In this document: one piece after another, positions 1-64,000 of the stretch
Position numbering within the stretch: the first letter of the stretch is position 1
Layout of the letters: each line of letters starts with the position of its first letter
Source of the DNA: Ammonifex degensii KC4
GTDB taxonomy: Bacteria > Bacillota > Desulfotomaculia > Desulfotomaculales > Ammonificaceae
Reading direction: 5' to 3'
NCBI RefSeq assembly: GCF_000024605.1
Contig: NC_013385.1
Span: 1,173,501-1,237,500, forward strand
DNA: 64,000 bases
Notes under the pieces: model-generated
Databases searched by the model: none
What the model was told of the DNA's origin: nothing
What the model saw: the letters and a program-made list of their open reading frames with translations, nothing else
Position numbers and translations under genes: made by a program

Positions 1-402
1 CTCGTAGGGTAGATCGGGAACGATCAACCCGTCCACCCCGGCCTCTTTGGCCTGGCGGCAGAACCTTGTCAGACCCCGCTGGAGCACGGGGTTGTAGTAG
101 GTCATGAAGACAAGCGGCAAGTCCGGCAAGCGCTCCCTTAAAGCTTTTGTCATCTCCAGGATGCCGTCAAGCCTTGCTCCTTTGGCCAGGGCCCGGGAGG
201 AGGCGGCCTGAATCACTGGTCCGTCGGCCAGCGGGTCGGAAAAAGGGATCCCTATCTCGACAAGATCAGCACCGGCCTCTACCAGGGCGGGGATGATGGC
301 AGCGGTGGCTTCCAGGCTGGGGTCGCCGGCCGTGACGTACACGATGAGCGCCTTTTGCCCTTTCTCGCGCAAAGAGGAAAAAGTTCGGGCGATGCGGTTC
401 AT
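1..402 (-). CDS. trpA: Tryptophan synthase alpha subunit (partial, runs off window start)
   Basis: The frame starts with ATG at 402 and stays open to base 1, giving about 134 N-terminal residues. TrpA cleaves indole-3-glycerol phosphate and passes indole to TrpB. The visible part has the TIM-barrel start with the catalytic glutamate in [16 protein letters not shown], then MTYYNPVL and [10 protein letters not shown], which holds the catalytic aspartate region. The start overlaps the trpB stop (ATGA at 399-402), so translation is probably coupled. It is the last visible gene of trpEGDCFBA. The C-terminal half lies outside the window. Confidence 0.95.
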
Positions 403-1586
403 TCCCCCACCCCCTTAGCTTGGGCCACCGTCTCCACGTCCTTGTCACCCCGTCCCGAGAGGTTTACCACCACTACCGCCTCGCGCGGGAGGGAAGGGGC
501 TATCTTTCTGGCCACCGCCAAGGCGTGGGCGCTCTCCAGGGCAGGAAGAATGCCCTCGGTGCGGGAAAGGAGCTCAAAGGCCTCCAAAGCCTCCTCGTCG
601 CTGGCGGTGAGGTAGGTGACCCTTCCCGTTTCCTTAAGATAAGCGTGCTCCGGTCCTACTCCGGGGTAATCTAACCCGGCGGCTATGGAGTGCACCGGAC
701 TTATCTGCCCTTCTTCATCCTGGAGGAGGTAGCTGTAGGAGCCGTGTAGCACCCCGGGTCGACCCCGGCACAAGGTAGCCGCGTGCTCCCCCGGCCCCTC
801 TCCTCTTCCCCCGGCCTCTACCCCGATGAGCTTCACCCCTGGTTCGGCGAGGAAGGGGTAGAAGATCCCCATGGCATTGGAGCCCCCTCCTACACAGGCG
901 ATTATGACGTCGGGGAGCTTGCCGGCCGCCTGCAGGACCTGGCGCCGCGTCTCTTGGCCGATTACGGACTGGAAGTCGCGCACCATCATGGGGTAGGGGT
1001 GAGGGCCGGCCACCGAGCCGATGAGGTAGTAGGTGGTGCGGACGTTGGTCACCCAGTCCCTTATGGCCTCGTTCATAGCGTCCTTGAGGGTACCGCTGCC
1101 TGCGGCGACGGGCACAACTTCGGCACCCAGAAGCTTCATGCGTATCACGTTCAACCGCTGGCGCTCTATGTCCACCGCCCCCATATAGATAACACACTCG
1201 CAGCCCAGCAAAGCTGCTGCCGTGGCAGTGGCCACGCCGTGCTGTCCCGCCCCCGTCTCCGCGATGATGCGCTTCTTCCCCATCCGGCGGGCCAGCAGCG
1301 CCTGCCCTATGGTGTTATTGATCTTGTGCGCCCCAGTGTGATTAAGATCTTCCCGCTTGAGATAGATCCGTGCCCCGCCCAGAGCCTCCGTGAGGCGGGA
1401 GGCATAGTAAAGCGGGGTGGGGCGTCCCACATAGTGGCGCAGGTACCAGGCCAGCTCCCGCCGGAAAGAAGGATCGTCGCACCAGGAGAGATAAGCTTTT
1501 TCCAGCTCCTCCAGGGCCGGCATCAGGGTCTCCGGCACGAAGCGGCCGCCGTAAGGACCGAAGTAACCGCGCTTATCGGGCAACAT
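399..1586 (-). CDS. trpB: Tryptophan synthase beta subunit
   Basis: 395 residues, normal for the family. TrpB joins indole and serine to tryptophan with pyridoxal phosphate in a complex with TrpA. The PLP-lysine motif is in [14 protein letters not shown] near residue 90. The glycine-rich phosphate loop [10 protein letters not shown] is near residue 232, and [11 protein letters not shown] is also present. The ATG start gives the family N-terminus [14 protein letters not shown]. It lies directly after trpF and overlaps trpA by four bases. The sequence shows no anomalies. Confidence 0.98.
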
Positions 1587-1587
1587 C

Positions 1588-2217
1588 TTAAAGGCAAGCC
1601 TCCTTTACCCGGGCGATAAAGGCCCGGATCTTGGCCGGGTCCTTTCGCCCTTTGGTCTCTACGCCGCTGGAAACGTCCACCGCGTAGGGACGGACGATTC
1701 TTATGGCCGGTTCTACGTTCTCCGGGCTAAGTCCCCCCGCCAGGATGACCGGCGCCCGGAAGCTTCTCCCCCGCAGTATCTCCCAGTCGAAGCTTTTTCC
1801 CGTTCCCCCCATCTGCCCTTCCACCTTGGTGTCGAAAAGGTAGGCATCGGCAGGGTATTCTTCTACCCCTGAAAGGTCGTCCGGGGTGGCCACCCGGAAG
1901 GCCTTGATAACGGCCACTCGGGTGAGGGCTTTGAGCTTTTGCAAGTATTCCGGGGTTTCCCGGCCGTGAAGCTGCACTGCCGAAAGCCTCAACTCTTCCA
2001 CCAACTCCCGCACTATCTCCAGGGGAGCATCCACGAACACCCCTACCGCTGCCACGAAGGGCGGGAGGGAGGCTACCACTTCCCGGACCAGGGAGGGAGT
2101 TACCTGCCGGGAGCTGGGGGCAAAGACGAAGCCTAAGGCGTCAGCTCCCGCCTCCACCGCCGCCAGGGCACTCTCCCGGTCTTTGATCCCGCAGATCTTT
2201 ACCCTTACTCGGAACAA
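1588..2217 (-). CDS. trpF: Phosphoribosylanthranilate isomerase
   Basis: 209 residues. It catalyses the Amadori rearrangement of phosphoribosylanthranilate in tryptophan synthesis. The family signature VKICGI is at residues 6-11 with the catalytic cysteine, followed by [28 protein letters not shown] and the C-terminal VDVSSGVE phosphate-binding loop. The only plausible start is TTG at 2217, because ATG is absent and the conserved motif begins six codons later. A GGAGG lies immediately before it, which is unusually close. The gene overlaps the end of trpC by 13 bases, which suggests coupled translation. Confidence 0.96.
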
Positions 2218-3005
2218 CCTCCTTCCCCTCCTTCGGCCGCGGTTACCAATTCCCTAAGCTTGGCCTCCGGGTCGGGAGCGGCCATGAGGGCCTCGCCGAT
2301 GAGCGCCGCGTCTACTTTCCATTCCCGCAGGCAGGTTAGAGCCAAAGGGGAGGAGATCCCGCTGGCGCTTACCACTACCACTTCCGGCGGGATGAGAGGG
2401 CGCAAGAGGCGCGTGGTCTGCAGGCTTACGCGGAAGGTGGCCAGATCCCGGTTATTTATACCTATGAACTCCGCCCCCACCGCCAGCGCCTTCTGAAGGT
2501 CGTCGCGGGAGTGGACCTCCACCAGGCTGTCCATACCCAAAGAGGCAGCTAACTCTTTTAGCATCCTCAGTTCCTCGGTTCGCAGAAGACGGGCGATCAA
2601 AAGCACCGCGTCAGCTCCCAGAAGCCGGGCCTCGTAGACCTGGTAAGGGTCGAGAACAAACTCCTTATAGAGAAGGGGCAGGTCGATCTCCCAGCGCACG
2701 AGGCGCAAGAAGGCCGGTTTTCCGCCGAAGAAGCGTTCGTCCACCAGCACCGATACCGCTGCCGCCCCTCCCCGCTGGTAAAGCCGGGCTATCTTGACCG
2801 GGTCGGCGTCAGGCCGAATGGGGCCACGGGGAGAAGCCCGCTTGATCTCCGCGATGATCCGCACTTTACCGGGAAAGCGTAAAGCTTGAGCAAAAGGGCG
2901 CGGCGGTGGGGCCAAGTGCAGGGAGGCCTCCAACTGGCTCTGGGGGCAGCGCTTTTTCCTGAGACTAAGCTCAGCCCGCTTATGCGTCAGGATTTTCTCC
3001 AGCAA
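2205..3005 (-). CDS. trpC: Indole-3-glycerol phosphate synthase
   Basis: 266 residues, usual length. It closes the indole ring of carboxyphenylamino-deoxyribulose phosphate. Motifs are IIAEIKRASPRGP (catalytic lysine, residues 50-62), LVDERFFGG, LLYKEFVLDPYQVYEARLLGADAVLLI, LVEVHSRDD, IGINNRDL and SASGI. The start is TTG at 3005, because no ATG precedes the conserved region. The 5' end overlaps trpD by 26 bases. It is a separate protein from TrpF here, not fused as in enteric bacteria. Confidence 0.97.
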   Translation of the reverse strand: MLEKILTHKRAELSLRKKRCPQSQLEASLHLAPPPRPFAQALRFPGKVRIIAEIKRASPRGPIRPDADPVKIARLYQRGGAAAVSVLVDERFFGGKPAFLRLVRWEIDLPLLYKEFVLDPYQVYEARLLGADAVLLIARLLRTEELRMLKELAASLGMDSLVEVHSRDDLQKALAVGAEFIGINNRDLATFRVSLQTTRLLRPLIPPEVVVVSASGISSPLALTCLREWKVDAALIGEALMAAPDPEAKLRELVTAAEGGEGGCSE

Positions 3006-4026
3006 ACTCGGTCACCTGCCGGCAGAAGTTAAGGTACTCTTCCAGTTTGGCCAGGGCCTCTCCCCTCTCCAGGGCCCGGCGGGCCATCTCCACTCCTTCC
3101 TGTAAATCTTCTGCCTTCTCGGCCGCTACCAGGGCCAGGGCAGCATTGAGGACCACGGCGTCGGTCCGAGGTCCCTTCTCCCCCTGCAGGATGGCCCGGG
3201 TGATGGCGGCGTTGTCCTGCGCCGTTCCCCCCCGAAGGTCGGAAAGGCGACAACGGGGGAAGCCGTAATCGGCCGGATCGAACTTCCCCCGCCTTATCTC
3301 CCCTCCCCTCACCTCGGCGTAGAGCACTTCCCCCACCGGCGAGGCCTCATCCATCCCCCCAGCCCCGTGCACCACTAGCGCCCGCTTCGTTCCCAGGGTG
3401 AGCAGCACCTCGGCTACCAGCTCCAGCAAGTCCGGGTGGTAAACCCCTACCACCTGGACCTGGGCCCCGGCGGGGTTGCAGAGCGGCCCCAGGATGTTGA
3501 AGACGGTGCGCACCCCGAGCTCCCGGCGGGGTCCGGCGGCGTGGCGCATGGCCGGGTGGCAGCGGGGGGCGAAGAAGAAGCCGAAGCCCACTTCGTCCAG
3601 GCACCTCCCCGCCAACTCAGGAGGCAGGTCCACCTTGGCCCCCAGGGCCTCCAGGAGATCGGCGCTTCCCGCCCGGCTGGAGACAGAACGGTTGCCGTGT
3701 TTGGCCACCGGGCAGCCGCAGGCCGCCACCACAAAAGCGGCGGTGGTGGAGACGTTAAAAGAACCGGTTCCGTCCCCGCCGGTACCGCAAGTGTCCACCG
3801 TGACAGGATGCCGGGGCTGGTAGCGCAGGGCCCGCTCCCGCATGGCCTGGGCAAATCCAGCCACCTCCGGCACCTTCTCCCCTTTGAGCCTGAGCGCCAT
3901 GAGTAGAGCCCCGATCTGGGCGGGGGTGGCCTTTCCCTCCATAACCACGCCCATTACCTCCCGCGCTTCCTCCAGCGTGAGGTCCTCCTTGCGGGCCAGC
4001 TTGGCCAGAGCTTCTCTTAAAGCCAA
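2980..4026 (-). CDS. trpD: Anthranilate phosphoribosyltransferase
   Basis: 348 residues. It transfers phosphoribose from PRPP to anthranilate. The PRPP/Mg motifs DTCGTGGDGTGSFNVST (near residue 78) and KHGNRSVSSRAGSADLLEALG are clear, followed by FFFAPRCHPAM, RRELGVRTVFNILGPLCNP and VVHGAGGMDE. The start is TTG at 4026. It is not fused to TrpG, which lies just upstream as its own gene. The order E-G-D-C-F-B-A is a compact Gram-positive-type operon. Confidence 0.97.
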   Translation of the reverse strand: MALREALAKLARKEDLTLEEAREVMGVVMEGKATPAQIGALLMALRLKGEKVPEVAGFAQAMRERALRYQPRHPVTVDTCGTGGDGTGSFNVSTTAAFVVAACGCPVAKHGNRSVSSRAGSADLLEALGAKVDLPPELAGRCLDEVGFGFFFAPRCHPAMRHAAGPRRELGVRTVFNILGPLCNPAGAQVQVVGVYHPDLLELVAEVLLTLGTKRALVVHGAGGMDEASPVGEVLYAEVRGGEIRRGKFDPADYGFPRCRLSDLRGGTAQDNAAITRAILQGEKGPRTDAVVLNAALALVAAEKAEDLQEGVEMARRALERGEALAKLEEYLNFCRQVTEFAGENPDA

Positions 4027-4033
4027 AACTCCA

Positions 4034-4615
4034 TCACCCCTTTAAAGCCAGGAAGTTGGCCAAAAGCTCCTTGCCGCACTCGGTGAGGATGGATTCCGGA
4101 TGAAACTGCACCCCCTCTACCGGGTAAAGACGATGTCTTAACCCCATGATCTCTCCCTCCTCCGTCCAGGCGCTCACCTCCAGCTCCGGTGGCACGCTGT
4201 CGGGCGCCACTATCAGTGAGTGGTAGCGGGTGGCGGTGAAGGGGGAAGGTAGGCCCTGAAAGATGGTCCTGCCGTCGTGCAGTATGGGAGAAGTCTTGCC
4301 GTGCATGAGTCTGGATGCCCGGACTATTCTCCCCCCGAAGGCCTGCCCTATGGCCTGGTGCCCCAGGCAGACTCCCAGAATGGGAAGGCGCCCGGTGAAG
4401 TGGCGCACTGCAGCCAGGCTCACCCCCGCCTCGTTGGGGGTGCAGGGGCCGGGGGAAATAACTAGATGAGTGGGCCGCCTGGATTCTATTTCCTCTAAGG
4501 TCAGGGCGTCGTTGCGGTGAACCTCCACTTCCGCTCCCAGTTCGGCAAAGTACTGTACCAGGTTGTAGGTAAAAGAGTCGTAGTTGTCGATCACCAGCAC
4601 GTGGGGCCGCTTCAT
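4034..4615 (-). CDS. trpG: Anthranilate synthase glutamine amidotransferase subunit
   Basis: 193 residues, a class I glutamine amidotransferase supplying ammonia to TrpE. It shows [14 protein letters not shown] at the N-terminus, the oxyanion motif [11 protein letters not shown], the nucleophile elbow [15 protein letters not shown] (catalytic cysteine near residue 82) and the His-Glu pair in VQFHPESIL. It overlaps the trpE end by four bases (ATGA). In some Firmicutes this subunit also serves folate synthesis as PabA. No separate pab genes are visible here, so that remains open. Confidence 0.97.
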
Positions 4616-6069
4616 CTTCTCTCCTCCTTTCCCAGGGTGGCCAGCAAGGCCCGGGCCTTGGCACAGGTTTCCATAAATTCCCTTTCTGGCTCGGAGTCGG
4701 CCACAATGCCGGCACCGGCCTGCACAAAGACCTTCCCCCGGCAGAAGACCATCGTCCGGATAGTAATGCAGGTGTCGAGGTTGCCGGTGAAGCTCAAGTA
4801 CCCCACGGCTCCGGCGTAGATACCGCGCCGGGTGGGCTCGAGTTCTTCTATCAGCTCCATAGCCTTCACCTTAGGAGCTCCCGTTACCGTACCCGCTGGA
4901 AAAGAAGCCGTGAGGGCTTCGAGGGCCGAAAGCGAGGGAGGAAGCAGGCCCTGCACCTCGGATACCAGGTGCATAACGTGGGAGTATTTCTCTATCCGCA
5001 TGAACTCCGTCACCTTCACCGTTCCCGGCCTAGCTATTCTCCCCACGTCGTTGCGCCCCAGGTCCACCAGCATGAGGTGTTCCGCCCTCTCCTTGGGGTC
5101 TTCCAGAAGCTCCTTCTCCAGTTGGGCATCCTCTTCCGGGCTTCGCCCCCGGGGGCGGGTACCGGCTATGGGACGAGTGGTGACCGTCCTTCCTTCCACG
5201 CGCACCAGCATCTCCGGAGAGGAGCCGGCCACTACCGGCTCACCAAAGTCCAGATAAAAAAGATAGGGGGAGGGATTTATGGCCCTTAACCGCCGGTAAG
5301 CGGCGAAGGGATCAGCCGGGGCAGGGAGCTCGAAGCGTTGGGAGAGCACCACCTGCAAGGCGTCCCCGGCGGCTATGCGCTCTTTGAGGTAGCGGACCGC
5401 CGCGCAGAATGCATCCCGGCTGAAGTTGGAAACCGGAGAGGGAAGGGCAGGAGATTCGGGCACCCCGTACTCACAGGGAAGCGGGCGCTGCAAAAGCTCC
5501 AGAGTCTCTTCTATTTCTTCCGCCGCCCGCCGATATTCCTTTTTCGGGTCGTTGGCCGGTAGGGTGTTAACCACTATGGTAAGCTCCCGGCGCACGTGAT
5601 CAAAAATGAGCACCCGCCGGGTGAAGAGCAGGTAGATGTCAGGAAGGGCGAGATCGTCCACGGCCTTTTCCGGAAGCCTCTCCAGGTGGCGTACCAGGTC
5701 GTAGCCGAAGTAGCCTACCGCCCCGCCGTAGAAGCGGGGAAGGTCGGGCAGGGAAGGTCCCCGGAGCTCTTCCATGAGACGGCTCAGGATCGTGAAGGGG
5801 TTCCCCTCTACCCTTGTCTCTTCTCCCTGCACTATCTCCACTTCTCTCCCCTTGGCCCGGAAGGTGAGGAAGGGACGGAAGCCCAGGAAGCTGTAGCGCC
5901 CCAGGACCTCCCCACCAGTCACGCTCTCCAGCAGGTAGGCCGGGCTTGGGGAAAGCTTCTTATAAGCGCCTATGGGTGTTTCCAGGTCGGCCACCATCCG
6001 CCGGAACACGGGTACCACCCGGTAGCGGCGGCCGAGTTCCCGGTATTCATCCGGCCGGGGTAAAAACAT
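4612..6069 (-). CDS. trpE: Anthranilate synthase component I
   Basis: 485 residues. It converts chorismate plus ammonia to anthranilate and is the first enzyme of the pathway. The N-terminal feedback domain contains [19 protein letters not shown] (Trp-binding type). The chorismate-binding half has [57 protein letters not shown] and the [18 protein letters not shown] stretch. ATG at 6069 follows the sequence GGAGGCGAAAGCAG. It is the first gene after the TRAP-type leader, so the operon is controlled before this start. Confidence 0.97.
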
Positions 6070-6106
6070 CCTGCTTTCGCCTCCGTTCGCTTAGGGGCCG
6101 GGCTTG

Positions 6107-6150
6107 AAAAAATTAAGGGCCAGCGCGAAGCAGCTCACGCACTGGCCCTT
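6107..6150 (-). terminator. trp attenuator: intrinsic terminator in the trpE leader
   Basis: Read on the minus strand, a 13 bp near-perfect stem (AAGGGCCAGTGCG with CGCGCTGGCCCTT) is followed by AATTTTTT. It lies 38 bases before trpE, where a terminator only makes sense as an attenuator. Its 5' arm can instead pair with AGCTC and CTGGC blocks just upstream (6163-6175), forming a competing antiterminator. Confidence 0.88.
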
Positions 6151-6158
6151 CAAACTTT

Positions 6159-6217
6159 CTCGCCAGGCTCGAGCTCCCCTCGCCTCTACTCGTCTCTTCT
6201 CGTCTCGGTCTCAGCTA
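6159..6217 (-). promoter_or_regulatory. TRAP (MtrB) binding site: eleven (G/T)AG triplets in the trp leader
   Basis: On the minus strand the leader reads TAG then ten GAG triplets. The first ten are separated by exactly 2 or 3 bases; the last, at 6159-6161, is six bases further on. Triplet complements sit at 6215, 6210, 6204, 6199, 6194, 6189, 6184, 6179, 6174, 6168 and 6159. Eleven triplets with 2-3 base spacing is the known target of the 11-mer TRAP ring. The last triplets overlap the antiterminator arm, so bound TRAP should favour the terminator. The mtrB gene itself is not in this window. Confidence 0.85.
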
Positions 6218-6229
6218 AATCATATGCAG

Positions 6230-6258
6230 TTTTAAAGCCAGAGTTTGCCCGTTGGCAA
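6230..6258 (-). promoter_or_regulatory. Candidate trp operon promoter
   Basis: On the minus strand TTGCCA (6253-6258) and TTAAAA (6230-6235) are spaced 17 bases, just upstream of the triplet array. A second -10-like TATGAT (6219-6224) lies closer to the triplets but lacks a -35. This is inferred from consensus only. Confidence 0.4.
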
Positions 6259-6362
6259 GATGCTAACACGACTTACCGGAAAAAGTCAAGTAGTTGCCGC
6301 CTGTGGATCGTGTCAACCTACTGTAGGAGTCTCGAGCCCCACCGTCCCCGGGCCAGGACGAA

Positions 6363-7766
6363 CTACCAAAGAAGATCGATGTTCCGGCTCAAAGCTTTGA
6401 GGGCTCTGGTTAATGATGTTACCGGACCCCGTAGAGCGGGAAGATTATCGAACACCTCACCCGATACTTTCCTTAGCCTCTGCCTCTCTTCCTCAATGGC
6501 TGCCTTATCGATCTCTAAAGCCTTTAAGCCCTCCCTCCATCGGGCTACATATTGCTCCCGCAAGGAAACACCATTCGCCTTCGCCACCCGCAACCGGGCC
6601 ATCCGGTCTACCCCACAAGCACTCCAAGCCATCGGTCGGGATGATAACCGTGCCGAGAAGAGATGACTTACGTGCGCCTCCGCGCTCACCCCTAACTGCG
6701 CCTCCGGGTAAAGCCGGTATGCCGTTATCCCCTCCCAGTTCTGCCGGATGTAACGTCGGCAATCCCGTACCGCTTCCTTCCGTGCAGGACTCGCCGCAGC
6801 TTTGCCTGCCCGCCGCAAAATCGCCTGTACCTTTACCTCATCACCATCCCATAAGGCCGCCCAAATCTCTCTATAACCATCACTATCACGCCCCAAAGCA
6901 GCCACCAGGTACTTGTCCAGGTGAAAAAGATCTAAGACAAAAACGCTCCTCGGTAGAAACTCCAGCCCTTTCTTTATCCACCTGTCTCCGTCACCGCAGA
7001 GATAAATCTGCTCCACAGAAGATAATTCGTACTGCTCCTCGATGTAGCTCAACACCTCGAACCACAGCTCATCCGTATCTGAGTAAAGCCCTCCCAAGTA
7101 ATAAGGCCGCTTGAGTCTGTATCTGTCTTTCCCCACCTTCTCTTTCCCCTCGTGGATGTATACCAGCCGGGGTAAGTACTTCTTTCTGTCCTGACCTGCT
7201 ACGTGGTCTTCATCCGCCTCTACATAAAGAACCTTTACCCGGCGCTTCTCTTTGGGTGGTTCGGGCAGTTCTTCCGGTGTAAAGTTGTGAATCACCCTCT
7301 TCACCGCTTCGCCACTTAGCACAACCTCCCGATTGCCTCTCCCTACCCTCTCGCCACTCTTCCGATAGGAAAGCTCTACCGCTTCTTCTAAGGCTTGTGC
7401 TTTAACCAGAGGATCAACCCGCGCGTGCGGCCCGTAACCTACCAACCGGTCTATTAAGTACGCCCGCTCCCCAGTCTCTTTATGCCGGTAATAGGTCCGC
7501 TTGTAGCTGACCAGACCGAAAAGGGTGAGCACTTCCTTGGGATCATTCCTCCGCACAACTTCCCAGCCAGGCCGCTTTTCCCGGTGCTCCCGTAAATAAG
7601 CGTCTTTTGCCTCCAGAACTTCCCTCAGGATCTCTTGCCCTAAGCTGTCGAGTTCCCGCCGGAGCCTCTCCTGAAAGCTTATAAAATCAATCCCGTTCTC
7701 TAATACCTCAAACGTTAGCTCCGCTACCCTCTGGAACTTCTCCCAAATCTGTTTTATAATCTGCAT
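6363..7766 (-). CDS. ISLre2-family transposase (UPF0236)
   Basis: 467 residues with the family features: an N-terminal LGQEILREVLEAKDAYLREH helix, LVSYKRTYYRHKETGERAYLIDRLVG, VKVLYVEADEDHVAGQ with acidic residues, LCGDGDRWIKKGLEFLPRSVFVLDLFHLDKYL, and a C-terminal SHLFSARLSSRPMAWS segment. The reading frame looks intact. The ribosome binding region GGTGAGG sits inside a perfect 11 bp inverted repeat (7768-7778 and 7824-7834), which would hide it in long read-in transcripts. Confidence 0.88.
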   Translation of the reverse strand: MQIIKQIWEKFQRVAELTFEVLENGIDFISFQERLRRELDSLGQEILREVLEAKDAYLREHREKRPGWEVVRRNDPKEVLTLFGLVSYKRTYYRHKETGERAYLIDRLVGYGPHARVDPLVKAQALEEAVELSYRKSGERVGRGNREVVLSGEAVKRVIHNFTPEELPEPPKEKRRVKVLYVEADEDHVAGQDRKKYLPRLVYIHEGKEKVGKDRYRLKRPYYLGGLYSDTDELWFEVLSYIEEQYELSSVEQIYLCGDGDRWIKKGLEFLPRSVFVLDLFHLDKYLVAALGRDSDGYREIWAALWDGDEVKVQAILRRAGKAAASPARKEAVRDCRRYIRQNWEGITAYRLYPEAQLGVSAEAHVSHLFSARLSSRPMAWSACGVDRMARLRVAKANGVSLREQYVARWREGLKALEIDKAAIEEERQRLRKVSGEVFDNLPALRGPVTSLTRALKALSRNIDLLW

Positions 7767-7767
7767 A

Positions 7768-7834
7768 GAGACCTCACCTCTCTTGAGCAGTTGTTTGAGC
7801 AGCTACTCGTCCGTTGCAAGGACGGTGAGGTCTC
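7768..7834 (-). repeat. 11 bp inverted repeat masking the transposase start
   Basis: GAGACCTCACC at 7768-7778 is perfectly complementary to GGTGAGGTCTC at 7824-7834. The loop is 45 bases. The 3' arm in the mRNA carries the Shine-Dalgarno sequence of the transposase. Many insertion sequences use such hairpins to block translation from external transcripts; the role here is inferred. Confidence 0.55.
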
Positions 7835-7878
7835 TCTTCTTTCTCCCCTTCCTTAGCTCCTGCAAAATTCCTACAGTA

Positions 7879-8563
7879 ACTTTACACTAACGGAAAAAGG
7901 TGCTAAAGCGTGACTGAATTCGAGCACCAAGAAGAGAAGCGTGCCAATGACAAGCAAGATGGCAGTCGTAAGTAAAATGACCAAAAAGATCAAAGCCTGC
8001 GTTATTAAAGGCAGAAACGGCATGGAAAAGGCCGTACCAGAGATTAAGCGGCCAGTGGTAGTCACGCGCCAAGCGTAAGGCAAGGATGAGAGCAAAAAAA
8101 CCTCGACTGTTAAGGTGTAAATGAAGATATAGCGCACCAAGCGCACTACCCCGGCCACATTAACCTGGTTCAAGGATTCGCGAATTAAAATCCGCTCTTT
8201 TAACCCGATTCGGCGTCCTAAGAGGACAGAAAAAATAGCGGCGCTTGTCATTATCCCCAAACCGCCGAACTGGATTAAAGCAAGGATTATCGCTTGACCG
8301 AAAGTAGACCAAAAAGTACCAGTATCCACCACTACCAAGCCAGTTACACAGACAGCAGACGTAGCAGTAAAGAGCGCAGTAAGTAAGCCAGGAGGCTCCC
8401 CACTTTTTGTAGCCCAGGGAGTATTCAGGAGGAGCGTTCCAACAAAAATTAGCCCGGCAAACCCGAAGACCAGCACCTGGGGCGGAGAAAGTCGCCCCAC
8501 TCGGTGCTTCCTATCGTTGCCGGATTGACTTCGGGTCCTAATGAAGTTATCTCCTCCACACAT
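7879..8563 (-). pseudogene. ktrB: Truncated, frameshifted KtrB/TrkH-type potassium transporter
   Basis: The N-terminal 150 residues match KtrB: TLLLNTPWATKSGEPPGLLTALFTATSAVCVTGLVVVDTG, the first selectivity-filter loop, then IILALIQFGGLGIMT and RRIGLKERILIRESLNQ. Near 8072 the match moves to another frame (LWYGLFHAVSAFNNAGFDLFG, the second filter loop). It then returns to the first frame at LTTAILLVIGTLLFLVLEF, with roughly 40 expected residues missing between. It ends at the ISLre2 boundary. The second half is absent. No KtrA partner is nearby. It is clearly dead. Confidence 0.85.
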
Positions 8564-8750
8564 ATGATGAATGGTCGTTGTTCTAAAAATCGTGGAAATT
8601 GAAGGTGGCAGCCCTCAAGCCCTTGTGGTATAACAACCGGAAGGAGGTACCGCCACCAACGTCAGTATACCACAAAGCGGCGGCAATAGTCCTTTCAACA
8701 GCTACCGTTTTCCCTAAACAATTCTGAGCATCCTTCATCTTCTTCAACAG

Positions 8751-10302
8751 TTGCGCTCCCTAGCATATCATGGTAAAATCGACCTCGTCAGGGGAAACTT
8801 TGGCCTTCAGGAGAGAGTCTTGAAGTTCAAGACCAGGAAACCCGCCGACATGATAACCGTGCCCGGCCGGATATACCCGGATGAGACGGCAGAAAAGAAG
8901 CTCGTGTCCTTCATGCGCCGGTTCCAGGCGGCAAAGCGCACCGCCTACCAGGCGCTGAGACGGGGAAAGGAACCGGAAGAAATCGTCAAAGACCTCTACC
9001 GGAAGTTCTTCCCCAACGCCCGCTGGTGCCAGTGGGCAGTGGAAGACGCAAAAGGCCACCTGTGATGCCCAAAAAGAGCAGGTCAAGATGCACGTCTCGG
9101 ATCTGGAAGCCAAGATAGAGAAGTCCGAGGAGAAGCTTAAGCGCACCAAAAACAAGCTTCACCGCCAGGGGATATTGGCCCGTTTAAGCCTGCTGCGTGC
9201 GAGACTGGAGTACTGGAAGGGTTTTTTGGAGCGGGATGAAGTCCCTCCTGCCGTCTTCGGTGGCAAGAAAAACCTGCTGCTTCTTCAGGAAGGGAAGCTC
9301 TCCAAGGAGAAGTGGCGGGAGCTGAGGTCGAACGCCTTCTACTCCGTGGGCCAGGCCAACCAGAAGGGGCTGGAGGGCCAGTACGGCAACGCCAATACAG
9401 AAATCGTATACGATGAGGCAACAGACTCCTTCCGGCTCAACATCTACATACCGCCGGAGCCAGGGGACAAGAGCGGCAGGCTGAGGCAGGATGAAGACTG
9501 GGTCTCCGTGCCCCTGGAAGTCCCCGCGAGGTACAGGCCCCTGCTCCTGAAGTGCCTGGTCGAGGGGAGGGCCTACACCGTCCGGGTGGTGCGGAAGGCG
9601 GGCAGGTTCGACTGCTTCACCTCCTTTTCCCTGCAAGACGAAGCGAAAGTGGACAGGACCTCCCCCATGGCCGGGTTCGACCTGAACCCCGACGCGGTGG
9701 CGGTGACCGTCGTCCTGCCGGACGGCAACTTCAAGGTCTCCCGGCTCTTCCGGTGTCCCGACCTAGTGCACGCTTCGCACGAGAAGCGGGAGTGGATTGC
9801 AGGCAACCTGGCTAAAGAAGTGGCTGACTGGCTGGAGTCCTTGGGTGTGAGGCAGGTGGCCCTGGAGGAGCTTTCCTTCGCGCGGGACCACGACACCAAC
9901 AGAGCGTTCAACCGGATCGCGCACAACTTCTGCGTGAGGCTCTTGTTCAACCGCATCGTCGTGGCCCTGAGGAAGCGCAGCATAGCAGTGTTCACTGTGC
10001 CCGCGCATTTCACTTCGCTTATCAGCTTCTTCAGGTACTCTGAAACTTACGGGCTTAACACCCACCAGGCGGCGGCACTGGTCATAGCACGCCGGGCGCT
10101 GGGCTTCAAGGAGAAAGTGCCGAAAGCCCTCGTCCAGAAGCTTCTCGGGCGTTCGCCGATGGAAGGATGGACGCACAGGAAGCTCTGGGGGAAGCTCTCC
10201 GGTATGTTTAAAGCAGCCCGGAAAAAAGTCTCGTGCTACTTCAACACCAGAGCCTTTGCTCCTTCCGCCTGGCTGGAGCACATCTTTGCCGGAGCGGGTT
10301 AA
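8751..10302 (+). pseudogene. tnpB: TnpB-like protein without zinc ribbon, one-base frameshift
   Basis: Two frames (8751-9065 and 9088-10302) join into one protein if a single A is removed from the AAAA run near 9049, reading WAVEDAKATCDAQKEQVK across the break. The likely start is ATG 8850. The RuvC-like half has FDLNPD (first aspartate) and ALEELSF (glutamate). The usual CxxC zinc ribbon is missing, and the third acid position reads GLNTHQAAA. It resembles annotated 'TnpB-related' proteins. It may be nuclease-defective even if the frameshift is a sequencing error. Confidence 0.75.
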
Positions 10303-10665
10303 GGTTCTTTTCCCTTAAGCCTGCCGTCCTTCCCTGCCGGGGCCGCCCGGGGTCCCGGCAACACCGTGCGGTGGGGTTAAAAGGGGCGGCGGGTAGGTGG
10401 GGTAACTCCCCCTCCCGGTATGTGCCCGGAGGCGGGTACCGCCTGTGGGGATTTCCCCGTAGCCTACAAATGTGGGACCCGCCTGAGGGACGGAAAACGC
10501 CGGGAAGCGGCCTGGCAGCCGTGGGCCCGAGACCGGGAAGATGTGGGCCTTCCCCGTGAGGGGGTGCCGGGCCGGCCAGACGGTGACGGAGGTAGCCGTC
10601 GGCAGGAGCCAAAAGCTTCTGTCTGCACAATGAGTACCTGGGCGGGCTAAGCAAAACACATGTTT
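10303..10665 (+). ncRNA. GC-rich 3' region of the TnpB unit, candidate guide-RNA scaffold
   Basis: About 360 bases with no credible gene, very GC-rich, ending in a perfect hairpin GCTAAGCAAA/TTTGCTTAGC (10646-10672). TnpB genes are known to be followed by structured omega-RNA (reRNA) running to the element end. The position and structure fit, but no covariance comparison was possible. Confidence 0.3.
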
Positions 10666-10687
10666 GCTTAGCTTTGCTTAGGGAAAA

Positions 10688-11010
10688 TTGACCTCCCTCC
10701 ACCCTAATTCCTCTACCGTCACTGGTAGCCAGCAGCATTGTATGCAGCTGGTTCGCGTTGGTAGCCGTGTTCCGCATGGTTATTTTCGTGGGCAACTGCG
10801 GCAGGGCAAGACTCGTTTGGCCATCGCCTAAGGTCGCTGTGCGCCCTGTGTAAAGGCTATAACGAAAGCGGTCCCCCTTTCTGATTATCACAGTGGCCCC
10901 CTTCTTGATTGTCACAAACAGGAGTTCCGCTACCCCTTGATTTCGAGCATCCGGTAAAGGCCAGATCACTCTTCCGGCTGAGGTAAGAGCATTAGCCGGG
11001 TGGAACCTTA
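10688..11010 (-). pseudogene. Unidentified ORF remnant
   Basis: On the minus strand an open stretch reads RFHPANALTSAGRVIWPLP, then ELLFVTIKKGATVIIRKGDRF and LPTKITMRNTATNANQLH, with no start codon or ribosome binding site. It runs into the right end of the TnpB unit. It looks like the interior of a protein truncated by that insertion. I cannot assign a family. It may also be chance coding. The remaining bases to 11045 hold nothing else I can support. Confidence 0.25.
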
Positions 11011-11045
11011 AAAGCTACAGGAGCTTCAATTCCCTCTCCCGAAAG

Positions 11046-11588
11046 CTACCACCGACCTCGACTATCTAATGTCCCGGTCAACATCGAGATGCCGAGGCAG
11101 CCTATAACGTTACCAGCCGGGTCTTTCACCAGCGCGGCGACGCACCACCAGTTTTCAAAGAGCCGGTAGTAGTGCTGCTCGCCGCGGATGGCAACGAGGC
11201 GCTTATGCTCTCGCGCCAAAGCTAAGGCGTTGGTGCCGCAGCTTTCCTCGGTGAAAACCGTGCCGGGCCTGACGCCCTTTCTTTCAGCGGCGGCCAAAAC
11301 TTCCGGCGCGGCAAAGATTTCAAGCGCCACCAGCTCCGGGTCGCAGAGGATGTAGAGGTAACTCTTACGGTGGCAGATCGGCGCCATGAGGTGCCGGGCC
11401 AGGGTCACCAACGAAAGGTTAGCCTTGAGGCACGGTGCGAGCTCAGTGGGACTCAGGATTTTGCGGGGCCGGGCGAGTTCCGGCGGCACGCTCAAATGGC
11501 GGCAGCGGGCGTAAGAAGCCTCCAGTTCTTCATGGGAGCAGAGAAATGTTTCGCCCTCTCCCGAGTTCGATGCCTGCAGAAAGGGCAT
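11046..11588 (-). pseudogene. AcoR-like regulator fragment (N-terminal GAF part only)
   Basis: 180 residues matching the amino-terminal part of sigma-54-dependent AcoR-type activators: an ASYARCRHLSVPPE start region, then a GAF domain with the family box GTVFTEESCGTNALALA, GEQHYY and VKDPAGNVIGCLGISM. The usual AAA+ and Fis-type domains do not follow. The match stops near SMLTGTLDSRG, seven codons before the stop. A full-length member has more than 600 residues, so this is a truncation. Whether the fragment is expressed is unknown. Confidence 0.65.
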
Positions 11589-11881
11589 ATCGCACTTCCC
11601 CTCCGGACGGTTCTATAAATAAGACACCGCCGGGCCTTTTTATGACAGGGTAGCGGTGATTATCCAGGGATTCGGCAAAAAGGCATCGATCTCCTGTAAA
11701 GACAAATCTAGTTCAAAAAAAAAACTTAGTTTCCGTAAGTAAAAGCTTCCTCTAGTGGAGATCTTGCCGGGTACAAAAGCTGCTAGGAGAGATTTTCGCT
11801 CAAACTCGCAGTTGTTTTTTTCTTATAAGCCTTTAAAATTTCTCCAAAGGTTATTTTCATCCTAGATCCGGAGGGGAAATC

Positions 11882-12274
11882 ATGGTAAGAGCTACACCGG
11901 AAAAGGTCCCGTTCCTCATCTCCATCATGGGAGTGATGGCTACCAGCGGAAATCTGGGACTAAGCATAGCTGCTTTAGCAGCAATTGCTACCAAATATAG
12001 CAGCTCCAGTTTTGACACTGGAGCTGAGTTATTGGCGGTATTTTTCGTTTTAACCCTTCCCCCAGCTGCATTAGCCCTGTATGGATCACTTAGAACTAAG
12101 CCGCTTTTTTTACTCTTGGCCTTTGTCACTTCTTTGCCCTTTTCCTTTTATTTTTGGTGTTTTATAGCTACCGGCATTTACAAGTACAGAGGAATCTTTG
12201 ACCTTTTTTACTTGGTTTCTGGAATAGCTATGGCTATTTCCCTAAAAGTCCTAAGAAAAGAAGATCTCAAGTGA
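11882..12274 (+). CDS. Small integral membrane protein, unknown function
   Basis: 130 residues with ATG at 11882 preceded by GGAGGGG at good distance. Four hydrophobic stretches are visible: about residues 10-36, 49-66, 74-97 and 103-121. I recognise no family motif. Base composition is more AT-rich than neighbouring genes, which suggests a different origin. The 290 bases upstream are AT-rich with A and T runs and hold no gene. Confidence 0.6.
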   Translation: MVRATPEKVPFLISIMGVMATSGNLGLSIAALAAIATKYSSSSFDTGAELLAVFFVLTLPPAALALYGSLRTKPLFLLLAFVTSLPFSFYFWCFIATGIYKYRGIFDLFYLVSGIAMAISLKVLRKEDLK

Positions 12275-12378
12275 CTTCTTCTCAATGTGATCGATCCGCC
12301 CGCCCTTATGGAGGCGAGTTGTCTCTGCTTACGGGTTTATAACTGTTGCTGCGAGTTCCCACCTCTTGGCAGAAGGCT

Positions 12379-13368
12379 TTAGCTCGGCAGAGGCACGCCG
12401 GCTTCGGCCAGGAACTCCTCCACCTCCGCCCGACTAAGTTCTATTTCCCCGGTAAAAGGAGGTTCTTTCCTATCCACCGTTACCCGGTTCTTTTCCCTTT
12501 CCCGCGCCTTGCTGTATCTGATGGTCAGGGCGGCAGCTAGACGCAGTTCCTTTTCGCCAGGGTTCCCGCGCACCAGGGTACGCGGCCCAGGAATATTTTT
12601 CAGGCGTAGAAGAAAATCTGCCGGTTCCCGCAAGGTAAGCAGCCGGGCGTTCTCCTCCTCCTTTCTGGCCACCACGATCTGGACCCCGGGCCGGAAAAAG
12701 TGGCGCCCGTACTTTAAAAGCTCAAAATCTTGCCGGGAAGGAGCAGGGCGCAGGCGCAAAAGTTCCTTCATCCGCTGGGCGTAGCCCGGATCGGTGAGCA
12801 GGCAGCCCCCGGCTGGCGTGGGGAAGTCCTCTATCCCCCACTGGCGGGCCAGCTCCAGCTGCGTTTTGCGCGAGCGCCCTTTGATACCCAGAAGCTTTTC
12901 CCGTTTGACCCACCCTTCCTTTTCCGGGATGGTGGGAGGAAGAAGCAGAGCCGAAAGGGGTCGCAGCACATATCCCTCCAGCCCTGCCTCCCGGGCCACT
13001 ATCTCCAGCGCCTGGCGGTTCTGGGACATGGGCCTTTCTCCCAGAACCTCTCCCGTGATGATGAAAGAAGCGCCTTCCTCTTTCATCAGCTCCCCCGCCC
13101 GGCGCAGCATGAGAGCGTGGCAGTCAATGCAGGGGTTGAAGTGCTTCCCGTAACCATGGCGGGGATTAAGCACAAGCGGAATAAGCTCTTCTGTTATGTC
13201 CACCACCCTCAAGGGGAGGCCCAGCTTCTCGGCCATCTGCTTGGCCCGCGAAGCGTCAAAAAAGGGAGAGGTAAAGACTACTCCCACCACTTCTATGCCC
13301 TGAAGCTTTATAAGCTTTACCGCCAAGATGCTGTCGAGTCCGCCGGAAAAGAGAGCCAGTGCCTTCAA
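12379..13368 (-). CDS. PP-loop ATPase, tRNA thiolation-like (ThiI/MnmA-related)
   Basis: 329 residues. The N-terminal ATP-pyrophosphatase loop is SGGLDSILAV (residues 8-17). A CIDCHALM pair near residue 80 and GGCLLTDP near residue 190 supply cysteines typical of tRNA sulfur transferases. The C-terminal third resembles the NFACT-R/DUF814-like region often fused to such PP-loop domains (NIPGPRTLVRGNPGEKEL). Related proteins are annotated as tRNA 2-thiouridylases; the substrate is unproven. It overlaps the TudS-like gene by four bases, so the two are probably translated together. Confidence 0.75.
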   Translation of the reverse strand: MKALALFSGGLDSILAVKLIKLQGIEVVGVVFTSPFFDASRAKQMAEKLGLPLRVVDITEELIPLVLNPRHGYGKHFNPCIDCHALMLRRAGELMKEEGASFIITGEVLGERPMSQNRQALEIVAREAGLEGYVLRPLSALLLPPTIPEKEGWVKREKLLGIKGRSRKTQLELARQWGIEDFPTPAGGCLLTDPGYAQRMKELLRLRPAPSRQDFELLKYGRHFFRPGVQIVVARKEEENARLLTLREPADFLLRLKNIPGPRTLVRGNPGEKELRLAAALTIRYSKAREREKNRVTVDRKEPPFTGEIELSRAEVEEFLAEAGVPLPS

Positions 13369-13841
13369 AGTTCTTCCGCCTCGCTTTCCAAGTCATTTTC
13401 GGACATTAGCTCAAAGCCCCGGGCGCGCAGAAGCGCCGCTGTTACCCCGTCCCCTGGGCGCAGTTTTCCGGAGAAAGTTCCATCGTAAATAAAGCCGCAG
13501 CCGCAGGAGGGGCTTTTACTCTTGAGTATGGCCTTCTTTATCCCCAAAGTTTGAGCAATGGTCAGGAAAAGTTCCGCTCCTCGGCAGAAGTAGGCAGTGA
13601 CATCTTTCCCTTCGCGGTTCAGGACCCTGGCTTTACCTTCCCATACCGCAGAGCCTGAGCCACCGCAGATCTCCGCCGGCACCCGGGGCACGGCCAAGCC
13701 CCCTAGGCACTCCGGGCAAGCAGCCAAAGCCCTTCCCTCCTCCAGCAGACGCCGCACGTGCGGGTTCGACTCCCGGGGCCGCCCGTCATAGGCGCAGGGA
13801 AAACCGGCCAGGCAGGCGCTGACGATAAATTCGAGCTGCAA
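13365..13841 (-). CDS. tudS: DUF523 / TudS-type thiouracil desulfidase-like protein
   Basis: 158 residues, a stand-alone DUF523 module. Conserved cysteines are Cys10 and Cys16 (SACLAGFPC), Cys42 and Cys45 (AACPECLGGL) and Cys113 (SPSCGCG). In characterised TudS proteins three such cysteines hold a [4Fe-4S] cluster that removes sulfur from 2- or 4-thiouracil. The gene is the first of a two-gene unit with the overlapping PP-loop sulfur-transfer-like enzyme, which links making and removing thio groups. The start is at 13841, in front of the conserved SACL motif. Confidence 0.75.
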   Translation of the reverse strand: MQLEFIVSACLAGFPCAYDGRPRESNPHVRRLLEEGRALAACPECLGGLAVPRVPAEICGGSGSAVWEGKARVLNREGKDVTAYFCRGAELFLTIAQTLGIKKAILKSKSPSCGCGFIYDGTFSGKLRPGDGVTAALLRARGFELMSENDLESEAEEL

Positions 13842-15158
13842 ATCTTTTCCCCCTTGCTGCTTAGCCTTCTACACCAAGTATACCTTAACAAGCCTTCCTT
13901 ACGAGGCCGGGAGGAATCTTGAGGCCAAGGGAGAAATTCAAAGATTTCAAGTTGTTTCCGGCGGGAGGGGAGTGGAAGATGTTGCGGCTGCTCTTCTGCA
14001 CGGCCATCGAGGGAGATATCAGGGCTCTCAGCCTAGCTGCGCGGGATCTCGGAAAAAAGATACGCGTCCGGGCCTACACCCGGCGCGATCTGCAGCTTAA
14101 AGGAGAAAAGGAGCTCCTGGAGGAGGCGGCGGCAAGCCACTTCGTCTTCTTTCACCTGATGGGTGGGCCGGAATCCATGCCCCACTTCAAGGCGGTGGTG
14201 GAGCTCGCCCACCGGCAGGGCTTACCTCTGCACGTCCAGCCCACCGCCGCCGAAGAAGACGAAAACTTAAGGCGGATCAGCACCATCGAAGGGGAAGAGT
14301 ACGATCTTATCCGCCGCTACGTGAGCTTTGGCGGGGCGGTCAATTTCAAAGCTTTGCTCGCGTGGTGCTGCTGGAAAGCGGGCTTGAGCTCCGCTCCCCC
14401 GCCTCCACCCCAGCCCCTACCCTGGGAGGGCATCTACCACCCCCGCTACGGGGAGTGCCTGAACCCGGAAGCCTTCTGGGAAAGGGTAGACCCAGAAAAG
14501 CCTCTCATCGCTCTTCTCTTTTACCAGAGCTGGTGGGTAGCCGGCAACCTGGAGTTCGTCGACGCCCTGGTGGAGGCGCTGGAGGCGAAGGGGGCGCAGG
14601 CCCTGCCCGTCTTTCTTTACGCCTCGGCTAATGCTGCTTTAGGCAGCCGAGGCATCGCCTGGGTGGTGGAGAATCTGCTTTACCGCGAGGGCCGGCCGGC
14701 GGTGGACGCCGTCATCTCGGCCCTCATGTTCTCCCAGACCCAGCTCACCCCCACTTTCGCCCGCCCGGCGCCGGAGAACTTTTACCTCCGGCTCGGTGTC
14801 CCGGTGATCAAGGCCATAGCCGCTATCACTCCCAGGGAGCATTGGGCGGCGAGCTCCCAGGGGCTGGAACCTCTGGATGTCATTATGAGCATGGCTTTGC
14901 CGGAGTTCGACGGGCAGCTGATAACCATTCCTGTAGCCTTCCGGGAGGAGTTGGAGCGGGATCCGGTGACTGGGGGGACGCTGGTGCTCTATAAACCCGA
15001 TCCGGAGCGGGTGGACAAGGTGGCGGCGCTGGCCTCGAACTGGGCTCGGCTCCGGCGCACCCCTCCGGCCGAGCGCAAGGTGGCGATAATCCTGCACAAC
15101 TACCCGCCGCGCAACGACCGGATCGGCTGCGCCTTCGGGCTTGATACCGTTCCTACGC

Positions 15159-15198
15159 ACGTAGACATACATACCTACAACGTAGACATACATACCTA
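15159..15198. repeat. Two 19 bp subterminal direct repeats in IS607
   Basis: ACGTAGACATACATACCTA occurs at 15159-15177 and again at 15180-15198, a period of 21 bases, two helical turns. The core GTAGACATA recurs inverted near the other end of the element (TATGTCTAC around 17848-17856). These are likely recombinase binding sites. Confidence 0.6.
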
Positions 15199-15669
15199 AG
15201 GGTATGCATGCCTCGCACCTGAGGCAATCGGCTTGCCTCCGGCCGGAGTGTTGCCGGGATACCTGGCTTCAGGTCTCGGGTCTGAACCTCGCTCCCTCCG
15301 ACCGACGCGGGGCGAACGGCCCTCCCCGCGGTTCGCGCCGGGGACTCCCACCCCGGAAGGGGAGCCGGAGCGTCGGCTCACGACCAGACCACGCCGGTCG
15401 AGGCTTCATCCCGCTCCGGTCTCAACCGGGGCCGTACCTCAGGCAGTGTAAGAACACTGCCTTCGGCCGGTGCCCGGAAGGATGGGAGGGGCTGTCCCCT
15501 CCCGCCCCCCCTGCCCCTGTCAGGGGCCGCTCGTGGTCTCGTGCCGGCGCGGCCTGCCCCATCGGGTGGGCGGTACGTGGTCCCGGGCATCCTCGCGGGT
15601 CCCCGGGAAGCGTTGCCGCCGCCCTCAAAGCCCGCCACACCGGCACGGGAGAAGCTCAAAGACCGGGAA
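15199..15669 (-). ncRNA. GC-rich 3' region of IS607, candidate TnpB guide-RNA scaffold
   Basis: About 470 bases between the tnpB frame and the element end, without a credible gene. Omega-RNA (reRNA) of TnpB systems is known to arise from this position and to end in flanking DNA, here the cobN coding sequence. No structural comparison could be run, so this is positional inference. Confidence 0.3.
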
Positions 15670-17191
15670 TCAAAACCTGTCGGCGTAGAGCACGTCCACG
15701 CGGAGGCCGAAACCGGGACCGCGCTTGAGAGACTCACACACCTGCCGCCAGTAGCCCCGCCGTGAGGCCCTCCCCCGCGACGGGAGCCTCAAGGCCGAGA
15801 CCTCCGGTGCCCGCTCCAGGCCAAAGCCCAGGCCGCGCCGGGCTATCACACACGCCGCCGCGCCATGCGGGCTTAAACCGTACCTGGCCATGAACTTCAG
15901 CTGCTCTATAAGCGACGTCGCAAACGGGTTGGCCCGCAAGAGCTCCACGCCCTCACGCGAGCAGCAGAACTCGACCATCACGCGGAACTTCCTGTAGGCG
16001 AAGCCCGAGAGCATGCGGGCATACCGGGAGCCGGACTCCCTACTCCCTCAAGCCCCGCTTCTTCGCGGTAAAGTCCAGGTCTTCTATGGCCACCGGCTTC
16101 CCCTTTTCCTTCGCGTACAGGACGACCTTTTTGACTGCTTCGCCCAGGGCCGCGGTCACTTGCCCCCTCCTCCTGTCCCTCATAGCCACGGGGACCTTGA
16201 ACTCGTTTACCGGATTGCCGAACCGGTCCACTTCACCCACCTGCAGGAAGCCGTCGTTCAGGTCGACGCCCACCGCACCATTCCACCTGCTCGTCGAGGG
16301 CGCCGGGTCGTCCCGCTCCACCGTGGCGAAAAGGTACCAAACTCCGTTGCGCCGCACGAAGCGGTATGTGACCGTACGGTAGACTTTCCGGCCCTTCACG
16401 ACGCACACCGGTCGTTTTACCCGGTCCAGGTGCTCCTGGCCGTACGGGAAGCGGACAGACTTGATCAAGACCCAGTGCCCAAACCTGGCCCGCAGCCGTT
16501 CCGGAACCCTGATCCGCAGCGTGTTGTCCTCAGTGTAAGTGCAGGTCTGGTTGCCGCACGCCTCGTCTTTGGAGCCGAGCACCAGGAAGTTGCCCGAACG
16601 CGCTTCACGCCAGGCGCGCAGCCACTCCGCGTGGTCCCGGAAGCCGTTCGCTTCCAAATTGTGCTGGGCCTTGAAGAGCTTCCGGCTGCCGAAACAGATG
16701 GGGTACCGGCCCGACTCCAGGTCCCTCCGCACCGCCTCCAGCTCGTGCCTCAGGTTCCTCAAACGCCGCTTCTTCTGGTGAAGGACGGACTTTATCTTCT
16801 TCAGGCGATCGACCTTCTTCTGCCACTCTTCCGAGCGGGGTGTCAGCCTGGACAGGGACTTCTTAAGCCTCTCCCGCTCCCTCTCCTTCTCCTCGATGAA
16901 CCGCTCAAGCCGCCTGATACGGCCCAGAAGGTCCTGTTCGCGGAAGACGAGGCTCTCGCGGACAGACGCGAGCCTCGCGGTCAGGTCCTTTAAGAGGGAG
17001 TTGAACTGCCGGGCCGTGATGCCGTGCTCCGCGATGTACTTGCGCTTCAGTTCCTTCACCCGCAGGCCTTTGATGTGGTAGTCCACATAGAGCTTTCTTT
17101 CCAGGCGGCCGAAGTACTCGCCGCAGGCTTCGAGGAAGGGGTAGCAGCCTTTATCGTCAATCCGCGCCTGGTACGTGGCCAGCAGCCTCAA
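15670..17191 (-). pseudogene. tnpB: TnpB-like protein of the cobN IS607 element, frameshifted
   Basis: The frame 16040-17191 ends at TAG after LDFTAKKRGLRE. The match continues in another frame (SGSRYARMLSGFAYRKFRVMV, 15670-16030). Residues 75-150 form a highly charged coiled coil. The RuvC part has GVDLNDGF and AIEDLDF. There is no CxxC zinc ribbon, and the third acidic position is replaced by YGLSPHGAAACVIARRGLGF, closely like the TnpB-like gene at 8751-10302. The start overlaps tnpA by 35 bases. Inactive as sequenced. Confidence 0.75.
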
Positions 17192-17816
17192 ACACCTCCC
17201 TTACCTGCCTCACGACTCCCTCCTTCCTCCTGCTCCTGGCACCGTAAAGCCTACCGGCGAACGAAGTGACTATGGCCAGCAGGTCCTCCACCAGTTCTTC
17301 GTGTGCCGTCTTGCGGTCTTCTTCCCCATTCACCACGTGGATCTTCACACCGTAGCTCTCAAAGTATGCCTTCAGGTAGTTGAAGCCGAAGCGGGTGAGC
17401 CTGTCCTTGTAGCTTACTGCCAGGTCGGTAATCTTTCCCTCCCTGGCCAGTGTCATCAGCCTCATGAGGCCCTTCCGTCTGTCGTTTAAGCCCGAGGAAA
17501 CGCCGGTAACCACCAGAATGTCGTCAAACAGCCTCGGGTCGAACCTTTTCCTGACCGATTCGACCTGCCTGTCCAGGTCGCCCTTGGCCTTCTGTTCGTG
17601 CGAGGAGACACGGGCGTAGATGGCCAGCACGCGCTCCTGGGGCACAGGCGGTTTCTCTACCCCGAGTAACCTCTTCACCTCCGATTCGGGAACTCTTCTT
17701 CTTCCCCCGGGCGTCCTGACCACCCTGATCTTACCCGCCTTGTCCCACCGCTGGAGTGTCTTTAGAGACACCCCTAAGATCCTGCACGCTTCGTGGAGCG
17801 GGTAAAGCTTCTCCAT
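17157..17816 (-). CDS. tnpA: IS607-family serine recombinase
   Basis: 219 residues. An N-terminal MerR-like helix-turn-helix (LHEACRILGVSLKTLQRWDKAGKI, residues 5-30) is followed by the resolvase catalytic domain. The nucleophile is the serine in YARVSSHEQ near residue 73. GVSSGLNDRRKGLMRLM and LAVSYKDRLTRFGF supply the arginine motifs. This domain order is diagnostic of IS607 TnpA. ATG at 17816 is close to the element's inner end. The gene looks intact and could act on related elements. Confidence 0.92.
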   Translation of the reverse strand: MEKLYPLHEACRILGVSLKTLQRWDKAGKIRVVRTPGGRRRVPESEVKRLLGVEKPPVPQERVLAIYARVSSHEQKAKGDLDRQVESVRKRFDPRLFDDILVVTGVSSGLNDRRKGLMRLMTLAREGKITDLAVSYKDRLTRFGFNYLKAYFESYGVKIHVVNGEEDRKTAHEELVEDLLAIVTSFAGRLYGARSRRKEGVVRQVREVFEAAGHVPGAD

Positions 17817-18447
17817 GGTGACTACATTATATCACCTATTTTGCCCTATGTCTACTTAATCAGTCAACTGCTGGCTACCCCGGAAAGCCTTTACCGCCTG
17901 CTCCTGCGCCTGCGCGCGGCCGGGTACCGGGTGGAAGATCTTCCGCCGGACGCAGCCAGTCTTTTCCAGTCCGTCCTAGAGGGCTTGACCAACGACCCCA
18001 ACTGGTCTCCCCCGGAAACCAAGGGGAAAGAGGCAGCCACCAGGATTCCTCTTGACCGTCTGGAAAAGTAGCTTGCTTCCCTCCCCCCGGCCGTGCGTAA
18101 GAGGCTTGAAAGCAACTGGGGGAGCCCTCCGGGAAAGGTCATGACCTGGGGAAAGGAGACCCTGATCCCGGGACGCTTCTTCGGCAACGTGTTCGTGGGA
18201 CTGCAGCCGCCGCGGGGGTTCGAGACCCAGCTGGAGGCTGCCTACCACGACCCCGACCTCTCTCCTCCCTACCAGTACCTGGCCTTTTACCGCTGGCTGG
18301 AGGAAGATTTCGGTGCACATGCGGTCTTGCACCTGGGGAAAGCACGGTACGCTGGAGTGGCTGCGCGGCAAGGGAGCCGGGCTTTCCGCTTCCTGTTTTC
18401 CCGATCTGGTCCTGCGGACCCTTCCCAACGTCTACCCCTACATCGTG

Positions 18448-18483
<36 letters not shown>

Positions 18484-20506
18484 TCATGGGCCTGCATCGT
18501 GGACCACCTAGTGCCAGCCATGACCTCGGCCGGCAAGTACGAGCACCTGGAGGCGCTGGAGACCCTCTGCCGGGAATACCAAGAGGCTCTGCACCTCGAC
18601 CCGGCCCACCTCCCCAGGATAAAAGAAGCAATCTGGGAAAAAGTTAAAGAGAGCGCTCTGAACCGCGACCTGGGGGCGACCGAAGAAGACCTGGCCAACT
18701 TTCCCTCTTTCCTGGAACGCCTGCACGCCTACCTGCACGAGGTGAGCGATTCCCTGATCAGGGAGGGGCTGCACATCCTGGGCGAGCCACCGCAGGGAGA
18801 GAAGCTGGTGAACTTCCTGGGCGCTCTGTGTCGCCTGCCCCACGGGGAGCTCCCTGCATTGCGGGAAGCGGTGGCCGAAGCTCTGGGCTTTTCCTACCAG
18901 GAGTTGGAGGAGAACCCCAGTCGCTGGTATTCGGAACTCCAGACCACCGCTGCCGCCCTGCTCGACCGGGTGGAGGAAAAGACCAGAGAGCTGCTGGAGG
19001 CTCTGGTGCGGAAAAACTTCGATCCTGTCTCCTGCCCGGAAATCGTGGCCGGGGTGCTGGGGAAGGAAGACCGGCAGGTGGCCCGGGTGCTGGAGTTCGT
19101 GGCCCGGGAAATCTGGCCTCGCCTCGAAGGGGTGCGAGGAGAGATTGAGGCCTGCGTGACAGGTCTTTCCGGGAGCTATGTCCCTCCGGGGCCCTCAGGT
19201 GCTCCCACCCGGGGCAGGATCGACGTCCTCCCCACCGGCAGGAACTTTTACTCGGTTGATCCTCAGGCCCTTCCGACCAGATCGGCCTGGGAGGTGGGCA
19301 AACATCTGGCCGAGCTCTTCCTGGCCCGCTACCTGGCCGAGCGCGGCGCCTACCCGGAGAACGTGGGGATGATCATCTGGGCCACCAACGAGATGCGCAC
19401 CGGTGGAGAGAACATCGCCCAAGCCCTTTACCTCATGGGGGTAAGGCCGGTGTGGGAGGAGGCCACCGGTCGGGTGAGGGGGCTGGAGCTCATTCCCCGG
19501 GAGGAGCTGGGGCGGCCGCGCCTGGATGTCGTCCTGCGCGTCTCCGGCCTCTTCCGCGACAGCTTCCTTGAATATCATCCACCTGCTTGACGATGCCGTG
19601 CGCCGGGTGGCCGAGTGCGAGGAGGAGGATAACCTGATAAGGAAGCACTTCCTGGAAGAGATAAGATCTGCCACGGCCGAAGGTCAGAGCGAGGAAGAAG
19701 CACGGGAGCAGGCCCTTTACCGCATCTTCTCCGACCCTCCGGGTGCCTACGGGGCCGGGGTGAACCACGTGATCGACGAGAGCAACTGGAAGGACGCCCA
19801 GAACTTAGCTCGGGTTTACCTCACCTGGGGAGGGTACGCCTACGGGCGCCACTTTTACGCCAGAGAGGCCAAGGAGGTCTTCGCCCGGCGCCTGGCCCGG
19901 CTCGACGCCACCCTCAAGAACGAGGACAGCCGGGAAATAGACATCTTCGACGACGACTGCTTCTACGCTTACCACGGGGGAATGATCGCCGCCGCCCGCG
20001 CCCTGGGGGCCAACCCCATGAGCTTTGTGGGCGACTCCTCCGACCCCCGCAAGGTGAAGGTGCGCACCTTACTGGAGGAGACACGGAGGCTTTTCCGGGC
20101 GCGGGTGCTCAACCCCAAGTACATCAAAGGAATGCAGGAGCACGGGTTCAAGGGGGCGGGGGATCTCTCCCGCATGGTGGACTACATCTTCGGCTGGAGC
20201 GCCACCGCCCAGGTGATTGAGGACTGGATGTACGCGGGCCTGGCCGAAAAATACGCCCTCGACCCGGAAGTGGCCGGGTGGATGAAGGAAGTCAATCCCT
20301 GGGCGCTACATAACATCCTGGCCAAGCTCCTGGAGGCGATAGGCCGAGGGCTCTGGCGGCCAACACCGGAGCTGGAGGAGAAGCTAAAGGCCCTTTACCT
20401 GGAGGTGGAGGGGCTGTTGGAGGAAAGGTCCTGAGGCGATCCTCTACCACCCCGCCTAGAAAGCGGTGCAGCTCGCTGATCGCCTCCCGGCTCATGGTGT
20501 GGCAGA

Positions 20507-20529
20507 CCACCGCCCGGCCCGGGCGGTGG
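20507..20529. repeat. 11 bp palindrome downstream of cobN
   Basis: CCACCGCCCGG and CCGGGCGGTGG are separated by one base. The hairpin lies between the cobN stop and the attachment site. It has no T run on either side, so I do not call it a terminator. The rest of 20435-20541 holds no gene. Confidence 0.4.
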
Positions 20530-20541
20530 CTGAAGTCTTTG

Positions 20542-20599
20542 TCTGGTGCCGGAGGCGGGAGTCGAACCCGCACGGGCAAAGCCCAGAGGATTTTAAGTC
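20542..20599 (-). repeat. attL: displaced 3' fragment of tRNA-Leu
   Basis: 58 bases identical to 28286-28343. It covers the CCA end through the T and variable arms to the anticodon stem. The match then breaks, so this copy cannot form a tRNA. Just inside, short inverted repeats CGTGCCGGG/CCCGGCACG and CCTGTGG/CCACAGG (20625-20710) could be integrase arm sites. Confidence 0.9.
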
Positions 20600-20732
20600 T
20601 CCCGCATTCGCCGGGCCTGCAAGCCCGTGCCGGGCCTGGCCTCCCCAACCCCGGCACGCCAGGCGGTGAGGACTTCCCCCCTCGTGCCTGTGGAATTCGC
20701 CACAGGGGAGCAGGGTTCCTCCTGTTTCACCG

Positions 20733-21662
20733 TCAAAAATCCTCCCTGATGGCCCGCCAGCCGATCTCCCTCAGCGTGGTCTTGTCGCGCTCCCCTCTCT
20801 GCCACGCCCGCTTGACGGCGGCTATGGCCTTCCGGTACTCCTCTTCCGTGATCTTCCCCCGCCTGCGGTACACGTGGAAGCAGCTCTCGACAATGCGGCG
20901 GTCGTATGTGCTCAGCCTTTTCTTCCCCACCTCGACCCTCACCTCCTTCGCGCAGAGGTAAAGCAACAGGCCGTCCACGAGGCTGGATGGCCGGACTTCC
21001 AGCACGCCATCCCGCCACTCGGCCCGGAAGCTCACGAACGGCGCGTGGGCCTGGAGCTGGGCCTGGGCGTAGCGTGTGATCTCTTCCCGCGTGGTGGGCC
21101 ATTCCTGTGGCAAGTGGAACACGGGCCAGTCGCCCTCCCCGGCGGGCACCCACACGGGCAGGAAGTTCACCATGTCAACCACAGTGAAGGCCCTCTCGCC
21201 CGGCCCGCCCAGAACCACGCCCTCCCCCTCACGCACGGCCACGGCCAGGCGCTCCTCCTCAGGAACTCCCTCGGCGTAGCGCTTGAAGGGGCCGAGAACC
21301 CAGCGCTCGATCCAGAACACGGCGGGAGGCCTGCGTTCGAGCAGTAGACGCGTGGCCAGCAGGAAGAAGAGGCCGAGGAGCCGCCTGGCGGCCTCCCTCT
21401 CGGCCACCGGGCCACCGAAGAAGTTGCCGTAGCGGGCCAGCAGGCCCTCGACCGTGAGCTGGCCCTCCACCACGTCCAGCACGGCCTGGGCAAGCTCTTC
21501 CAGAACCACCCTCCTCACCCGGCCACAGCGGACGGGGACTAAAACCCTCTCCACAGGCGGGAGGCCCAACCTGCGGGCGATGGCCTCGCGCAGGGGATCG
21601 CGCAGAGGCTCCTCCCTGACCACCACACGCGCGGGGTAAGTGTAGAGCCTGGTACCGAGCAC
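20733..21662 (-). CDS. Unknown element protein, 309 aa
   Basis: GTG start at 21662 behind AGGAGGTGA with ten bases spacing. It is transcribed away from the regulator/replication genes. The middle is hydrophobic and arginine-rich (ARRLLGLFFLLATRLLLERRPPAVFWIERW, about residues 92-120). The C-terminus is basic and helical (RRIVESCFHVYRRRGKITEEEYRKAIAAVKRAW), resembling a DNA-binding tail. I recognise no family. Its place at the element's end, opposite the replication operon, suggests cargo or a control function. Confidence 0.6.
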   Translation of the reverse strand: MLGTRLYTYPARVVVREEPLRDPLREAIARRLGLPPVERVLVPVRCGRVRRVVLEELAQAVLDVVEGQLTVEGLLARYGNFFGGPVAEREAARRLLGLFFLLATRLLLERRPPAVFWIERWVLGPFKRYAEGVPEEERLAVAVREGEGVVLGGPGERAFTVVDMVNFLPVWVPAGEGDWPVFHLPQEWPTTREEITRYAQAQLQAHAPFVSFRAEWRDGVLEVRPSSLVDGLLLYLCAKEVRVEVGKKRLSTYDRRIVESCFHVYRRRGKITEEEYRKAIAAVKRAWQRGERDKTTLREIGWRAIREDF

Positions 21663-21762
21663 CGCCCGGTCACCTCCTATGTCCTGCAGTTGTCCTACAC
21701 CTACAGTTTACACTGGAACCGGTAGAAAACGCAAGCCCAAAGCGAAGGGAGGAGGCGAGGAA

Positions 21763-21966
21763 ATGTTGCGTTTCGTAGCCGAGAGGAAAAAGCGCGGATG
21801 GTCTCAATTTGAACTCGCGCGGCGAACTGGCATCCACCCTTCCAACCTCTCGAAGCTTGAGCGCGGTGTTTGGCCTGTTTACCAAGGCTGGCGGATAAAA
21901 ATCGCCGAGGCCTTGGGCTGGCCCCTTGATCGGCTCGACGAGCTGTTTGAGGAGGTGCGGGAATGA
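21763..21966 (+). CDS. Small XRE-family HTH regulator
   Basis: 67 residues. The helix-turn-helix is WSQFELARRTGIHPSNLSKLERG (residues 13-35), a Cro/CI type. ATG 21763 follows GGGAGGAGGCGAGGA. The stop overlaps the next start (ATGA at 21963-21966), so it is co-translated with the primase-polymerase, as expected for a copy-number or lysogeny-type regulator. The region 21663-21762 between it and the divergent 309 aa gene should hold both promoters. Confidence 0.8.
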   Translation: MLRFVAERKKRGWSQFELARRTGIHPSNLSKLERGVWPVYQGWRIKIAEALGWPLDRLDELFEEVRE

Positions 21967-22814
21967 ACGAGCTGGCCGAAGCGGCGGTCTGCTACGCCGA
22001 AAGGTTTGGCTGGGCGGTGCTCCCGCTTCATTCAATCGCAGGTGGCCGCTGCACCTGCGGGCGGGTGAACTGCCCAAGCCCCGGCAAGCACCCTTTGACG
22101 CAGCACGGCGTGAAAGAAGCCAGCAAAGACTCAGAGACCATCGCGGCCTGGTGGCGCAGGTGGCCCTGGGCCAACATCGGCGTGGCCACCGGCTCCATCA
22201 GCGGCTTCTTCGTCCTCGACGTGGACGGCCCTGAAGGCGAGGACTCCCTCTACGAACTGGTAAAGCGGCACGGCGAGCTGCCGGAGACCGTGGAGCAGAT
22301 TACCGGCTCGGGTGGCCGCCACCTGCTCTTCCGGATGCCTGAGGGCCGGGCCATCGGGAACAAAGTGAGGCTGGCTCCCGGCCTGGACGTTCGCGGAGAG
22401 GGCGGCTACGTCGTGGCGGCACCCTCACTCCACGCCAGCGGGAGGCGCTATGAATGGGAGTTTTCCTCCAGGCCGGGTGAAGTCGAAGTCGCCGAAGCGC
22501 CCGGCTGGCTCCTGGAGCTTCTGGCCGGGCCAGCAGGAAGCCAAGGCCGCCCGGTGGAGGAGTGGCGGCAATTGATCTCCGGGGGCGTGGAGGAAGGCCA
22601 GCGCAACAACTCGATCGCCGCCTTGGCCGGGCACCTGCTGCGGAAGAGGGTCGATCCCTACGTGGCGCTAGACTTGCTTCTGGCTTGGAACCAGGTCAAG
22701 TGCAGGCCACCCCTTCCAGACGAAGAGGTGGTGCGCACGGTGGACAGCATCGCAAAGAAAGAGCTGGAAAGGAGGCTAGGGAAATGGTGGAGATGGAGCA
22801 CATCAGGCGCTTAG
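21963..22814 (+). CDS. Bifunctional primase-polymerase (AEP family)
   Basis: 283 residues. The archaeo-eukaryotic primase fold is shown by the catalytic FVLDVDG (residues 76-82, D-x-D), GSGGRHLLFRM with the conserved histidine, and GLDVRGEGGYVVAAPS. The N-terminus has GRCTCGRVNCPSPGKHP, a zinc-binding-like loop typical of prim-pol proteins of plasmids and phages. The C-terminal region (NNSIAALAGHLL, LLLAWNQVKCRPPLP) resembles the PriCT-like helper domain. It likely primes or copies the excised element. It overlaps the next gene by 31 bases. Confidence 0.88.
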   Translation: MNELAEAAVCYAERFGWAVLPLHSIAGGRCTCGRVNCPSPGKHPLTQHGVKEASKDSETIAAWWRRWPWANIGVATGSISGFFVLDVDGPEGEDSLYELVKRHGELPETVEQITGSGGRHLLFRMPEGRAIGNKVRLAPGLDVRGEGGYVVAAPSLHASGRRYEWEFSSRPGEVEVAEAPGWLLELLAGPAGSQGRPVEEWRQLISGGVEEGQRNNSIAALAGHLLRKRVDPYVALDLLLAWNQVKCRPPLPDEEVVRTVDSIAKKELERRLGKWWRWSTSGA

Positions 22815-24076
22815 CGGAGCTGGAGGCGGAGGAGAGGCGTCTCCTGCTCGAAGAGACCAATTCGCCACCGGAGGAGGTTCTTCCTCCCTTCCCGGAGGAC
22901 GTACTGACAGGCATTTGCGGGGACGTCGCCAGGCTCTTCGCCGAGCACCTGGAAGCCCCGGTGCAGTTTTGGTACTTCTCCGCGTTGACGGCTCTCGGGG
23001 CGGCCATCAGCGGGCACGTGACACTGGCAGGAGCCTTGCGGGAGCCTCCGCGCCTCTACACTGTCCTCGTTGGCGAGAGCGCAGACCCCCGGAAGTCCAC
23101 GGCCATCGAGCTGGTGAGCGACTTCTTCAAGGAGGCCCTGGGCGACCTAGCACCTTATGTCCAGCGGGGCATTGGGAGCGCGGAAGGCCTCGCGGTGGCG
23201 GTGGAAAGGCTTGGAGCCCCACGCCGCGTTTTGCTGGAGCTGGACGAGCTGAAGCTGTTCGTGGACAAGGCCATGGTTCAAGGCTCGGTTTTGCTGACCG
23301 TCGTGAACAGTTTGTTCAGCCGCGTGAACTACGACGCGCCCACGAAGCACCGAAACATCCGCTTCGAGGACACGCACCTCTCCCTGCTGGCCGCCTGCAC
23401 GAGGGAGACTTACGAATCGATGTGGACGCCTGCGTTCCTGGACATCGGCTTCGTCAACAGGCTGTGGGTGGTGCCCGGTAAGCCGACGAAGGACGTGCCC
23501 CTGCCCAGGGAGCTGCCGGAAGGCCAGGTGCAGGAGCTGAAGCGGAGGCTCAGGGAGATCGTGGAAAAGGCCACGCAGGCGACGTTCCGCATCCGCACGT
23601 GGGGCACCAAAGAAGAGGTAGCGCTCCCTTACGAGTGGAAACTGGGCATGACGCCCGAAGCCGAAAGGATTTGGAGTGAGTGGTACACGGCGCGACCCCG
23701 TGATCTCCACGCCAAGCGCCTAGAGACTTACGGCCTGAGGCTGGCCGTGCTGCTGGAGGCGTCGCGGGGCAACTTCGAAGCCATCGAAGCTGACACGATC
23801 GAAAAGGTGGTCAAGCTCCTGCGCTGGCAACACGAGTGCCGCCAGCTGCTCTTCCCCGTGGACGCGGCCACCAAGACGGCCATCGTGGAGGAGAAGATCC
23901 GCAAAACTCTGCGCCGGGCCAGGCGGATGGCCTTCCGCGATTTGTACCGTGCCATCAACGCCCAGCGGTACGGGGGCTACGTCTTCGAACTCGCGGTCAG
24001 GAGCCTGGTGGAGCTGGGCGAAGTCGAGGTGCGGGGCGGCAGGAAGCGGAGGCTCGTCGTATGGGTGGGCGAGTGA
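22784..24076 (+). CDS. DUF3987 replication-associated protein
   Basis: 430 residues with ATG 22784 behind GGAGG at eight bases. DUF3987 proteins are helicase-like ATPases paired with prim-pol proteins in plasmids and phages. Here VLVGESADPRKSTAIEL stands where the phosphate-binding loop is expected but lacks GK[ST], so it is degenerate. RRVLLELDELKLFV is Walker-B-like. SLLAACTRETYESMW, FLDIGFVNRLWVVPG and a C-terminal winged-helix-like segment (FRDLYRAINAQRYGGYVFELAVRSLVELGEVEV) follow. It likely works with the adjacent primase at the element's origin. Confidence 0.8.
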   Translation: MVEMEHIRRLAELEAEERRLLLEETNSPPEEVLPPFPEDVLTGICGDVARLFAEHLEAPVQFWYFSALTALGAAISGHVTLAGALREPPRLYTVLVGESADPRKSTAIELVSDFFKEALGDLAPYVQRGIGSAEGLAVAVERLGAPRRVLLELDELKLFVDKAMVQGSVLLTVVNSLFSRVNYDAPTKHRNIRFEDTHLSLLAACTRETYESMWTPAFLDIGFVNRLWVVPGKPTKDVPLPRELPEGQVQELKRRLREIVEKATQATFRIRTWGTKEEVALPYEWKLGMTPEAERIWSEWYTARPRDLHAKRLETYGLRLAVLLEASRGNFEAIEADTIEKVVKLLRWQHECRQLLFPVDAATKTAIVEEKIRKTLRRARRMAFRDLYRAINAQRYGGYVFELAVRSLVELGEVEVRGGRKRRLVVWVGE

Positions 24077-24274
24077 AAGTTAGATGCACCTAACTGGCAA
24101 AACCTTGAAGCTGAAATCGTTTCAAATTAGCCGCCACGACGAGCGAGCGTGAGAGAGCGTGAGAGAGGGAGAGCGAGGAAGGGCCATGTGTCAGGCAGGA
24201 GGTTTTTGGCCTTGGCGCAAAACCGAACATAGCAGCGGCAGACGGGCGAAAACGAGGCCCACAACTGTCATCGC

Positions 24275-24465
24275 TTTTTGTCATCACGCGACTTCGTGCC
24301 CGGAATCCCTTGGGCCACGCGGCTTTCCGGGCACGAAGGCAAAATTAACGGGGGGTCGAGATAGAGATCTCTCTCACCCTCGGTCTCTCTTAATTTTCCC
24401 CTCGTGCCCCTGAAAGCCTTGAGCCACCTGGCCTTCGGGCCACGAGGTGCCGTGATGACAAAAAA
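24275..24465. repeat. 190 bp imperfect palindrome, candidate replication origin
   Basis: Two arms of about 95 bases are inverted copies (both begin TTTTTGTCATCACG reading inward, with shared CGTG-CCCGGAA and AAAATTAA blocks). The left arm alone contains a perfect 14 bp hairpin (24292-24305 with 24325-24338). It lies between the prim-pol/DUF3987 operon and the next gene set. The whole 24077-24682 gap has no gene; short GAGCGTGAGA repeats stand at about 24148-24170. An origin role is inferred. Confidence 0.6.
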
Positions 24466-24682
24466 TGATGACACTTCGCCCACGCGAAATCGCGAGCCTG
24501 AACGAGCCAGGCCAAGCGTGGCCTTGTGTGGGCAAGCTAACCCACTGAACACAGCCGCCACGCCCCAAGACGGCCAAAAACTGCGAGCGGGCCGGTGGAG
24601 AGGGGCGTGGTACAGTGGGGGTGGAAAGCGGCGTGGCGAGGAGTTGCCAGCGATGGCAAATGCAGGGAGGTGAACCACAGCT

Positions 24683-24904
24683 GTGGCACTGACGAGGATT
24701 AAGATCTACCGCGTGCGCAAGGGCCTCACCTGCACCGAGCTGGCCGGGAGGCTGGGCTGTAGCCGGGCTTACCTCTCCGTCGTAGAGAACGGCACCGTGC
24801 GTGCGGGTAAGGCCTTCCGTTCCCGCCTGGCCGAGGCCCTTGGCTGTGAAGAGCGCGGTGGCTTCGCGAGGCGGGCGGTGTGTGCGTGGAGGAGGAGGAG
24901 GTGA
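24683..24904 (+). CDS. Small XRE-like HTH protein
   Basis: 73 residues. The helix-turn-helix TCTELAGRLGCSRAYLSVVENGTV spans residues 15-38. GTG 24683 stands twelve bases after GGAGG. The C-terminus is arginine-rich (CAWRRRR). It starts a cluster of small genes that run closely one after another. A Cro/Xis-like role in the element is likely. Confidence 0.65.
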   Translation: MALTRIKIYRVRKGLTCTELAGRLGCSRAYLSVVENGTVRAGKAFRSRLAEALGCEERGGFARRAVCAWRRRR

Positions 24905-24910
24905 TGAGCC

Positions 24911-24985
24911 ATGAGGTTCCTCCTCGTGTGGACGGCGTTTCTCCTCGCTGGGTTCGCGCTTGGCGTGTGGCTACTTCTCCGCTGA
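24911..24985 (+). CDS. Tiny single-span membrane peptide, 24 aa
   Basis: ATG 24911, closely preceded by GGAGGAGGAGGTGATGAG, opens a 24-codon frame. Its product begins MRFLLVWTAFLLAGFALGV and is almost entirely one hydrophobic span. It lies between two better-supported genes with tight spacing. The strong ribosome binding site is the main evidence. Chance is possible. Confidence 0.4.
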   Translation: MRFLLVWTAFLLAGFALGVWLLLR

Positions 24986-25014
24986 ACGCCAAGCTGTGGA
25001 AGGAGGTGATCTCG

Positions 25015-25419
25015 ATGCGCAGTCTGTTCCTCTGGCCCGTCCTGGCCTTCGCGCCGTGTATGCTCAGGCGGTGCCCGCCGCCTGCGGCCAACCACGCGGT
25101 GGTTGGCCGCGAGGCGAAGCGGTGGTGGGTGGTCACCTACCTGGGCAGTCCTGTGGTGGGCTTCGAGTCCATCCAGGACGCGGCTGAGTTCGCCGAAGAA
25201 CTGCGGCTGGAGACCGGCACGCCCGCCGTCGGCATCCACGAACTTTCCGCCTTCGAGGACTGGGAGCTGGACGCAGACCATCTCCTGCTGATCCCCTTCG
25301 AGGGCTGTCCGTGCCTCCGCGTCGATGGGGGCGAGATTCTGCCGGTCTGCCGGGTGCTGAGGGAAGAGGAGGAGCAAAGGCGTGCTCGTCGTCAGCCACA
25401 AAGCTGTCAAGAAGCTTGA
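25015..25419 (+). CDS. Unknown element protein, 134 aa
   Basis: ATG 25015 lies eight bases after GGAGG. The N-terminus MRSLFLWPVLAFAPCML is hydrophobic, possibly an anchor. The rest is acidic and soluble-looking (ESIQDAAEFAEELRLETG, FEDWELDADHLLLIPFEGCPCLRVDGGEIL). No family recognised. It is part of the small-gene run of the element. Confidence 0.5.
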   Translation: MRSLFLWPVLAFAPCMLRRCPPPAANHAVVGREAKRWWVVTYLGSPVVGFESIQDAAEFAEELRLETGTPAVGIHELSAFEDWELDADHLLLIPFEGCPCLRVDGGEILPVCRVLREEEEQRRARRQPQSCQEA

Positions 25420-25687
25420 AGCCAAGCTGGGCATCCGCCTGGCTTGGGTGCGGAAGGTCTTCTGCCCTGTGGGGGCCAGGGGGCCTGCCTCCCCTCCCGG
25501 CTTTCACCCTGTGGCCTGGGAGCCTGACGCTCCCGGCCTCCTGAAGCCCACATACGGCCTGTGGGAGGCCGATCTCGATGACCACTACCGGGCCACGGCA
25601 CTGCTGGGGCCTGCCTCGTGGCCCCAAGGCGCTGTGCCCTGGCCGCCCTACTCCCACAGCCACCGCCGCCACGAGGGCCGGGGATAG
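25382..25687 (+). CDS. Unknown element protein, 101 aa
   Basis: GTG 25382 overlaps the previous gene by 38 bases behind GAGGAGCAAAGG. The product begins MLVVSHKAVKKLEAKLGIRLAWV and then turns proline- and tryptophan-rich. No family recognised. Codon use resembles its neighbours, but the support is weak. Confidence 0.35.
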   Translation: MLVVSHKAVKKLEAKLGIRLAWVRKVFCPVGARGPASPPGFHPVAWEPDAPGLLKPTYGLWEADLDDHYRATALLGPASWPQGAVPWPPYSHSHRRHEGRG

Positions 25688-25947
25688 GACTTCCTCCTGC
25701 CCCTGGCCTTCTTCCTGCCGCCGCCGCGCTTGACCTTCTTCAGCAACACGAAGCCGGGGCAGTGGCGCGGGTAGCCCGCTGGCAGGACTTCCTCAAGCCC
25801 TTCCCACGCCGAGACTTCACGAGTAGAGACCTCCTCAGAGGCCTCCTCGCGGAACTCCGGCTGGGTGATGGCCGCCACCTCCTCGTGCAAGGCCCTACAA
25901 GCCCATCTTAGCACGAGGAGGGATATCACAACACCTGCCCGGCTCAC
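25648..25947 (-). CDS. Unknown element protein, 99 aa, basic C-terminus
   Basis: Convergent with the preceding gene, overlapping it by 40 bases. The N-terminus is MSRAGVVISLLVLRWACRAL. The C-terminus is strongly basic (KKVKRGGGRKKARGRRKSY), suggesting nucleic-acid binding if expressed. No family recognised. No strong ribosome binding site is seen. The stretch 25948-26140 contains no gene. Confidence 0.35.
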   Translation of the reverse strand: MSRAGVVISLLVLRWACRALHEEVAAITQPEFREEASEEVSTREVSAWEGLEEVLPAGYPRHCPGFVLLKKVKRGGGRKKARGRRKSYPRPSWRRWLWE

Positions 25948-26140
25948 AGACAGGCCTTCTAGGCCCTCAGAATGGCCGAAAATACTCGCCGCCTTCGCTA
26001 GCCACGCTTGTGTTCAGCGAAAGGTTCCGTGTGGCCGAGTTCGCGGGATTGGATCTCCCCTACCCCGCCGCCCGGCGCACCCCACGCTTCGGGCCGGGGT
26101 ACCCAGGCCCAGGCAGGAGGAGTTTGGCTCCCTCGTGGCG

Positions 26141-26192
26141 AAAAAGTTTAAGGCCGAGGGGTTCTCTCGCTTCGCTCGCTGGCCCCTCGGCC
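26141..26192 (-). terminator. Intrinsic terminator after the 215 aa coiled-coil gene
   Basis: On the minus strand GGCCGAGGGG and CCCCTCGGCC (26152-26161 and 26183-26192) form a perfect 10 bp stem followed by TTAAACTTTTT. The loop holds a second small hairpin. Confidence 0.8.
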
Positions 26193-26217
26193 TGTGGTGT
26201 GGCGGTGGGCTTCGTGT

Positions 26218-26865
26218 TTAGTCCACCGCCACAGCCAGGTAGTTCCCGCTGTCGAGCTTCTTCGCCTTCACCGCCACCTTCTCGCCGAGCTTGGCCTTGA
26301 ACTTGTCGGCGAGGCTGTTGTTGGCGTACACTTCCCGTTCGTTGCCCTCCGGCGTGGTGATCCGCACTTTCACCACGCCTTCCTTCTTGCCGCGCTCCAC
26401 GCCGGTGACCTCGCCGCGAACCCACGTCCAATCCGCCTCCCACACGCCGTTCTTCTTCGCCTCCTGCCTGGGTTCGGTGACTTCGAGGCCGAACGCCTCT
26501 AGCGCTTCTTTGTGGTTGGCTTCGATCGCCTTGGCCGCCAGGTGGAGGAGTTCCCTCGTGAGCTTCACCCTGGCCTTCACCACCTCGACCGCCGCCTCAA
26601 GCTCCTGCAGCCTCGCCTTGGCCCTCCTTTCCTCCTGGCTGAGATGCTGGTACTCCGGATCGCTCGCCAGGAAGGAGGCCATGGCCGCCTTCCTCTCCGC
26701 CTCGTTCTTGCCGTTCGACGCGGCGTGCTTCAGGGCTTCGATCTCCCTGGCCTTCCTGGCCTCCTCGACTTTCGCCAGCCTCGCCTTCACCTCCCCCGCC
26801 TCCAGGAGGAACTTCTCAAGCTCCTCCGGCAGGGTCAGCGCCTCCGCGATCAGGCCTTTGAGCAT
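26218..26865 (-). CDS. Unknown coiled-coil protein with OB-like tail, 215 aa
   Basis: The chosen start is ATG 26865, because GAGAGGGGGAG precedes it and upstream codons look non-coding. Residues 15-130 are highly charged heptad-like helix (LEKFLLEAGEVKARLAKVEEARKAREIEAL and LQELEAAVEVVKARVKLTREL). The last 65 residues (VRGEVTGVERGK, VRITTPEGNEREVYANNSLADKFKAKLGEKVAVKAKKL) are beta-rich and look like a small OB-type domain. No family recognised. A role in DNA handling of the element is a guess. Confidence 0.6.
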   Translation of the reverse strand: MLKGLIAEALTLPEELEKFLLEAGEVKARLAKVEEARKAREIEALKHAASNGKNEAERKAAMASFLASDPEYQHLSQEERRAKARLQELEAAVEVVKARVKLTRELLHLAAKAIEANHKEALEAFGLEVTEPRQEAKKNGVWEADWTWVRGEVTGVERGKKEGVVKVRITTPEGNEREVYANNSLADKFKAKLGEKVAVKAKKLDSGNYLAVAVD

Positions 26866-26967
26866 TCTGCACTCCCCCTCTCCCTCGTGTGGTGTTTGCC
26901 GGTGAGCCTTTGGCTCACCTCCTGGCTCCATCATACCACATGCCTGCTCCTGTGTCAATACCTTTCT

Positions 26968-27002
26968 CGCAAGTCGGTGAAAATTTTTCTCGCTGACTTG
27001 CG
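26968..27002. promoter_or_regulatory. Inverted repeat between divergent genes, candidate operator
   Basis: CGCAAGTC (26968-26975) and GACTTGCG (26995-27002) are a perfect 8 bp inverted repeat with a 19-base AT-rich spacer. It lies between the 215 aa minus-strand gene and the plus-strand HTH gene at 27069, so it may be the operator of that HTH protein. Confidence 0.5.
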
Positions 27003-27068
27003 CCTGTGTCTCCGGCGTGCTAAACTCAGGAGTGAAGCCAGCACTGCCACGAGGGAGGTGAGGGGCTG

Positions 27069-27284
27069 ATGCCGATCCACTGCAAGCTTTCCACCTTGCT
27101 GGGCGAGCGCCGCATGAAGATGAGCGAGCTTGCCCGCAAGACCGGCCTGGCCAAGAACACGATCCTGGCACTTTACCACGACCGCGTTCGCAAGGTGGAC
27201 TACCGGGTGCTGGAGAAGATCTGCGAAGCGCTTGGGTGCCAGGTGGGCGACTTGTTGGTTTACGAGCCTGAGGACAGGCGGTAA
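27069..27284 (+). CDS. XRE/Cro-type HTH regulator
   Basis: 71 residues of the HTH_26 type: MKMSELARKTGLAKNTILALYHDRVRKVDYRVLEKICEALGCQVGDLLVYEPE. ATG 27069 follows GGGAGGTGAGGGGCTG. It is convergent with the integrase, whose end is 15 bases away. It probably controls the divergent gene and itself through the inverted repeat at 26968-27002. Confidence 0.85.
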   Translation: MPIHCKLSTLLGERRMKMSELARKTGLAKNTILALYHDRVRKVDYRVLEKICEALGCQVGDLLVYEPEDRR

Positions 27285-27299
27285 GCCTGCCCTCCCGGC

Positions 27300-28235
27300 C
27301 TAGTCGAGGTCAAGCTTCCTCGGTGCCCGCCTGCCCATTTGCTGGAGCTTGACCACAGGCGAGGCCTTCTCGTGTATCTGGCGGACATCCTCCTGCAGGT
27401 AGCGCACATACCGCCTGGTCATGCTCAAATCCCTGTGGCCCAGGACGCGCTGTAGGGCGAAGGGATCGTTCGAGGCCTTCAGGAACTCCAGCGCGAAGGT
27501 GTGCCGCAGGCCGTAGGGCGTGACCTTGACCCCTGCCCGCTGGCAGTACTCCCTCACCCTCTCGGCCCAGTAAGTCGGGTTCATAGGCTTGCCCGTCTCG
27601 CTGGCGAAGAGGGGCACCTCCTCGCCCCACCACGAGGGCCGCGCCCTGAGCAGGCGGGCCAGGGCCTGGGCCGTGAGGGGCGAGACGACCAGCGTCCTCC
27701 CCACCCTGGTCTTCGCCACCTCGGGTCGGATGTGAAGCTCCCTCGCGGCCAGGTTGAGGTCGGAGGGCGTCACCCGCAGGAGTTCCCCCGGCCTGGCCCC
27801 CGTGTCCAGCTGTGTGAGGAGAAGGCAGTAGTCGCGCAGGCCCGCGTAAGTCTTCCTGTCGGGCTGGGCCAGGAGCCTCTTCAAGGCCTCAAGCGGGGCG
27901 TGCCGGACGCGGCTCAAGTCCTCCTTCGCCTTCCTGATGCCCTCCAGGGGATTGGCGGGCAGGTGCCCCTCCCTCACGCACCAGTTGAAGAAGGCCTTGA
28001 GGTGGCGGAGCTTGATGTTGTGGTAGCCAGGGGAACTAGGCCTGGCGAAGTAGCGGATGGCGGCCCGGCGAAGCTCCTCGTAGCCCACGAGGGGGCCGCA
28101 GAACCGCACGAACGCCGTGACGATCTTGCGGTAGGTGCTGAGGGTGAGTTCGGCCAGGCCGTCAGCTTTCCTCGCGAGGAGGAATTCCTCCAGCAGGTCG
28201 GGCAAGCTGAGGCGGATGTGGGTGAGCCTGGTCAT
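27300..28235 (-). CDS. int: Tyrosine integrase of the tRNA-Leu element
   Basis: 311 residues from ATG 28235, preceded by GGAGGGG; the longer open frame runs into the tRNA and is rejected. The N-terminal SAM-like core-binding domain (LLEEFLLARKADGLAELTLSTYRKIVTAFVRF) precedes the catalytic domain. That domain shows DTGARPGELLRV (Arg), YGLRHTFALEFL (His-Arg box), VLGHRDL and the nucleophile tyrosine in MTRRYVRY. It cuts and rejoins at the tRNA-Leu 3' end. Its position beside the intact tRNA is typical. No excisionase is clearly recognisable. Confidence 0.93.
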   Translation of the reverse strand: MTRLTHIRLSLPDLLEEFLLARKADGLAELTLSTYRKIVTAFVRFCGPLVGYEELRRAAIRYFARPSSPGYHNIKLRHLKAFFNWCVREGHLPANPLEGIRKAKEDLSRVRHAPLEALKRLLAQPDRKTYAGLRDYCLLLTQLDTGARPGELLRVTPSDLNLAARELHIRPEVAKTRVGRTLVVSPLTAQALARLLRARPSWWGEEVPLFASETGKPMNPTYWAERVREYCQRAGVKVTPYGLRHTFALEFLKASNDPFALQRVLGHRDLSMTRRYVRYLQEDVRQIHEKASPVVKLQQMGRRAPRKLDLD

Positions 28236-28285
28236 GAAAAACCCCTCCTCAGTCGTGGTAGACTCTCGGAGGGGGGAATGCGGCT

Positions 28286-28343
28286 TCTGGTGCCGGAGGC
28301 GGGAGTCGAACCCGCACGGGCAAAGCCCAGAGGATTTTAAGTC
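28286..28343 (-). repeat. attR: direct repeat inside intact tRNA-Leu
   Basis: Identical over 58 bases to 20542-20599. The element supplies this 3' half, which restores a functional tRNA-Leu. One mismatch separates the exact repeat from a few further matching bases. Confidence 0.9.
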
Positions 28344-28373
28344 CCCCGCGTCTGCCGATTCCGCCACTCCGGC
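28288..28373 (-). tRNA. tRNA-Leu (anticodon TAA)
   Basis: 86 bases with CCA encoded. The acceptor pairs GCCGGAG with CTCCGGC. The anticodon loop CTTAAAA gives TAA. The long variable arm is type II, and the T arm is GCGGGTTCGACTCCCGC. A perfect TATAAT on the minus strand (complement of 28396-28401) stands 22 bases upstream. It is the integration target of the element. Confidence 0.95.
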
Positions 28374-28429
28374 ATTTCTAAACTAGACACCTTCAATTAT
28401 ACCAGATGACTTTCCCTTTCGAAAAGCTA

Positions 28430-28444
28430 CTCGCCTGGAGGTAA
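28430..28444. repeat. Left 15 bp target-site duplication of the rve-type IS
   Basis: CTCGCCTGGAGGTAA is repeated exactly at 29712-29726, directly outside both inverted ends. Confidence 0.85.
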
Positions 28445-29711
28445 TGTAGAAGGGCCAGAGTTTCGTTCACAGAGGTTTTTGAAGTTGAAGAGCGTATTAA
28501 AGAGGGTGGGGATCCCCTCCCTTCTACACTTCTGGCAAGTGTACCTTAAAGAAAGGAGGAACCCCACCCGATGACATTATACCAGCAACTTAAGAGGAGC
28601 GGAAACCCCCAGGCAATCGCCCAAACCGTGGCCTCCCTCCTCACCACCTGTAGCCCTAAAGAGGTAGCCCGCATAATGGGCTGCTCCGTCCGCTGGATCT
28701 ATAAACTGCGCAAACGCCTAAACGAATCCGGCGGAAACTTGTCCGGTTGTATCCTCCCTCGCGGCCCCAAAAAAAGAATGCCCAACCGTACCCCTCAAGA
28801 ACTCGAAGCCCTAGTCGTAAAACTCGCTCAGGAAACTAACCTGGGCCCTAAACGCCTCGCCTCCCTCCTGTACCAAAGCCTTAAAATTAAGCTCTCCCCC
28901 TACACCATACGAAATATCCTCAAACGCCACCACATCCGCTGCCGCAAACGCCAAAGCAAAACAGGCTCCCGAAAATACTGGACCGACGTGCAGGCCTTCG
29001 CACCCTTCTCCTTCTGGCAGGTCGATGTAAAACACATAGCCGATAAGACAACCCTCCCAGCCGCAGCCTACTCCTCTATCCTCAAAAACCGCCTACCCCG
29101 TTACCAATTCACCGCTATCGATGTTCGAACAAGAGTGCGGTTCATAGCCTTCGCCTACTCCCTCTCTTTCGCCAACGGAATCGCTTTCCTCGTACTCCTG
29201 GCAAACTGGCTTAAAACCTTCGGCCTTAATCAAACAATCTTTATCCAGACCGATAATGGCTCGGAGTTCGGTGGCCCTCCTAACTCGAGAAAGCGTAAAC
29301 TCATGTCCCTTATCTTCTCTCGCCTTGACTGCCAGCTGCTTAACATACCCGCAGGCAGAAAAGAAGCCAACGGCTATGTAGAAAGATCACACCGCACCGA
29401 CGATGAAGAGTTCTACATCCCCTACCTGGCAGGTATCAGAAGCCAGAAGGATTTCCTTATCTCTGCCCAGAGGTGGATCCTTTACTACAACTACCAGCGT
29501 CCACATCTGGGCCGGGAACTGAACGGGAAAACTCCTATGGAAATAGCGACCTCGCTTTCCCACTACCATCCGGCTATAGGGGCTATGCCGGTGGTAGTCC
29601 TGGATCACCTGGCTCCGCACATCTTCGATGCCTACAAACTCTCTACTCTCCCGTGGGATTACCCACCCAAAAATGAAAGCCTCGCTGTGAACGAAACCCT
29701 GGCTCAATACA
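28445..29711 (+). mobile_element. IS481-like (rve DDE) insertion sequence
   Basis: The 1267 bp element has imperfect inverted ends of about 27 bases (outer TGTA, then CCAG-GTTTCGTTCACAG on both sides). The 15 bp target duplication (28430-28444, 29712-29726) is intact, so the insertion is recent. It sits between the tRNA-Leu promoter region and the terminator of the YeiH operon. Confidence 0.85.
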
Positions 29712-29803
29712 CTCGCCTGGAGGTAAAAGAAGGGGCGCCTTTGCAAGCGCCCCTGAGAGGTTTCGGTTGGAGCAGGTTTAACCCACCGAAGGCGGCGGGA
29801 TGA
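28571..29803 (+). CDS. DDE transposase, IS481-like, reading out of the IS
   Basis: 410 residues. The N-terminal helix-turn-helix is SPKEVARIMGCSVRWIYKLRKRL. The rve catalytic domain has FWQVDVKHI (first Asp), FIQTDNGSEFGG (second Asp) and the Glu region NGYVERSHRTDDEEFY. ATG 28571 follows GAAAGGAGGAACCCC closely. There is no stop inside the element: the frame runs through the right end and the duplication and stops at 29801-29803 in host sequence, adding about 30 foreign residues. Confidence 0.85.
   Translation: MTLYQQLKRSGNPQAIAQTVASLLTTCSPKEVARIMGCSVRWIYKLRKRLNESGGNLSGCILPRGPKKRMPNRTPQELEALVVKLAQETNLGPKRLASLLYQSLKIKLSPYTIRNILKRHHIRCRKRQSKTGSRKYWTDVQAFAPFSFWQVDVKHIADKTTLPAAAYSSILKNRLPRYQFTAIDVRTRVRFIAFAYSLSFANGIAFLVLLANWLKTFGLNQTIFIQTDNGSEFGGPPNSRKRKLMSLIFSRLDCQLLNIPAGRKEANGYVERSHRTDDEEFYIPYLAGIRSQKDFLISAQRWILYYNYQRPHLGRELNGKTPMEIATSLSHYHPAIGAMPVVVLDHLAPHIFDAYKLSTLPWDYPPKNESLAVNETLAQYTRLEVKEGAPLQAPLRGFGWSRFNPPKAAG
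29712..29726. repeat. Right 15 bp target-site duplication of the rve-type IS
   Basis: Exact copy of 28430-28444. It overlaps the T run of the following minus-strand terminator, so the insertion hit the tail of that terminator but duplicated it intact. Confidence 0.85.
29724..29754 (-). terminator. Intrinsic terminator of the YeiH operon
   Basis: On the minus strand AGGGGCGC pairs with GCGCCCCT (29731-29738 and 29747-29754), followed by TTCTTTTA. It lies 24 bases past the stop of the small membrane protein. Confidence 0.75.
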
Positions 29804-29933
29804 TCACCCGGAAGAGTATGAGGAAGAAAACCAGAAGCGTTATGCCGATCCCTAGAGTCCACCAGATCAGTTTCTTTTCCGGTGGGGTGAGATCCGTCCA
29901 TTCCTCCTGCTGCTTCTCCAGCTCGTTGGCCAT
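29778..29933 (-). CDS. Small membrane protein after the YeiH-type exporter, 51 aa
   Basis: ATG 29933, 23 bases after the exporter stop and preceded by an AAAGGGGG-type site. The product starts MANELEKQQEEWTDLTPPEK. It then has one clear membrane span (LIWWTLGIGITLLVFFLILF) and ends IIPPPSVG. It is probably a small accessory subunit of the exporter, co-transcribed and closed by the terminator at 29724-29754. I know of no named family. Confidence 0.65.
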   Translation of the reverse strand: MANELEKQQEEWTDLTPPEKKLIWWTLGIGITLLVFFLILFRVIIPPPSVG

Positions 29934-29956
29934 AGTCTAAAACCCCCTTTCTCCGT

Positions 29957-31441
29957 TTACATGGGCAACCTGGGCGGGTACACACCATGGAAGAAGAGCC
30001 AGGAGATGAAGAGCCCGATCCAGATGATGAACCCGAAGAGGCAGATGAGGTAGACTGCCGCCAGCCGGCCCATTCCCTCTTCCCACAGCTTGCGGAAGTT
30101 GGACATGAGACCGATGGTAAAGAAGGTCAGCACGAAGAAGATACCCCGCACGCTGTCCGCCTCTCCCATGGCCGCCTTAGCTGTGTCTATGAAGGCCTTG
30201 TCCTGTAGGTGGCCCAACCCCACGAGGAGCATGACCAAGAAGGTGAGGAAGTAGCCGATGACGAACTTGGGGAAGCGGTGCCAGATCTCTATGGCCTGGA
30301 CTTGGACTCCCGGCTTGCGCTCGATGCTGTAAACCCACACGAGTGCCAGGATGAAGGCCCAGATACCGATGAAGATGTCAATGAAGATCTTGGTGGTAAC
30401 GGCAGCCATGGTGATGAAGTCCTTATCCCAGTTCACACCCAGCGCATTGAGGGCTTTGGCCTGGATGAGGGCTGCCGTTATGGCACCGCTTGCCACCGCC
30501 GCTCCGTCGGTCTTCACGGCCAAGCCCATCCAGGCGCCGGCCACCATGGGCTGGGTGTAGAGGAAGGCCTGGGCCAGGAAGGGAAGCAGGATGAGCTCTA
30601 CCACAGCGAAAATAACGACGAGTGAGGAAACGATGATGGGTACTACCGGCCGGGCACGGATGGCAGCGCCGGTAGCGATGGCTGCCGATACGCCGCAGAT
30701 GGAGATACCCGAAGCCAGGGGAGCAGCCCATTCCGGAGTGAACCTGAAGTAGCGGCGGGCTATGAAGTAAACCAGAGGCCAGTAAATGAGGTAGGCTTCT
30801 ACGATGGCGCACAGGCCACGTGCCAGGATCTGTCCCGCCAAGCCCAGAGCGTCGCAGGCCTTGATACCTATCGAGGCACCGAGAATTACGATGGCGGTCT
30901 TAACGTACCACTCCGGGCGGGTGGCTTCCTCCAGGAACTGGGCAAAGCCGCGGAAGAAGTTGCCGATGATTAGTCCCAAGATAAGGGCTACGATGAAGCC
31001 AGCTTCACCAGTTAGGCGCAAGACCGGCTTGGTCATGCCTAGCTTCTGCGCGTCGGCCTCGGTCGGCGCCGCGATGGGACCCCAGTTGCCGATAATCCAG
31101 CATAGGTAAGAGAGCCAGAAAATTATCGTGAACCCTACCACGAAGCGCCCCACGTTAAAGCGCATGGCTGCTGCTCCGATGGTGGTGATGACCAGCAGGA
31201 AAAGATAAGTAAGGATGAGGGAAGTTATGCCGGACATGCTTTGCGCGAACTGCTTGGATACCGGGGAAAGGGCTTTGGATATGTCGATCCACATGTTGGT
31301 CTTGACTACCCAGCCTAGGAGGTCAACGCCATAGAGCTTGCCGAGGGCCAGGAAGAAGATCAGGAGTCCGAGCCATACTGCCCACCAGTCTTCGGTGGTT
31401 AGGAGCGGGGAACCACTGTTTCTCTCCTGGGCCATGCCCAT
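29957..31441 (-). CDS. YeiH/UPF0324-type putative (sulfur oxyanion) exporter
   Basis: 494 residues and about twelve membrane spans, longer than typical YeiH (about 350) because of an N-terminal extension. Family features: GEAGFIVALILGLIIGNFF, TAIVILGASIGIKACDALGLAG, PLASGISICGVSAAIATGAAIRA, LPFLAQAFL and MAGAWMGLAVKTDGAAVASGA-like segments. The family is annotated as putative sulfate or sulfonate exporter without firm proof. ATG 31441 has GGAGGG just upstream. It forms a unit with the 51 aa membrane protein. A direct repeat at 31583-31616 may be its operator. Confidence 0.8.
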   Translation of the reverse strand: MGMAQERNSGSPLLTTEDWWAVWLGLLIFFLALGKLYGVDLLGWVVKTNMWIDISKALSPVSKQFAQSMSGITSLILTYLFLLVITTIGAAAMRFNVGRFVVGFTIIFWLSYLCWIIGNWGPIAAPTEADAQKLGMTKPVLRLTGEAGFIVALILGLIIGNFFRGFAQFLEEATRPEWYVKTAIVILGASIGIKACDALGLAGQILARGLCAIVEAYLIYWPLVYFIARRYFRFTPEWAAPLASGISICGVSAAIATGAAIRARPVVPIIVSSLVVIFAVVELILLPFLAQAFLYTQPMVAGAWMGLAVKTDGAAVASGAITAALIQAKALNALGVNWDKDFITMAAVTTKIFIDIFIGIWAFILALVWVYSIERKPGVQVQAIEIWHRFPKFVIGYFLTFLVMLLVGLGHLQDKAFIDTAKAAMGEADSVRGIFFVLTFFTIGLMSNFRKLWEEGMGRLAAVYLICLFGFIIWIGLFISWLFFHGVYPPRLPM

Positions 31442-31582
31442 CCCTCCTTGCCGAGAACAGTGTTCTCCCTTCGCCGCCCGACCTTAAGATCCCGTTTCCC
31501 GCTCGTCCTCTCACCGCCACCTCCTTCGAGCCGACTTCTTTTTACAGTCTATTTACAGCTTATCAGAGAAATACACCGAAGT

Positions 31583-31616
31583 AAAGGTTAAATTGCGGCG
31601 AAAAAAGGTTAAATTG
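31583..31616. promoter_or_regulatory. Two 13 bp direct repeats upstream of the exporter
   Basis: AAAGGTTAAATTG occurs at 31583-31595 and 31604-31616, centres 21 bases apart, two helical turns. They lie about 140-175 bases before the exporter start and beside the permease terminator. Such spacing suits cooperative binding of a regulator; none is encoded nearby. Confidence 0.4.
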
Positions 31617-31642
31617 ACGTAAAAAGCGGCCTTCGAGGCCGC
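31617..31642 (-). terminator. Intrinsic terminator of the APC permease gene
   Basis: GCGGCCT and AGGCCGC (31626-31632, 31636-31642) form a tight hairpin with a TTTTT run on the minus strand. It lies about 50 bases after the permease stop. It has survived although the gene is split. Confidence 0.75.
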
Positions 31643-31995
31643 CTAGATCGATAGTATTACTAAAAATGGGCGAGGGCCGGTCGCCAAGACTTCGATTATA
31701 CTTTGGAGGAGCCTAAACTCCCCACCTCTAACTTCACCCTGGCGTGCTTAATCCCGTAAGTGAAGTAGACTAAGAAACCCAGCAGCATCCAGACGGCAAA
31801 GCGGATCAGAGTGACGGCAGGCAAACTGAAAATCAGAGCCAGGGAGCCGATGACGCCTAAAGGAGCCACCAGCCACAGTGCCGGCACTTTGAAAGAGCGC
31901 TTGGCTCCCGGCCTGGTGATCCGCATTACCATGACGCTTACTGAGGTGAGGGTTGCCAACAGCTAATCGGTTTGCTATACTATCACCGGTGATCG

Positions 31996-32652
31996 TTGGA
32001 GATGCCGAGGTACCATAAGAAGCGCATGTACCGGATTGCCGAAGCGGCAGTCCTGCTCGGCGTTCACAAGGACACCCTGCGCCGCTGGGAAAGGGAAGGA
32101 AAGATCAAAGCCGTCTGGCTCGGGCGAGAGCGCCGCTTCCCCGAAGAAGAGATCCGCCGCCTCTTAGGAGAAGCCAACCCCGACACGGTAGTGCTTTACG
32201 CCCGGGTATCGGGCCACGCGAGACGAGCGGACCTCCAGCGACAGGTAGAGGTATTGAGAGAAGCGTACGGCCCCAAATTCTCTAACGTGGTGGTCCTGAC
32301 CGACGTCGGTTCCGGCCTCTCGACTTCCCGCAGGGGTTTGAGGAAGGCCATGGAACTGGCCCGGGAGAGAAAGATACGTGCCGTCGCCGTCACCTGTCCC
32401 GACAGGCTGACGCGCTTCGGCTTCGAGTACCTGGAAGAGTACTTCTCGAGCTTCGGCGTCGAAGTCCTCGTGCTCAACCGGGAAGAAGACAAAAGCTCGC
32501 AGCAGGAACTGGTAGAAGACTTGCTCACTATAGTCACCTCTTTCGCGGGCAAGCTCTACGGGCACAGGTCGCACAAGGTGAAAAAGCTCAAGAATGAGGT
32601 GAAGGAGGCACTCTCCCGCCTTGATACTGACGACCAGCTTGAGACTCCCTGA
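31996..32652 (+). CDS. tnpA: IS607-family serine recombinase (second copy)
   Basis: 218 residues. The MerR-like DNA-binding motif RIAEAAVLLGVHKDTLRRWEREGKI leads into the resolvase domain with nucleophile serine in LYARVSGHARRADLQRQVE, then DVGSGLSTSRRGLRKAMELA and VTCPDRLTRFGFEYLEEYFSSFGVEVL. TTG 31996 or ATG 32002 can start it. It is clearly diverged from the recombinase at 17157-17816, so these are two related elements rather than copies of one recent burst. Confidence 0.92.
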   Translation: MEMPRYHKKRMYRIAEAAVLLGVHKDTLRRWEREGKIKAVWLGRERRFPEEEIRRLLGEANPDTVVLYARVSGHARRADLQRQVEVLREAYGPKFSNVVVLTDVGSGLSTSRRGLRKAMELARERKIRAVAVTCPDRLTRFGFEYLEEYFSSFGVEVLVLNREEDKSSQQELVEDLLTIVTSFAGKLYGHRSHKVKKLKNEVKEALSRLDTDDQLETP

Positions 32653-32711
32653 TGAACTGGTCGAGCCCTTGAAGAACCTCACCGCCCCTGGGACTCAAAG
32701 TCCAGGAGCGG

Positions 32712-34217
32712 GTGCTGGCGATGTACTGGTCGCCTGAAGGCCTGGAAGCCGTGGTCTCTTCCCCTGGCAAGGCGTGGAAGCTTTTAGACACACAGCTTTC
32801 CCGCCCGCAGGATGTCTACGTCCCCAGCCGCGCGTGGCGCTGCATCCTGGAGTCGGCGGGGCGCATCCTGCGCTCCATGGCCGAGAGAAAGCGCATCTTC
32901 GAGTTCCTTTTGCCTCACTTCAACGGCAAGGCCAAAGACGCCGCGAGGGAGCTTTACGGCCTGCTCAAAAAAGACGGGGAAGGGGAGAAGTTCGGGTATC
33001 TCTTCAACGTGGCCGAGGCTGTGGCCAACTTCTACGCCGAGCACGAGAGGCTCCCTAAGGACTTTTTCGAGCTCCAGAAGAAGCCCGAGCCCAAGAAGTT
33101 CACCTTCACGACTTCCCCGGACGACGGTCCTGAGAAAGGGCAGGTGGTGAGGTACGAGTGCGACGGGAGGGTCCTGCGGGGCCAGGTGAAGCTTCCGAAC
33201 TCTCCCGAGCCCAGGAAGGAAGAAGACTGGCGGTGGTTCTCCTTCGAGGCCGAACTCCCGGAGAAGCTCCGGGAGAAGCTGGCTCAGGGAGGAAAGCTCT
33301 GTGCCCCTGACCTGAGGCTCAAGGTCAAGCCTTCGGGCAAGCTCGTCGCCCTCCTCGATGTCAAGGTGGAGGTGCCGGAAAAGACGCCTTCAGGTGAAAA
33401 AGACCGGGCGCTGGGGGTCGACTGGGGCCTGAGGAAGCTCGTGACCGGCACCGTGGTCTCGAAGAAAGGACAGCTCACCCCTCCCTTCTTCGTCTTCTGA
33501 CAGGCCTTAAAAGACAAGCTCCTCCGCATCCGGGAAGAGATAAGCCGGCTGCAGAAGATACGCGACCGGTATGAAAAGAAAAGCCCGGAGTGGAAGAAGT
33601 ACAACCGGATGATGGCCTCCGCCTGGCAGAAGTACCACCGGATACAGCACCAGCTCGCCCACCAGGTGTCAAGCCTCTTGGTGCTCTTAGCCGGGGCCTT
33701 CGGCTGCCGGTACGTCTTTGTCGAGTGGCTCCTCACCCTGCGTGGGAAGAAGGGGAGGTCGAAGGATCTCAACTGGTGGGTGACCACCACGGTGAGGGGG
33801 CTCCTCTTCAGGCTCCTGAGGTACAAAGCGCGGCTTTTGGGGATCAGGGTCGTACCGGTCCCTCCGGGCGGCACGAGCACCGTTTGCCCCAGGTGCCTGA
33901 AGGAAGGCAAGCGCGTCAAGTCGCCAAGCGAGCCTGAGGAGAAGGACTCCGGTTCCTGGTTCGTCTGCCCTTCCTGCGGGTACAATGCCGACCGGGACTA
34001 CGTGGGGAGCCTCAACGTCGGGAGGACGGGCTTTAGGCTCGAAAGGCCGCTGACCTACACGGTCTGTTGCGCCGCGGCGAAGCCGTTCCCGTCGCAGGGA
34101 GCTTCCCCTGTGGGAGCGACCTTCACCACGCTGGGGTACGTCAAAAGCGTCTTTGTAGCCAACTTCAACGCGCTGACCAGATTCCTGGATCCTGCAGTCT
34201 TACCTAGCATAACCTAG
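32712..34217 (+). pseudogene. tnpB: Canonical TnpB nuclease gene with in-frame TGA
   Basis: The two parts 32712-33500 and 33501-34217 are in the same frame, separated only by TGA at 33498-33500 (PPFFVF-stop-QALKDKLLRIREEISRL). The RuvC acids are in LGVDWGLRKL, YVFVEWLLTL and YNADRDYVGSLNVG. The zinc ribbon is CPRC and CPSCGYN. TnpB is the RNA-guided nuclease that helps such elements persist. This copy would make only the first 262 residues unless the TGA is read through. Confidence 0.85.
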
Positions 34218-35545
34218 CGTGGGAGGAACGGTAAAAGCCGTCAAACCGCCGATGTTGGCCAGCTCCGCCAGTTCATTAATCGAAAGAAAACCGCCTCCAA
34301 GTATGGCCACGCCAAAAATTACGAGGGTGGCTATGTGAGGAACGCGAGTGCGCTCATGAACACGAGCGAAAACGGGAGGCAGCAACCCGTCGCGGCTCAT
34401 GGCGAAGAGAATCCGCGTGGCACTCAAACCGTAGCCCAACATAACGGCGATGAGACCGAAGAGTATGGCCACGGAGATCAAGGCCCCACCCCAGCGAATA
34501 CCCATTTCCATGAGAGCGAACGCAGCGGGATCAGGGACGTCCAGGCGGGTGTAGTTCACCACCCCGGTAAGGACTGCCGCCACCCCCACGTAGAGCAGGA
34601 TGACAATCGCCAGCCCTCCTATAAGGGCGATGGGTATGCTTCGCTGGGGATTTTTAACCTCTTCCAAAACGGCGGTTATCCCGTCGAACCCGGTGTAGGC
34701 GAAGAAGGTAAGCGCGGCTCCGGTCATTATGCCGGCCAGCCCGAAGGGAGCGAACGGGTGCCAGTTGGCCGGCTTGAGATGAAAGAGCCCGCAGGCCACA
34801 AAGAAAAGAATGGCCGACAACTTTATTACGGTCAAAAGGGTATTGGTCCTGCTAACGTTCTTGATGCCGCTGTAGGCAATGTAGCCCACCAGTAAAAGTC
34901 CTAGTATGGCCGGCAAGTTGATTATGCCGCCGTGTGCAATATCTCTGGTAAGAGCTGCGGGTAAATTTATTCCCAAAGATTTTAAGAATGAAACTACGTA
35001 ACCAGACCAGCCGACTGAAACCGTACTACACACCACCGTAAACTCGAAGAGCAGGTCCCATCCCACGATCCAGGCCAGGATTTCTCCCAAAGCAATGTAA
35101 GCGTAGGTGTAGGCGCTTCCCGCAAAAGGTGCCATGGAGGCAAACTCCACATAGCAAAGACCGACGCAAATGCAGACTATTCCCCCTAGCAGATAAGAAA
35201 GACTCACCGCCGGCCCGGCGTACTTGGCCGCCGCCACGCCTGGGAGCACAAAAATACCTGCTCCGATAAGCGAACCTATAAACAGGAGCAAAAGCTCCAG
35301 CGTGCCGATTTCGCGCTTGAGCTTATACGCTTTGTCTTCCGCCAGGGCTTTTACCTGCTCGATGCCCTTTTTGCGTAGCAGTATTGACCCGTTTGCCTGA
35401 CCCATTTCCGGTCTTTCCCCTCCCCTGTCTCCAAGCTACAAAAATTTTTGGGCAACATTTTACCACACGCCGCAGTACGGCAAGAAGCAGGAAAGAGCAT
35501 CTGCTGGGCGGAAATAACTCTTCTACGGAAAGGAGGGATCTATCT

Positions 35546-36544
35546 TTGCGGGCGATGCTTTTGCATAAACCCCGTCCTATTGAGGAGCAGCCGCTGGTCT
35601 TGACCGAGCTGCCCGAGCCCGAACCGGGTCCGGGTCAGGTGCGCCTGCGCGTGGAGGTCTGCGGGGTTTGCCACACCGATCTGCATACGGTGGAGGGAGA
35701 CCTGCCCCTGCCCAAGCTCCCCTTGATACCCGGGCACCAGGTGGTGGGGATAGTGGACGCCGTAGGCGAAGGGGTAGCCCGGGTAAAGGTGGGAGATCGA
35801 GTAGGAGTCCCTTGGCTTTATCACACCTGCGGTTCCTGTCGTTTTTGCCGCAATGGGCAGGAAAATCTCTGCGAAAAAGGCCGGTTCACCGGCTACCACG
35901 TAGACGGCGGCTACGCCGAGTTCATGGTGGCGGAAGAGGATTTTGTCTGCCCCCTGCCTCCGGAGCTCGAGCCGGTAAAGGCTGCTCCCCTTCTCTGCGC
36001 AGGAATAATCGGCTACCGCGCCCTGAAACTCAGCGGGATTAAGCCCGGAGGGAAGTTAGGTCTTTACGGCTTCGGGGCTTCTGCCCACTTGGCCATTCAG
36101 GTGGCCACCTACTGGGGGTGCGAGGTCTTCGTCTTCAGCCGTGGCGCCCATCACCGGGAGCTGGCCCGCGAGCTGGGGGCGGTCTGGACCGGCACCCCTC
36201 AGGAAAGCCCGCCGGAGAAGCTCGACAGCTCCATAATTTTCGCCCCGGCAGGCTGGCTCGTGCCCCTGGCACTCGAGCACTTAGATAAGGGTGGGGTACT
36301 CGTCCTGGCCGGGATCACCATGACCGACATTCCTCAACTTAAATATGAGCTCCTTTATCACGAGCGAGTGGTGTGCAGTGTGGCCAACGCCACGCGCCAG
36401 GATGCCCGGGAATTTCTGGCCCTGGCGGCCGTTATCCCGGTGAAGACTACCGTGGAAACCTTCCCCTTGGAAGAAGCCAACGAAGCCCTGCAGAAATTGA
36501 AAGCAGGGAAAATTAACGGTGCCGGAGTCCTGGTAATAGGCTAA
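35546..36544 (+). CDS. Zinc-dependent alcohol dehydrogenase (AdhP-like)
   Basis: 332 residues from TTG 35546, chosen because AAAGGAGGG stands nine bases before it; ATG 35555 lies too far from that site. Catalytic zinc ligands are in CGVCHTDLH and GHQVVG. The structural zinc lobe is [15 protein letters not shown]. The NAD-binding Rossmann loop is [13 protein letters not shown]. It oxidises alcohols or reduces aldehydes with NAD(P). The gene is alone on the plus strand and ends four bases into the 3' end of the convergent ABC ATPase gene. Confidence 0.88.
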
Positions 36545-37293
36545 AGCGGAACCACTACCGGAATGCCGCGTAGCTCCTCCACCAGCACCGGCACCCCATA
36601 GACGGCGGCGATGTTCTCGGGGGTCATGATTTCTTTTCCTCCGCAGGCATAAACGGTGTGGTTTTTAAGGAAGAGGAACTTGTCGGCGAAGCGCAGAGCC
36701 AGGTTGAGGTCGTGCAGCACCACGATGGCCGCTATCTTCTGTTCCTGTACTGCCCGCCTGACTAGGTCCAATACCTCAAGTTGATTTTTGAGATCCAGGT
36801 TGCTGGTGGGCTCGTCCAGCAAGAGCACCTGCGGTTTTTGGGCAAAGGCCCGGGCTATGACTACCTTCTGTAGTTCCCCGCCGCTGAGTTCGTCCAGATA
36901 GCGGAGGGCATAGTCCTCCAGCCCCAGAAGCTTTAGCACCCGACGAACTACCTCTAGGTCCTGCCGGGTAAGCCCCCATTTCACGTGGGGCCGGCGGCCC
37001 AGGAGCACGGCGTCGAAAACGGTGAAGCGGGTAACCTGATGGTGCTGGGCTACGTAGCCCAGGCGCTGGGCCACCTCAAGCGAGGAAAGGCGGGAAAGAT
37101 CCTGGTCTTCCAGGAGAATGGTCCCGCGCCGGGGTTTTAAAATGCGGTTGAGGCACTTGAGCAAAGTGGACTTCCCCGCACCGTTGTTCCCCAGGATGGC
37201 CAGGACTTCTCCCCGTTCAACGCAGAATTTTATGTCCTTCAGTATAGGGCGGCTGCCGTAGCTGAACTCCACGCCGTCTACTACCAGAATCAT
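36541..37293 (-). CDS. Fec/Btu-type ABC transporter ATPase
   Basis: 250 residues. Walker A is GNNGAGKSTLLK, the Q-loop is YVAQHHQVTRF, the signature is LSGGELQKVVIARA, Walker B is LLLDEPTSNLD and the switch histidine is VVLHDLNLA. It powers the permease encoded just upstream (four-base overlap). The family carries iron complexes, heme or cobalamin; the substrate here is uncertain, but the nearby fmdE gene hints at a metal need. Confidence 0.9.
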   Translation of the reverse strand: MILVVDGVEFSYGSRPILKDIKFCVERGEVLAILGNNGAGKSTLLKCLNRILKPRRGTILLEDQDLSRLSSLEVAQRLGYVAQHHQVTRFTVFDAVLLGRRPHVKWGLTRQDLEVVRRVLKLLGLEDYALRYLDELSGGELQKVVIARAFAQKPQVLLLDEPTSNLDLKNQLEVLDLVRRAVQEQKIAAIVVLHDLNLALRFADKFLFLKNHTVYACGGKEIMTPENIAAVYGVPVLVEELRGIPVVVPL

Positions 37294-38363
37294 CGCCTGC
37301 TATACCCCCGGCTGAGAAGATAGAGAAAAAGCGGAGCTCCTAAGAAGGAGGTCACGGCGCCTACGGGCAGGACTGCTGGCGCTATGATAGTGCGCCCCAC
37401 AGTGTCAGAAGCCAGGAGCAGGAGACTTCCCATGACCAGGGAGCCCGGTATGAGGAAGCGGTGGTCGCTCCCTATGAGCCGACGCATGAGATGGGGGCCC
37501 ACCAGTCCGATAAATCCGATTATTCCCAGGAAAGAGACCACCACCGCCGTTATGAGGGAAGAGAGGAGCATGCCCCACATCCGGGTTTTCTCCACCTCCA
37601 CCCCCAGGCCCCGGGCCGTCTCTTCTCCCGCCTCCAAGGCGTTGTAGTTCCAGCGCTGGTGGATAAAGTACAGGCCGGCGGCAAGTACCACCAGGGCCAT
37701 TATCTCCAGCTCCCGCCAGGAGGCGCGGCCTATGTCGCCGAAGGTCCAGAATACCACTGCAGCCACCTTGACATCGCTGGAAAAGTACTGCAGGATGATA
37801 GTGGCTGCGGAAAAAAGGGAGCCGAGCGCCACCCCGGCCAAGACCATGGCTTCCGGAGAAACTCCCCGGTACTTGGCCAGCAGGAGCACCATCATGGTGG
37901 TCACCATGGCCCAGAAGAAGGCGGAGAGGGTCACCAGGTAAGGGTTGTTGATGATCACGGCGTCAGCGGTCGTGCTCTGCGTGCTCCCCGCCCCGAAGGC
38001 TATGATGGCCAGGGCGGCGCCGAAAGCCGCCCCGTGTGAAATTCCCAGGGTAAAGGGAGAAGCTAAGGGATTGCGCAGGATGTTCTGCATCACGCATCCG
38101 GCCACCGAAAGCCCCGCCCCGGCCACTATGGCCGCCAGCACCCGCGGCATTCTTATCTGCCAGATGATTACTTTGGAGGAAGCTTCGGCCTTCCCTATGA
38201 GGGTGAGCCAGACCTCATAAGGCCGAAGCCCCGCCGAACCGGCATTCATGGCCAGAACCGCCAGGACCAGAGTGGCCAGAAGCAAGAGCCCTATGACCAA
38301 AACCTTGCGCCCGGTATAGCGCAGGTACTCTTCTGCCAGTCCGGCCAAAGTTTCTTGGCGCAA
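37290..38363 (-). CDS. Fec/Btu-type ABC transporter permease
   Basis: 357 residues with about ten membrane spans, the FecCD family. Motifs: IRMPRVLAAIVAGAGLSVAGCVMQNILRNPLASPFTLGISHGAAFGAA near residue 70, and VVSFLGIIGFIGLVGPHLMRRLIGSDHRFLIP near residue 265. It is the second gene of the binding protein-permease-ATPase operon. It is probably a homodimer in the membrane, as only one permease gene is present. Confidence 0.9.
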   Translation of the reverse strand: MRQETLAGLAEEYLRYTGRKVLVIGLLLLATLVLAVLAMNAGSAGLRPYEVWLTLIGKAEASSKVIIWQIRMPRVLAAIVAGAGLSVAGCVMQNILRNPLASPFTLGISHGAAFGAALAIIAFGAGSTQSTTADAVIINNPYLVTLSAFFWAMVTTMMVLLLAKYRGVSPEAMVLAGVALGSLFSAATIILQYFSSDVKVAAVVFWTFGDIGRASWRELEIMALVVLAAGLYFIHQRWNYNALEAGEETARGLGVEVEKTRMWGMLLSSLITAVVVSFLGIIGFIGLVGPHLMRRLIGSDHRFLIPGSLVMGSLLLLASDTVGRTIIAPAVLPVGAVTSFLGAPLFLYLLSRGYSRR

Positions 38364-38388
38364 AAAGCTCCTGAACCCCCTTCGGTTC

Positions 38389-39513
38389 TTACTCCGCCAG
38401 GTTTATCTTCTTGAAGCCGCCGAAATCCTTGGCCATCTGCTCGTAAAGGGGCTTGCCGAGAAGGAAAGTGTAGATCTCGTCTGCCTTCTTCACCGGATCT
38501 ATGTCTTGGAACTTATCCGGGAAGATCACCTTTCCTGCCCAGTAAGCGTCGGCCAAGGCTGTATCCAGGTTGGTGGTATAGAAGTTGAAGGGCAGAATCC
38601 CGTAAACCTTACCCTCTTTGACCGCCTTTAAGGACTGATAGAAGCTGGGGTTCTTCTGGTAGTCGGCCTTGACCAGGCTAAGACCCCCCTCGTCGATGAA
38701 GAGAATGTCCGGGTTCCAGGCCAAAAGTTTCTCCCGCTCGATCATCACGCTGCCCTTAAGCCCCGTTTCATCAGCCACGTTGCGGGCCCCTATGGCCACG
38801 AAGGGCGGGAACTGGGCCTGGGTGCTCTCAATACCGTGCGATCCCCGCATGCCAAGCGCGCCCACATACACGGTGGGCTTTTTGTCCGCCGGGATGTCTT
38901 TGGTCCGATCCTTCAGTTCCTGCATGCTCTTCTGGAAGAAGCTTACTACTTCCTCGGCCCGTTTCTCCTCGCCTATGATCTTACCGATGAGCTTGATGGA
39001 CTCGTAAACCTCGTTTTCAAAGGTGGCCAGCTTGCCGTAGCTCAGAACCACCACCGGGATGCCCGTCTGGGACTGCAGCCTGTCCGCCTGGGCCTTGTCC
39101 ACCAGGTAAGTGATGAAAACTACATCAGGCTTCAAGCTCGCGATCTTCTCAGGATCGGGCGAGGACTGCGGTCCCCCGGGACCTGCGGAGGGCAGGTTCT
39201 TAAGCTCGGGGTAGGCTAGGATGTAGGGACGCCCGGCAGGATTCTTCTTCTCAAAGTCTTCCACCCCCACCACCTTGCTCGCACCGTTGACGTAGCAGAC
39301 CAGACGCAAAGCGCCCGGACCCAAGGCCACGACCTTCTTAGCCGGAACGGTGACTTCTACCTCGCGGCCCAAAAGGTCGGTCACCTTGAGCTTGGTGGCT
39401 TCAGTACCCGCTTTCGGCGCTTCTCCCGAAGGAGCCTTGGCCCCGCAACCGGCAAGCGCGGCCAGCAACAGAATAACTACACCCAAAATGCTCAACCGGT
39501 GTACCCAAGACAT
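38389..39513 (-). CDS. ABC transporter substrate-binding lipoprotein, Fec type
   Basis: 374 residues. Lipoprotein signal with lipobox LAGC (Cys23), followed by a low-complexity linker. The periplasmic-binding fold shows VTDLLGREVEVTVPAKKVVALGPGALRLV, IASLKPDVVFITYLVD, VVVLSYG and WNPDILFIDEGG. It should capture an iron- or other metal-chelate outside the cell and hand it to the permease. It is the first gene of its operon, preceded by a terminator, so it has its own promoter or is attenuated. Confidence 0.88.
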   Translation of the reverse strand: MSWVHRLSILGVVILLLAALAGCGAKAPSGEAPKAGTEATKLKVTDLLGREVEVTVPAKKVVALGPGALRLVCYVNGASKVVGVEDFEKKNPAGRPYILAYPELKNLPSAGPGGPQSSPDPEKIASLKPDVVFITYLVDKAQADRLQSQTGIPVVVLSYGKLATFENEVYESIKLIGKIIGEEKRAEEVVSFFQKSMQELKDRTKDIPADKKPTVYVGALGMRGSHGIESTQAQFPPFVAIGARNVADETGLKGSVMIEREKLLAWNPDILFIDEGGLSLVKADYQKNPSFYQSLKAVKEGKVYGILPFNFYTTNLDTALADAYWAGKVIFPDKFQDIDPVKKADEIYTFLLGKPLYEQMAKDFGGFKKINLAE

Positions 39514-39536
39514 ATATCTCCCCCCTGCCTTTAAAA

Positions 39537-39573
39537 GTTAAAAAGACCCTTTTCCCCTCTTCGGAGGGGTCTT
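39537..39573 (-). terminator. Intrinsic terminator between fmdE and the ABC operon
   Basis: Minus strand: AAGACCC pairs with GGGTCTT (39567-39573 with 39543-39549), with a second inner stem, followed by TTTTTAACTTTT. It ends fmdE transcription before the binding-protein gene. Confidence 0.7.
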
Positions 39574-39612
39574 AAGGGCCTCCCTGGCCGCTTTCCGTGA
39601 AGCTATTCGCTT

Positions 39613-40233
39613 TTACCAGCCTCGGCTGTATTCAAGCGAGCAAGGGATACAGGCCGGTTTTCCTTCCCGGATGCGGGCCCGCACTTCCGCCACCGGCTCG
39701 CCGCAGAAGGCACAGGTCACCGAGTTGAAGATCCGAGCCTTCGGGGGTAGCTCCATATCCACCCATTGCATGTTGAAAAGCTCTTCTTCTGGAAGGCTCA
39801 GGATCTCCTCGGTCTTCTTCTGCTGGAAGGAGTAAAAACGGGTCTTTTCTTCGTCCGTGGCCTCGCCGCCGAAGACCCGCGCGCGTAACTGCCGGTACTC
39901 CGCCTCTTCCTCCGGGTTGCGGTGTTGCCACACGCTCCCCTTGACGCTTATGCGCAGGGCCTTGCCCGTCCGGCGGCAGCCAAAAGTAAAAACGTGCTTG
40001 CCGTGATCCCGGTAGATGAGGTTGCCTTTACCTATGGTGCAGCCGGTGAGTACCTGGATGGCGTCCACGCCGCAGGCGTCGTTTTCCACTATGGCCACCA
40101 GTTCCTCGTCCTCGGCTTTTTTCTCGGCCAGCTCTCGCAGAGCTGCCTTAGCCACCCGGTAGCCTATCGCCAGCCCCGGGCAGGCGTGCCCGTGAAACTC
40201 CACCACCTTTTCCCAGTCGCTTCTGTTTTCCAC
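39613..40233 (-). CDS. FmdE-like protein with C-terminal zinc ribbon
   Basis: 206 residues from GTG 40233, set by AGGAGGTGA before it; the longer open frame is rejected. The FmdE core has FHGHACPGLAIGYRVA (Cys/His metal site), VENDACGVDAIQVLTGCTIGKGNL and HVFTFGCRRTGKALRI. The C-terminus carries CAFCGEPV and CIPCSLEYSRGW, a zinc ribbon. FmdE was named from formylmethanofuran dehydrogenase, but most bacterial copies lie near molybdenum/tungsten or metal transport genes and have no proven role. Here it lies between a metal-type ABC operon and FdhE. Confidence 0.82.
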   Translation of the reverse strand: MENRSDWEKVVEFHGHACPGLAIGYRVAKAALRELAEKKAEDEELVAIVENDACGVDAIQVLTGCTIGKGNLIYRDHGKHVFTFGCRRTGKALRISVKGSVWQHRNPEEEAEYRQLRARVFGGEATDEEKTRFYSFQQKKTEEILSLPEEELFNMQWVDMELPPKARIFNSVTCAFCGEPVAEVRARIREGKPACIPCSLEYSRGW

Positions 40234-40349
40234 CCTCTCACCTCCTTCGCCCGAATCTTTTGTAGTGATTATAACTCCTATAACTCCGCCGCGGGAAGAC
40301 CCGCCTCCACAAAGGCGGGCGGGATGAAAGCAGCGGCTCGGTTTTGTGG

Positions 40350-40553
40350 TAAAATAAAAACAAAACTCAAGTATCGCCAAGGGCCTCTGTGTACCTGGCG
40401 TAGTCGGGACGGCAGTGACGGTCCCCTCCGGGAGGCCCTCCGGCAACGGGTCTAAAAGGGCCGCTTGTACCGGTGTAACCCGGCATCAGTACCTTCAAAG
40501 GGGAACGTGCCGCTAGGAAGCCCTACACCTCAAGGTGTGGGGAGGAAGTCACA
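40350..40553 (+). pseudogene. Remnant of a TnpB element 3' end with terminal hairpin
   Basis: The plus strand encodes a tail resembling TnpB C-termini (PSGRPSGNGSKRAACTGVTR). A hairpin CCCTACACCT/GGTGTGGGG follows (40521-40542), leading into AGGAAGTCAC. That combination is typical of the right end and guide-RNA scaffold of IS605/IS1341-like units. The rest of the element is absent. It lies between fmdE and the tRNA-Pro promoter. Confidence 0.5.
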
Positions 40554-40580
40554 AACTACTTTAGGCAAGGGCCTCAAGGA

Positions 40581-40609
40581 TTGACGCTGAGGTGTAGATC
40601 GATTATAAT
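40581..40609 (+). promoter_or_regulatory. Promoter of tRNA-Pro
   Basis: TTGACG (40581-40586), 17 bases, TATAAT (40604-40609). The tRNA starts ten bases later. This is the best consensus sigma-70 promoter in the window. Confidence 0.85.
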
Positions 40610-40618
40610 AAAGGCAGT

Positions 40619-40696
40619 CGGGGCGTAGCTCAGCTTGGCTAGAGCGCTACCTTGGGGTGGTAGAGGTCGCAGGTTCAAATCCTGTCGCTCCGACCA
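40619..40696 (+). tRNA. tRNA-Pro (anticodon GGG)
   Basis: 78 bases with CCA encoded. The acceptor CGGGGCG pairs with CGCTCCG (one G-T). The anticodon stem CTACC/GGTAG encloses TTGGGGT, giving anticodon GGG. The T arm is CAGGTTCAAATCCTG. The next gene, fdhE, ends ten bases after it on the other strand. Confidence 0.95.
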
Positions 40697-40705
40697 TTTT
40701 TATTT

Positions 40706-41503
40706 TTAAGAAGCAGTAAAGGCCTTGTTCTGAAACCCCTTCCCCAACATGGCAAAATCAAGCGCCACCGTCTTTATATCCTCCCAGAAAAGACTGGCTC
40801 CCTCTTCAGGGTGCTTCCTTTCATCCACTGTCTTGAGGTAAGCCCGGCATCGGTAGCAGACGTCGGCCCGGTATCCCTCAGCTCCTTCCCAGAAGCCAAG
40901 CTCCCCAGGAGAGTCGTTGCCGCAGAAGGGACAGGTCACGCGGACAAACCGCCACTCCATACCACAGACGCCACAGTAAAGGAAGCGCTCGCCCGTGCGC
41001 TTGAGCCTGGCCAGCAGGGGTTTGGCCCCGCAGACCGGGCATTCCCCCCTTTCCCAGGAAGAGAAATTCACCGATCCGCGCACCTTGCGGGTATAGGCAC
41101 CGAGGAGAAGCCGCGTCACGTGGCTGAAGGCAAAGCCAAAGACGTCAGGCGGTACGCTGGCCGGGTCCTTGAGCCAAGTTATGGCTATGGGGTCCCGCTG
41201 GCACAAAGCTTGCGCCAGCCGCTTTACCTCCTCGAGGTTTTCCGGAAGGTTGGTCTTCACGAGCTCCAGCCCCGGCCCCAGGTCAGGCAGGTGTTTTTGC
41301 AAAAGATCGAATACCTTGGCGGTAAAAGCAAGAAAAAATTCGGGGTCGATCTCCGGCGGGGCTTCTTTTACCAGCGGTTCTTTTCCATTCCAGGTTTTGA
41401 GTTTCGCTTCTTCTACCTGCCACTTATCTTCCGGCACCGCCATCTTTTCTAACTCGCGGTAGAAGGTGATGAGTTGCGGCGGAAAGAAATTATCACGAGC
41501 CAA
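40706..41503 (-). CDS. fdhE: Formate dehydrogenase accessory protein FdhE
   Basis: 265 residues. The C-terminal half carries rubredoxin-like pairs CPVC, CGVC, CPFC and CYRC, the four CxxC motifs of FdhE. FdhE is needed for assembly or sulfur activation of formate dehydrogenases and is cytoplasmic. Here it follows the HybA/NrfD operon but is separated from it by a terminator. Its presence implies a functional formate dehydrogenase somewhere in the genome. Confidence 0.9.
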   Translation of the reverse strand: MARDNFFPPQLITFYRELEKMAVPEDKWQVEEAKLKTWNGKEPLVKEAPPEIDPEFFLAFTAKVFDLLQKHLPDLGPGLELVKTNLPENLEEVKRLAQALCQRDPIAITWLKDPASVPPDVFGFAFSHVTRLLLGAYTRKVRGSVNFSSWERGECPVCGAKPLLARLKRTGERFLYCGVCGMEWRFVRVTCPFCGNDSPGELGFWEGAEGYRADVCYRCRAYLKTVDERKHPEEGASLFWEDIKTVALDFAMLGKGFQNKAFTAS

Positions 41504-41526
41504 GAGACCTGTTCACCCCCCTGAAG

Positions 41527-41562
41527 TTTTAAAAAGGGAGGGGCTTTCAAAACCCCTCCCTT
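41527..41562 (-). terminator. Intrinsic terminator after nrfD-like gene
   Basis: On the minus strand AAGGGAGGGG pairs with CCCCTCCCTT (41534-41543, 41553-41562), followed by TTTTTAAAA. It separates the membrane complex operon from fdhE. Confidence 0.85.
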
Positions 41563-41578
41563 AAGCTTACCCAAGGTC

Positions 41579-42781
41579 CTAGCGGACGGGAACGTACTTG
41601 TGCCGATGCTCGTCATAAAGCACCGGGAAGTTCTCCACCACGAAGCAGTAAGCCAAAATCCCCAGGGTCACCAGCCCGATCGATACTGAGAGCTCCATCC
41701 AGGAGGGGAAGTAAGGAGCGTTGGCCCACTTGGCCATGCCGGTGAAGACCACATTAAAGCGGTTGAATATCACCCCGGCTACCACCAGCGCCGAAGCGGT
41801 GATGAGCCCGGCTTTGGAGCGCCGCACGCTGGGTATGAGGTACATGATTAGCGGGATGATCACTCCGCCTACGATTTCCAGGAGGAACATGTTGCTGGTG
41901 AAGGAGCCGTCGAAGAGGTGCCCGATCTGACCGCGATAGACGAGGTCGATCCCCTTAAGGAGGAGGTAAACGGACATCACCACGGCACTTACCCGGACGA
42001 AGCTCTGCAGAACGTCAAGCTCGAACTCGCGCCGGTAGGCAGCCGCCGCCAGAGATCCCTCCACCGTGGCCATGGCCGGTCCGACGAAGACGGCCGAGAG
42101 GAGGAAGAAAACCGGGATAAGGATGGACCACCAGAGAGGATCGAGCCGGTTAACCGCCACCAGGTAGAGGGAACCGAGCGAAGACTGGTGCAGGGTAGGC
42201 AGAATTATACCGAAGATATACATCGGTACCAGGATGGCATCGAAGAAGCGCTTGAAACCGGGGGACTTAACCCGCTCAAAGACGATGTGCCCGAACTCCA
42301 GAAGCTGCACCACGGTGTAAAGCGACACGCACCAGAACACTTCGAAGAGTACCGAATGCCAGCTTCCCGCGTAGACCAGGAAAGGACGCCAGAAGTTGTA
42401 CCAGCGACCGATATCCAGGAAGAGGCCTCCTAGAACCAGGAGGTAACCGATGAGGGAAGTTAAAGCCGTAGCACGGGCGATGGGCTTCCAGTCTTTAATG
42501 TGCAGGACGTGCACCAGAAAGCAGGTGGTGAAGCCACCGCCTGCCAAAGCAACACCGGTCAGCACGTCGAACCCGATCCACAGACCCCAGGGCCAGCGGT
42601 CGTTGAGATTGGTGGCAGCACCTAAACCGAAGATTAAACGGTAGATTGCTGCGAACAGCATTACTCCCACGATGGCGAATCCTATGGCCCGCCAGGGGGT
42701 CATGCGGAAAGACCATTTGCGCTCGAAAATGTCGTCGTAGTCACGCGCCCAGCTTCCGCCGTACGCAGCGGCCTTCGCCAT
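41579..42781 (-). CDS. NrfD/HybB-type quinone-interacting membrane subunit
   Basis: 400 residues with about ten membrane spans and no heme-binding cysteines, as in the NrfD/PsrC/HybB family. Conserved blocks: WPWGLWIGFDVLTGVALAGGGFTT, the segment around DIGRWYNFWRPF with acidic and aromatic residues near the quinone site, SVLFEVFWCVSLYTVVQLLEF and LPTLHQSSLGSLYLV. It anchors the HybA-like ferredoxin subunit and exchanges electrons with menaquinone, possibly moving protons. It is the last gene of the three-gene operon. Confidence 0.9.
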   Translation of the reverse strand: MAKAAAYGGSWARDYDDIFERKWSFRMTPWRAIGFAIVGVMLFAAIYRLIFGLGAATNLNDRWPWGLWIGFDVLTGVALAGGGFTTCFLVHVLHIKDWKPIARATALTSLIGYLLVLGGLFLDIGRWYNFWRPFLVYAGSWHSVLFEVFWCVSLYTVVQLLEFGHIVFERVKSPGFKRFFDAILVPMYIFGIILPTLHQSSLGSLYLVAVNRLDPLWWSILIPVFFLLSAVFVGPAMATVEGSLAAAAYRREFELDVLQSFVRVSAVVMSVYLLLKGIDLVYRGQIGHLFDGSFTSNMFLLEIVGGVIIPLIMYLIPSVRRSKAGLITASALVVAGVIFNRFNVVFTGMAKWANAPYFPSWMELSVSIGLVTLGILAYCFVVENFPVLYDEHRHKYVPVR

Positions 42782-42809
42782 ACCTCTTTCGCCTCCTTAG
42801 ATTAAAACT

Positions 42810-43601
42810 TTAGTGCCCCTCTTCGCCCTTCTGTCGGGTAGCAAAGTACAAAGCTGTGAGCACTGCTCCCCAGGTAAAGGCAATGGGAAGAGTCCACTTG
42901 AGTACCCGATGGGTAATATGGGGAATGGGCTCCGTGCCGATCTCACCGCGCTCTATAGTGGGCAGACCCAGCTTTTCAAAGGGTACGTCGGATATATAGA
43001 AAAGCGAAGTTCCACCCACTTCCTTCTCCCCGTACACGTAGTTGACGTAGCGCTCCGGGCTCTCTTCTATGCGCCGGTGAGCTTCGTTGAGCATGGCGTC
43101 CCGGTCGCCGAAGGTTATTGCCCCTGTCGGGCAGGCCCCCACGCAGGCTGGCGGTGCTCCTTGGTTTACCCGCTTGTAGCACATGATGCACTTCCGGACT
43201 TCGGGGAAGACTTCGTTCCACTGATATTTAGGAATGCCGAAGGGACAGGCCAGCATGCAGTAGCGGCAACCGACGCAGCGGTAGGCGTGGTAAAGAACCG
43301 GGCCTTCAGGGGTCTTGTAGAAGGCGTGGGCGAAACAGGCGGATTCACAAGCTGGGTACTGGCAGTGGAAACAGGAACGGCGTACGAACCGCCACTCTAC
43401 CCTGCCGTCCTTCTCCACCAGGTGGGCGTTAATACGGAGCCAGGTGTTGGCCGTCAGCGGCGCCTGTTTGTCCCACGTCTCCCTGGGATAGCGCCGATCG
43501 CGCTTGTCGTCCAGGGGAAGCCGGTTGTACTCCTTGCACGCCACCTGGCAGGCTCGGCAGCCTATGCACTTGGTGACGTCAAAAAGAAGAGCGTAACTCA
43601 T
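42810..43601 (-). CDS. HybA-type four-cluster ferredoxin subunit
   Basis: 263 residues. Four [4Fe-4S] sites are visible: CIGCRACQVACKEYN, CFHCQYPACESACF, CVGCRYCMLACPFG and CIMCYKRVNQGAPPACVGACPTGAI. A C-terminal span (FTWGAVLTALYFA) anchors it. No Tat signal is present, so it is likely carried out by the partner at 43645-44646 or faces the cytoplasm. It links the Tat subunit to the NrfD-like subunit. Confidence 0.9.
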   Translation of the reverse strand: MSYALLFDVTKCIGCRACQVACKEYNRLPLDDKRDRRYPRETWDKQAPLTANTWLRINAHLVEKDGRVEWRFVRRSCFHCQYPACESACFAHAFYKTPEGPVLYHAYRCVGCRYCMLACPFGIPKYQWNEVFPEVRKCIMCYKRVNQGAPPACVGACPTGAITFGDRDAMLNEAHRRIEESPERYVNYVYGEKEVGGTSLFYISDVPFEKLGLPTIERGEIGTEPIPHITHRVLKWTLPIAFTWGAVLTALYFATRQKGEEGH

Positions 43602-43644
43602 AAACTACCCCTCCCGCTTCATCACACCAACTTCGGTTGGAACG

Positions 43645-44646
43645 CTATTTCGCTAGCAGCGGGAATCCCCATTCCTCGCCTTTCAACCGGCGGCGCCTGA
43701 GCAAGCCCCCTTCCCAGTAACCCTTAAGCGGGGTATCAGTGCGGCTTATTTCCTGGGCCAAAGCTTGAGCCGAAAATTCCCTCTCTTCCCAGCCCATCTC
43801 CCGCCAAAGACGCTCCCAGAGCCACAAAGGAGCCCTCTCGTTTTCCCGCGGAGGAACAGCTTTTTCCACCCACTGTACCCAGCGTCCGGAGCTGATCCAG
43901 GATCCCTCACGGCTCCAAGGAGAGGCCAAGGGAAGAAGATAGACTTCAGCCCGCGGGAAGGAACGGCGCACCTTTCCCCGCAGGGTTTCTAGGTAGAGCT
44001 CGCTCAGGAGCCAGTCACCTAATACCAGCCACTCCACCTCTTCTTCCGGCTCGTCCGGCAGGAGATCACCTCCCCAGATTAGTACTCCTTTCCGCTTGAA
44101 AATAGATGTTTTATCGATGCTTGGGGGGAACCAGCCGTCCCAGGAAAGGTTAAATCCCTCCCGCCTGCCGGCCGCCCCCAGCTTGTTTAGAACCTGGGCC
44201 AAAAGAAAACTCTCTTCATTAGAAAAAAGCTCCTGACGCCAAAAGAAGGCTACTGGTCCCCGCTCTTTTAGCCAGGAAACTATCTCCGGCCAAGCCTGAG
44301 TCCACTCCCTAACCTCCCACTTCTCCGTGCCAGACTGGCAATACAAGAGTGGGGAAGACCAGTTTTGCGCTTCCAGATAAGATCGCAGACGCTCCAGTCC
44401 CTCGTCGCAAACCCTGCCGGCGTTGGCCGGGTGGTCGGGGTCGCCCTCAAAGCCCAGGATTCTCTCTTTACGTACGGTGAAGATTAAGCCGCAGCCTTTG
44501 GTACAGAAAGGACAGAGGGCTGGGTACTCCTTTTTCTCCGTCAGCTCCTCTTTCTCCTGAGCTTCCCCTTCTTCCTCCGCCCAAAGAATTCCGCTCAAAA
44601 TACCGCCTAAGCTGCGCAGGAAGTCGCGGCGCGAGACCTTCTTCAC
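43645..44646 (-). CDS. Short Tat-exported molybdopterin oxidoreductase-like protein
   Basis: 333 residues. Twin-arginine signal SRRDFLRSLGG at residues 5-15. A [4Fe-4S] site has Cys45, Cys48, Cys52 and Cys80 (CPFCTKGCG and NAGRVCDEG), as in formate dehydrogenase large subunits, followed by EGDPDHPANAGR. A short part of the next domain (WTQAWPEIVSWLKE, ESFLLAQVLNKLG) is present, but the cofactor-binding bulk of these 700-1000 residue proteins is missing. No adjacent reading frame supplies it. It heads the operon with HybA and NrfD, so it may be an electron-transfer subunit without molybdenum, or a degenerate copy. Confidence 0.75.
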   Translation of the reverse strand: MKKVSRRDFLRSLGGILSGILWAEEEGEAQEKEELTEKKEYPALCPFCTKGCGLIFTVRKERILGFEGDPDHPANAGRVCDEGLERLRSYLEAQNWSSPLLYCQSGTEKWEVREWTQAWPEIVSWLKERGPVAFFWRQELFSNEESFLLAQVLNKLGAAGRREGFNLSWDGWFPPSIDKTSIFKRKGVLIWGGDLLPDEPEEEVEWLVLGDWLLSELYLETLRGKVRRSFPRAEVYLLPLASPWSREGSWISSGRWVQWVEKAVPPRENERAPLWLWERLWREMGWEEREFSAQALAQEISRTDTPLKGYWEGGLLRRRRLKGEEWGFPLLAK

Positions 44647-44786
44647 TTTCCTCCTACTTCCTTTTCCGCCATATCTTCAATATACTTTAGTGTAAGCCGT
44701 ACCCCAAAGCAGCCGAAACTAAACCCATGTTTTTGTAAGATTCGTCACCTGCCGGACAAAATCCTGCTCCTTTAAAAAGCTAGTAT

Positions 44787-46964
44787 TTAGCCCAGACGGC
44801 TCGACTGCTTATGTGGCCGCCTCAGCAGAAAAAGTATTTCGCCAAGTAAATCTAACAGAGTGCCCCCCCCCCCGGAAACATCTTCCATTTCCTCTTGCGG
44901 AATCCGTAAAAATGCATCCACCACCCGAGGGTCAAATTGCCGGCCTGCACACCGTTTTAGTTCCTCCCGCGCCTTCTCTGGGGTAAGTGCCTTCCTGTAA
45001 GGCCTGGCGGAGGTCATGGCGTCGTAAGCATCGGCCACCCGGATTATGCGCGCAAGAAGGGGGATTTCTTCTCCTTGAAGGCCTGCCGGATAACCACCGC
45101 CCCCATAGTCTTCGTGGTGGTGCCGCACAGCTAAAATGACCTCTGCCGGAAACCGGGCTGGTTCCAGAATTCTGGCTCCTATTTCAGGATGCCTTTGCAT
45201 CTCTTTTCTTTCTTCTGGAGTTAGAGGACCCGCTTTAAGAAGAATATCCTCCCGTACGCCAATTTTACCCAAGTCGTGTAGAAGACCAGCCAGGTAGACC
45301 TGTTCCTGTTCTTCAGCACTAAGTCCCAGTATACGGGCGCAGGAGCGTGCCCATTTAGCTACCCGAACGGAGTGTCCCTTCGTGTATACGTCCCTGGCCT
45401 CTAAGGCTGCCACCAGGGCTTGTACGATACTTAAGTAGTATTCTCGCAGGGAAGAGTAAAGGCGGGCGTTCTCCAGCGCCAGCCCTGTCTGACTAGCGAT
45501 GGTCGCCAGGTAGCCAACCTCTTCTTCCTTCCAATGATGCGGCGTAGGATGACAAACCGTCAAGGTGCCCAGAATCTTTTTGCCGACCCGCACGGGCACC
45601 GAAATTAGTGACCGCATTTCGGCTGCGTAATGGGGCGGGCGCATATCGGGTTCGCTAGTAGCCAGATCTCCCACAATGACAGGTTTTCCCGTCTGGAGCA
45701 CCTTGCCCAGCAAATTGCCCTCCGGCCGGACGCGGACGATCTCTTTCTGCAACTCCGGACTTATGCCCAAGCTAGCTCTCAGCACCAGCTCACCCGTTTC
45801 CTCGTCAAGCAGCCGCAGGAGACACCACTGTGCTCCCAGTAAGTCCCTCACACTCGCCAGGACCGATTCAAGTACTTGGTCTACATCCAGGTGGCTCGAT
45901 AATACCTGTCCTACTTCGATTAGGCGTTCAAGCATCGCTGCCCTTTCCTGCACCTTCTGGAAAAGCCTGGCATTTTCCAACGCCAGCCCCAGAACAGTAC
46001 CTAGGGTGGCCAGGAAGGTGGCTTCTTCTTCGGTGAAGCGTTGCCCCCCTGGTTTACCTGCTAGGGTGAGTACCCCTGTTACTTTGCCCCCAACTGTAAG
46101 AGGTACCGCCACTGCTGGCCGCTTTTCTTCGGACGTGTCTCCTCCAGGACGGCTTTCAAAGTGTGCGGCGATAGCTTCCCTCCTAACGGCGGCTATTATT
46201 TCCCCTGAAGGAATAGCCTTTAAGTTGCTAGAAGGCTCCAAGGTAGCCGCCACCTCAGGCTCTAGTGGTACTCCTGGCGCCGCCTCCTGCAACATGATCA
46301 CCGACCCGCTGGTGGCACCAGTCAATTCCAACACTGCCTGGAGCGCCTTCCGGGCGACTTCAGCTACCTGCAAACTACCGGAAACTGCTTTGCTGAACTC
46401 GAAGAGAGTAGTAAGCTCGTCCACTTTTTTCTGGAGTTCTTGCCTGGTATACAGCAGCTGAGCTACAGTTTCCGTTACTGCCTGTATCATTTCCATAGCA
46501 GCCCAAAGCCGCCCTTCAGCCCAAACGGGTATCGTTTTGGCTGCTGCCAAAAGCTCTTCCCGGTCAATACCTGTTTTTCGGGCCAGCTCGGCCACTGCCT
46601 CTTCTGCCAGCGGCTTAAGCACTACGCCACCGCCCACCAGCACCGCCACTACTTCCTCTGCTACCTGCAGGGGTACTGCCAGGTACACCAGCCCAGCATA
46701 GCAAGTGCTGAGAACCATTTTCCCTGCGTCCGTAGCAGCCCTGGCAGAGATTACACGTGAAGCCGCGCACCTGGCTCTTCCTTCCGGATTAGCATTAAGC
46801 AGGGTACAGAAAGGACATGGGTTGGAGATTTTGGTGAGAGGTTGCCCATCCGGGTAGGTAATCACAGCTTTCAGCCCCAGGGCCTGGCTCATGCTGTCTT
46901 GCAGCCTTTGTAAGTCAACCTGCTTCAGTGCTTCGTAGTATTGCATTAATTTCCCTCTTTCCAT
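44787..46964 (-). CDS. PocR-GAF-GAF-HD-GYP signalling protein
   Basis: 725 residues. The PocR sensory domain (about 5-170) has the cysteine pattern CPFCTLLN and RCAASR. Two GAF domains follow (about 195-335 and 345-490). HD-GYP (510-690) has HSVRVAKWARSC, LLHDLGKIG, RHHHEDYGGGGYP and RIIRVADAYDAMT, the metal-binding set of cyclic-di-GMP phosphodiesterases. It probably senses a small molecule and lowers cyclic-di-GMP. A run of eleven G on the coding strand (44863-44873) near the C-terminus could change the tail by slippage without touching the catalytic domain. Confidence 0.87.
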   Translation of the reverse strand: MERGKLMQYYEALKQVDLQRLQDSMSQALGLKAVITYPDGQPLTKISNPCPFCTLLNANPEGRARCAASRVISARAATDAGKMVLSTCYAGLVYLAVPLQVAEEVVAVLVGGGVVLKPLAEEAVAELARKTGIDREELLAAAKTIPVWAEGRLWAAMEMIQAVTETVAQLLYTRQELQKKVDELTTLFEFSKAVSGSLQVAEVARKALQAVLELTGATSGSVIMLQEAAPGVPLEPEVAATLEPSSNLKAIPSGEIIAAVRREAIAAHFESRPGGDTSEEKRPAVAVPLTVGGKVTGVLTLAGKPGGQRFTEEEATFLATLGTVLGLALENARLFQKVQERAAMLERLIEVGQVLSSHLDVDQVLESVLASVRDLLGAQWCLLRLLDEETGELVLRASLGISPELQKEIVRVRPEGNLLGKVLQTGKPVIVGDLATSEPDMRPPHYAAEMRSLISVPVRVGKKILGTLTVCHPTPHHWKEEEVGYLATIASQTGLALENARLYSSLREYYLSIVQALVAALEARDVYTKGHSVRVAKWARSCARILGLSAEEQEQVYLAGLLHDLGKIGVREDILLKAGPLTPEERKEMQRHPEIGARILEPARFPAEVILAVRHHHEDYGGGGYPAGLQGEEIPLLARIIRVADAYDAMTSARPYRKALTPEKAREELKRCAGRQFDPRVVDAFLRIPQEEMEDVSGGGGTLLDLLGEILFLLRRPHKQSSRLG

Positions 46965-47156
46965 AAAAGAACCGCATAACCTCCTGCTGGTATCGCTCTT
47001 CAGAAAGGGTCTAGGTTACTGTATCGCCAGTCCCAGAGAGGGTTAAATGCCGGTCCTTTTGTAATCGCTACCTCGCACAAAACCCGGGCCAATTCCGCAA
47101 AAAAATTTAACCGCTATACTGCCCCTTTCTATTGACGACGACGGCTTTTCCAAGTG

Positions 47157-47969
47157 TTAAGTGTCGGAGGGTTGCTGCCGGACTGGCACTTCGGGGTTTT
47201 TCTTCTCCCAACTCTCCTTTAAAGAAGCTTCGGCGTAGGCGAAAAGCTCCTCCCCGTCTTTGCCATTGTCAGGGTATACTGCAATCCCGTAACTCCAGGT
47301 CCCAGGCAACAACCCCGCCAGCTTCGTTATTACCACCTGTGCGCCTTCTCTCCCCGTAAGGGGAAGAACCAGCGCCAGTGTGCTCCTGCTGAGCTCTATG
47401 ACCGTGTCTATTTCGCGCAAGCGCCGCCGCACCTGCCTGGCGCATTCCACTATCTTTCCCTTGCCCAGCCCTTCAGACCTGGCCAGAACCAAGGCTACCT
47501 TCAGCCCGCCCCTCCTCGCCCGGTTGATCTCGTTTCTGAGTACTTTTTGGAGCAACTCTGCAGGAGTAATCTCTTCCTTGGCACCCGGGCCTATCAGTTT
47601 TTCTACGCGGCGCACCAGCTCTTCTATCGAGAAGGGCTTGCAGAGGTACTCCACGGCTCCCAGTTCTATAGCCCGCTTGACTACTGAGACGCTACTCTCG
47701 ACCGACACTACCATGACCGGCACGTACCGGTACTCCGGTAGACGTTTAAGGTTTTCTAGTACAGCTAGGCCGTCCATTCCCGGGAGGTGAATGTCGAGGA
47801 TCACCAGGTCGTACGGTTCTCCTTTTTCCCTAGCCTTAACCAGCGCCTCCTGGCCGCTGGCAGCTTCGTCTACCAGGTAGCCCTTTTCCTCCAGTACCCT
47901 CTTGGAGGAAAACCTGGTAAGAGTCGAGTCATCTACCAGTAAGATGCTCTTCTCTGGTAAGGCTAGCAA
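47157..47969 (-). CDS. Response regulator with degenerate GGDEF domain
   Basis: 270 residues. The receiver domain (8-125) has acidic pair DD at residues 13-14, phospho-acceptor Asp59 in LVILDIHLPG, and lysine in YLCKPFSIEEL. The C-terminal part has GGDEF-like architecture (EINRARRGGLKVALVLARSEG), but the active-site motif is replaced around VIELSRSTLALVLP, so it cannot make cyclic-di-GMP. It may act as a sensor or binding protein. The start is TTG 47969. It follows the HD-GYP gene in map order but upstream in transcription, with 190 bases between. Confidence 0.82.
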   Translation of the reverse strand: MLALPEKSILLVDDSTLTRFSSKRVLEEKGYLVDEAASGQEALVKAREKGEPYDLVILDIHLPGMDGLAVLENLKRLPEYRYVPVMVVSVESSVSVVKRAIELGAVEYLCKPFSIEELVRRVEKLIGPGAKEEITPAELLQKVLRNEINRARRGGLKVALVLARSEGLGKGKIVECARQVRRRLREIDTVIELSRSTLALVLPLTGREGAQVVITKLAGLLPGTWSYGIAVYPDNGKDGEELFAYAEASLKESWEKKNPEVPVRQQPSDT

Positions 47970-47985
47970 GGATCTTTGCCCCCTT

Positions 47986-48006
47986 CGAGACCGGTTTTCG
48001 GTCTCG
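47986..48006. promoter_or_regulatory. Perfect inverted repeat in the response regulator leader
   Basis: CGAGACCG and CGGTCTCG (47986-47993, 47999-48006) with a five-base loop, just upstream of the start. A perfect TATAAT on the minus strand (complement of 48029-48034) precedes it. It could be an operator or a leader hairpin. Confidence 0.45.
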
Positions 48007-48104
48007 GAACCTAATCCTACTAATTGACATTATATCAGCGGCCAAAGCAGAGCAGGAACCCAAGCAGTCATTTTGTAGCCGCAAGGCGCCTACCAGAGGC
48101 GCAT

Positions 48105-48353
48105 ATGATGTTAGAGAAAGAAACTCAGGGAGGGAACGGCGCTGTGTTTTTTCGAAGAGCAGAAAGGGAAGAGCTTCTACAGGAGTACCGGCAGGCTCTG
48201 GAGGCAAAGGCCGTCTGCCGCTGCCACTTCGATTTTTGCGACCCAGAATACACCGATGCCACCATCTTCGCCCTAGGAGCAGCCGAGCGAAGGCTGGCGG
48301 CATTAATCAAAACCGCCAGAAAGGAAAAGGTCACCGCCTGGCGGCGGCCTTAG
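48105..48353 (+). CDS. Small YaaL/DUF2508-like protein
   Basis: 82 residues from ATG 48105. The pattern LLQEYRQALEAKAVCRCHFDFCDPEYTDATIFALGAAERRLAALIKTARKE matches the YaaL-type layout (helix, F-x-F-x-xDP-x-x-x-D-x-A, E-A-A-E-x-x-x, LL-K-A). YaaL is a small cytoplasmic protein of unknown role common in Firmicutes. The start is tentative, as no strong ribosome binding site is seen. It converges on the glycosylase gene with a four-base overlap. Confidence 0.6.
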   Translation: MMLEKETQGGNGAVFFRRAEREELLQEYRQALEAKAVCRCHFDFCDPEYTDATIFALGAAERRLAALIKTARKEKVTAWRRP

Positions 48354-48982
48354 AGCCCTTGTCTTTTAAGGCCAAAGTAAGCGTCTCTGACCTTTTTGAA
48401 ATCTTCCCAGGCCGGGCGTTTCTTGCTGGCGTCGCGCAGCAAAGCTGCTGGATGATAAGTGGGCATGATCTGGGCTCCGTAAAGGGGTCCCAGCCACTGC
48501 CCGCGTATTTTGGTAATCCGGGCCCCCGACCCCACCAGGTACTGCAGGGCAGTCGCTCCCAGCAAGACAATTATCTTGGGCCGGATGAGTTCGATCTGCC
48601 GCCGCAGGTAGGGCAGGCAGGCTTCTGCCTCCTCCTTGGTGGGTACCCGGTTTCCCGGAGGACGGCACTTTACAATGTTGGCTATGTAGACCTCCTCCCG
48701 CTTTATCCCGCAGGCAGCCAGGATGCGGTCGAGCAGCTGCCCCGCCGGTCCGACAAAGGGCCTCCCCTGCCGGTCCTCTTCAGCCCCGGGACCCTCACCG
48801 ATGAACATAAGTAGGGCGTGCGGGTTTCCCTCACCAAAAACCACGTTAGTCCGGCCCGCCGCCAGCGGGCACTTGCGACAATTTTTTACCACCGCCTCCA
48901 GTTCCTCTAGTGTCTGCGGCACCGCCAGATCGTCGAAAGTCAGTTGCAAACTACCCGAAGCCGATCTAGTCGCCCTAGCCAT
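48350..48982 (-). CDS. Type 4 uracil-DNA glycosylase
   Basis: 210 residues. It removes uracil from DNA, important at high temperature where cytosine deaminates. Motifs: [18 protein letters not shown] (cluster cysteines), [26 protein letters not shown] (active site), [27 protein letters not shown] (cluster cysteines) and [11 protein letters not shown]. Four cysteines hold a [4Fe-4S] cluster in this family. It overlaps the CbiO-type gene by eight bases. Confidence 0.93.
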
Positions 48983-49730
48983 TCACCATCCCCCTAAGCC
49001 AGCTCTCTTCCGGTACCAAGTGCGCCCGCAAAAGCAGGTTTCGGTCGCGTAGAACTTCTTCCGGCGCTCCTACGGCCCATAGCCGGTGGTCATCCCCTAA
49101 GATGGCTATCCGGTCAGCTAAGAATGGCAGCAGATGAAGCTCGTGCGTGGCCATGACTACCGTTTTTCCTTGACTAGTGAGCTCCATTAAAAAATGCAGG
49201 AGCCACTTTTGCGAACGAGGGTCGAGGTTGGCCGTGGGCTCGTCCAGCAGAAGAACCTCCGGGTCTATTACCAGCACGGAGGCCAAAGCCACCTTCTTTT
49301 TCTCACCGCCGGACAGCCGGTGCGGAAAGCGCTCCCGCAAGGATTCCAGTTGCATGAGCTTGAGGGTTTCATCGACCCGCTTCTCTATCTGTTCCCGGTC
49401 CCAACCCAGATGCAGGGGACCAAAAGCCACTTCGTCCCAAACGGTGGGGCAGAAAAGCTGGGCCTCCACATTTTGTAGCACCAACCCCACCCGCCGCCGG
49501 AAGGCATAGGACTCTTCCGGGTCGTTTAGAAGGGCGGGTGTAATAGGTTTGCCGAAAGCCCACACTTCCCCTTCAAAGGGAAAGATTAGCCCCGCCAGCA
49601 GTTTGAGGAAAGTGGACTTTCCCGAACCATTAGGTCCCACCAGGATGAGGCATTCTCCCGGCCTTACGGTGATAGATATGTCTTCCAGGGCCGTCTCTCC
49701 CGTGGGATACCGGTAGCTTACGTGGCGCAA
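48975..49730 (-). CDS. ECF-type ABC ATPase (CbiO/NikO-like)
   Basis: 251 residues. Walker [14 protein letters not shown]-loop [23 protein letters not shown] (the long NVEAQLF form typical of CbiO/EcfA), signature [13 protein letters not shown], Walker [12 protein letters not shown] and switch ATHELHLL. It energises cobalt or nickel uptake in this subfamily. No CbiM or CbiQ partner is present nearby, so it is an orphan. CooT, a nickel-linked protein, is the next gene upstream. TTG 49730 is the start that precedes the conserved strand. Confidence 0.82.
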
Positions 49731-49768
49731 CTCAAAGACTGCCGCCAGCTCCCCCTCAAACCTCCCCG

Positions 49769-49802
49769 TTAAAAATCAAAGCCCGGCCGTAAGCTCGGGC
49801 TT
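49769..49802 (-). terminator. Intrinsic terminator after cooT
   Basis: On the minus strand AAGCCCG pairs with CGGGCTT (49779-49785, 49796-49802), followed by TGATTTTTA. It separates cooT from the CbiO-type gene. Confidence 0.7.
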
Positions 49803-49829
49803 GGTTTAAGCGAGCCTGGGCCGGGAAAG

Positions 49830-50018
49830 CTACTCCCTTTCCAGGATTATCTTGTGGTCGACCAGCGCCAGCTCCTTTATCTTGGCCCGTATGAACTTCC
49901 GCCTGCCGTATATGTCTTCCAAGAGAAGACCGTCGTCGAAGGGGCGGACCTTGTCCACCGCCTCCAGAATCAGCTCCTCCTTGTCTCCGTTTCTGAGATA
50001 GGCGTTGGCCTCGCACAT
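49830..50018 (-). CDS. cooT: CooT-family small nickel-binding protein
   Basis: 62 residues from ATG 50018; the longer open frame adds non-conserved residues. The family pattern is MCEANAYL at the start (Cys2 is the nickel ligand known for CooT), then EELILEAVDKVRPFDDGLLLEDIYGRRKFIRAKIKELALVDHKIILE. CooT was described with carbon monoxide dehydrogenase maturation. No cooS is in the window. The neighbouring CbiO-type ATPase fits a nickel theme. Confidence 0.82.
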   Translation of the reverse strand: MCEANAYLRNGDKEELILEAVDKVRPFDDGLLLEDIYGRRKFIRAKIKELALVDHKIILERE

Positions 50019-50102
50019 GGTACCCTTCACCTCTAGGCCCGGCACCGCAAAAACGGTACCCCCTACTTTGAGTCTAATTATATGGTTACCTCGTTTGGTC
50101 TG

Positions 50103-51302
50103 TCAAGCACGGCCGAAAAGTGCCGGCACCTTAGACAAAAACGAGTAGATGCGGCGGGAATGGCGGGCCAGAAGGGGGCTCACCAGCGCCAAAAGGAAGA
50201 CGTAAAGGGCGGCCACCGGCTCCAGCAAGGAACTGGCTCCTCCCTCTACCGCCAAACCGGCTATGATTATGGCAAACTCGCCCCGAGCCATCATGGTGGC
50301 TCCCACGTTAAAAGCCGCCCTTCCCCGGTAGCCAGCCAGATAGGCGCTAAGCCAGCCCACCACCAAGTTGCCCAGCACGGTAACCAGGGCGGCTAGCACT
50401 GCCTTGTCCGTCGCCGGCAGAAAATGCCGGTAGTCTATGCCCATGCCCACGACAAAGAAAAATACGCCCCCTAAGAGGTCCTTAAGCGGGGCAAAGAGAG
50501 AAACTAAGAGCTTGGCGTGCCTGGTCTCTGCCAGGATCATGCCCAGCACCAGCGCCCCTACTCCCTCGGCTATCCCCACGCGCGAGCAAAGGTAGACGGT
50601 GAGCAGAAGGAGGGCAAAGGTGGTGACTAGAACCGATTCTCCGTGCTTAAGATCCAGCAAGCGGTCCAAGCAGGGTTTAAGCTTTCTTCCCCCCAGTAAA
50701 ATGGCCAAGATCCCGGCGGCGGCCAGCACTCCCCCCAGCAACCTCAGCCACCGGCCTTCCGGAGGAGAGAAAAGTAAAGCGGAAAAGAAAGCCAGGTAAA
50801 GGGCTACGAAAATGTCTTCCCAGACCAGGAGACCTAGGATGTATTCCGTCTCCGGGTTAGCCGTGCGCTTGAGCTCCACTAAGAGACGGGCCACGATAGC
50901 GCTACTAGAAAAGGCAGTTATCCCTGCTATAGCCCAGGAATCAAGCCCGGAGCGGAACAAAAGCCAGCCCAAGAGAAGCCCGCGCAGGAAATTGAGCCCT
51001 ACGTAAAGGCTTCCGCTTTTGGCCAGCACTGGCACTTTCTCTAGCAAGCGGGTTACGGAAAACTCCAGCCCCAGGTGAAAGAGGAGAAAAATAAGCCCCA
51101 GCTTGGCCATCAGGGCCATGGATTCCGTGGGCTCAAGCAAGCGCAGGTTTATAAAGGTAGTCTGAGGAGCATGGGGTCCCAGAAAAGCCCCTAAGAAGAT
51201 GAGCAGGGGGATAGAACAAAAGCGCGTCCGCCGGGCCAGCAGAATGGCCACACTGACCCCTAAAAAGAGGATTACTAATCCACCAAATCCTACCTCGGGC
51301 AC
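50103..51302 (-). CDS. khtU: CPA2-type cation/proton antiporter (KhtU-like)
   Basis: 399 residues and about twelve membrane spans. Family blocks: LLFHLGLEFSVTRLL, ITAFSSSAIVARLLVEL, LLVWEDIFVALYLAF, ILAETRHAKLLVSLFAPLKDLLGGVFFFVVGMGID and ATMMARGEFAIIIAGLA. With the adjacent RCK_C protein it matches KhtTU, a potassium(ammonium)/proton antiporter. The regulator gene ends three bases before this start. Confidence 0.82.
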   Translation of the reverse strand: MPEVGFGGLVILFLGVSVAILLARRTRFCSIPLLIFLGAFLGPHAPQTTFINLRLLEPTESMALMAKLGLIFLLFHLGLEFSVTRLLEKVPVLAKSGSLYVGLNFLRGLLLGWLLFRSGLDSWAIAGITAFSSSAIVARLLVELKRTANPETEYILGLLVWEDIFVALYLAFFSALLFSPPEGRWLRLLGGVLAAAGILAILLGGRKLKPCLDRLLDLKHGESVLVTTFALLLLTVYLCSRVGIAEGVGALVLGMILAETRHAKLLVSLFAPLKDLLGGVFFFVVGMGIDYRHFLPATDKAVLAALVTVLGNLVVGWLSAYLAGYRGRAAFNVGATMMARGEFAIIIAGLAVEGGASSLLEPVAALYVFLLALVSPLLARHSRRIYSFLSKVPALFGRA

Positions 51303-51305
51303 TTT

Positions 51306-51806
51306 CTACCTCCCGGCCAAGCTTTCAAAGCGCTCCACTGCATCGCGCCGTCCGGCCACGATTACTATCTGGCCGGGGGCAAAGGCGAAGGAAGGCCCAG
51401 GGTTAATGGCCACTGTTTTCTTTTTACCCCGCTCTCCCTCCTCCACCACGCCGATCACCACGATCCCGAAGTTCTTTCTGAGCCCCAGCTCTCCTATGCT
51501 CTTTCCTACCAGAGAAGAATCGGGCTTCACTTTGACCCATTCGATAAAGAGCTCGGCTACCGCTGCCTCCAGCTTTTCCAGTACGCGAGGCTGGTAGAAG
51601 GCCCCTCCGATTATAGAGCCCACCTGCCTTGCTTCCTGGTCGGTGAGAGTAGCCGAGCAGAGAGGTTCCTCTTCGCCCGGAGGAAAGAAGAATATCTCTC
51701 TTTCACCTTCATCGTAAATCACAATGTCCAGCCGGTCGCCGCTCTCCAAGGCCACCGAGTACTTCTTCCCCAGCCCAGGCAGTTCCGCCTCCTTGATTAT
51801 CGCCAA
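51306..51806 (-). CDS. khtT: RCK_C regulatory subunit (KhtT-like)
   Basis: 166 residues. The N-terminal domain (1-75) begins IKEAELPGLGKKYSVALESGDRLDIVI, as in KhtT. The C-terminal TrkA_C/RCK_C domain has PDSSLVGKSIGELGLRKNFGIVVIGV and FAFAPGQIVIVAGRRDAVERFE, which binds cyclic-di-AMP or nucleotides in relatives. It is cytoplasmic, controlling the antiporter encoded next. The usual NAD-binding RCK_N domain is absent, as expected for this type. Confidence 0.85.
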   Translation of the reverse strand: MAIIKEAELPGLGKKYSVALESGDRLDIVIYDEGEREIFFFPPGEEEPLCSATLTDQEARQVGSIIGGAFYQPRVLEKLEAAVAELFIEWVKVKPDSSLVGKSIGELGLRKNFGIVVIGVVEEGERGKKKTVAINPGPSFAFAPGQIVIVAGRRDAVERFESLAGR

Positions 51807-51933
51807 TCCGTCTCCCCCGCCCCGTTTTGCTCCTGGTTGTCCTTTAAATTCTACTTCGCCTTTTCCCTGAGCTTACCTGCTCCTTCCGCTTTTTATTCCC
51901 GGGAGTAGCACCGAGTCAACCACTTCTCGATCT

Positions 51934-53763
51934 CTACCGCCCAGAATATATACTCAACTCCACCAGCCGAGCAAGAACGGTGAAGGTAAAGGCCAGGGTT
52001 AAGGGAAGCAGAAGGGAGAGAAAAAGGTACCGCCAGCTCCGGGTCTCCCGATAGATCACCCAGAGGGTGTAGAGGCAGGGAGAGTAAAGGAGAAAGAAGA
52101 GGAGCAGGTTGAAGGCGGTATCCGGTGGGATGGCCTGGGCCAGATGCTCGATAAAGCTTTCGTCCTCCGCATAGGTGGTACTGAAGCCCTGAACCATGGC
52201 CAGCGCCCCTATGAAAGTTTCCTTTGCAGGCAGAGCGTAGAGAAAGGCTACCATGGTGTTGCCGTCCATCCCTAAAAGCTTTCCTACCGGCGAAAGCCAG
52301 TGCGCCAGTAAGGCGGTTAAAGTTGCCTCCCCCAAGTGGAAGTTGCTGGCCCAGTAGGCGGCCAATACCATGGGAGCAGCCACCCAGACCGCGCGCGAGA
52401 GCACCCGTACTACCCGGTCGCGAAGGGTACGCTTGATTAAAAAAGGCAAATTGGGCCACCGGTAAGGAGGAAGCTCCAAGAAAAAAGCGGGAGAAGAACC
52501 GGGAAGCAAGCGGCTGAGCAGAGCAAGGGAAAATAGCAGGGCAACAGAAGATAAGCTGAGCAAAGCAAGAACCACCCACACGGCCTTGTAACCGAAAAAG
52601 ACGGAGGCTAGGGGGAGTACTATTCCCAGCCTGCCGTTGCAGGGAACGAAGCTATTGGTAATTATCCCCATGAGGCGGTCTTTACCTTCCAGAATGCGGC
52701 AAGCCATGACACCGGGCACGTTGCACCCTAAGCCCACCAGGCTGGTGACACAGTGCTTGCCCTGGGCTCCCACCCGGCGGAAGAGAGGGTCACTTATCAG
52801 GGCAAGCCGGGGTATGAGTCCTGCATCCTCCAAGAAGGCAAAAAGGAAAAAGAAAATGGTCATGGTGGGTAACATTACCGAAATAACCGCCTCTACGCCG
52901 GCAATAAGCCCTTCCACCAGCATGCCTTTAAGCCAGGCAGGCGCCGAGCAGGCCTCCAGGAACCAAGCCGTCTCCCGGCCCAGCCAGGAGAAAAGACGAG
53001 CAAGAAGCTCGGTCAAAGGTTCCCCGCCGTTAACGGAAATCCAAAAAAGAGCCACCGCAACAAGGCCCATAAGGGAAAAGGAAAACACCGGGTGCAGAAA
53101 GAGTTGGTCGAGTAGAGAAGTTAGGTCCTTTCTGCCCGGCTCCCGATTCCGGTAGACGATCTCTTTAACTAAATGGTCGGCCCATTGATAGCGGGTTCTA
53201 GCCAGAGCCGGGTAATCTAGCTGAGCATAGGGATCGTATCCCAGCTGAGGCCGGGGGTTAAAAGCACCCCGTGCTACGGCCAGAACAGCCGCTAGCAAGG
53301 CCTTCCCCCCTTTGCCACTGCGGGCGTTAACGGGGACCACCGGAAGGTTGAGCAACCGGGAAAGGTGCGCCAGATCCAACGTCATCCCTTTGTCCCGGGC
53401 TGCTTCCAGAAAATTCACCGCCAGGACCACCTTGGGGGTTAGCTCTATCACCTGCAGTGCCAGGTAGAGATGCCGGGTCAAACAAGTCGCATCTACCAGG
53501 ACCACTACCACGTCGGGGGAGCCAGCTAGCAGGAAGTCCCTGGTTACTTCTTCCTCCGCCGAACGGGCATTTAGGCTGTAAGTTCCTGGCAGGTCAACGA
53601 GCCGGAAGGTAAACCCGCCAAAGCAGCAAAAGCCTTCCTTTTTCTCCACTGTTTTGCCCGGCCAGTTTCCCACCTGCTGGTAGCTGCCGGTTAAAGTGTT
53701 GAACAGGGTGCTCTTGCCTACGTTAGGGCTACCGACCAAGGCTACGGTAACTGCCCTTCTCAT
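51934..53763 (-). CDS. feoB: Ferrous iron transporter FeoB
   Basis: 609 residues. The N-terminal G-domain has [16 protein letters not shown] (G1), VDLPGTYSL (G3) and AVNFLE at G4 instead of NxxD, a deviation seen in some FeoB. Membrane Gate motifs: FFFLFAFLEDAGLIPRLALISDPLFRRVGAQGKHCVTSLVGLGCNVPGVMACRILE and later FVPCNGRLGIVLPLASVFFG. It imports Fe(II), the common form in anoxic water. It overlaps feoA by 35 bases. Confidence 0.93.
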   Translation of the reverse strand: MRRAVTVALVGSPNVGKSTLFNTLTGSYQQVGNWPGKTVEKKEGFCCFGGFTFRLVDLPGTYSLNARSAEEEVTRDFLLAGSPDVVVVLVDATCLTRHLYLALQVIELTPKVVLAVNFLEAARDKGMTLDLAHLSRLLNLPVVPVNARSGKGGKALLAAVLAVARGAFNPRPQLGYDPYAQLDYPALARTRYQWADHLVKEIVYRNREPGRKDLTSLLDQLFLHPVFSFSLMGLVAVALFWISVNGGEPLTELLARLFSWLGRETAWFLEACSAPAWLKGMLVEGLIAGVEAVISVMLPTMTIFFFLFAFLEDAGLIPRLALISDPLFRRVGAQGKHCVTSLVGLGCNVPGVMACRILEGKDRLMGIITNSFVPCNGRLGIVLPLASVFFGYKAVWVVLALLSLSSVALLFSLALLSRLLPGSSPAFFLELPPYRWPNLPFLIKRTLRDRVVRVLSRAVWVAAPMVLAAYWASNFHLGEATLTALLAHWLSPVGKLLGMDGNTMVAFLYALPAKETFIGALAMVQGFSTTYAEDESFIEHLAQAIPPDTAFNLLLFFLLYSPCLYTLWVIYRETRSWRYLFLSLLLPLTLAFTFTVLARLVELSIYSGR

Positions 53764-53992
53764 TGCGTACCTCCCTCACCAACACTCGGCAGGCGTCGCT
53801 CTTCCGCAGGGCCAGGAGGTAACCGCGAAGTCGGTAAAGGGTGGGATCACCCTGTCTTGCCACCTCCACCGTTGTACCCTCCACCATTCCCAAATCGAGA
53901 AGGCGCTCCCGGGCCTCTCCTTGCACAGCCACTACCACCCCCGAGCTACCGGGGGCCAGACGGTCCAGAGAAACTAGCTCCTCGCCCACCAC
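53729..53992 (-). CDS. feoA: Ferrous iron transport protein FeoA
   Basis: 87 residues from GTG 53992, behind AGGGAGGG; the longer frame upstream has no support. The SH3-like fold shows VSLDRLAPGSSGVVVAVQGEARERLLDLGMVEGTTVEVARQGDPTLYRLRGYLLALRKSDACRVLVRE. It is the partner of FeoB, first gene of the two-gene operon, preceded by a terminator. Confidence 0.9.
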   Translation of the reverse strand: MVGEELVSLDRLAPGSSGVVVAVQGEARERLLDLGMVEGTTVEVARQGDPTLYRLRGYLLALRKSDACRVLVREVRNEKGSYRSLGR

Positions 53993-54031
53993 GCACCCTC
54001 CCTTAACTTCGAAACCACCATCAATGTATAT

Positions 54032-54077
54032 GCGGAAGGCAAAAGAAAAAGGTAGCCTAGCACAGGCTACCTTCCGC
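54032..54077 (-). terminator. Terminator between yjbQ and feoA, with an enclosing second stem
   Basis: On the minus strand AAGGTAGCCT pairs with AGGCTACCTT (54049-54073), followed by TTCTTTT. GCGGAAG before and CTTCCGC after it (54071-54077 and 54032-54038) can also pair, enclosing the terminator. This may be chance, or a switch ahead of feoAB. Confidence 0.75.
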
Positions 54078-54105
54078 AAAAGGCTTGAGTTTCTAAAGGG
54101 AAACC

Positions 54106-54507
54106 TTATGCTTTTTCGGGTATGAGCTTCACCCAGACTTTCCTTTGTCTGGGTCCGTCGAACTCGCAGAAGAAGATTCCCTGCCAGGTGCCTAAAGCCA
54201 GCTTACCTCCTCGCACAAAGACTACTTGGCTTACCCCCACCAGGCAAGACTTAATGTGCGCGTCTGCGTTCCCTTCAGCATGCCGATAGGGTCCGGTAGC
54301 TGGAACCAGCTCTTCCAGCTTACGCAAGATATCTTCGACCACTGTGGGGTCGTAGTTCTCGTTGATGCATATCCCTGCGGTAGTGTGAGGGCAGAAAAGA
54401 TAAACGACTCCTTCCTTTAATCCTTTTTCTGCCACCAGCTTGGCCACCTGAGGCGTTATGTCCACCAGCTCCTGCCGCCTGTGGGTGGTAACGTTTATTA
54501 CCTCCAT
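54106..54507 (-). CDS. YjbQ/UPF0047 protein (secondary thiamine-phosphate synthase-like)
   Basis: 133 residues, the usual length. Motifs: GVVYLFCPHTTAGICINENYDPTVVEDI, YRHAEGNADAHIKSCLVG and GTWQGIFFCEFDGPRQRKVWVKLI. Members show weak thiamine-phosphate synthase activity; the true role is unsettled. The start overlaps the HAD phosphatase end by ten bases. Confidence 0.9.
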   Translation of the reverse strand: MEVINVTTHRRQELVDITPQVAKLVAEKGLKEGVVYLFCPHTTAGICINENYDPTVVEDILRKLEELVPATGPYRHAEGNADAHIKSCLVGVSQVVFVRGGKLALGTWQGIFFCEFDGPRQRKVWVKLIPEKA

Positions 54508-55175
54508 GAGCCACTCTCCACTCCTTCCCCATCGGGCAAAAAGGAAGCCATGACAGGCAAGAGCGCCTCCAGGTCCTCCACCTGGACGTGAGCCTGCTCT
54601 CTTACCTCCGGTGGGGCGCTTATGGCTACTGCCAGTCCCACCTGGCCGAAAAGGGGCACGTCGCCGCAGCTGTCCCCCACCGCCGCCAGCTCTTCCGGCC
54701 GGAGGTTGAAGCGGGAACAGAAGCTAGGGAGGTGCTGGGGCTTACCGTGCCAGGGAACGCGAATGAAAACCCTTCCATCCACCCGGCCGCGGGTAAAGCC
54801 CAGGCCGTTGGCCACCCAGCAATCAAAGCCGAGCTCCTCGGCCACCCTGGAGGCCAAAAGGTCGAGTCCCGAAGAAAGGAGGAAGGTGCGCACCCCACGC
54901 TCTTTAAGGGCTGCTATCAATTCCTTGGCCCCCTTGCGGTAGGGGATGCGGGAAACCAGCTCCTCCAAGTAAGACTTGGGAACCCCCCGCCAGGCTCCTA
55001 CATCCCGGCGGGCAAACTCCTCGTAGTCGATCCGGCCGGCAAGAAAATCCTCCAGATGCTTGCGGCCGTAGGTTTCCCAGGTCCCTAAGCATTCGTGAAT
55101 ATATTGCCATATGCTGGTAACAGGCGTTAAAGTCCCGTCCAGATCGAAAATGACTCCCTTGATGCGCGGCTTCAT
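54498..55175 (-). CDS. HAD-family phosphatase (SerB-like)
   Basis: 225 residues from ATG 55175, chosen because the catalytic motif follows at once. HAD motif I IFDLDGTLTP, motif II LLSSGLDLLASRVAEELGFDCWVANGLGF, motif IV VGDSCGDVPLFGQVGLAVAI. This resembles phosphoserine phosphatase-type enzymes, substrate uncertain. It follows znuB by about 20 bases and may be co-transcribed with the zinc operon. Confidence 0.85.
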   Translation of the reverse strand: MKPRIKGVIFDLDGTLTPVTSIWQYIHECLGTWETYGRKHLEDFLAGRIDYEEFARRDVGAWRGVPKSYLEELVSRIPYRKGAKELIAALKERGVRTFLLSSGLDLLASRVAEELGFDCWVANGLGFTRGRVDGRVFIRVPWHGKPQHLPSFCSRFNLRPEELAAVGDSCGDVPLFGQVGLAVAISAPPEVREQAHVQVEDLEALLPVMASFLPDGEGVESGSWR

Positions 55176-55194
55176 GGACAACAACCCCCTGGGA

Positions 55195-56001
55195 CTATGA
55201 TAGCACAAAGCGCCGCCCCAGGATAACCAGCACCAGCACCCCGGTACCCAGCAGGATGATCGCCGGCCCGGGAGGCAGGTCCCCCCAGTAGGCCAGGTGC
55301 ATCCCCAGCAAGGAGAGCAAAACCCCCGTTCCCACCGCGACCCTCAAAGTACCGGCAAAGCTCTTCCCTAAGAAGGCTCCCAGCAGGGAGGGTATCACCA
55401 CCAGAGCCCCGGTCAGAAGCACCCCGGCCACTTTGATGGCCGCAGCTACCGTTAGAGCCGAAAGGGCGATGAAAACCAGGTTAAGGTGCCTTACAGGGAT
55501 GCCCACCGCTTGAGCATATTCCTCATCCAAGGCTACGGCCAGTAGCCCCCGGTAGAATACGGCTACCATTCCCAGGACCAGAACCAGGGCCACCGTTATG
55601 GTTTTCAGGTCTTGTAGCCGGACGGTTAGCAAACTGCCAAAGAGGTAGCTGCTGAGATCGGCGCCGAAACCCCGGCTCTTGCTTATGAGGATGACTCCCA
55701 GGGCCAGCCCCACTGCCATCACCACCGACAGTAGGGCATCGGCGTAAACAGGAGCTTTGTTCCGGAGCCACTCCGTGAGCCAGGCCGCAGCTATGAGCAC
55801 CACTACGGTAACGATGTCTGGAGAAAAGTGAAGTATGAGGCCCAAGGCTATACCAGTTAAAGAGACGTGCGCCAGGGCATCGGGTAGGAAAGAGTAGCGC
55901 CTAGCCACCAGAAAAACACCCACCAACGGGCAAAGAAATCCCACCAAAAGACCCGCTATAATTCCTCGCCAGAAAAAGCCGTACTGCCACATCTCCAGCA
56001 A
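55195..56001 (-). CDS. znuB: Metal ABC transporter permease (ZnuB/MntB family)
   Basis: 268 residues with about eight membrane spans. Family blocks: FLVARRYSFLPDALAHVSLTGIALG, DALLSVVMAVGLALGVILIS, YLFGSLLTV, ALDEEYAQAVGIPVRHLNLVFIALSALTVAAAIKVAGVLLTGALVVIPSLLGAFLGKSF. It imports zinc or manganese. Zinc is favoured by the linked Fur/Zur gene and the histidine-rich binding protein. It is the last core gene of zur-znuA-znuC-znuB. Confidence 0.9.
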   Translation of the reverse strand: MLEMWQYGFFWRGIIAGLLVGFLCPLVGVFLVARRYSFLPDALAHVSLTGIALGLILHFSPDIVTVVVLIAAAWLTEWLRNKAPVYADALLSVVMAVGLALGVILISKSRGFGADLSSYLFGSLLTVRLQDLKTITVALVLVLGMVAVFYRGLLAVALDEEYAQAVGIPVRHLNLVFIALSALTVAAAIKVAGVLLTGALVVIPSLLGAFLGKSFAGTLRVAVGTGVLLSLLGMHLAYWGDLPPGPAIILLGTGVLVLVILGRRFVLS

Positions 56002-56007
56002 AGTTTT

Positions 56008-56745
56008 TCACCTCCCCGGCACGTAAACGGGAGCGCCGTAAAGCTCCGCCAGGTGGTTGTTGGAGAAGCATTCGGCGGGAGTGCCTTCAAAGACTATCCG
56101 GCGGTTAAGGCAGATGACGCGCTTCACCCGCCGGGAAACGGCGCCGATGTCGTGCGTGACCATGACTATGGTCACCTTTCGCTCCTTGTGCAACTCGGTC
56201 AGGTACCGGTAAAAGAGCTCCTCCCCCGGCGCATCCAGCCCTTCGGCCGCCTCATCTAGAAGTAAAATGTCCGGTTCGGAAGCCAGGGCGCGGGCAATGG
56301 CCACCCGTTGTCGCTGGCCCCCGGAAAGCTCGCTCACCTTCTGGTGCAAAAGAGGGAGAAGATCTAGGGCAGCGCACGCTTTCTCGATCGCCTCCTTGTC
56401 TTTGGGCACAAAGCGGCGCCAAATACCAGTGCGCGCTATCCTGCCAGAAGCCACCGCTTCCCAGACCGTAGCCGGAAAGCTTCCCAAGTGACCCCCTTTC
56501 TGGGGTACGTACCCTATGCGGTAACGTTCCCTGAAACGAGCTGCCGGCATACCGAAAAGAAAGATCTCGCCCCTGGTGGGGCGATAGGCGCCAAGAATAA
56601 GCTTCAAAAGAGAAGTTTTTCCTGCCCCGTTGGGGCCAAGTATAGCCAGAAAATCTCCTTCTTTGATACGCAGGTTTATATCCTCCAGCACCCTTTTTTC
56701 GCCGAAGGAGAGTTCTACATCTTTCATTACCACCAGGTCCGTCAA
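56008..56745 (-). CDS. znuC: Metal ABC transporter ATPase (ZnuC family)
   Basis: 245 residues. Walker A GPNGAGKTSLLKLI, Q-loop YVPQKGG, signature ELSGGQRQRVAIARA, Walker B LLLDEAAEGLDA and switch MVTHDIGAVS. The Walker B aspartate is followed by EAAEG rather than EPT, a mild variant common in ZnuC. It lies three bases from znuA and six from znuB. Confidence 0.9.
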   Translation of the reverse strand: MTDLVVMKDVELSFGEKRVLEDINLRIKEGDFLAILGPNGAGKTSLLKLILGAYRPTRGEIFLFGMPAARFRERYRIGYVPQKGGHLGSFPATVWEAVASGRIARTGIWRRFVPKDKEAIEKACAALDLLPLLHQKVSELSGGQRQRVAIARALASEPDILLLDEAAEGLDAPGEELFYRYLTELHKERKVTIVMVTHDIGAVSRRVKRVICLNRRIVFEGTPAECFSNNHLAELYGAPVYVPGR

Positions 56746-56748
56746 GCC

Positions 56749-57678
56749 TCAGTCCCCCAGTGCCTGCTGTAATACTTTCAAATTATCCTGCATGACTTCC
56801 AGGTACCCTTTGGCTCCGCTCTTTTCCTCTGGTGTAAGTCCGGCCACAGGGTTTAAAACCAGAGCCTTAACCCCTGCTTCTCGGGCCAGGGTCTCCGCCA
56901 CCCGGGGATTGGCGGGAGACTCGAAGAAAACGTACTTTACGTGCCGCCCCTTTATTAGCCGCACTAATTCTGCCAGCTTGGCTGGGGAAGGTTCTGCCTG
57001 GGGAGAAAGGCCCGCGATGGGAATCTGTTTCAGCCCGTAGCGATGGGCCAAGTAGCCAAAGGCCGCGTGCGAGACCACTATTTCGCGATGGCGGAAGTGA
57101 GCTGCCGCTTCCCGGTAAGCTTTATCGAGTTCCTGAAGCTTCTTTTCGTAGGCCTCGACCCGCTGCCGGTAATAATCGGCCCCTTGCGGATCAACCGCTA
57201 GTAGACCCTCGAGGATGTTCTTGACGTACTGCTGGGCGTTCACCGGATCAAGCCAGGCATGAGGATCCACTTCTCCGTGATAGTGATGGTGATCTTCACC
57301 TTCCACTCCACCCACTTCGGCGAAGGTGAGAAGTTTTATGCCTTTGACCGCTTCTACCGGTTTCCCCTTGTATTCGGGCAAAACCTTGTCAACCCAGGGC
57401 TCAAGCCCGGCCCCATTGTAGATAAAAAGCTCGGACTGCATGATCTTGGTAAGGTCTCCCGGCGAAGGCTCCCAGTCATGTACACTCACCCCCGGCGGAA
57501 CCAGGCAGGTCACCTCTACCCGATCTCCTCCCACTTGCCGGGCAAAGTCGGCCAAGGGAAAGAAGGTGGCCACCACCGACAGCTTAGCCGGCTTCTCCTG
57601 GGTGGTCGGAGCAGAGGCCCCGCACCCTGCCAGGGCCACCAGGGAAACAATAAGACCGAGTACCAGCCAGCGCTTCAT
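56749..57678 (-). CDS. znuA: Zinc-binding lipoprotein ZnuA
   Basis: 309 residues. Lipobox LAGC with Cys19. The metal-ligand histidines are in VSVHDWEPSP, DPHAWLDP and VVSHAAFGYL. The histidine-rich loop DHHHYHG (near residue 130) is typical of zinc-specific ZnuA. A carboxylate ligand region FFESPANPRVAETLA follows. It overlaps the zur stop by four bases, so translation is coupled. Confidence 0.93.
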   Translation of the reverse strand: MKRWLVLGLIVSLVALAGCGASAPTTQEKPAKLSVVATFFPLADFARQVGGDRVEVTCLVPPGVSVHDWEPSPGDLTKIMQSELFIYNGAGLEPWVDKVLPEYKGKPVEAVKGIKLLTFAEVGGVEGEDHHHYHGEVDPHAWLDPVNAQQYVKNILEGLLAVDPQGADYYRQRVEAYEKKLQELDKAYREAAAHFRHREIVVSHAAFGYLAHRYGLKQIPIAGLSPQAEPSPAKLAELVRLIKGRHVKYVFFESPANPRVAETLAREAGVKALVLNPVAGLTPEEKSGAKGYLEVMQDNLKVLQQALGD

Positions 57679-58124
57679 CTTCTCTCACCTCCGCTCAAGG
57701 CCTCCCGGCAAGAGCCGCAGTAACCGTAAATAGCAAAGACATGGCTTTTTACCTCAAAGTCAGGGAAGGAATCCAGCACTCGGGACAAGCATTCGCTAAA
57801 ACAACAGGGAAAAGAAAATATACGGCCGCACCGCAGGCAGATCAGGTGGTGCCGGTGCTTCTGGGCCAGCACGAAGTGCCTACTCCCCTCGAAAAAGGTT
57901 TCTTCCAGCAAACCCACACTGCGCAGGGTTTCCAGCGTGCGGTAAACGGTTCCCCGGCCCACGCTGGGAAAGCGCCGGTGCAGCCTCTCCTCTATCTCCC
58001 GGGCGTTAAGGGGTTTCTCGGCTTCGGCCAGCACCCGCAAAATCTCCTGCCGCTGGGGAGTAAGCTTGAAACCCCTGGCTTTCAGGGCCTCTACCACTCG
58101 CAAGAGCTCACTTTGCTCACCCAT
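57675..58124 (-). CDS. zur: Fur-family zinc regulator (Zur-like)
   Basis: 149 residues. The winged helix is FKLTPQRQEILRVLAEAEKPLNAREIEERLHRRFPSVGRGTVYRTLETLRSVGLLEE. Metal-site residues: HFVLAQKHRHHLICLRCG, with structural zinc cysteines CLRC and CGSC. As first gene of the znuACB operon it is most simply Zur; Fur or PerR cannot be excluded. A dyad at 58153-58175 is its probable operator. Confidence 0.88.
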   Translation of the reverse strand: MGEQSELLRVVEALKARGFKLTPQRQEILRVLAEAEKPLNAREIEERLHRRFPSVGRGTVYRTLETLRSVGLLEETFFEGSRHFVLAQKHRHHLICLRCGRIFSFPCCFSECLSRVLDSFPDFEVKSHVFAIYGYCGSCREALSGGERR

Positions 58125-58152
58125 ACCCTTTCCTCCCGGTGGTACTATGTCC

Positions 58153-58175
58153 TAATTGAAACTCTATATCAATTA
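58153..58175. promoter_or_regulatory. Candidate Zur/Fur operator
   Basis: TAATTGA (58153-58159) and TCAATTA (58169-58175) form a perfect 7 bp dyad with a nine-base spacer, 29 bases before the zur start. The symmetry and AT content resemble Fur-family boxes. Autoregulation is inferred. Confidence 0.65.
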
Positions 58176-58234
58176 GATATCGTTCCCACCGGGATATGTC
58201 AAGAAAGATCTGCTATTAGCCGGGTAAAAAGGAC

Positions 58235-58267
58235 AAAAAGAGAAGGAGCGGTGCTTTCCACCGCTCC
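58235..58267 (-). terminator. Intrinsic terminator after the 58 aa membrane protein
   Basis: GGAGCGGTG and CACCGCTCC (58245-58253, 58259-58267) pair perfectly. The minus strand then runs TTCTCTTTTT. It begins right at the stop codon of the small gene. Confidence 0.8.
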
Positions 58268-58268
58268 T

Positions 58269-58445
58269 TTACCTCACCAGTTCGGCCAGGCGGGCCATTC
58301 CTCTTATCATGCGCTGCATCCGGTCTAGCCGCCGGGTTTTAAGGCGCTGTCGAGGAGATCGCTCATTTCCCAGTTCCGGCAAAAGCAGAGCTCCCGCCAC
58401 CAGTCCGATTATTCCCCCGGTAACTAGTCCTCGCCAAAAGGTCAC
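58269..58445 (-). CDS. Small YtxH-like membrane protein, 58 aa
   Basis: GTG 58445 behind GAGGAGGCGGAAA. The sequence opens with one membrane span (TFWRGLVTGGIIGLVAGALLLPEL). A basic helix follows (RQRLKTRRLDRMQRMIRGM). The layout is that of small YtxH-like envelope proteins of Firmicutes. Probably co-transcribed with the zinc-ribbon gene upstream and ended by the terminator at 58235-58267. Confidence 0.7.
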   Translation of the reverse strand: MTFWRGLVTGGIIGLVAGALLLPELGNERSPRQRLKTRRLDRMQRMIRGMARLAELVR

Positions 58446-58468
58446 TCTTTCCGCCTCCTCTCTTTAAG

Positions 58469-58639
58469 TCACAGCCTTATCTGGGCCGGGTCCAGTCTTA
58501 CCAGCATGCCGTCCTCGTCTATCTCGAAAACCTGAATTCCTTCCCGGTCGATACGGTACTCTATGCAGCAATCGCGACAGAAATAATGGCCAGCCCCTAT
58601 CTTCCCCACCGCTTTGCCGCCGCAAACAGGGCACTGCAT
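58469..58639 (-). CDS. Small zinc-ribbon protein, 56 aa
   Basis: ATG 58639, with GGAGG a few bases upstream. MQCPVCGGKAVGKIG and HYFCRDCCIEY give two CxxC pairs, a rubredoxin-type zinc ribbon. The C-terminus (GIQVFEIDEDGMLVRLD) is a beta-strand pair. Similar small proteins are common in clostridia without known role. It lies 23 bases before the membrane protein gene. Confidence 0.7.
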   Translation of the reverse strand: MQCPVCGGKAVGKIGAGHYFCRDCCIEYRIDREGIQVFEIDEDGMLVRLDPAQIRL

Positions 58640-58782
58640 CAAAACTTACACCTCCGGCTTTACTTGCATCTTTAGTGTGTTTCGCCGGAGGAGAAATCTT
58701 TCAGGAAATTTGATAGCAAGTTTCTTTTCTCCCAAACCAGCTTTCTGAAAGAAATTCCGGCTTAGCACCCAAAGCACTCTGG

Positions 58783-59112
58783 TTACCTGTTAGGGTATTC
58801 GATATCAAAATGAAACCCCAATTTCTTTCTGGCCTCTCTTAAGAGAAGTTCTCCTTCCCTTGTGATATCGTAATAGGTGTGATTCCGGTGTTTAACGCTT
58901 TTCCGTTGACGGTGGTAATACTTAACTATTCTTCCTTCTACTCGCTTAATTAGTCCTCTAGCTGCCAGCCTTCGGAGTCGCTCTGTACTTTCTTCCAGGG
59001 ATAAACCCAACTGCCTTGCCAGGAATTTTGCATATTCCGGTCCCAGTTTTTTTAGGTAGGCAAGGATTTTTAAATCAAGAAGCTCCTCCTGGTCATTTAG
59101 AGTAGCACACAC
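58783..59112 (-). CDS. Winged-helix protein, DUF2250-like
   Basis: 109 residues from GTG 59112, behind GGAGGGAAGGAGA; the longer frame overlaps the TatD-like gene and is rejected. DLKILAYLKKLGPEYAKFLARQLGLSLEESTERLRRLAARGLIKRVEGRIVKYYHRQRKSVKHRNHTYYDITREGELLLRE is a MarR/ArsR-like winged helix with a conserved tail. It likely binds DNA, perhaps regulating the sulfur-type genes upstream. It carries no metal-binding cysteine. Confidence 0.7.
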   Translation of the reverse strand: MCATLNDQEELLDLKILAYLKKLGPEYAKFLARQLGLSLEESTERLRRLAARGLIKRVEGRIVKYYHRQRKSVKHRNHTYYDITREGELLLREARKKLGFHFDIEYPNR

Positions 59113-59155
59113 ACTCTCCTTCCCTCCTCTGCGGAATAGGGCATCCCTTGGTCCT

Positions 59156-59917
59156 CTAAATCCCGAACAATTCTTCGGCATTATACCTCGCAATTCGAGC
59201 AATGATTTCTGGGGGAGCGCCGTTCAATTCCAGATACCGCACAGCTTTTGGCACGCTCAGGGGATCGTTGGGTTTGAGATTGCTGTAGTCGCTGTTCAGA
59301 ACTCCGCGTTGGAAGCGTTCCAGATGGTTCAGTAGTAGATGAGGTGTGAGTCCTTCCTGGCGAATAGTGAGCCCAGGAACAGCTCCAAAATCCTCGATTA
59401 AGTCAATAATGTCCAAGTTAGCATGGTCGATGACCACCTTTCCGGGATCCATCCCGACGGCGGCGGCAATTTCAATCGTCTTATTGGTTATTGCCACCCT
59501 ATCGTGAGGCGGGGTATGGATAATTACCGGCACCCCGCACTCCTTGGCTATCTTCAATTGCTCCCTAAGGACGTCCTGTTCCCGCCGAGTCCCTTCATGC
59601 AGGCCTATTTCTCCCAAACCAATGACGCCATCCATCTTTAAATAGCTTGGAAGGGCGTCAATTACCCTGGGCCAGTCTTCCGGTGTTCCCATGGGGTGAA
59701 CACCGACAGCGACGAAGAGTTTGATGCCATTTTGGGCAGCATTCTTCATCGAAAGGGTTAACATTTGGTGAAAATGATCAAAGAGGGTTTCCGCATATTT
59801 GGCCCCAAAAAAAATGGAGCAGCCGATAATCTTTTTTACCCCGGCCAAGGCCATGTTTTCCAGCCCTTCGTACGGAAGCAACGAGACGTGTGTATGGGAA
59901 TCTACAATTCCTTCCAT
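59156..59917 (-). CDS. TatD-like metal-dependent hydrolase
   Basis: 253 residues. It is an amidohydrolase barrel with metal ligands in VDSHTHVSLL, GLGEIGLHEG (Glu), VIIHTPPHDR, VVIDHANLDI and the catalytic Asp in GVLNSDYSNLK. It differs from DNase TatD in the strand motifs and is closer to the uncharacterised TatD/phosphotriesterase-like group of archaea and clostridia. The gene stands 110 bases after the DsrE-like gene in transcription order. Confidence 0.82.
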   Translation of the reverse strand: MEGIVDSHTHVSLLPYEGLENMALAGVKKIIGCSIFFGAKYAETLFDHFHQMLTLSMKNAAQNGIKLFVAVGVHPMGTPEDWPRVIDALPSYLKMDGVIGLGEIGLHEGTRREQDVLREQLKIAKECGVPVIIHTPPHDRVAITNKTIEIAAAVGMDPGKVVIDHANLDIIDLIEDFGAVPGLTIRQEGLTPHLLLNHLERFQRGVLNSDYSNLKPNDPLSVPKAVRYLELNGAPPEIIARIARYNAEELFGI

Positions 59918-60033
59918 AACGATTCCATTACCCCCTTATTGCGCTGGATCGGGCCCCTCCTTTTTGTTACTGTACATGTTTAAATTGTATTGAAGGGGAA
60001 GTAAAGAAACTTCCTCTTCACGCATGTACACAG

Positions 60034-60417
60034 TTAGGGCTTGATGTAGGCGTACCCCTCAGCTTGTTTTCTGGCAATTTCTGTTATGCCGGCTGGCACA
60101 ACTGTTACGAAGTTAGGAAGGCTCTCCTCCTCAATAGATTGAGCCTTGAGAGCGTTCCGACACACTACAAAGCTTACTCCCATCTCCGACAACTTCTTCA
60201 TTTGGTCCATCAGCGATCCGCTGGCCGTCCCGCAGCACCCACCGCTTCCAGTCAACATGCACCTGCTCTTGAAAACAGAAACTGCCTCACCGTTGGCCAA
60301 CACTTCGATGTCAGCATTCCCTTGTCCAACATCGTTCAAAAAATTAGTGATGTTCCCAAGGGCCCTTTGCCATCTGTCAGGCTCGTTAACGTGAAAAAGG
60401 ACTTTTAGCTTATCCAT
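60034..60417 (-). CDS. DsrE-family sulfur-transfer-like protein
   Basis: 127 residues. The fold begins KLKVLFHVNEPDRWQRALGNITNFLND. The position of the DsrE active cysteine is Cys86 in FVVCRNALKAQ. Additional cysteines Cys53, Cys61 and Cys62 lie in the SRCMLTGSGGCCGTASG loop, which is longer and richer in cysteine than usual. DsrE proteins carry sulfane sulfur as persulfide. The upstream neighbour is a siroheme-type reductase-like gene, so a sulfur-related pair is likely. Confidence 0.8.
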   Translation of the reverse strand: MDKLKVLFHVNEPDRWQRALGNITNFLNDVGQGNADIEVLANGEAVSVFKSRCMLTGSGGCCGTASGSLMDQMKKLSEMGVSFVVCRNALKAQSIEEESLPNFVTVVPAGITEIARKQAEGYAYIKP

Positions 60418-60453
60418 CCTGGTACCCCTCCTTTGTTAAAATGCAGACTGGAG

Positions 60454-61392
60454 TTATTTTAAAATACCTTTTGACCTAAGATACTCAGGTAACTGGTCCG
60501 CATCGAGAACATCCATGCCACTGTTGCTATATACCCACAGTCTATCTTTCAAAATAACTACATTGCAACGCGCTTCGCGGTCAACAGCACATACATTGCC
60601 ACAGCCACTGATGGTGATGTTTTCCTGTAAATTGCCGGCGGAAACTATGCGCTCGGCCATAGTATGGACATCACCAACACCGTTTTTACAATACCGCGCG
60701 CCGATGCACGTCTTGATCCCTTCGCTATTCCACGCCAGCGCCACCTTTAGGAATGGCAGAAGGCCCATCCGGTCAATAACTTCAGCTAGTCGCTCGTTCT
60801 GGGCAACCCGAAGGTAGCCCTTAACTATCCGTTCGACAGTTTCGACTAGATGTTCTTCCTTGATAACCACGTCCAGCCGAGTACCCAATTGGGGTTGACG
60901 TCCCCCTTTGCCCCCAAGGTAAAGCCAGTATCCGTCCTGGACAGCAATAACCCCCAGATCGTTTAGTTGCGCCTCCACACATGAATTGGGGCAACCATTC
61001 AGGGCTATTTTAAACTTTTTCGGGGTTGCCATCCCTGCAAGGCGCTGGTTGATTTGTGCTGCCAGAGGAGTAACATCGCGGATAACGTGCTTGCAATACT
61101 GACTAGAACATACCTTAACATTTCGCACCACCGGGCCGATATTAGCTAAAGGTAGATGGACCTTTTCTAACTCTTCGGCCACCTGATCAAAGTTCTCAGG
61201 TTTTATGCCGAAAATCATAATGGCCTCAGTAACCGTAAGTTTAACCTTTCCATATTGCTTGGCCAGCCTGTATATGGCCTCTATCTGTTCAGCTTCCAGA
61301 TAGCCGTTAACAGGATGAATTAAGACGGCGTAAGTACCATCCAGCTGCTGAATAAATCCCTTGTTGACGTACTTTCGAGCCACGATGATCAC
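60454..61392 (-). CDS. Nitrite/sulfite reductase-like protein with two siroheme-type cysteine sets
   Basis: 312 residues. The ferredoxin-like half domain (about 20-75) precedes a first set Cys95, Cys100, Cys134, Cys138 (CSSQYC and NGCPNSC) and a second set Cys229, Cys235, Cys264, Cys268 (CIGARYC and SGCGNVC). Normal sulfite/nitrite reductases have one set for siroheme-[4Fe-4S]. The first pair has four residues between cysteines instead of five. Reduction of sulfite or nitrite is suggested by family, but activity is uncertain. ATG 61392; the next gene 36 bases on is DsrE-like. Confidence 0.75.
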   Translation of the reverse strand: MIIVARKYVNKGFIQQLDGTYAVLIHPVNGYLEAEQIEAIYRLAKQYGKVKLTVTEAIMIFGIKPENFDQVAEELEKVHLPLANIGPVVRNVKVCSSQYCKHVIRDVTPLAAQINQRLAGMATPKKFKIALNGCPNSCVEAQLNDLGVIAVQDGYWLYLGGKGGRQPQLGTRLDVVIKEEHLVETVERIVKGYLRVAQNERLAEVIDRMGLLPFLKVALAWNSEGIKTCIGARYCKNGVGDVHTMAERIVSAGNLQENITISGCGNVCAVDREARCNVVILKDRLWVYSNSGMDVLDADQLPEYLRSKGILK

Positions 61393-61539
61393 CCATCTCC
61401 TTGTACTAAGAAGAACAAGTATTTTCCTAAAATCAGCCTCTTCGGCTACACCTACAGTATATGGAATTTGCGAAAATTATAAAACCAAAAGTCAAACCGA
61501 GTCAAGGCTTAGTAGGTGAACTCAGAAGGATTTTTTTGT

Positions 61540-61848
61540 CACTGAGACCTCGCTATACAGGGAAATCTTCAGTAACCGCTTCTCCAAGGAATTAGGCTAC
61601 TCAGACTTGGTCGGCTTAGTTCCCGCAGCACATACATTCTTCGCAGAGGTAGAGTATGCCGCGGGATTTTAAGGTCTACTTGAAGCAGTGGAGTGGCGAA
61701 AGATCGCAAGGATGCGGGACATCTTGATCCACGACTATTTCAGCATGGACATGAAGATCGTATGGAGGCCGCGGTTCAAACTAAAATGCCTGTCCTGGAA
61801 CAAGCCGTTAGAGAAATCCTCCGAGTCAGGCAAAAACTGAGCCGGTAG
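61540..61848 (+). pseudogene. HEPN (DUF86/HepT-like) toxin remnant
   Basis: VEWRKIARMRDILIHDYFSMDMKIVW contains the HEPN catalytic R-x4-6-H motif. After a one-base frame change near 61769, EAAVQTKMPVLEQAVREILRVRQKLSR continues as the normal C-terminus. The first half is degenerate, with a stop after VEYAAGF. No MntA antitoxin gene remains. The rest of 61393-61539 holds no gene. Confidence 0.6.
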
Positions 61849-61863
61849 TTGAAAAGCCGGAGC

Positions 61864-62442
61864 TCACCTGCCGAAACGATGTTCCTTACCTTCCAGGAGG
61901 CGGCGGATGTTATCGCGGTGCCGGAGAATGACTACCAGCGCGGCCAAGAAGCTAAAGATACAGATCCCGCGGGGATATCTAAGAGCGTAAGTCAGTATGG
62001 GAAGGCTTCCCGCAGCTATGATGGAGGCTAAAGATACGTAGCGGCCTAAAGCGAAGACGAAAATCCAAACGGCCAGCGCCCCTAAAGTAGCTTTGGGAGC
62101 CAGCAGGAGGAAGACGCCAAGCGCGGTAGCCACCATCTTTCCTCCCCGGAAGCGCAGGAAGACCGAGAAGGCATGACCCACCAGGGCTGCAGCTCCAGTC
62201 AAAACGGCAGCAGTAGGACCCAGGCGCATTCCCAGGTAAGTGGCCAAAGCACCCTTACCCACATCCCCTATAAAAGCCAAGGTGCCGTAAAGGGGCCCCA
62301 GCGTCCGCCACACGTTGGTAGCCCCTATGTTACCGCTGCCTCGCTCGAAGATATTGACTCCCTTGAGCCGTGCCAGCAGGTAACCGGTAGGAAAAGAGCC
62401 GATCAAATAAGCCAAAAGTGTAAATCCTAAAAGCTTAAACAT
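61864..62442 (-). CDS. plsY: Glycerol-3-phosphate acyltransferase PlsY
   Basis: 192 residues and five membrane spans. Family motifs: [63 protein letters not shown] and LPILTYAL. It acylates glycerol-3-phosphate from acyl-phosphate at the inner membrane, the first step of phospholipid synthesis. It overlaps der by eight bases; this der-plsY order is common in Firmicutes. Confidence 0.95.
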
Positions 62443-63778
62443 GTTTTTCCCTCCTCTTCTTGTGCCGGCGCAGAACGAAGCGTATGGGGGTGCCGGTAAA
62501 ATCGAAGGCTGCCCGCAGCTGGTTCTCCAGGTACTTGCGGTAGTAAGGAGTCATGAGCTCCGGGTCGTTCACTTGCAGGAGAAAGACCGGCGGCTCCACC
62601 GCCACCTGGTAAGCCCGGTAGATCTCCAGCCGCTTATCCTTCACCCGAGGAGGAGGATTGCGTAGCTGAGCTTCTTCCACAACTTCCCATAGTTCCTGCT
62701 CGCGCACCCGGCGGCGAGCGTTGGCCAACGCCCTTTCCACCTCGGTCAACACCTGGGTAACCCCGAACCCCTCCGGAGCCACGGTGAAGACCACCGGAGC
62801 ATAGTTGATGAAGTAAAGCTCTCGCCTTAACGCCTCCAGATAGCGGGGGGCGTCCTTCCGGGAAGAAGGCACCAAGTCCCACTTGTTGACCGCTATAACC
62901 ACCGCCCGTCCTGCCTCCTCAATAAGACCGGCAATCCTCTTGTCCTGCATGGTCACCCCTTCGGCGCCATCCAGAACCAGAACGGCGACGTGGGCGCGCC
63001 TTAGAGCCTGCCGGGCCCGCAGGCAGCTCTGCCGCTCTGCCTCCTCCTTTATCCGGCTGCGGCGACGCAGCCCTGCCGTGTCGATGAGGATGTAGGGCTG
63101 CCCCTCCCAGGTGAAGAAGGTATCCACCGCGTCGCGGGTGGTACCGGGAATATCGCTGACGATCACCCTTTCCTCTCCCAGGAGGGCGTTCACCAAGGAA
63201 GACTTCCCCACGTTGGGGCGCCCCACGATGGCCACTGCTATGGCCTCGGCCTGTGGTCTTTCCTCTTCCCTATCCTCCGGTGGAAGTCGGTCGATCACCG
63301 CGTCCAGGAGGTCGCCCACATTTAGGCCCTGGGCTGCCGACACGGGTATGGGCTCGGTGCTCAGGCCCAGAGCGTAAAAGTCGGACAGCACCGGCGGAGG
63401 GTCGAACTTGTCCACCTTGTTTACCACCAGCAGGGTGGGTTTCCCCGTCCGCCGTAGCATAGAAGCTATGGCCTGATCCTCGGCAGTAACCCCTGTCTTG
63501 TAGTCCACCACAAAAAGCACGAGATCGGCCTCTTCCAAGGCCTGCTCCACCTGGCGCCTGATGGCCACCTCTAAAGGACTTTCCGGGCTTTCCACCACTC
63601 CCCCGGTGTCCACCAGCACGAATTCGCGCCCGCACCACTCTACTTCCCGGTAGAGGCGGTCGCGGGTCACTCCCGGCTCCTCCTCCACTATAGCTACCCC
63701 TTTTCCCACCAAACGGTTAAAAAGGGTGGACTTGCCTACGTTCGGGCGTCCCACTATCACCACAACGGGTTTTCCCAC
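62435..63778 (-). CDS. der: Ribosome assembly GTPase Der (EngA)
   Basis: 447 residues from GTG 63778, preceded by AGGAGGCGGGAAAG; the longer upstream frame is rejected. Tandem G-domains: [16 protein letters not shown] with DTGGVVE and NKVDK; then [16 protein letters not shown] with DTAGLRRR and NKWD. The C-terminal KH-like domain has [47 protein letters not shown]. It matures the 50S subunit. The start lies inside the end of the upstream gene. Confidence 0.95.
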
Positions 63779-64000
63779 CCTTTCCCGCCTCCTTTCGCCG
63801 CTTCTTGGAAAGTCAACTGCACCAACTCCTCTGGCGTACCAGCAGCTTCTACTCGGCAACCTAGCTCCGCCGCCAGTTCATCCAGAGTAAGATCATCCAG
63901 GAAGAGATGGCCGTCCTTCAGGGCTACCGCAGGCAGCATCACCAGGTCCGGCCGGGGGCGGGAAAGCAAGGCCCGCCTTATGTCCCGGCCGGTTAAAAGC
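63757..64000 (-). CDS. DUF512-type protein, C-terminal part (runs off window end)
   Basis: The frame is open to the window edge. About 80 residues are visible: [53 protein letters not shown]. This matches the C-terminus of DUF512 radical-SAM/PDZ-like proteins, which end with FLDD-x-TL-EEL and often precede der in Firmicutes. The radical SAM part lies outside the window. The end overlaps der by 22 bases. Confidence 0.75.

What the first reader, a model, noticed from the sequence alone, without database searches (positions are those of the whole stretch)
20542..28343. tRNA-Leu integrated element with a self-replication module but no phage or conjugation genes
Seen: exact 58 bp direct repeat from tRNA-Leu, integrase beside the intact tRNA, three HTH regulators, prim-pol followed by DUF3987, a long palindrome, and five small genes of unknown family. 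Known: prim-pol and DUF3987 co-occur in plasmids and satellites. Inferred: a small integrative plasmid or satellite that replicates after excision. The 309 aa gene, the coiled-coil/OB-like 215 aa gene and the small-gene run could be defence, copy control or packaging functions not yet described.
Basis: partly seen in the sequence, partly recalled or inferred. Interest (0 to 1): 0.8.

Follow-up and report, generated by a model that had tools for sequence, protein, structure and literature searches.

The report
Cryptic integrative plasmid in tRNA-Leu gene
A 7.7 kb genetic passenger inserted in a leucine tRNA gene is a real mobile element: a near copy with a different integrase sits in a tryptophan tRNA gene of the same genome, a close relative lacks the insertion, and all family members carry a previously unnamed protein predicted to bind single-stranded DNA.

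Summary
Observation confirmed. A 7,744 bp element lies between an exact 58 bp repeat of the tRNA-Leu(UAA) 3' part and the intact gene, with integrase, three HTH proteins, Prim-Pol/PriCT, DUF3987 and a strong palindrome. Mobility is well supported. (i) A same-genus genome has the uninterrupted tRNA-Leu site, and empty tRNA-Trp and tRNA-Gly sites. (ii) The same body (95% over 6.6 kb) sits at tRNA-Trp of this genome with an integrase only 50% identical. (iii) Two more elements, at tRNA-Ala and tRNA-Gly, share the 215 aa gene and the HTH_26 regulator but carry different replication genes; related genomes have further ones at tRNA-Thr, tRNA-Glu and tRNA-Leu(CAA). The 215 aa protein, in no family library searched, is predicted as a helical hairpin plus SSB-like OB fold. 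Best reading: an integrative plasmid-like element that excises, replicates from the palindrome with Prim-Pol/DUF3987, and coats single strands with the 215 aa protein; transfer needs a helper or DNA uptake. Excision, replication and transfer are inferred. The kind is known (cryptic tRNA-integrated Prim-Pol elements, such as Thermus ICETh2); the SSB-like core with exchangeable replication and integration modules is the new part. Defence, copy-control and packaging ideas found no support.

The parts
20542..20599 (.). distal attachment-site remnant: exact 58 bp copy of the tRNA-Leu 3' part
   Evidence: left flank joins directly to an uninterrupted tRNA-Leu in the relative
20733..21662 (-). 309 aa protein of unknown family, beside the distal att; homologue (35%) at the matching position of the tRNA-Glu element
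   Evidence: structure model poor (pLDDT 44)
21763..21966 (+). HTH1, Cro/C1-type regulator
   Evidence: HTH_3 E 2e-9; 14 synonymous to 2 nonsynonymous codon changes
21963..22814 (+). Prim-Pol primase-polymerase with PriCT_1; AEP motifs VLDVDG, GGRH, LDVRG visible in the translation
   Evidence: 45 synonymous to 20 nonsynonymous
22784..24076 (+). DUF3987, putative replicative helicase; P-loop-like GESADPRKST
   Evidence: 37 synonymous to 11 nonsynonymous
24264..24477 (.). about 214 nt imperfect palindrome with inner hairpins, proposed replication origin
   Evidence: identical in the tRNA-Trp copy inside a 963 nt identical run
24683..24904 (+). HTH2 regulator (frameshifted by a 13 nt deletion in the tRNA-Trp copy)
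   Evidence: HTH_31 E 1e-10
24911..24985 (+). 24 aa hydrophobic ORF, possible small membrane protein
   Evidence: sequence only; uncertain
25015..25419 (+). 134 aa ORF, unknown
   Evidence: open in both copies
25382..25687 (+). 101 aa ORF, unknown
   Evidence: 100% identical in the tRNA-Trp copy
25648..25947 (-). 99 aa ORF, coding status uncertain
26218..26865 (-). 215 aa hallmark protein: helical hairpin (1-115) + SSB-like OB fold (141-215)
26930..26958 (-). near-consensus sigma-A promoter of the 215 aa gene (TTGACA-N17-TATGAT), AT-rich AAAAATTTT upstream, dyad downstream
27069..27284 (+). HTH3 (HTH_26), divergent from the 215 aa gene in the paired elements
   Evidence: E 6e-23
27300..28235 (-). 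tyrosine recombinase (integrase), 311 aa
28288..28373 (-). intact tRNA-Leu(UAA), insertion target; att core 28286-28343 ends in the anticodon arm

Best explanation
A cryptic integrative plasmid-like element. Its tyrosine recombinase recombines the tRNA-Leu 3' repeats to release a 7.7 kb circle and reinserts it. Prim-Pol primes and DUF3987 unwinds DNA at the palindrome downstream of their operon, which acts as origin. The 215 aa SSB-like protein, made from a strong promoter and probably repressed by the divergent HTH3 regulator, coats single-stranded DNA during replication or transfer. It lacks recognised genes for transfer, so it moves between cells with a helper (most likely a conjugative element) or by DNA uptake. 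Shown: insertion into an ancestral intact tRNA gene, a related copy at another tRNA, gene content, mostly purifying selection on the replication genes. Inferred: excision, replication, origin, ssDNA binding, repression, transfer.
For: Empty tRNA-Leu site in the same-genus genome G001, aligned through the junction; empty tRNA-Trp and tRNA-Gly sites there. Second copy at tRNA-Trp with 48 bp repeat, 95% over 6646 bp, integrase 50% identical. Two more elements in the same genome at tRNA-Ala (79 bp repeat) and tRNA-Gly (about 27 bp repeat) sharing the 215 aa protein (66-73%) and HTH3. Relatives at tRNA-Thr (52 bp), tRNA-Glu (66 bp) and tRNA-Leu(CAA). Synonymous excess in Prim-Pol, DUF3987, HTH1, HTH3. 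Palindrome z -8.07; structured loci in most other elements. Closest Prim-Pol in the plasmid collection (62%) is on a small circular plasmid record that also has an integrase. SSB-like fold. Conserved promoter. Larger 215-family relatives lie near T4SS coupling proteins and ArdC.
Against: No free circle or attP-spanning read could be examined. The tRNA-Thr element shows only weak structure (best z -4.5), so a palindromic origin is not universal. In ICETh2 the Prim-Pol was dispensable for replication and limited DNA uptake instead (PMC7693054). A shared OB fold does not prove ssDNA binding. The Thermaerobacter plasmid is a different element with a D5-type helicase and no match to the 215 aa protein.
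Confidence: 0.68

Rival explanations
1. A conjugation hitch-hiker (mobilizable element without relaxase): a helper conjugative element recognises an origin of transfer on it, perhaps the palindrome, and the 215 aa protein protects the transferred strand. This is a special case of the main reading that names the transfer route.
For: 215-family genes in larger elements lie near T4SS coupling proteins (E 1e-56 and 6e-55) and ArdC-type antirestriction proteins, and beside a TraG-P-loop (VirB4-like) ATPase in G071.
Against: No relaxase among the element proteins tested; origin of transfer not testable; the plasmid contig of this genome was read only as ORFs and not searched with profiles.
Confidence: 0.3
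2. A phage satellite packaged by a helper phage, like the capsid-gene-free PICMIs that use a DUF3987/DUF5906 primase.
For: Small size, integrase plus DUF3987 protein and no capsid genes resemble PICMIs (PMC10803314).
Against: No packaging gene in PHROGs apart from a chance-level HTH match; no AlpA match; no relative found in phages or viral contigs; only one weak partial terminase match in the genome, with a model that also matches most control genomes.
Confidence: 0.12
3. The Prim-Pol/helicase pair mainly limits uptake of foreign DNA, as reported for Thermus ICETh2, and the element is kept for that benefit.
For: [quoted passage not shown]
Against: No PADLOC model matches the proteins tested; in sister elements Prim-Pol is replaced by other primase-like genes in the same element frame, which fits replication better.
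Confidence: 0.15
4. A decaying, immobile remnant.
For: The tRNA-Trp copy has a frameshifted HTH2; the 309 aa gene shows little constraint (7 synonymous to 14 nonsynonymous).
Against: Integrase, Prim-Pol, DUF3987, 215 aa gene and both att sites are intact in the window copy; replication genes show purifying selection.
Confidence: 0.1

Closest known systems
Thermus thermophilus ICETh2 and its 7.6-12 kb relatives (PMC7693054)
   Same: Thermophile-type setting; tRNA target with about 47 nt repeat; tyrosine recombinase; Prim-Pol followed by a putative helicase; similar size; more than one element per genome
   Different: tRNA-Val; identified excisionase; no 215 aa SSB-like protein with divergent HTH in the passages read; homology to ICETh2 proteins not tested here
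Cryptic integrated elements with archaeo-eukaryotic primases, class iii of Kazlauskas 2018 (PMC5862659)
   Same: AEP primase, integration mostly at tRNA genes or intergenic sites with direct repeats, no phage or conjugation genes; DUF3987 noted there as a putative helicase partner
   Different: That survey covers the PrimPol-PV1 supergroup; whether this Prim-Pol belongs to it was not tested
PICMI satellites of Vibrionaceae (PMC10803314)
   Same: About 6 kb, integrase plus DUF3987/DUF5906 primase, no capsid genes
   Different: No AlpA match here, not next to fis, no evidence of a helper phage
Thermaerobacter sp. FW80 plasmid unnamed2, NZ_CP037897
   Same: Prim-Pol 62% identical, HTH gene before it, tyrosine recombinase, small circle, own palindrome of repeats
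   Different: Prim-Pol fused to D5/DUF5906 instead of DUF3987; no 215 aa match; no tRNA-like att found

Membership tests
tRNA-integrated mobile element with tyrosine recombinase | direct repeat of the tRNA 3' part, integrase beside it, empty site in a relative | tested here: met
Cryptic integrated AEP-primase element (Kazlauskas class iii) | AEP primase, att repeats, no phage or conjugation genes | tested here: met
Cryptic integrated AEP-primase element (Kazlauskas class iii) | primase of the PrimPol-PV1 supergroup | not tested
   only the Pfam Prim-Pol and PriCT_1 matches were obtained
ICETh2-type element | Int2, Exc2 and Ppol-Hel homologues with tRNA att repeats | tested here: inconclusive
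   integrase, Prim-Pol, helicase-like gene and repeats present; homology to ICETh2 proteins not compared; no excisionase identified
PICMI | AlpA regulator (PF05930 or PF12728) | tested here: not met
   the HTH proteins match HTH_3, HTH_31, HTH_26 and not these models
PICMI | integration next to fis | tested here: not met
   tRNA-Leu target
Integrative conjugative element | relaxase, coupling protein, T4SS genes | tested here: not met
   none in the ten element proteins
Integrative mobilizable element without relaxase | functional oriT | not testable with these tools
   needs mating experiments
P4-like satellite, PICI or cfPICI | capsid-remodelling or packaging genes | tested here: not met
   no PHROG or Pfam match beyond chance level
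Single-stranded DNA-binding protein (215 aa) | SSB-type OB fold | tested here: met
   model residues 143-215, Z 10.8, rmsd 1.7 A, 73 residues aligned to SsbA; PriB and RecO close behind; fold only
Single-stranded DNA-binding protein (215 aa) | binds single-stranded DNA | not testable with these tools
   needs the purified protein

The most novel reading that the evidence does not exclude
The divergent HTH_26 / SSB-like 215 aa pair is the heritable core of an undescribed lineage of integrative elements in Bacillota, into which different replication systems (Prim-Pol + DUF3987, fused Prim-Pol-DUF3987, a DnaG-type zinc-ribbon protein plus a putative ATPase, Toprim-DUF927) and different tRNA-specific integrases are exchanged, with four members side by side in one genome.
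Probability: 0.45. Interest if true: 0.62.

Novelty: new variant of a known kind. Interest (0 to 1): 0.5.

Why it matters
Many genomes carry small tRNA-inserted elements whose life cycle and route between cells are unknown. Here one genome holds four that share a small core but differ in replication genes and integrase, and a relative shows the empty sites. It names a concrete, testable hallmark (an SSB-like protein under a conserved promoter) that links these cryptic elements to conjugative ones, and gives a marker for finding more: 22 of 398 sampled genomes of the phylum (own genome included) encode relatives of it.

Tried and rejected
Pattern-based scans of genome contigs and viral contigs with DUF3987, and of viral contigs with the 215 aa protein and a relative, found no relatives; the genome-set searches did. 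Three wrong-frame requests for DUF3987, one script error and an unusable alignment for back-translation. Structure model of the 309 aa protein was poor (pLDDT 44), so its fold was not searched; it is not detectably related to the 271 aa protein at the same place in the tRNA-Thr element. PDB sequence searches with Prim-Pol, DUF3987 and the 215 profile gave only chance-level matches. Rfam: nothing but the tRNA reaches gathering score; the palindrome's match to a microRNA family is far below it. The UvsY-like match of the helical part (Z 10.7, rmsd 3.3) is not counted, since long helices score high by themselves. Terminase search of the own genome was uninformative.

Full report
Check of the observation. 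The exact 58 bp repeat is present (20542-20599 and 28286-28343; 94% over 72 bp), the second copy being part of an intact tRNA-Leu(UAA) at 28288-28373 on the minus strand. The inner end of the repeat falls in the anticodon arm, as is usual for tRNA-integrating elements (established knowledge). The element is 7,744 bp counted with one core. Pfam confirms integrase, Prim-Pol with PriCT_1, DUF3987 and three HTH proteins. No phage structural or conjugation protein was found among the ten proteins tested.

Proof that it is an insertion. In the only other genome of the genus held, the left flank runs straight through one intact tRNA-Leu into the right flank (88% over 164 columns, no element). The joined flanks of the tRNA-Trp and tRNA-Gly elements likewise align without interruption there (91% over 391 and 89% over 626 columns). 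A further piece of proof is internal: the window's body is found again at tRNA-Trp of the same genome (C1:1998131-2005452), 95% identical over 6,646 bp, flanked by a 48 bp tRNA-Trp repeat, but with an integrase 50% identical. The same body with another integrase at another tRNA means that integration module and body have been exchanged.

Mosaic history. The 301 differing sites between the two copies are not spread evenly: the longest identical run is 963 nt (23791-24754, spanning the end of DUF3987 and the palindrome), while 2,000 uniform placements never exceeded 307. Recombination or gene conversion between copies is the simplest reading. Where the copies differ, Prim-Pol (45 synonymous to 20 nonsynonymous codons), DUF3987 (37 to 11), HTH1 (14 to 2) and HTH3 (11 to 1) show constraint; the 309 aa gene does not (7 to 14), and ORF 26010-26300 behaves as non-coding (4 to 20). 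HTH2 is frameshifted by a 13 nt deletion in the tRNA-Trp copy.

A family of elements. Two further elements lie in this genome: at tRNA-Ala(CGC), 79 bp repeat at 97%, with a 941 aa protein distantly similar to DUF3987 over part of its length; and at tRNA-Gly(CCC), about 27 bp repeat, with a CHC2 zinc-ribbon protein and a 576 aa putative ATPase in place of Prim-Pol and DUF3987. Both carry the 215 aa protein (66% and 73%) and an HTH3-like gene. In other genomes of the order: tRNA-Thr(CGT), 52 bp exact repeat, about 9.2 kb, Prim-Pol fused to DUF3987; tRNA-Glu(CTC), 66 bp repeat at 97%, about 14.6 kb, with a Toprim/DUF927-like protein, an LPD38 protein and a 309 aa homologue at 35%; and a contig with tRNA-Leu(CAA), integrase, HTH3 and 215.

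The 215 aa protein. It matches no Pfam, PHROG, NCBIfam or PADLOC model beyond chance level. An AlphaFold2 model from 16 relatives (mean pLDDT 84) has a long helical hairpin, a low-confidence linker, and a five-stranded barrel with a helix after strand three. Residues 141-215 align with SsbA, other SSBs, PriB and RecO at Z about 10-11, rmsd about 2 A. This supports nucleic-acid binding, most likely ssDNA; it does not prove it. In the elements where HTH3 lies divergently beside it, the 215 gene has a TTGACA-like/TATAAT-like promoter with 17-18 nt spacing 70-95 nt upstream, with an AT-rich tract before it. The score is better than nearly all shuffles in six of the eight (0-5 of 300 reach it; two of the six are the near-identical Leu and Trp copies) and weaker in two (38 and 68 of 300), while four relatives in which no such promoter was found are not paired with a detected HTH3. 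A strong promoter facing a repressor-like gene suggests a protein needed in quantity on induction (inference). Relatives of the 215 protein occur in 22 of 398 phylum genomes sampled, some beside type IV coupling proteins and ArdC-like genes; this links the family to conjugative elements but does not show that the small elements are conjugated.

The palindrome. 24240-24500 folds as single-stranded DNA at -69 kcal/mol against -40 for shuffles (z -8.07). The tRNA-Ala, tRNA-Gly and tRNA-Glu elements and the Thermaerobacter plasmid have structured stretches of unrelated sequence, built from short inverted repeats, at z -4.8 to -9.1; the tRNA-Thr element has none as strong, and the tRNA-Gly one overlaps coding sequence. 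Placement next to the replication genes and identity between the two copies make an origin the most likely role (inference).

Mechanism, with status. Excision and integration by the tyrosine recombinase at the tRNA core: integration shown by comparison, excision inferred. Replication by Prim-Pol and DUF3987 from the palindrome: inferred; note that in ICETh2 of Thermus, the closest studied analogue, loss of Prim-Pol did not reduce replication and increased DNA uptake (PMC7693054). Coating of ssDNA by the 215 protein: inferred from fold. Control by HTH proteins: inferred. Transfer between cells: unknown; helper conjugation, DNA uptake or a phage are open, in that order.

Place among known things. 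It meets the description of cryptic AEP-primase elements integrated in tRNA genes (PMC5862659), and resembles ICETh2. It is not a PICMI (no AlpA, not at fis; PMC10803314), not an ICE, and shows no sign of a P4 or PICI-like satellite. Hence a new variant of a known kind: what is new is the conserved HTH/SSB-like core combined with exchangeable replication and integration modules, four in one genome. Whether this core has been described under another name outside the open-access library searched cannot be excluded.

Noticed in passing
window 17877-20436 versus L066 1194-4916: A CobN-like gene that is one 1,240 aa ORF in the same-genus relative is split into several ORFs in the window (184, 425 and 302 aa), so it is broken there or misread.
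   Followed up: partly
window 20519/20520 versus L066 5107-8299: About 3.2 kb present in the relative (most of a methyltransferase-like gene and an apparent metal ABC transporter operon) is missing in the window, with the break only 22 bp outside the element's distal att.
   Followed up: partly
window 28443-29712: An insertion sequence with about 20 near-identical (98-99%) copies in this genome sits just outside the tRNA-Leu end.
   Followed up: no
L009 6189-7592 and L011 11154-12611: Nearly identical transposase-like genes lie directly outside the tRNA end of two of the sister elements.
   Followed up: no
G000 contig C2 (L052, L053): The 27.8 kb second contig carries two primase-like proteins (455 and 438 aa) and an integrase-like match; its replication type was not examined.
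   Followed up: no
L039 9749-10441 (G000 C1:714.7 kb): A fifth relative of the 215 aa protein keeps the helical part but has a different C-terminus, next to a CHC2 zinc-ribbon primase-like gene.
   Followed up: partly
L021 (NZ_CP037897): The 8,456 bp plasmid record repeats its first 1,570 bases exactly at its end, so the true circle is probably 6,886 bp.
   Followed up: yes
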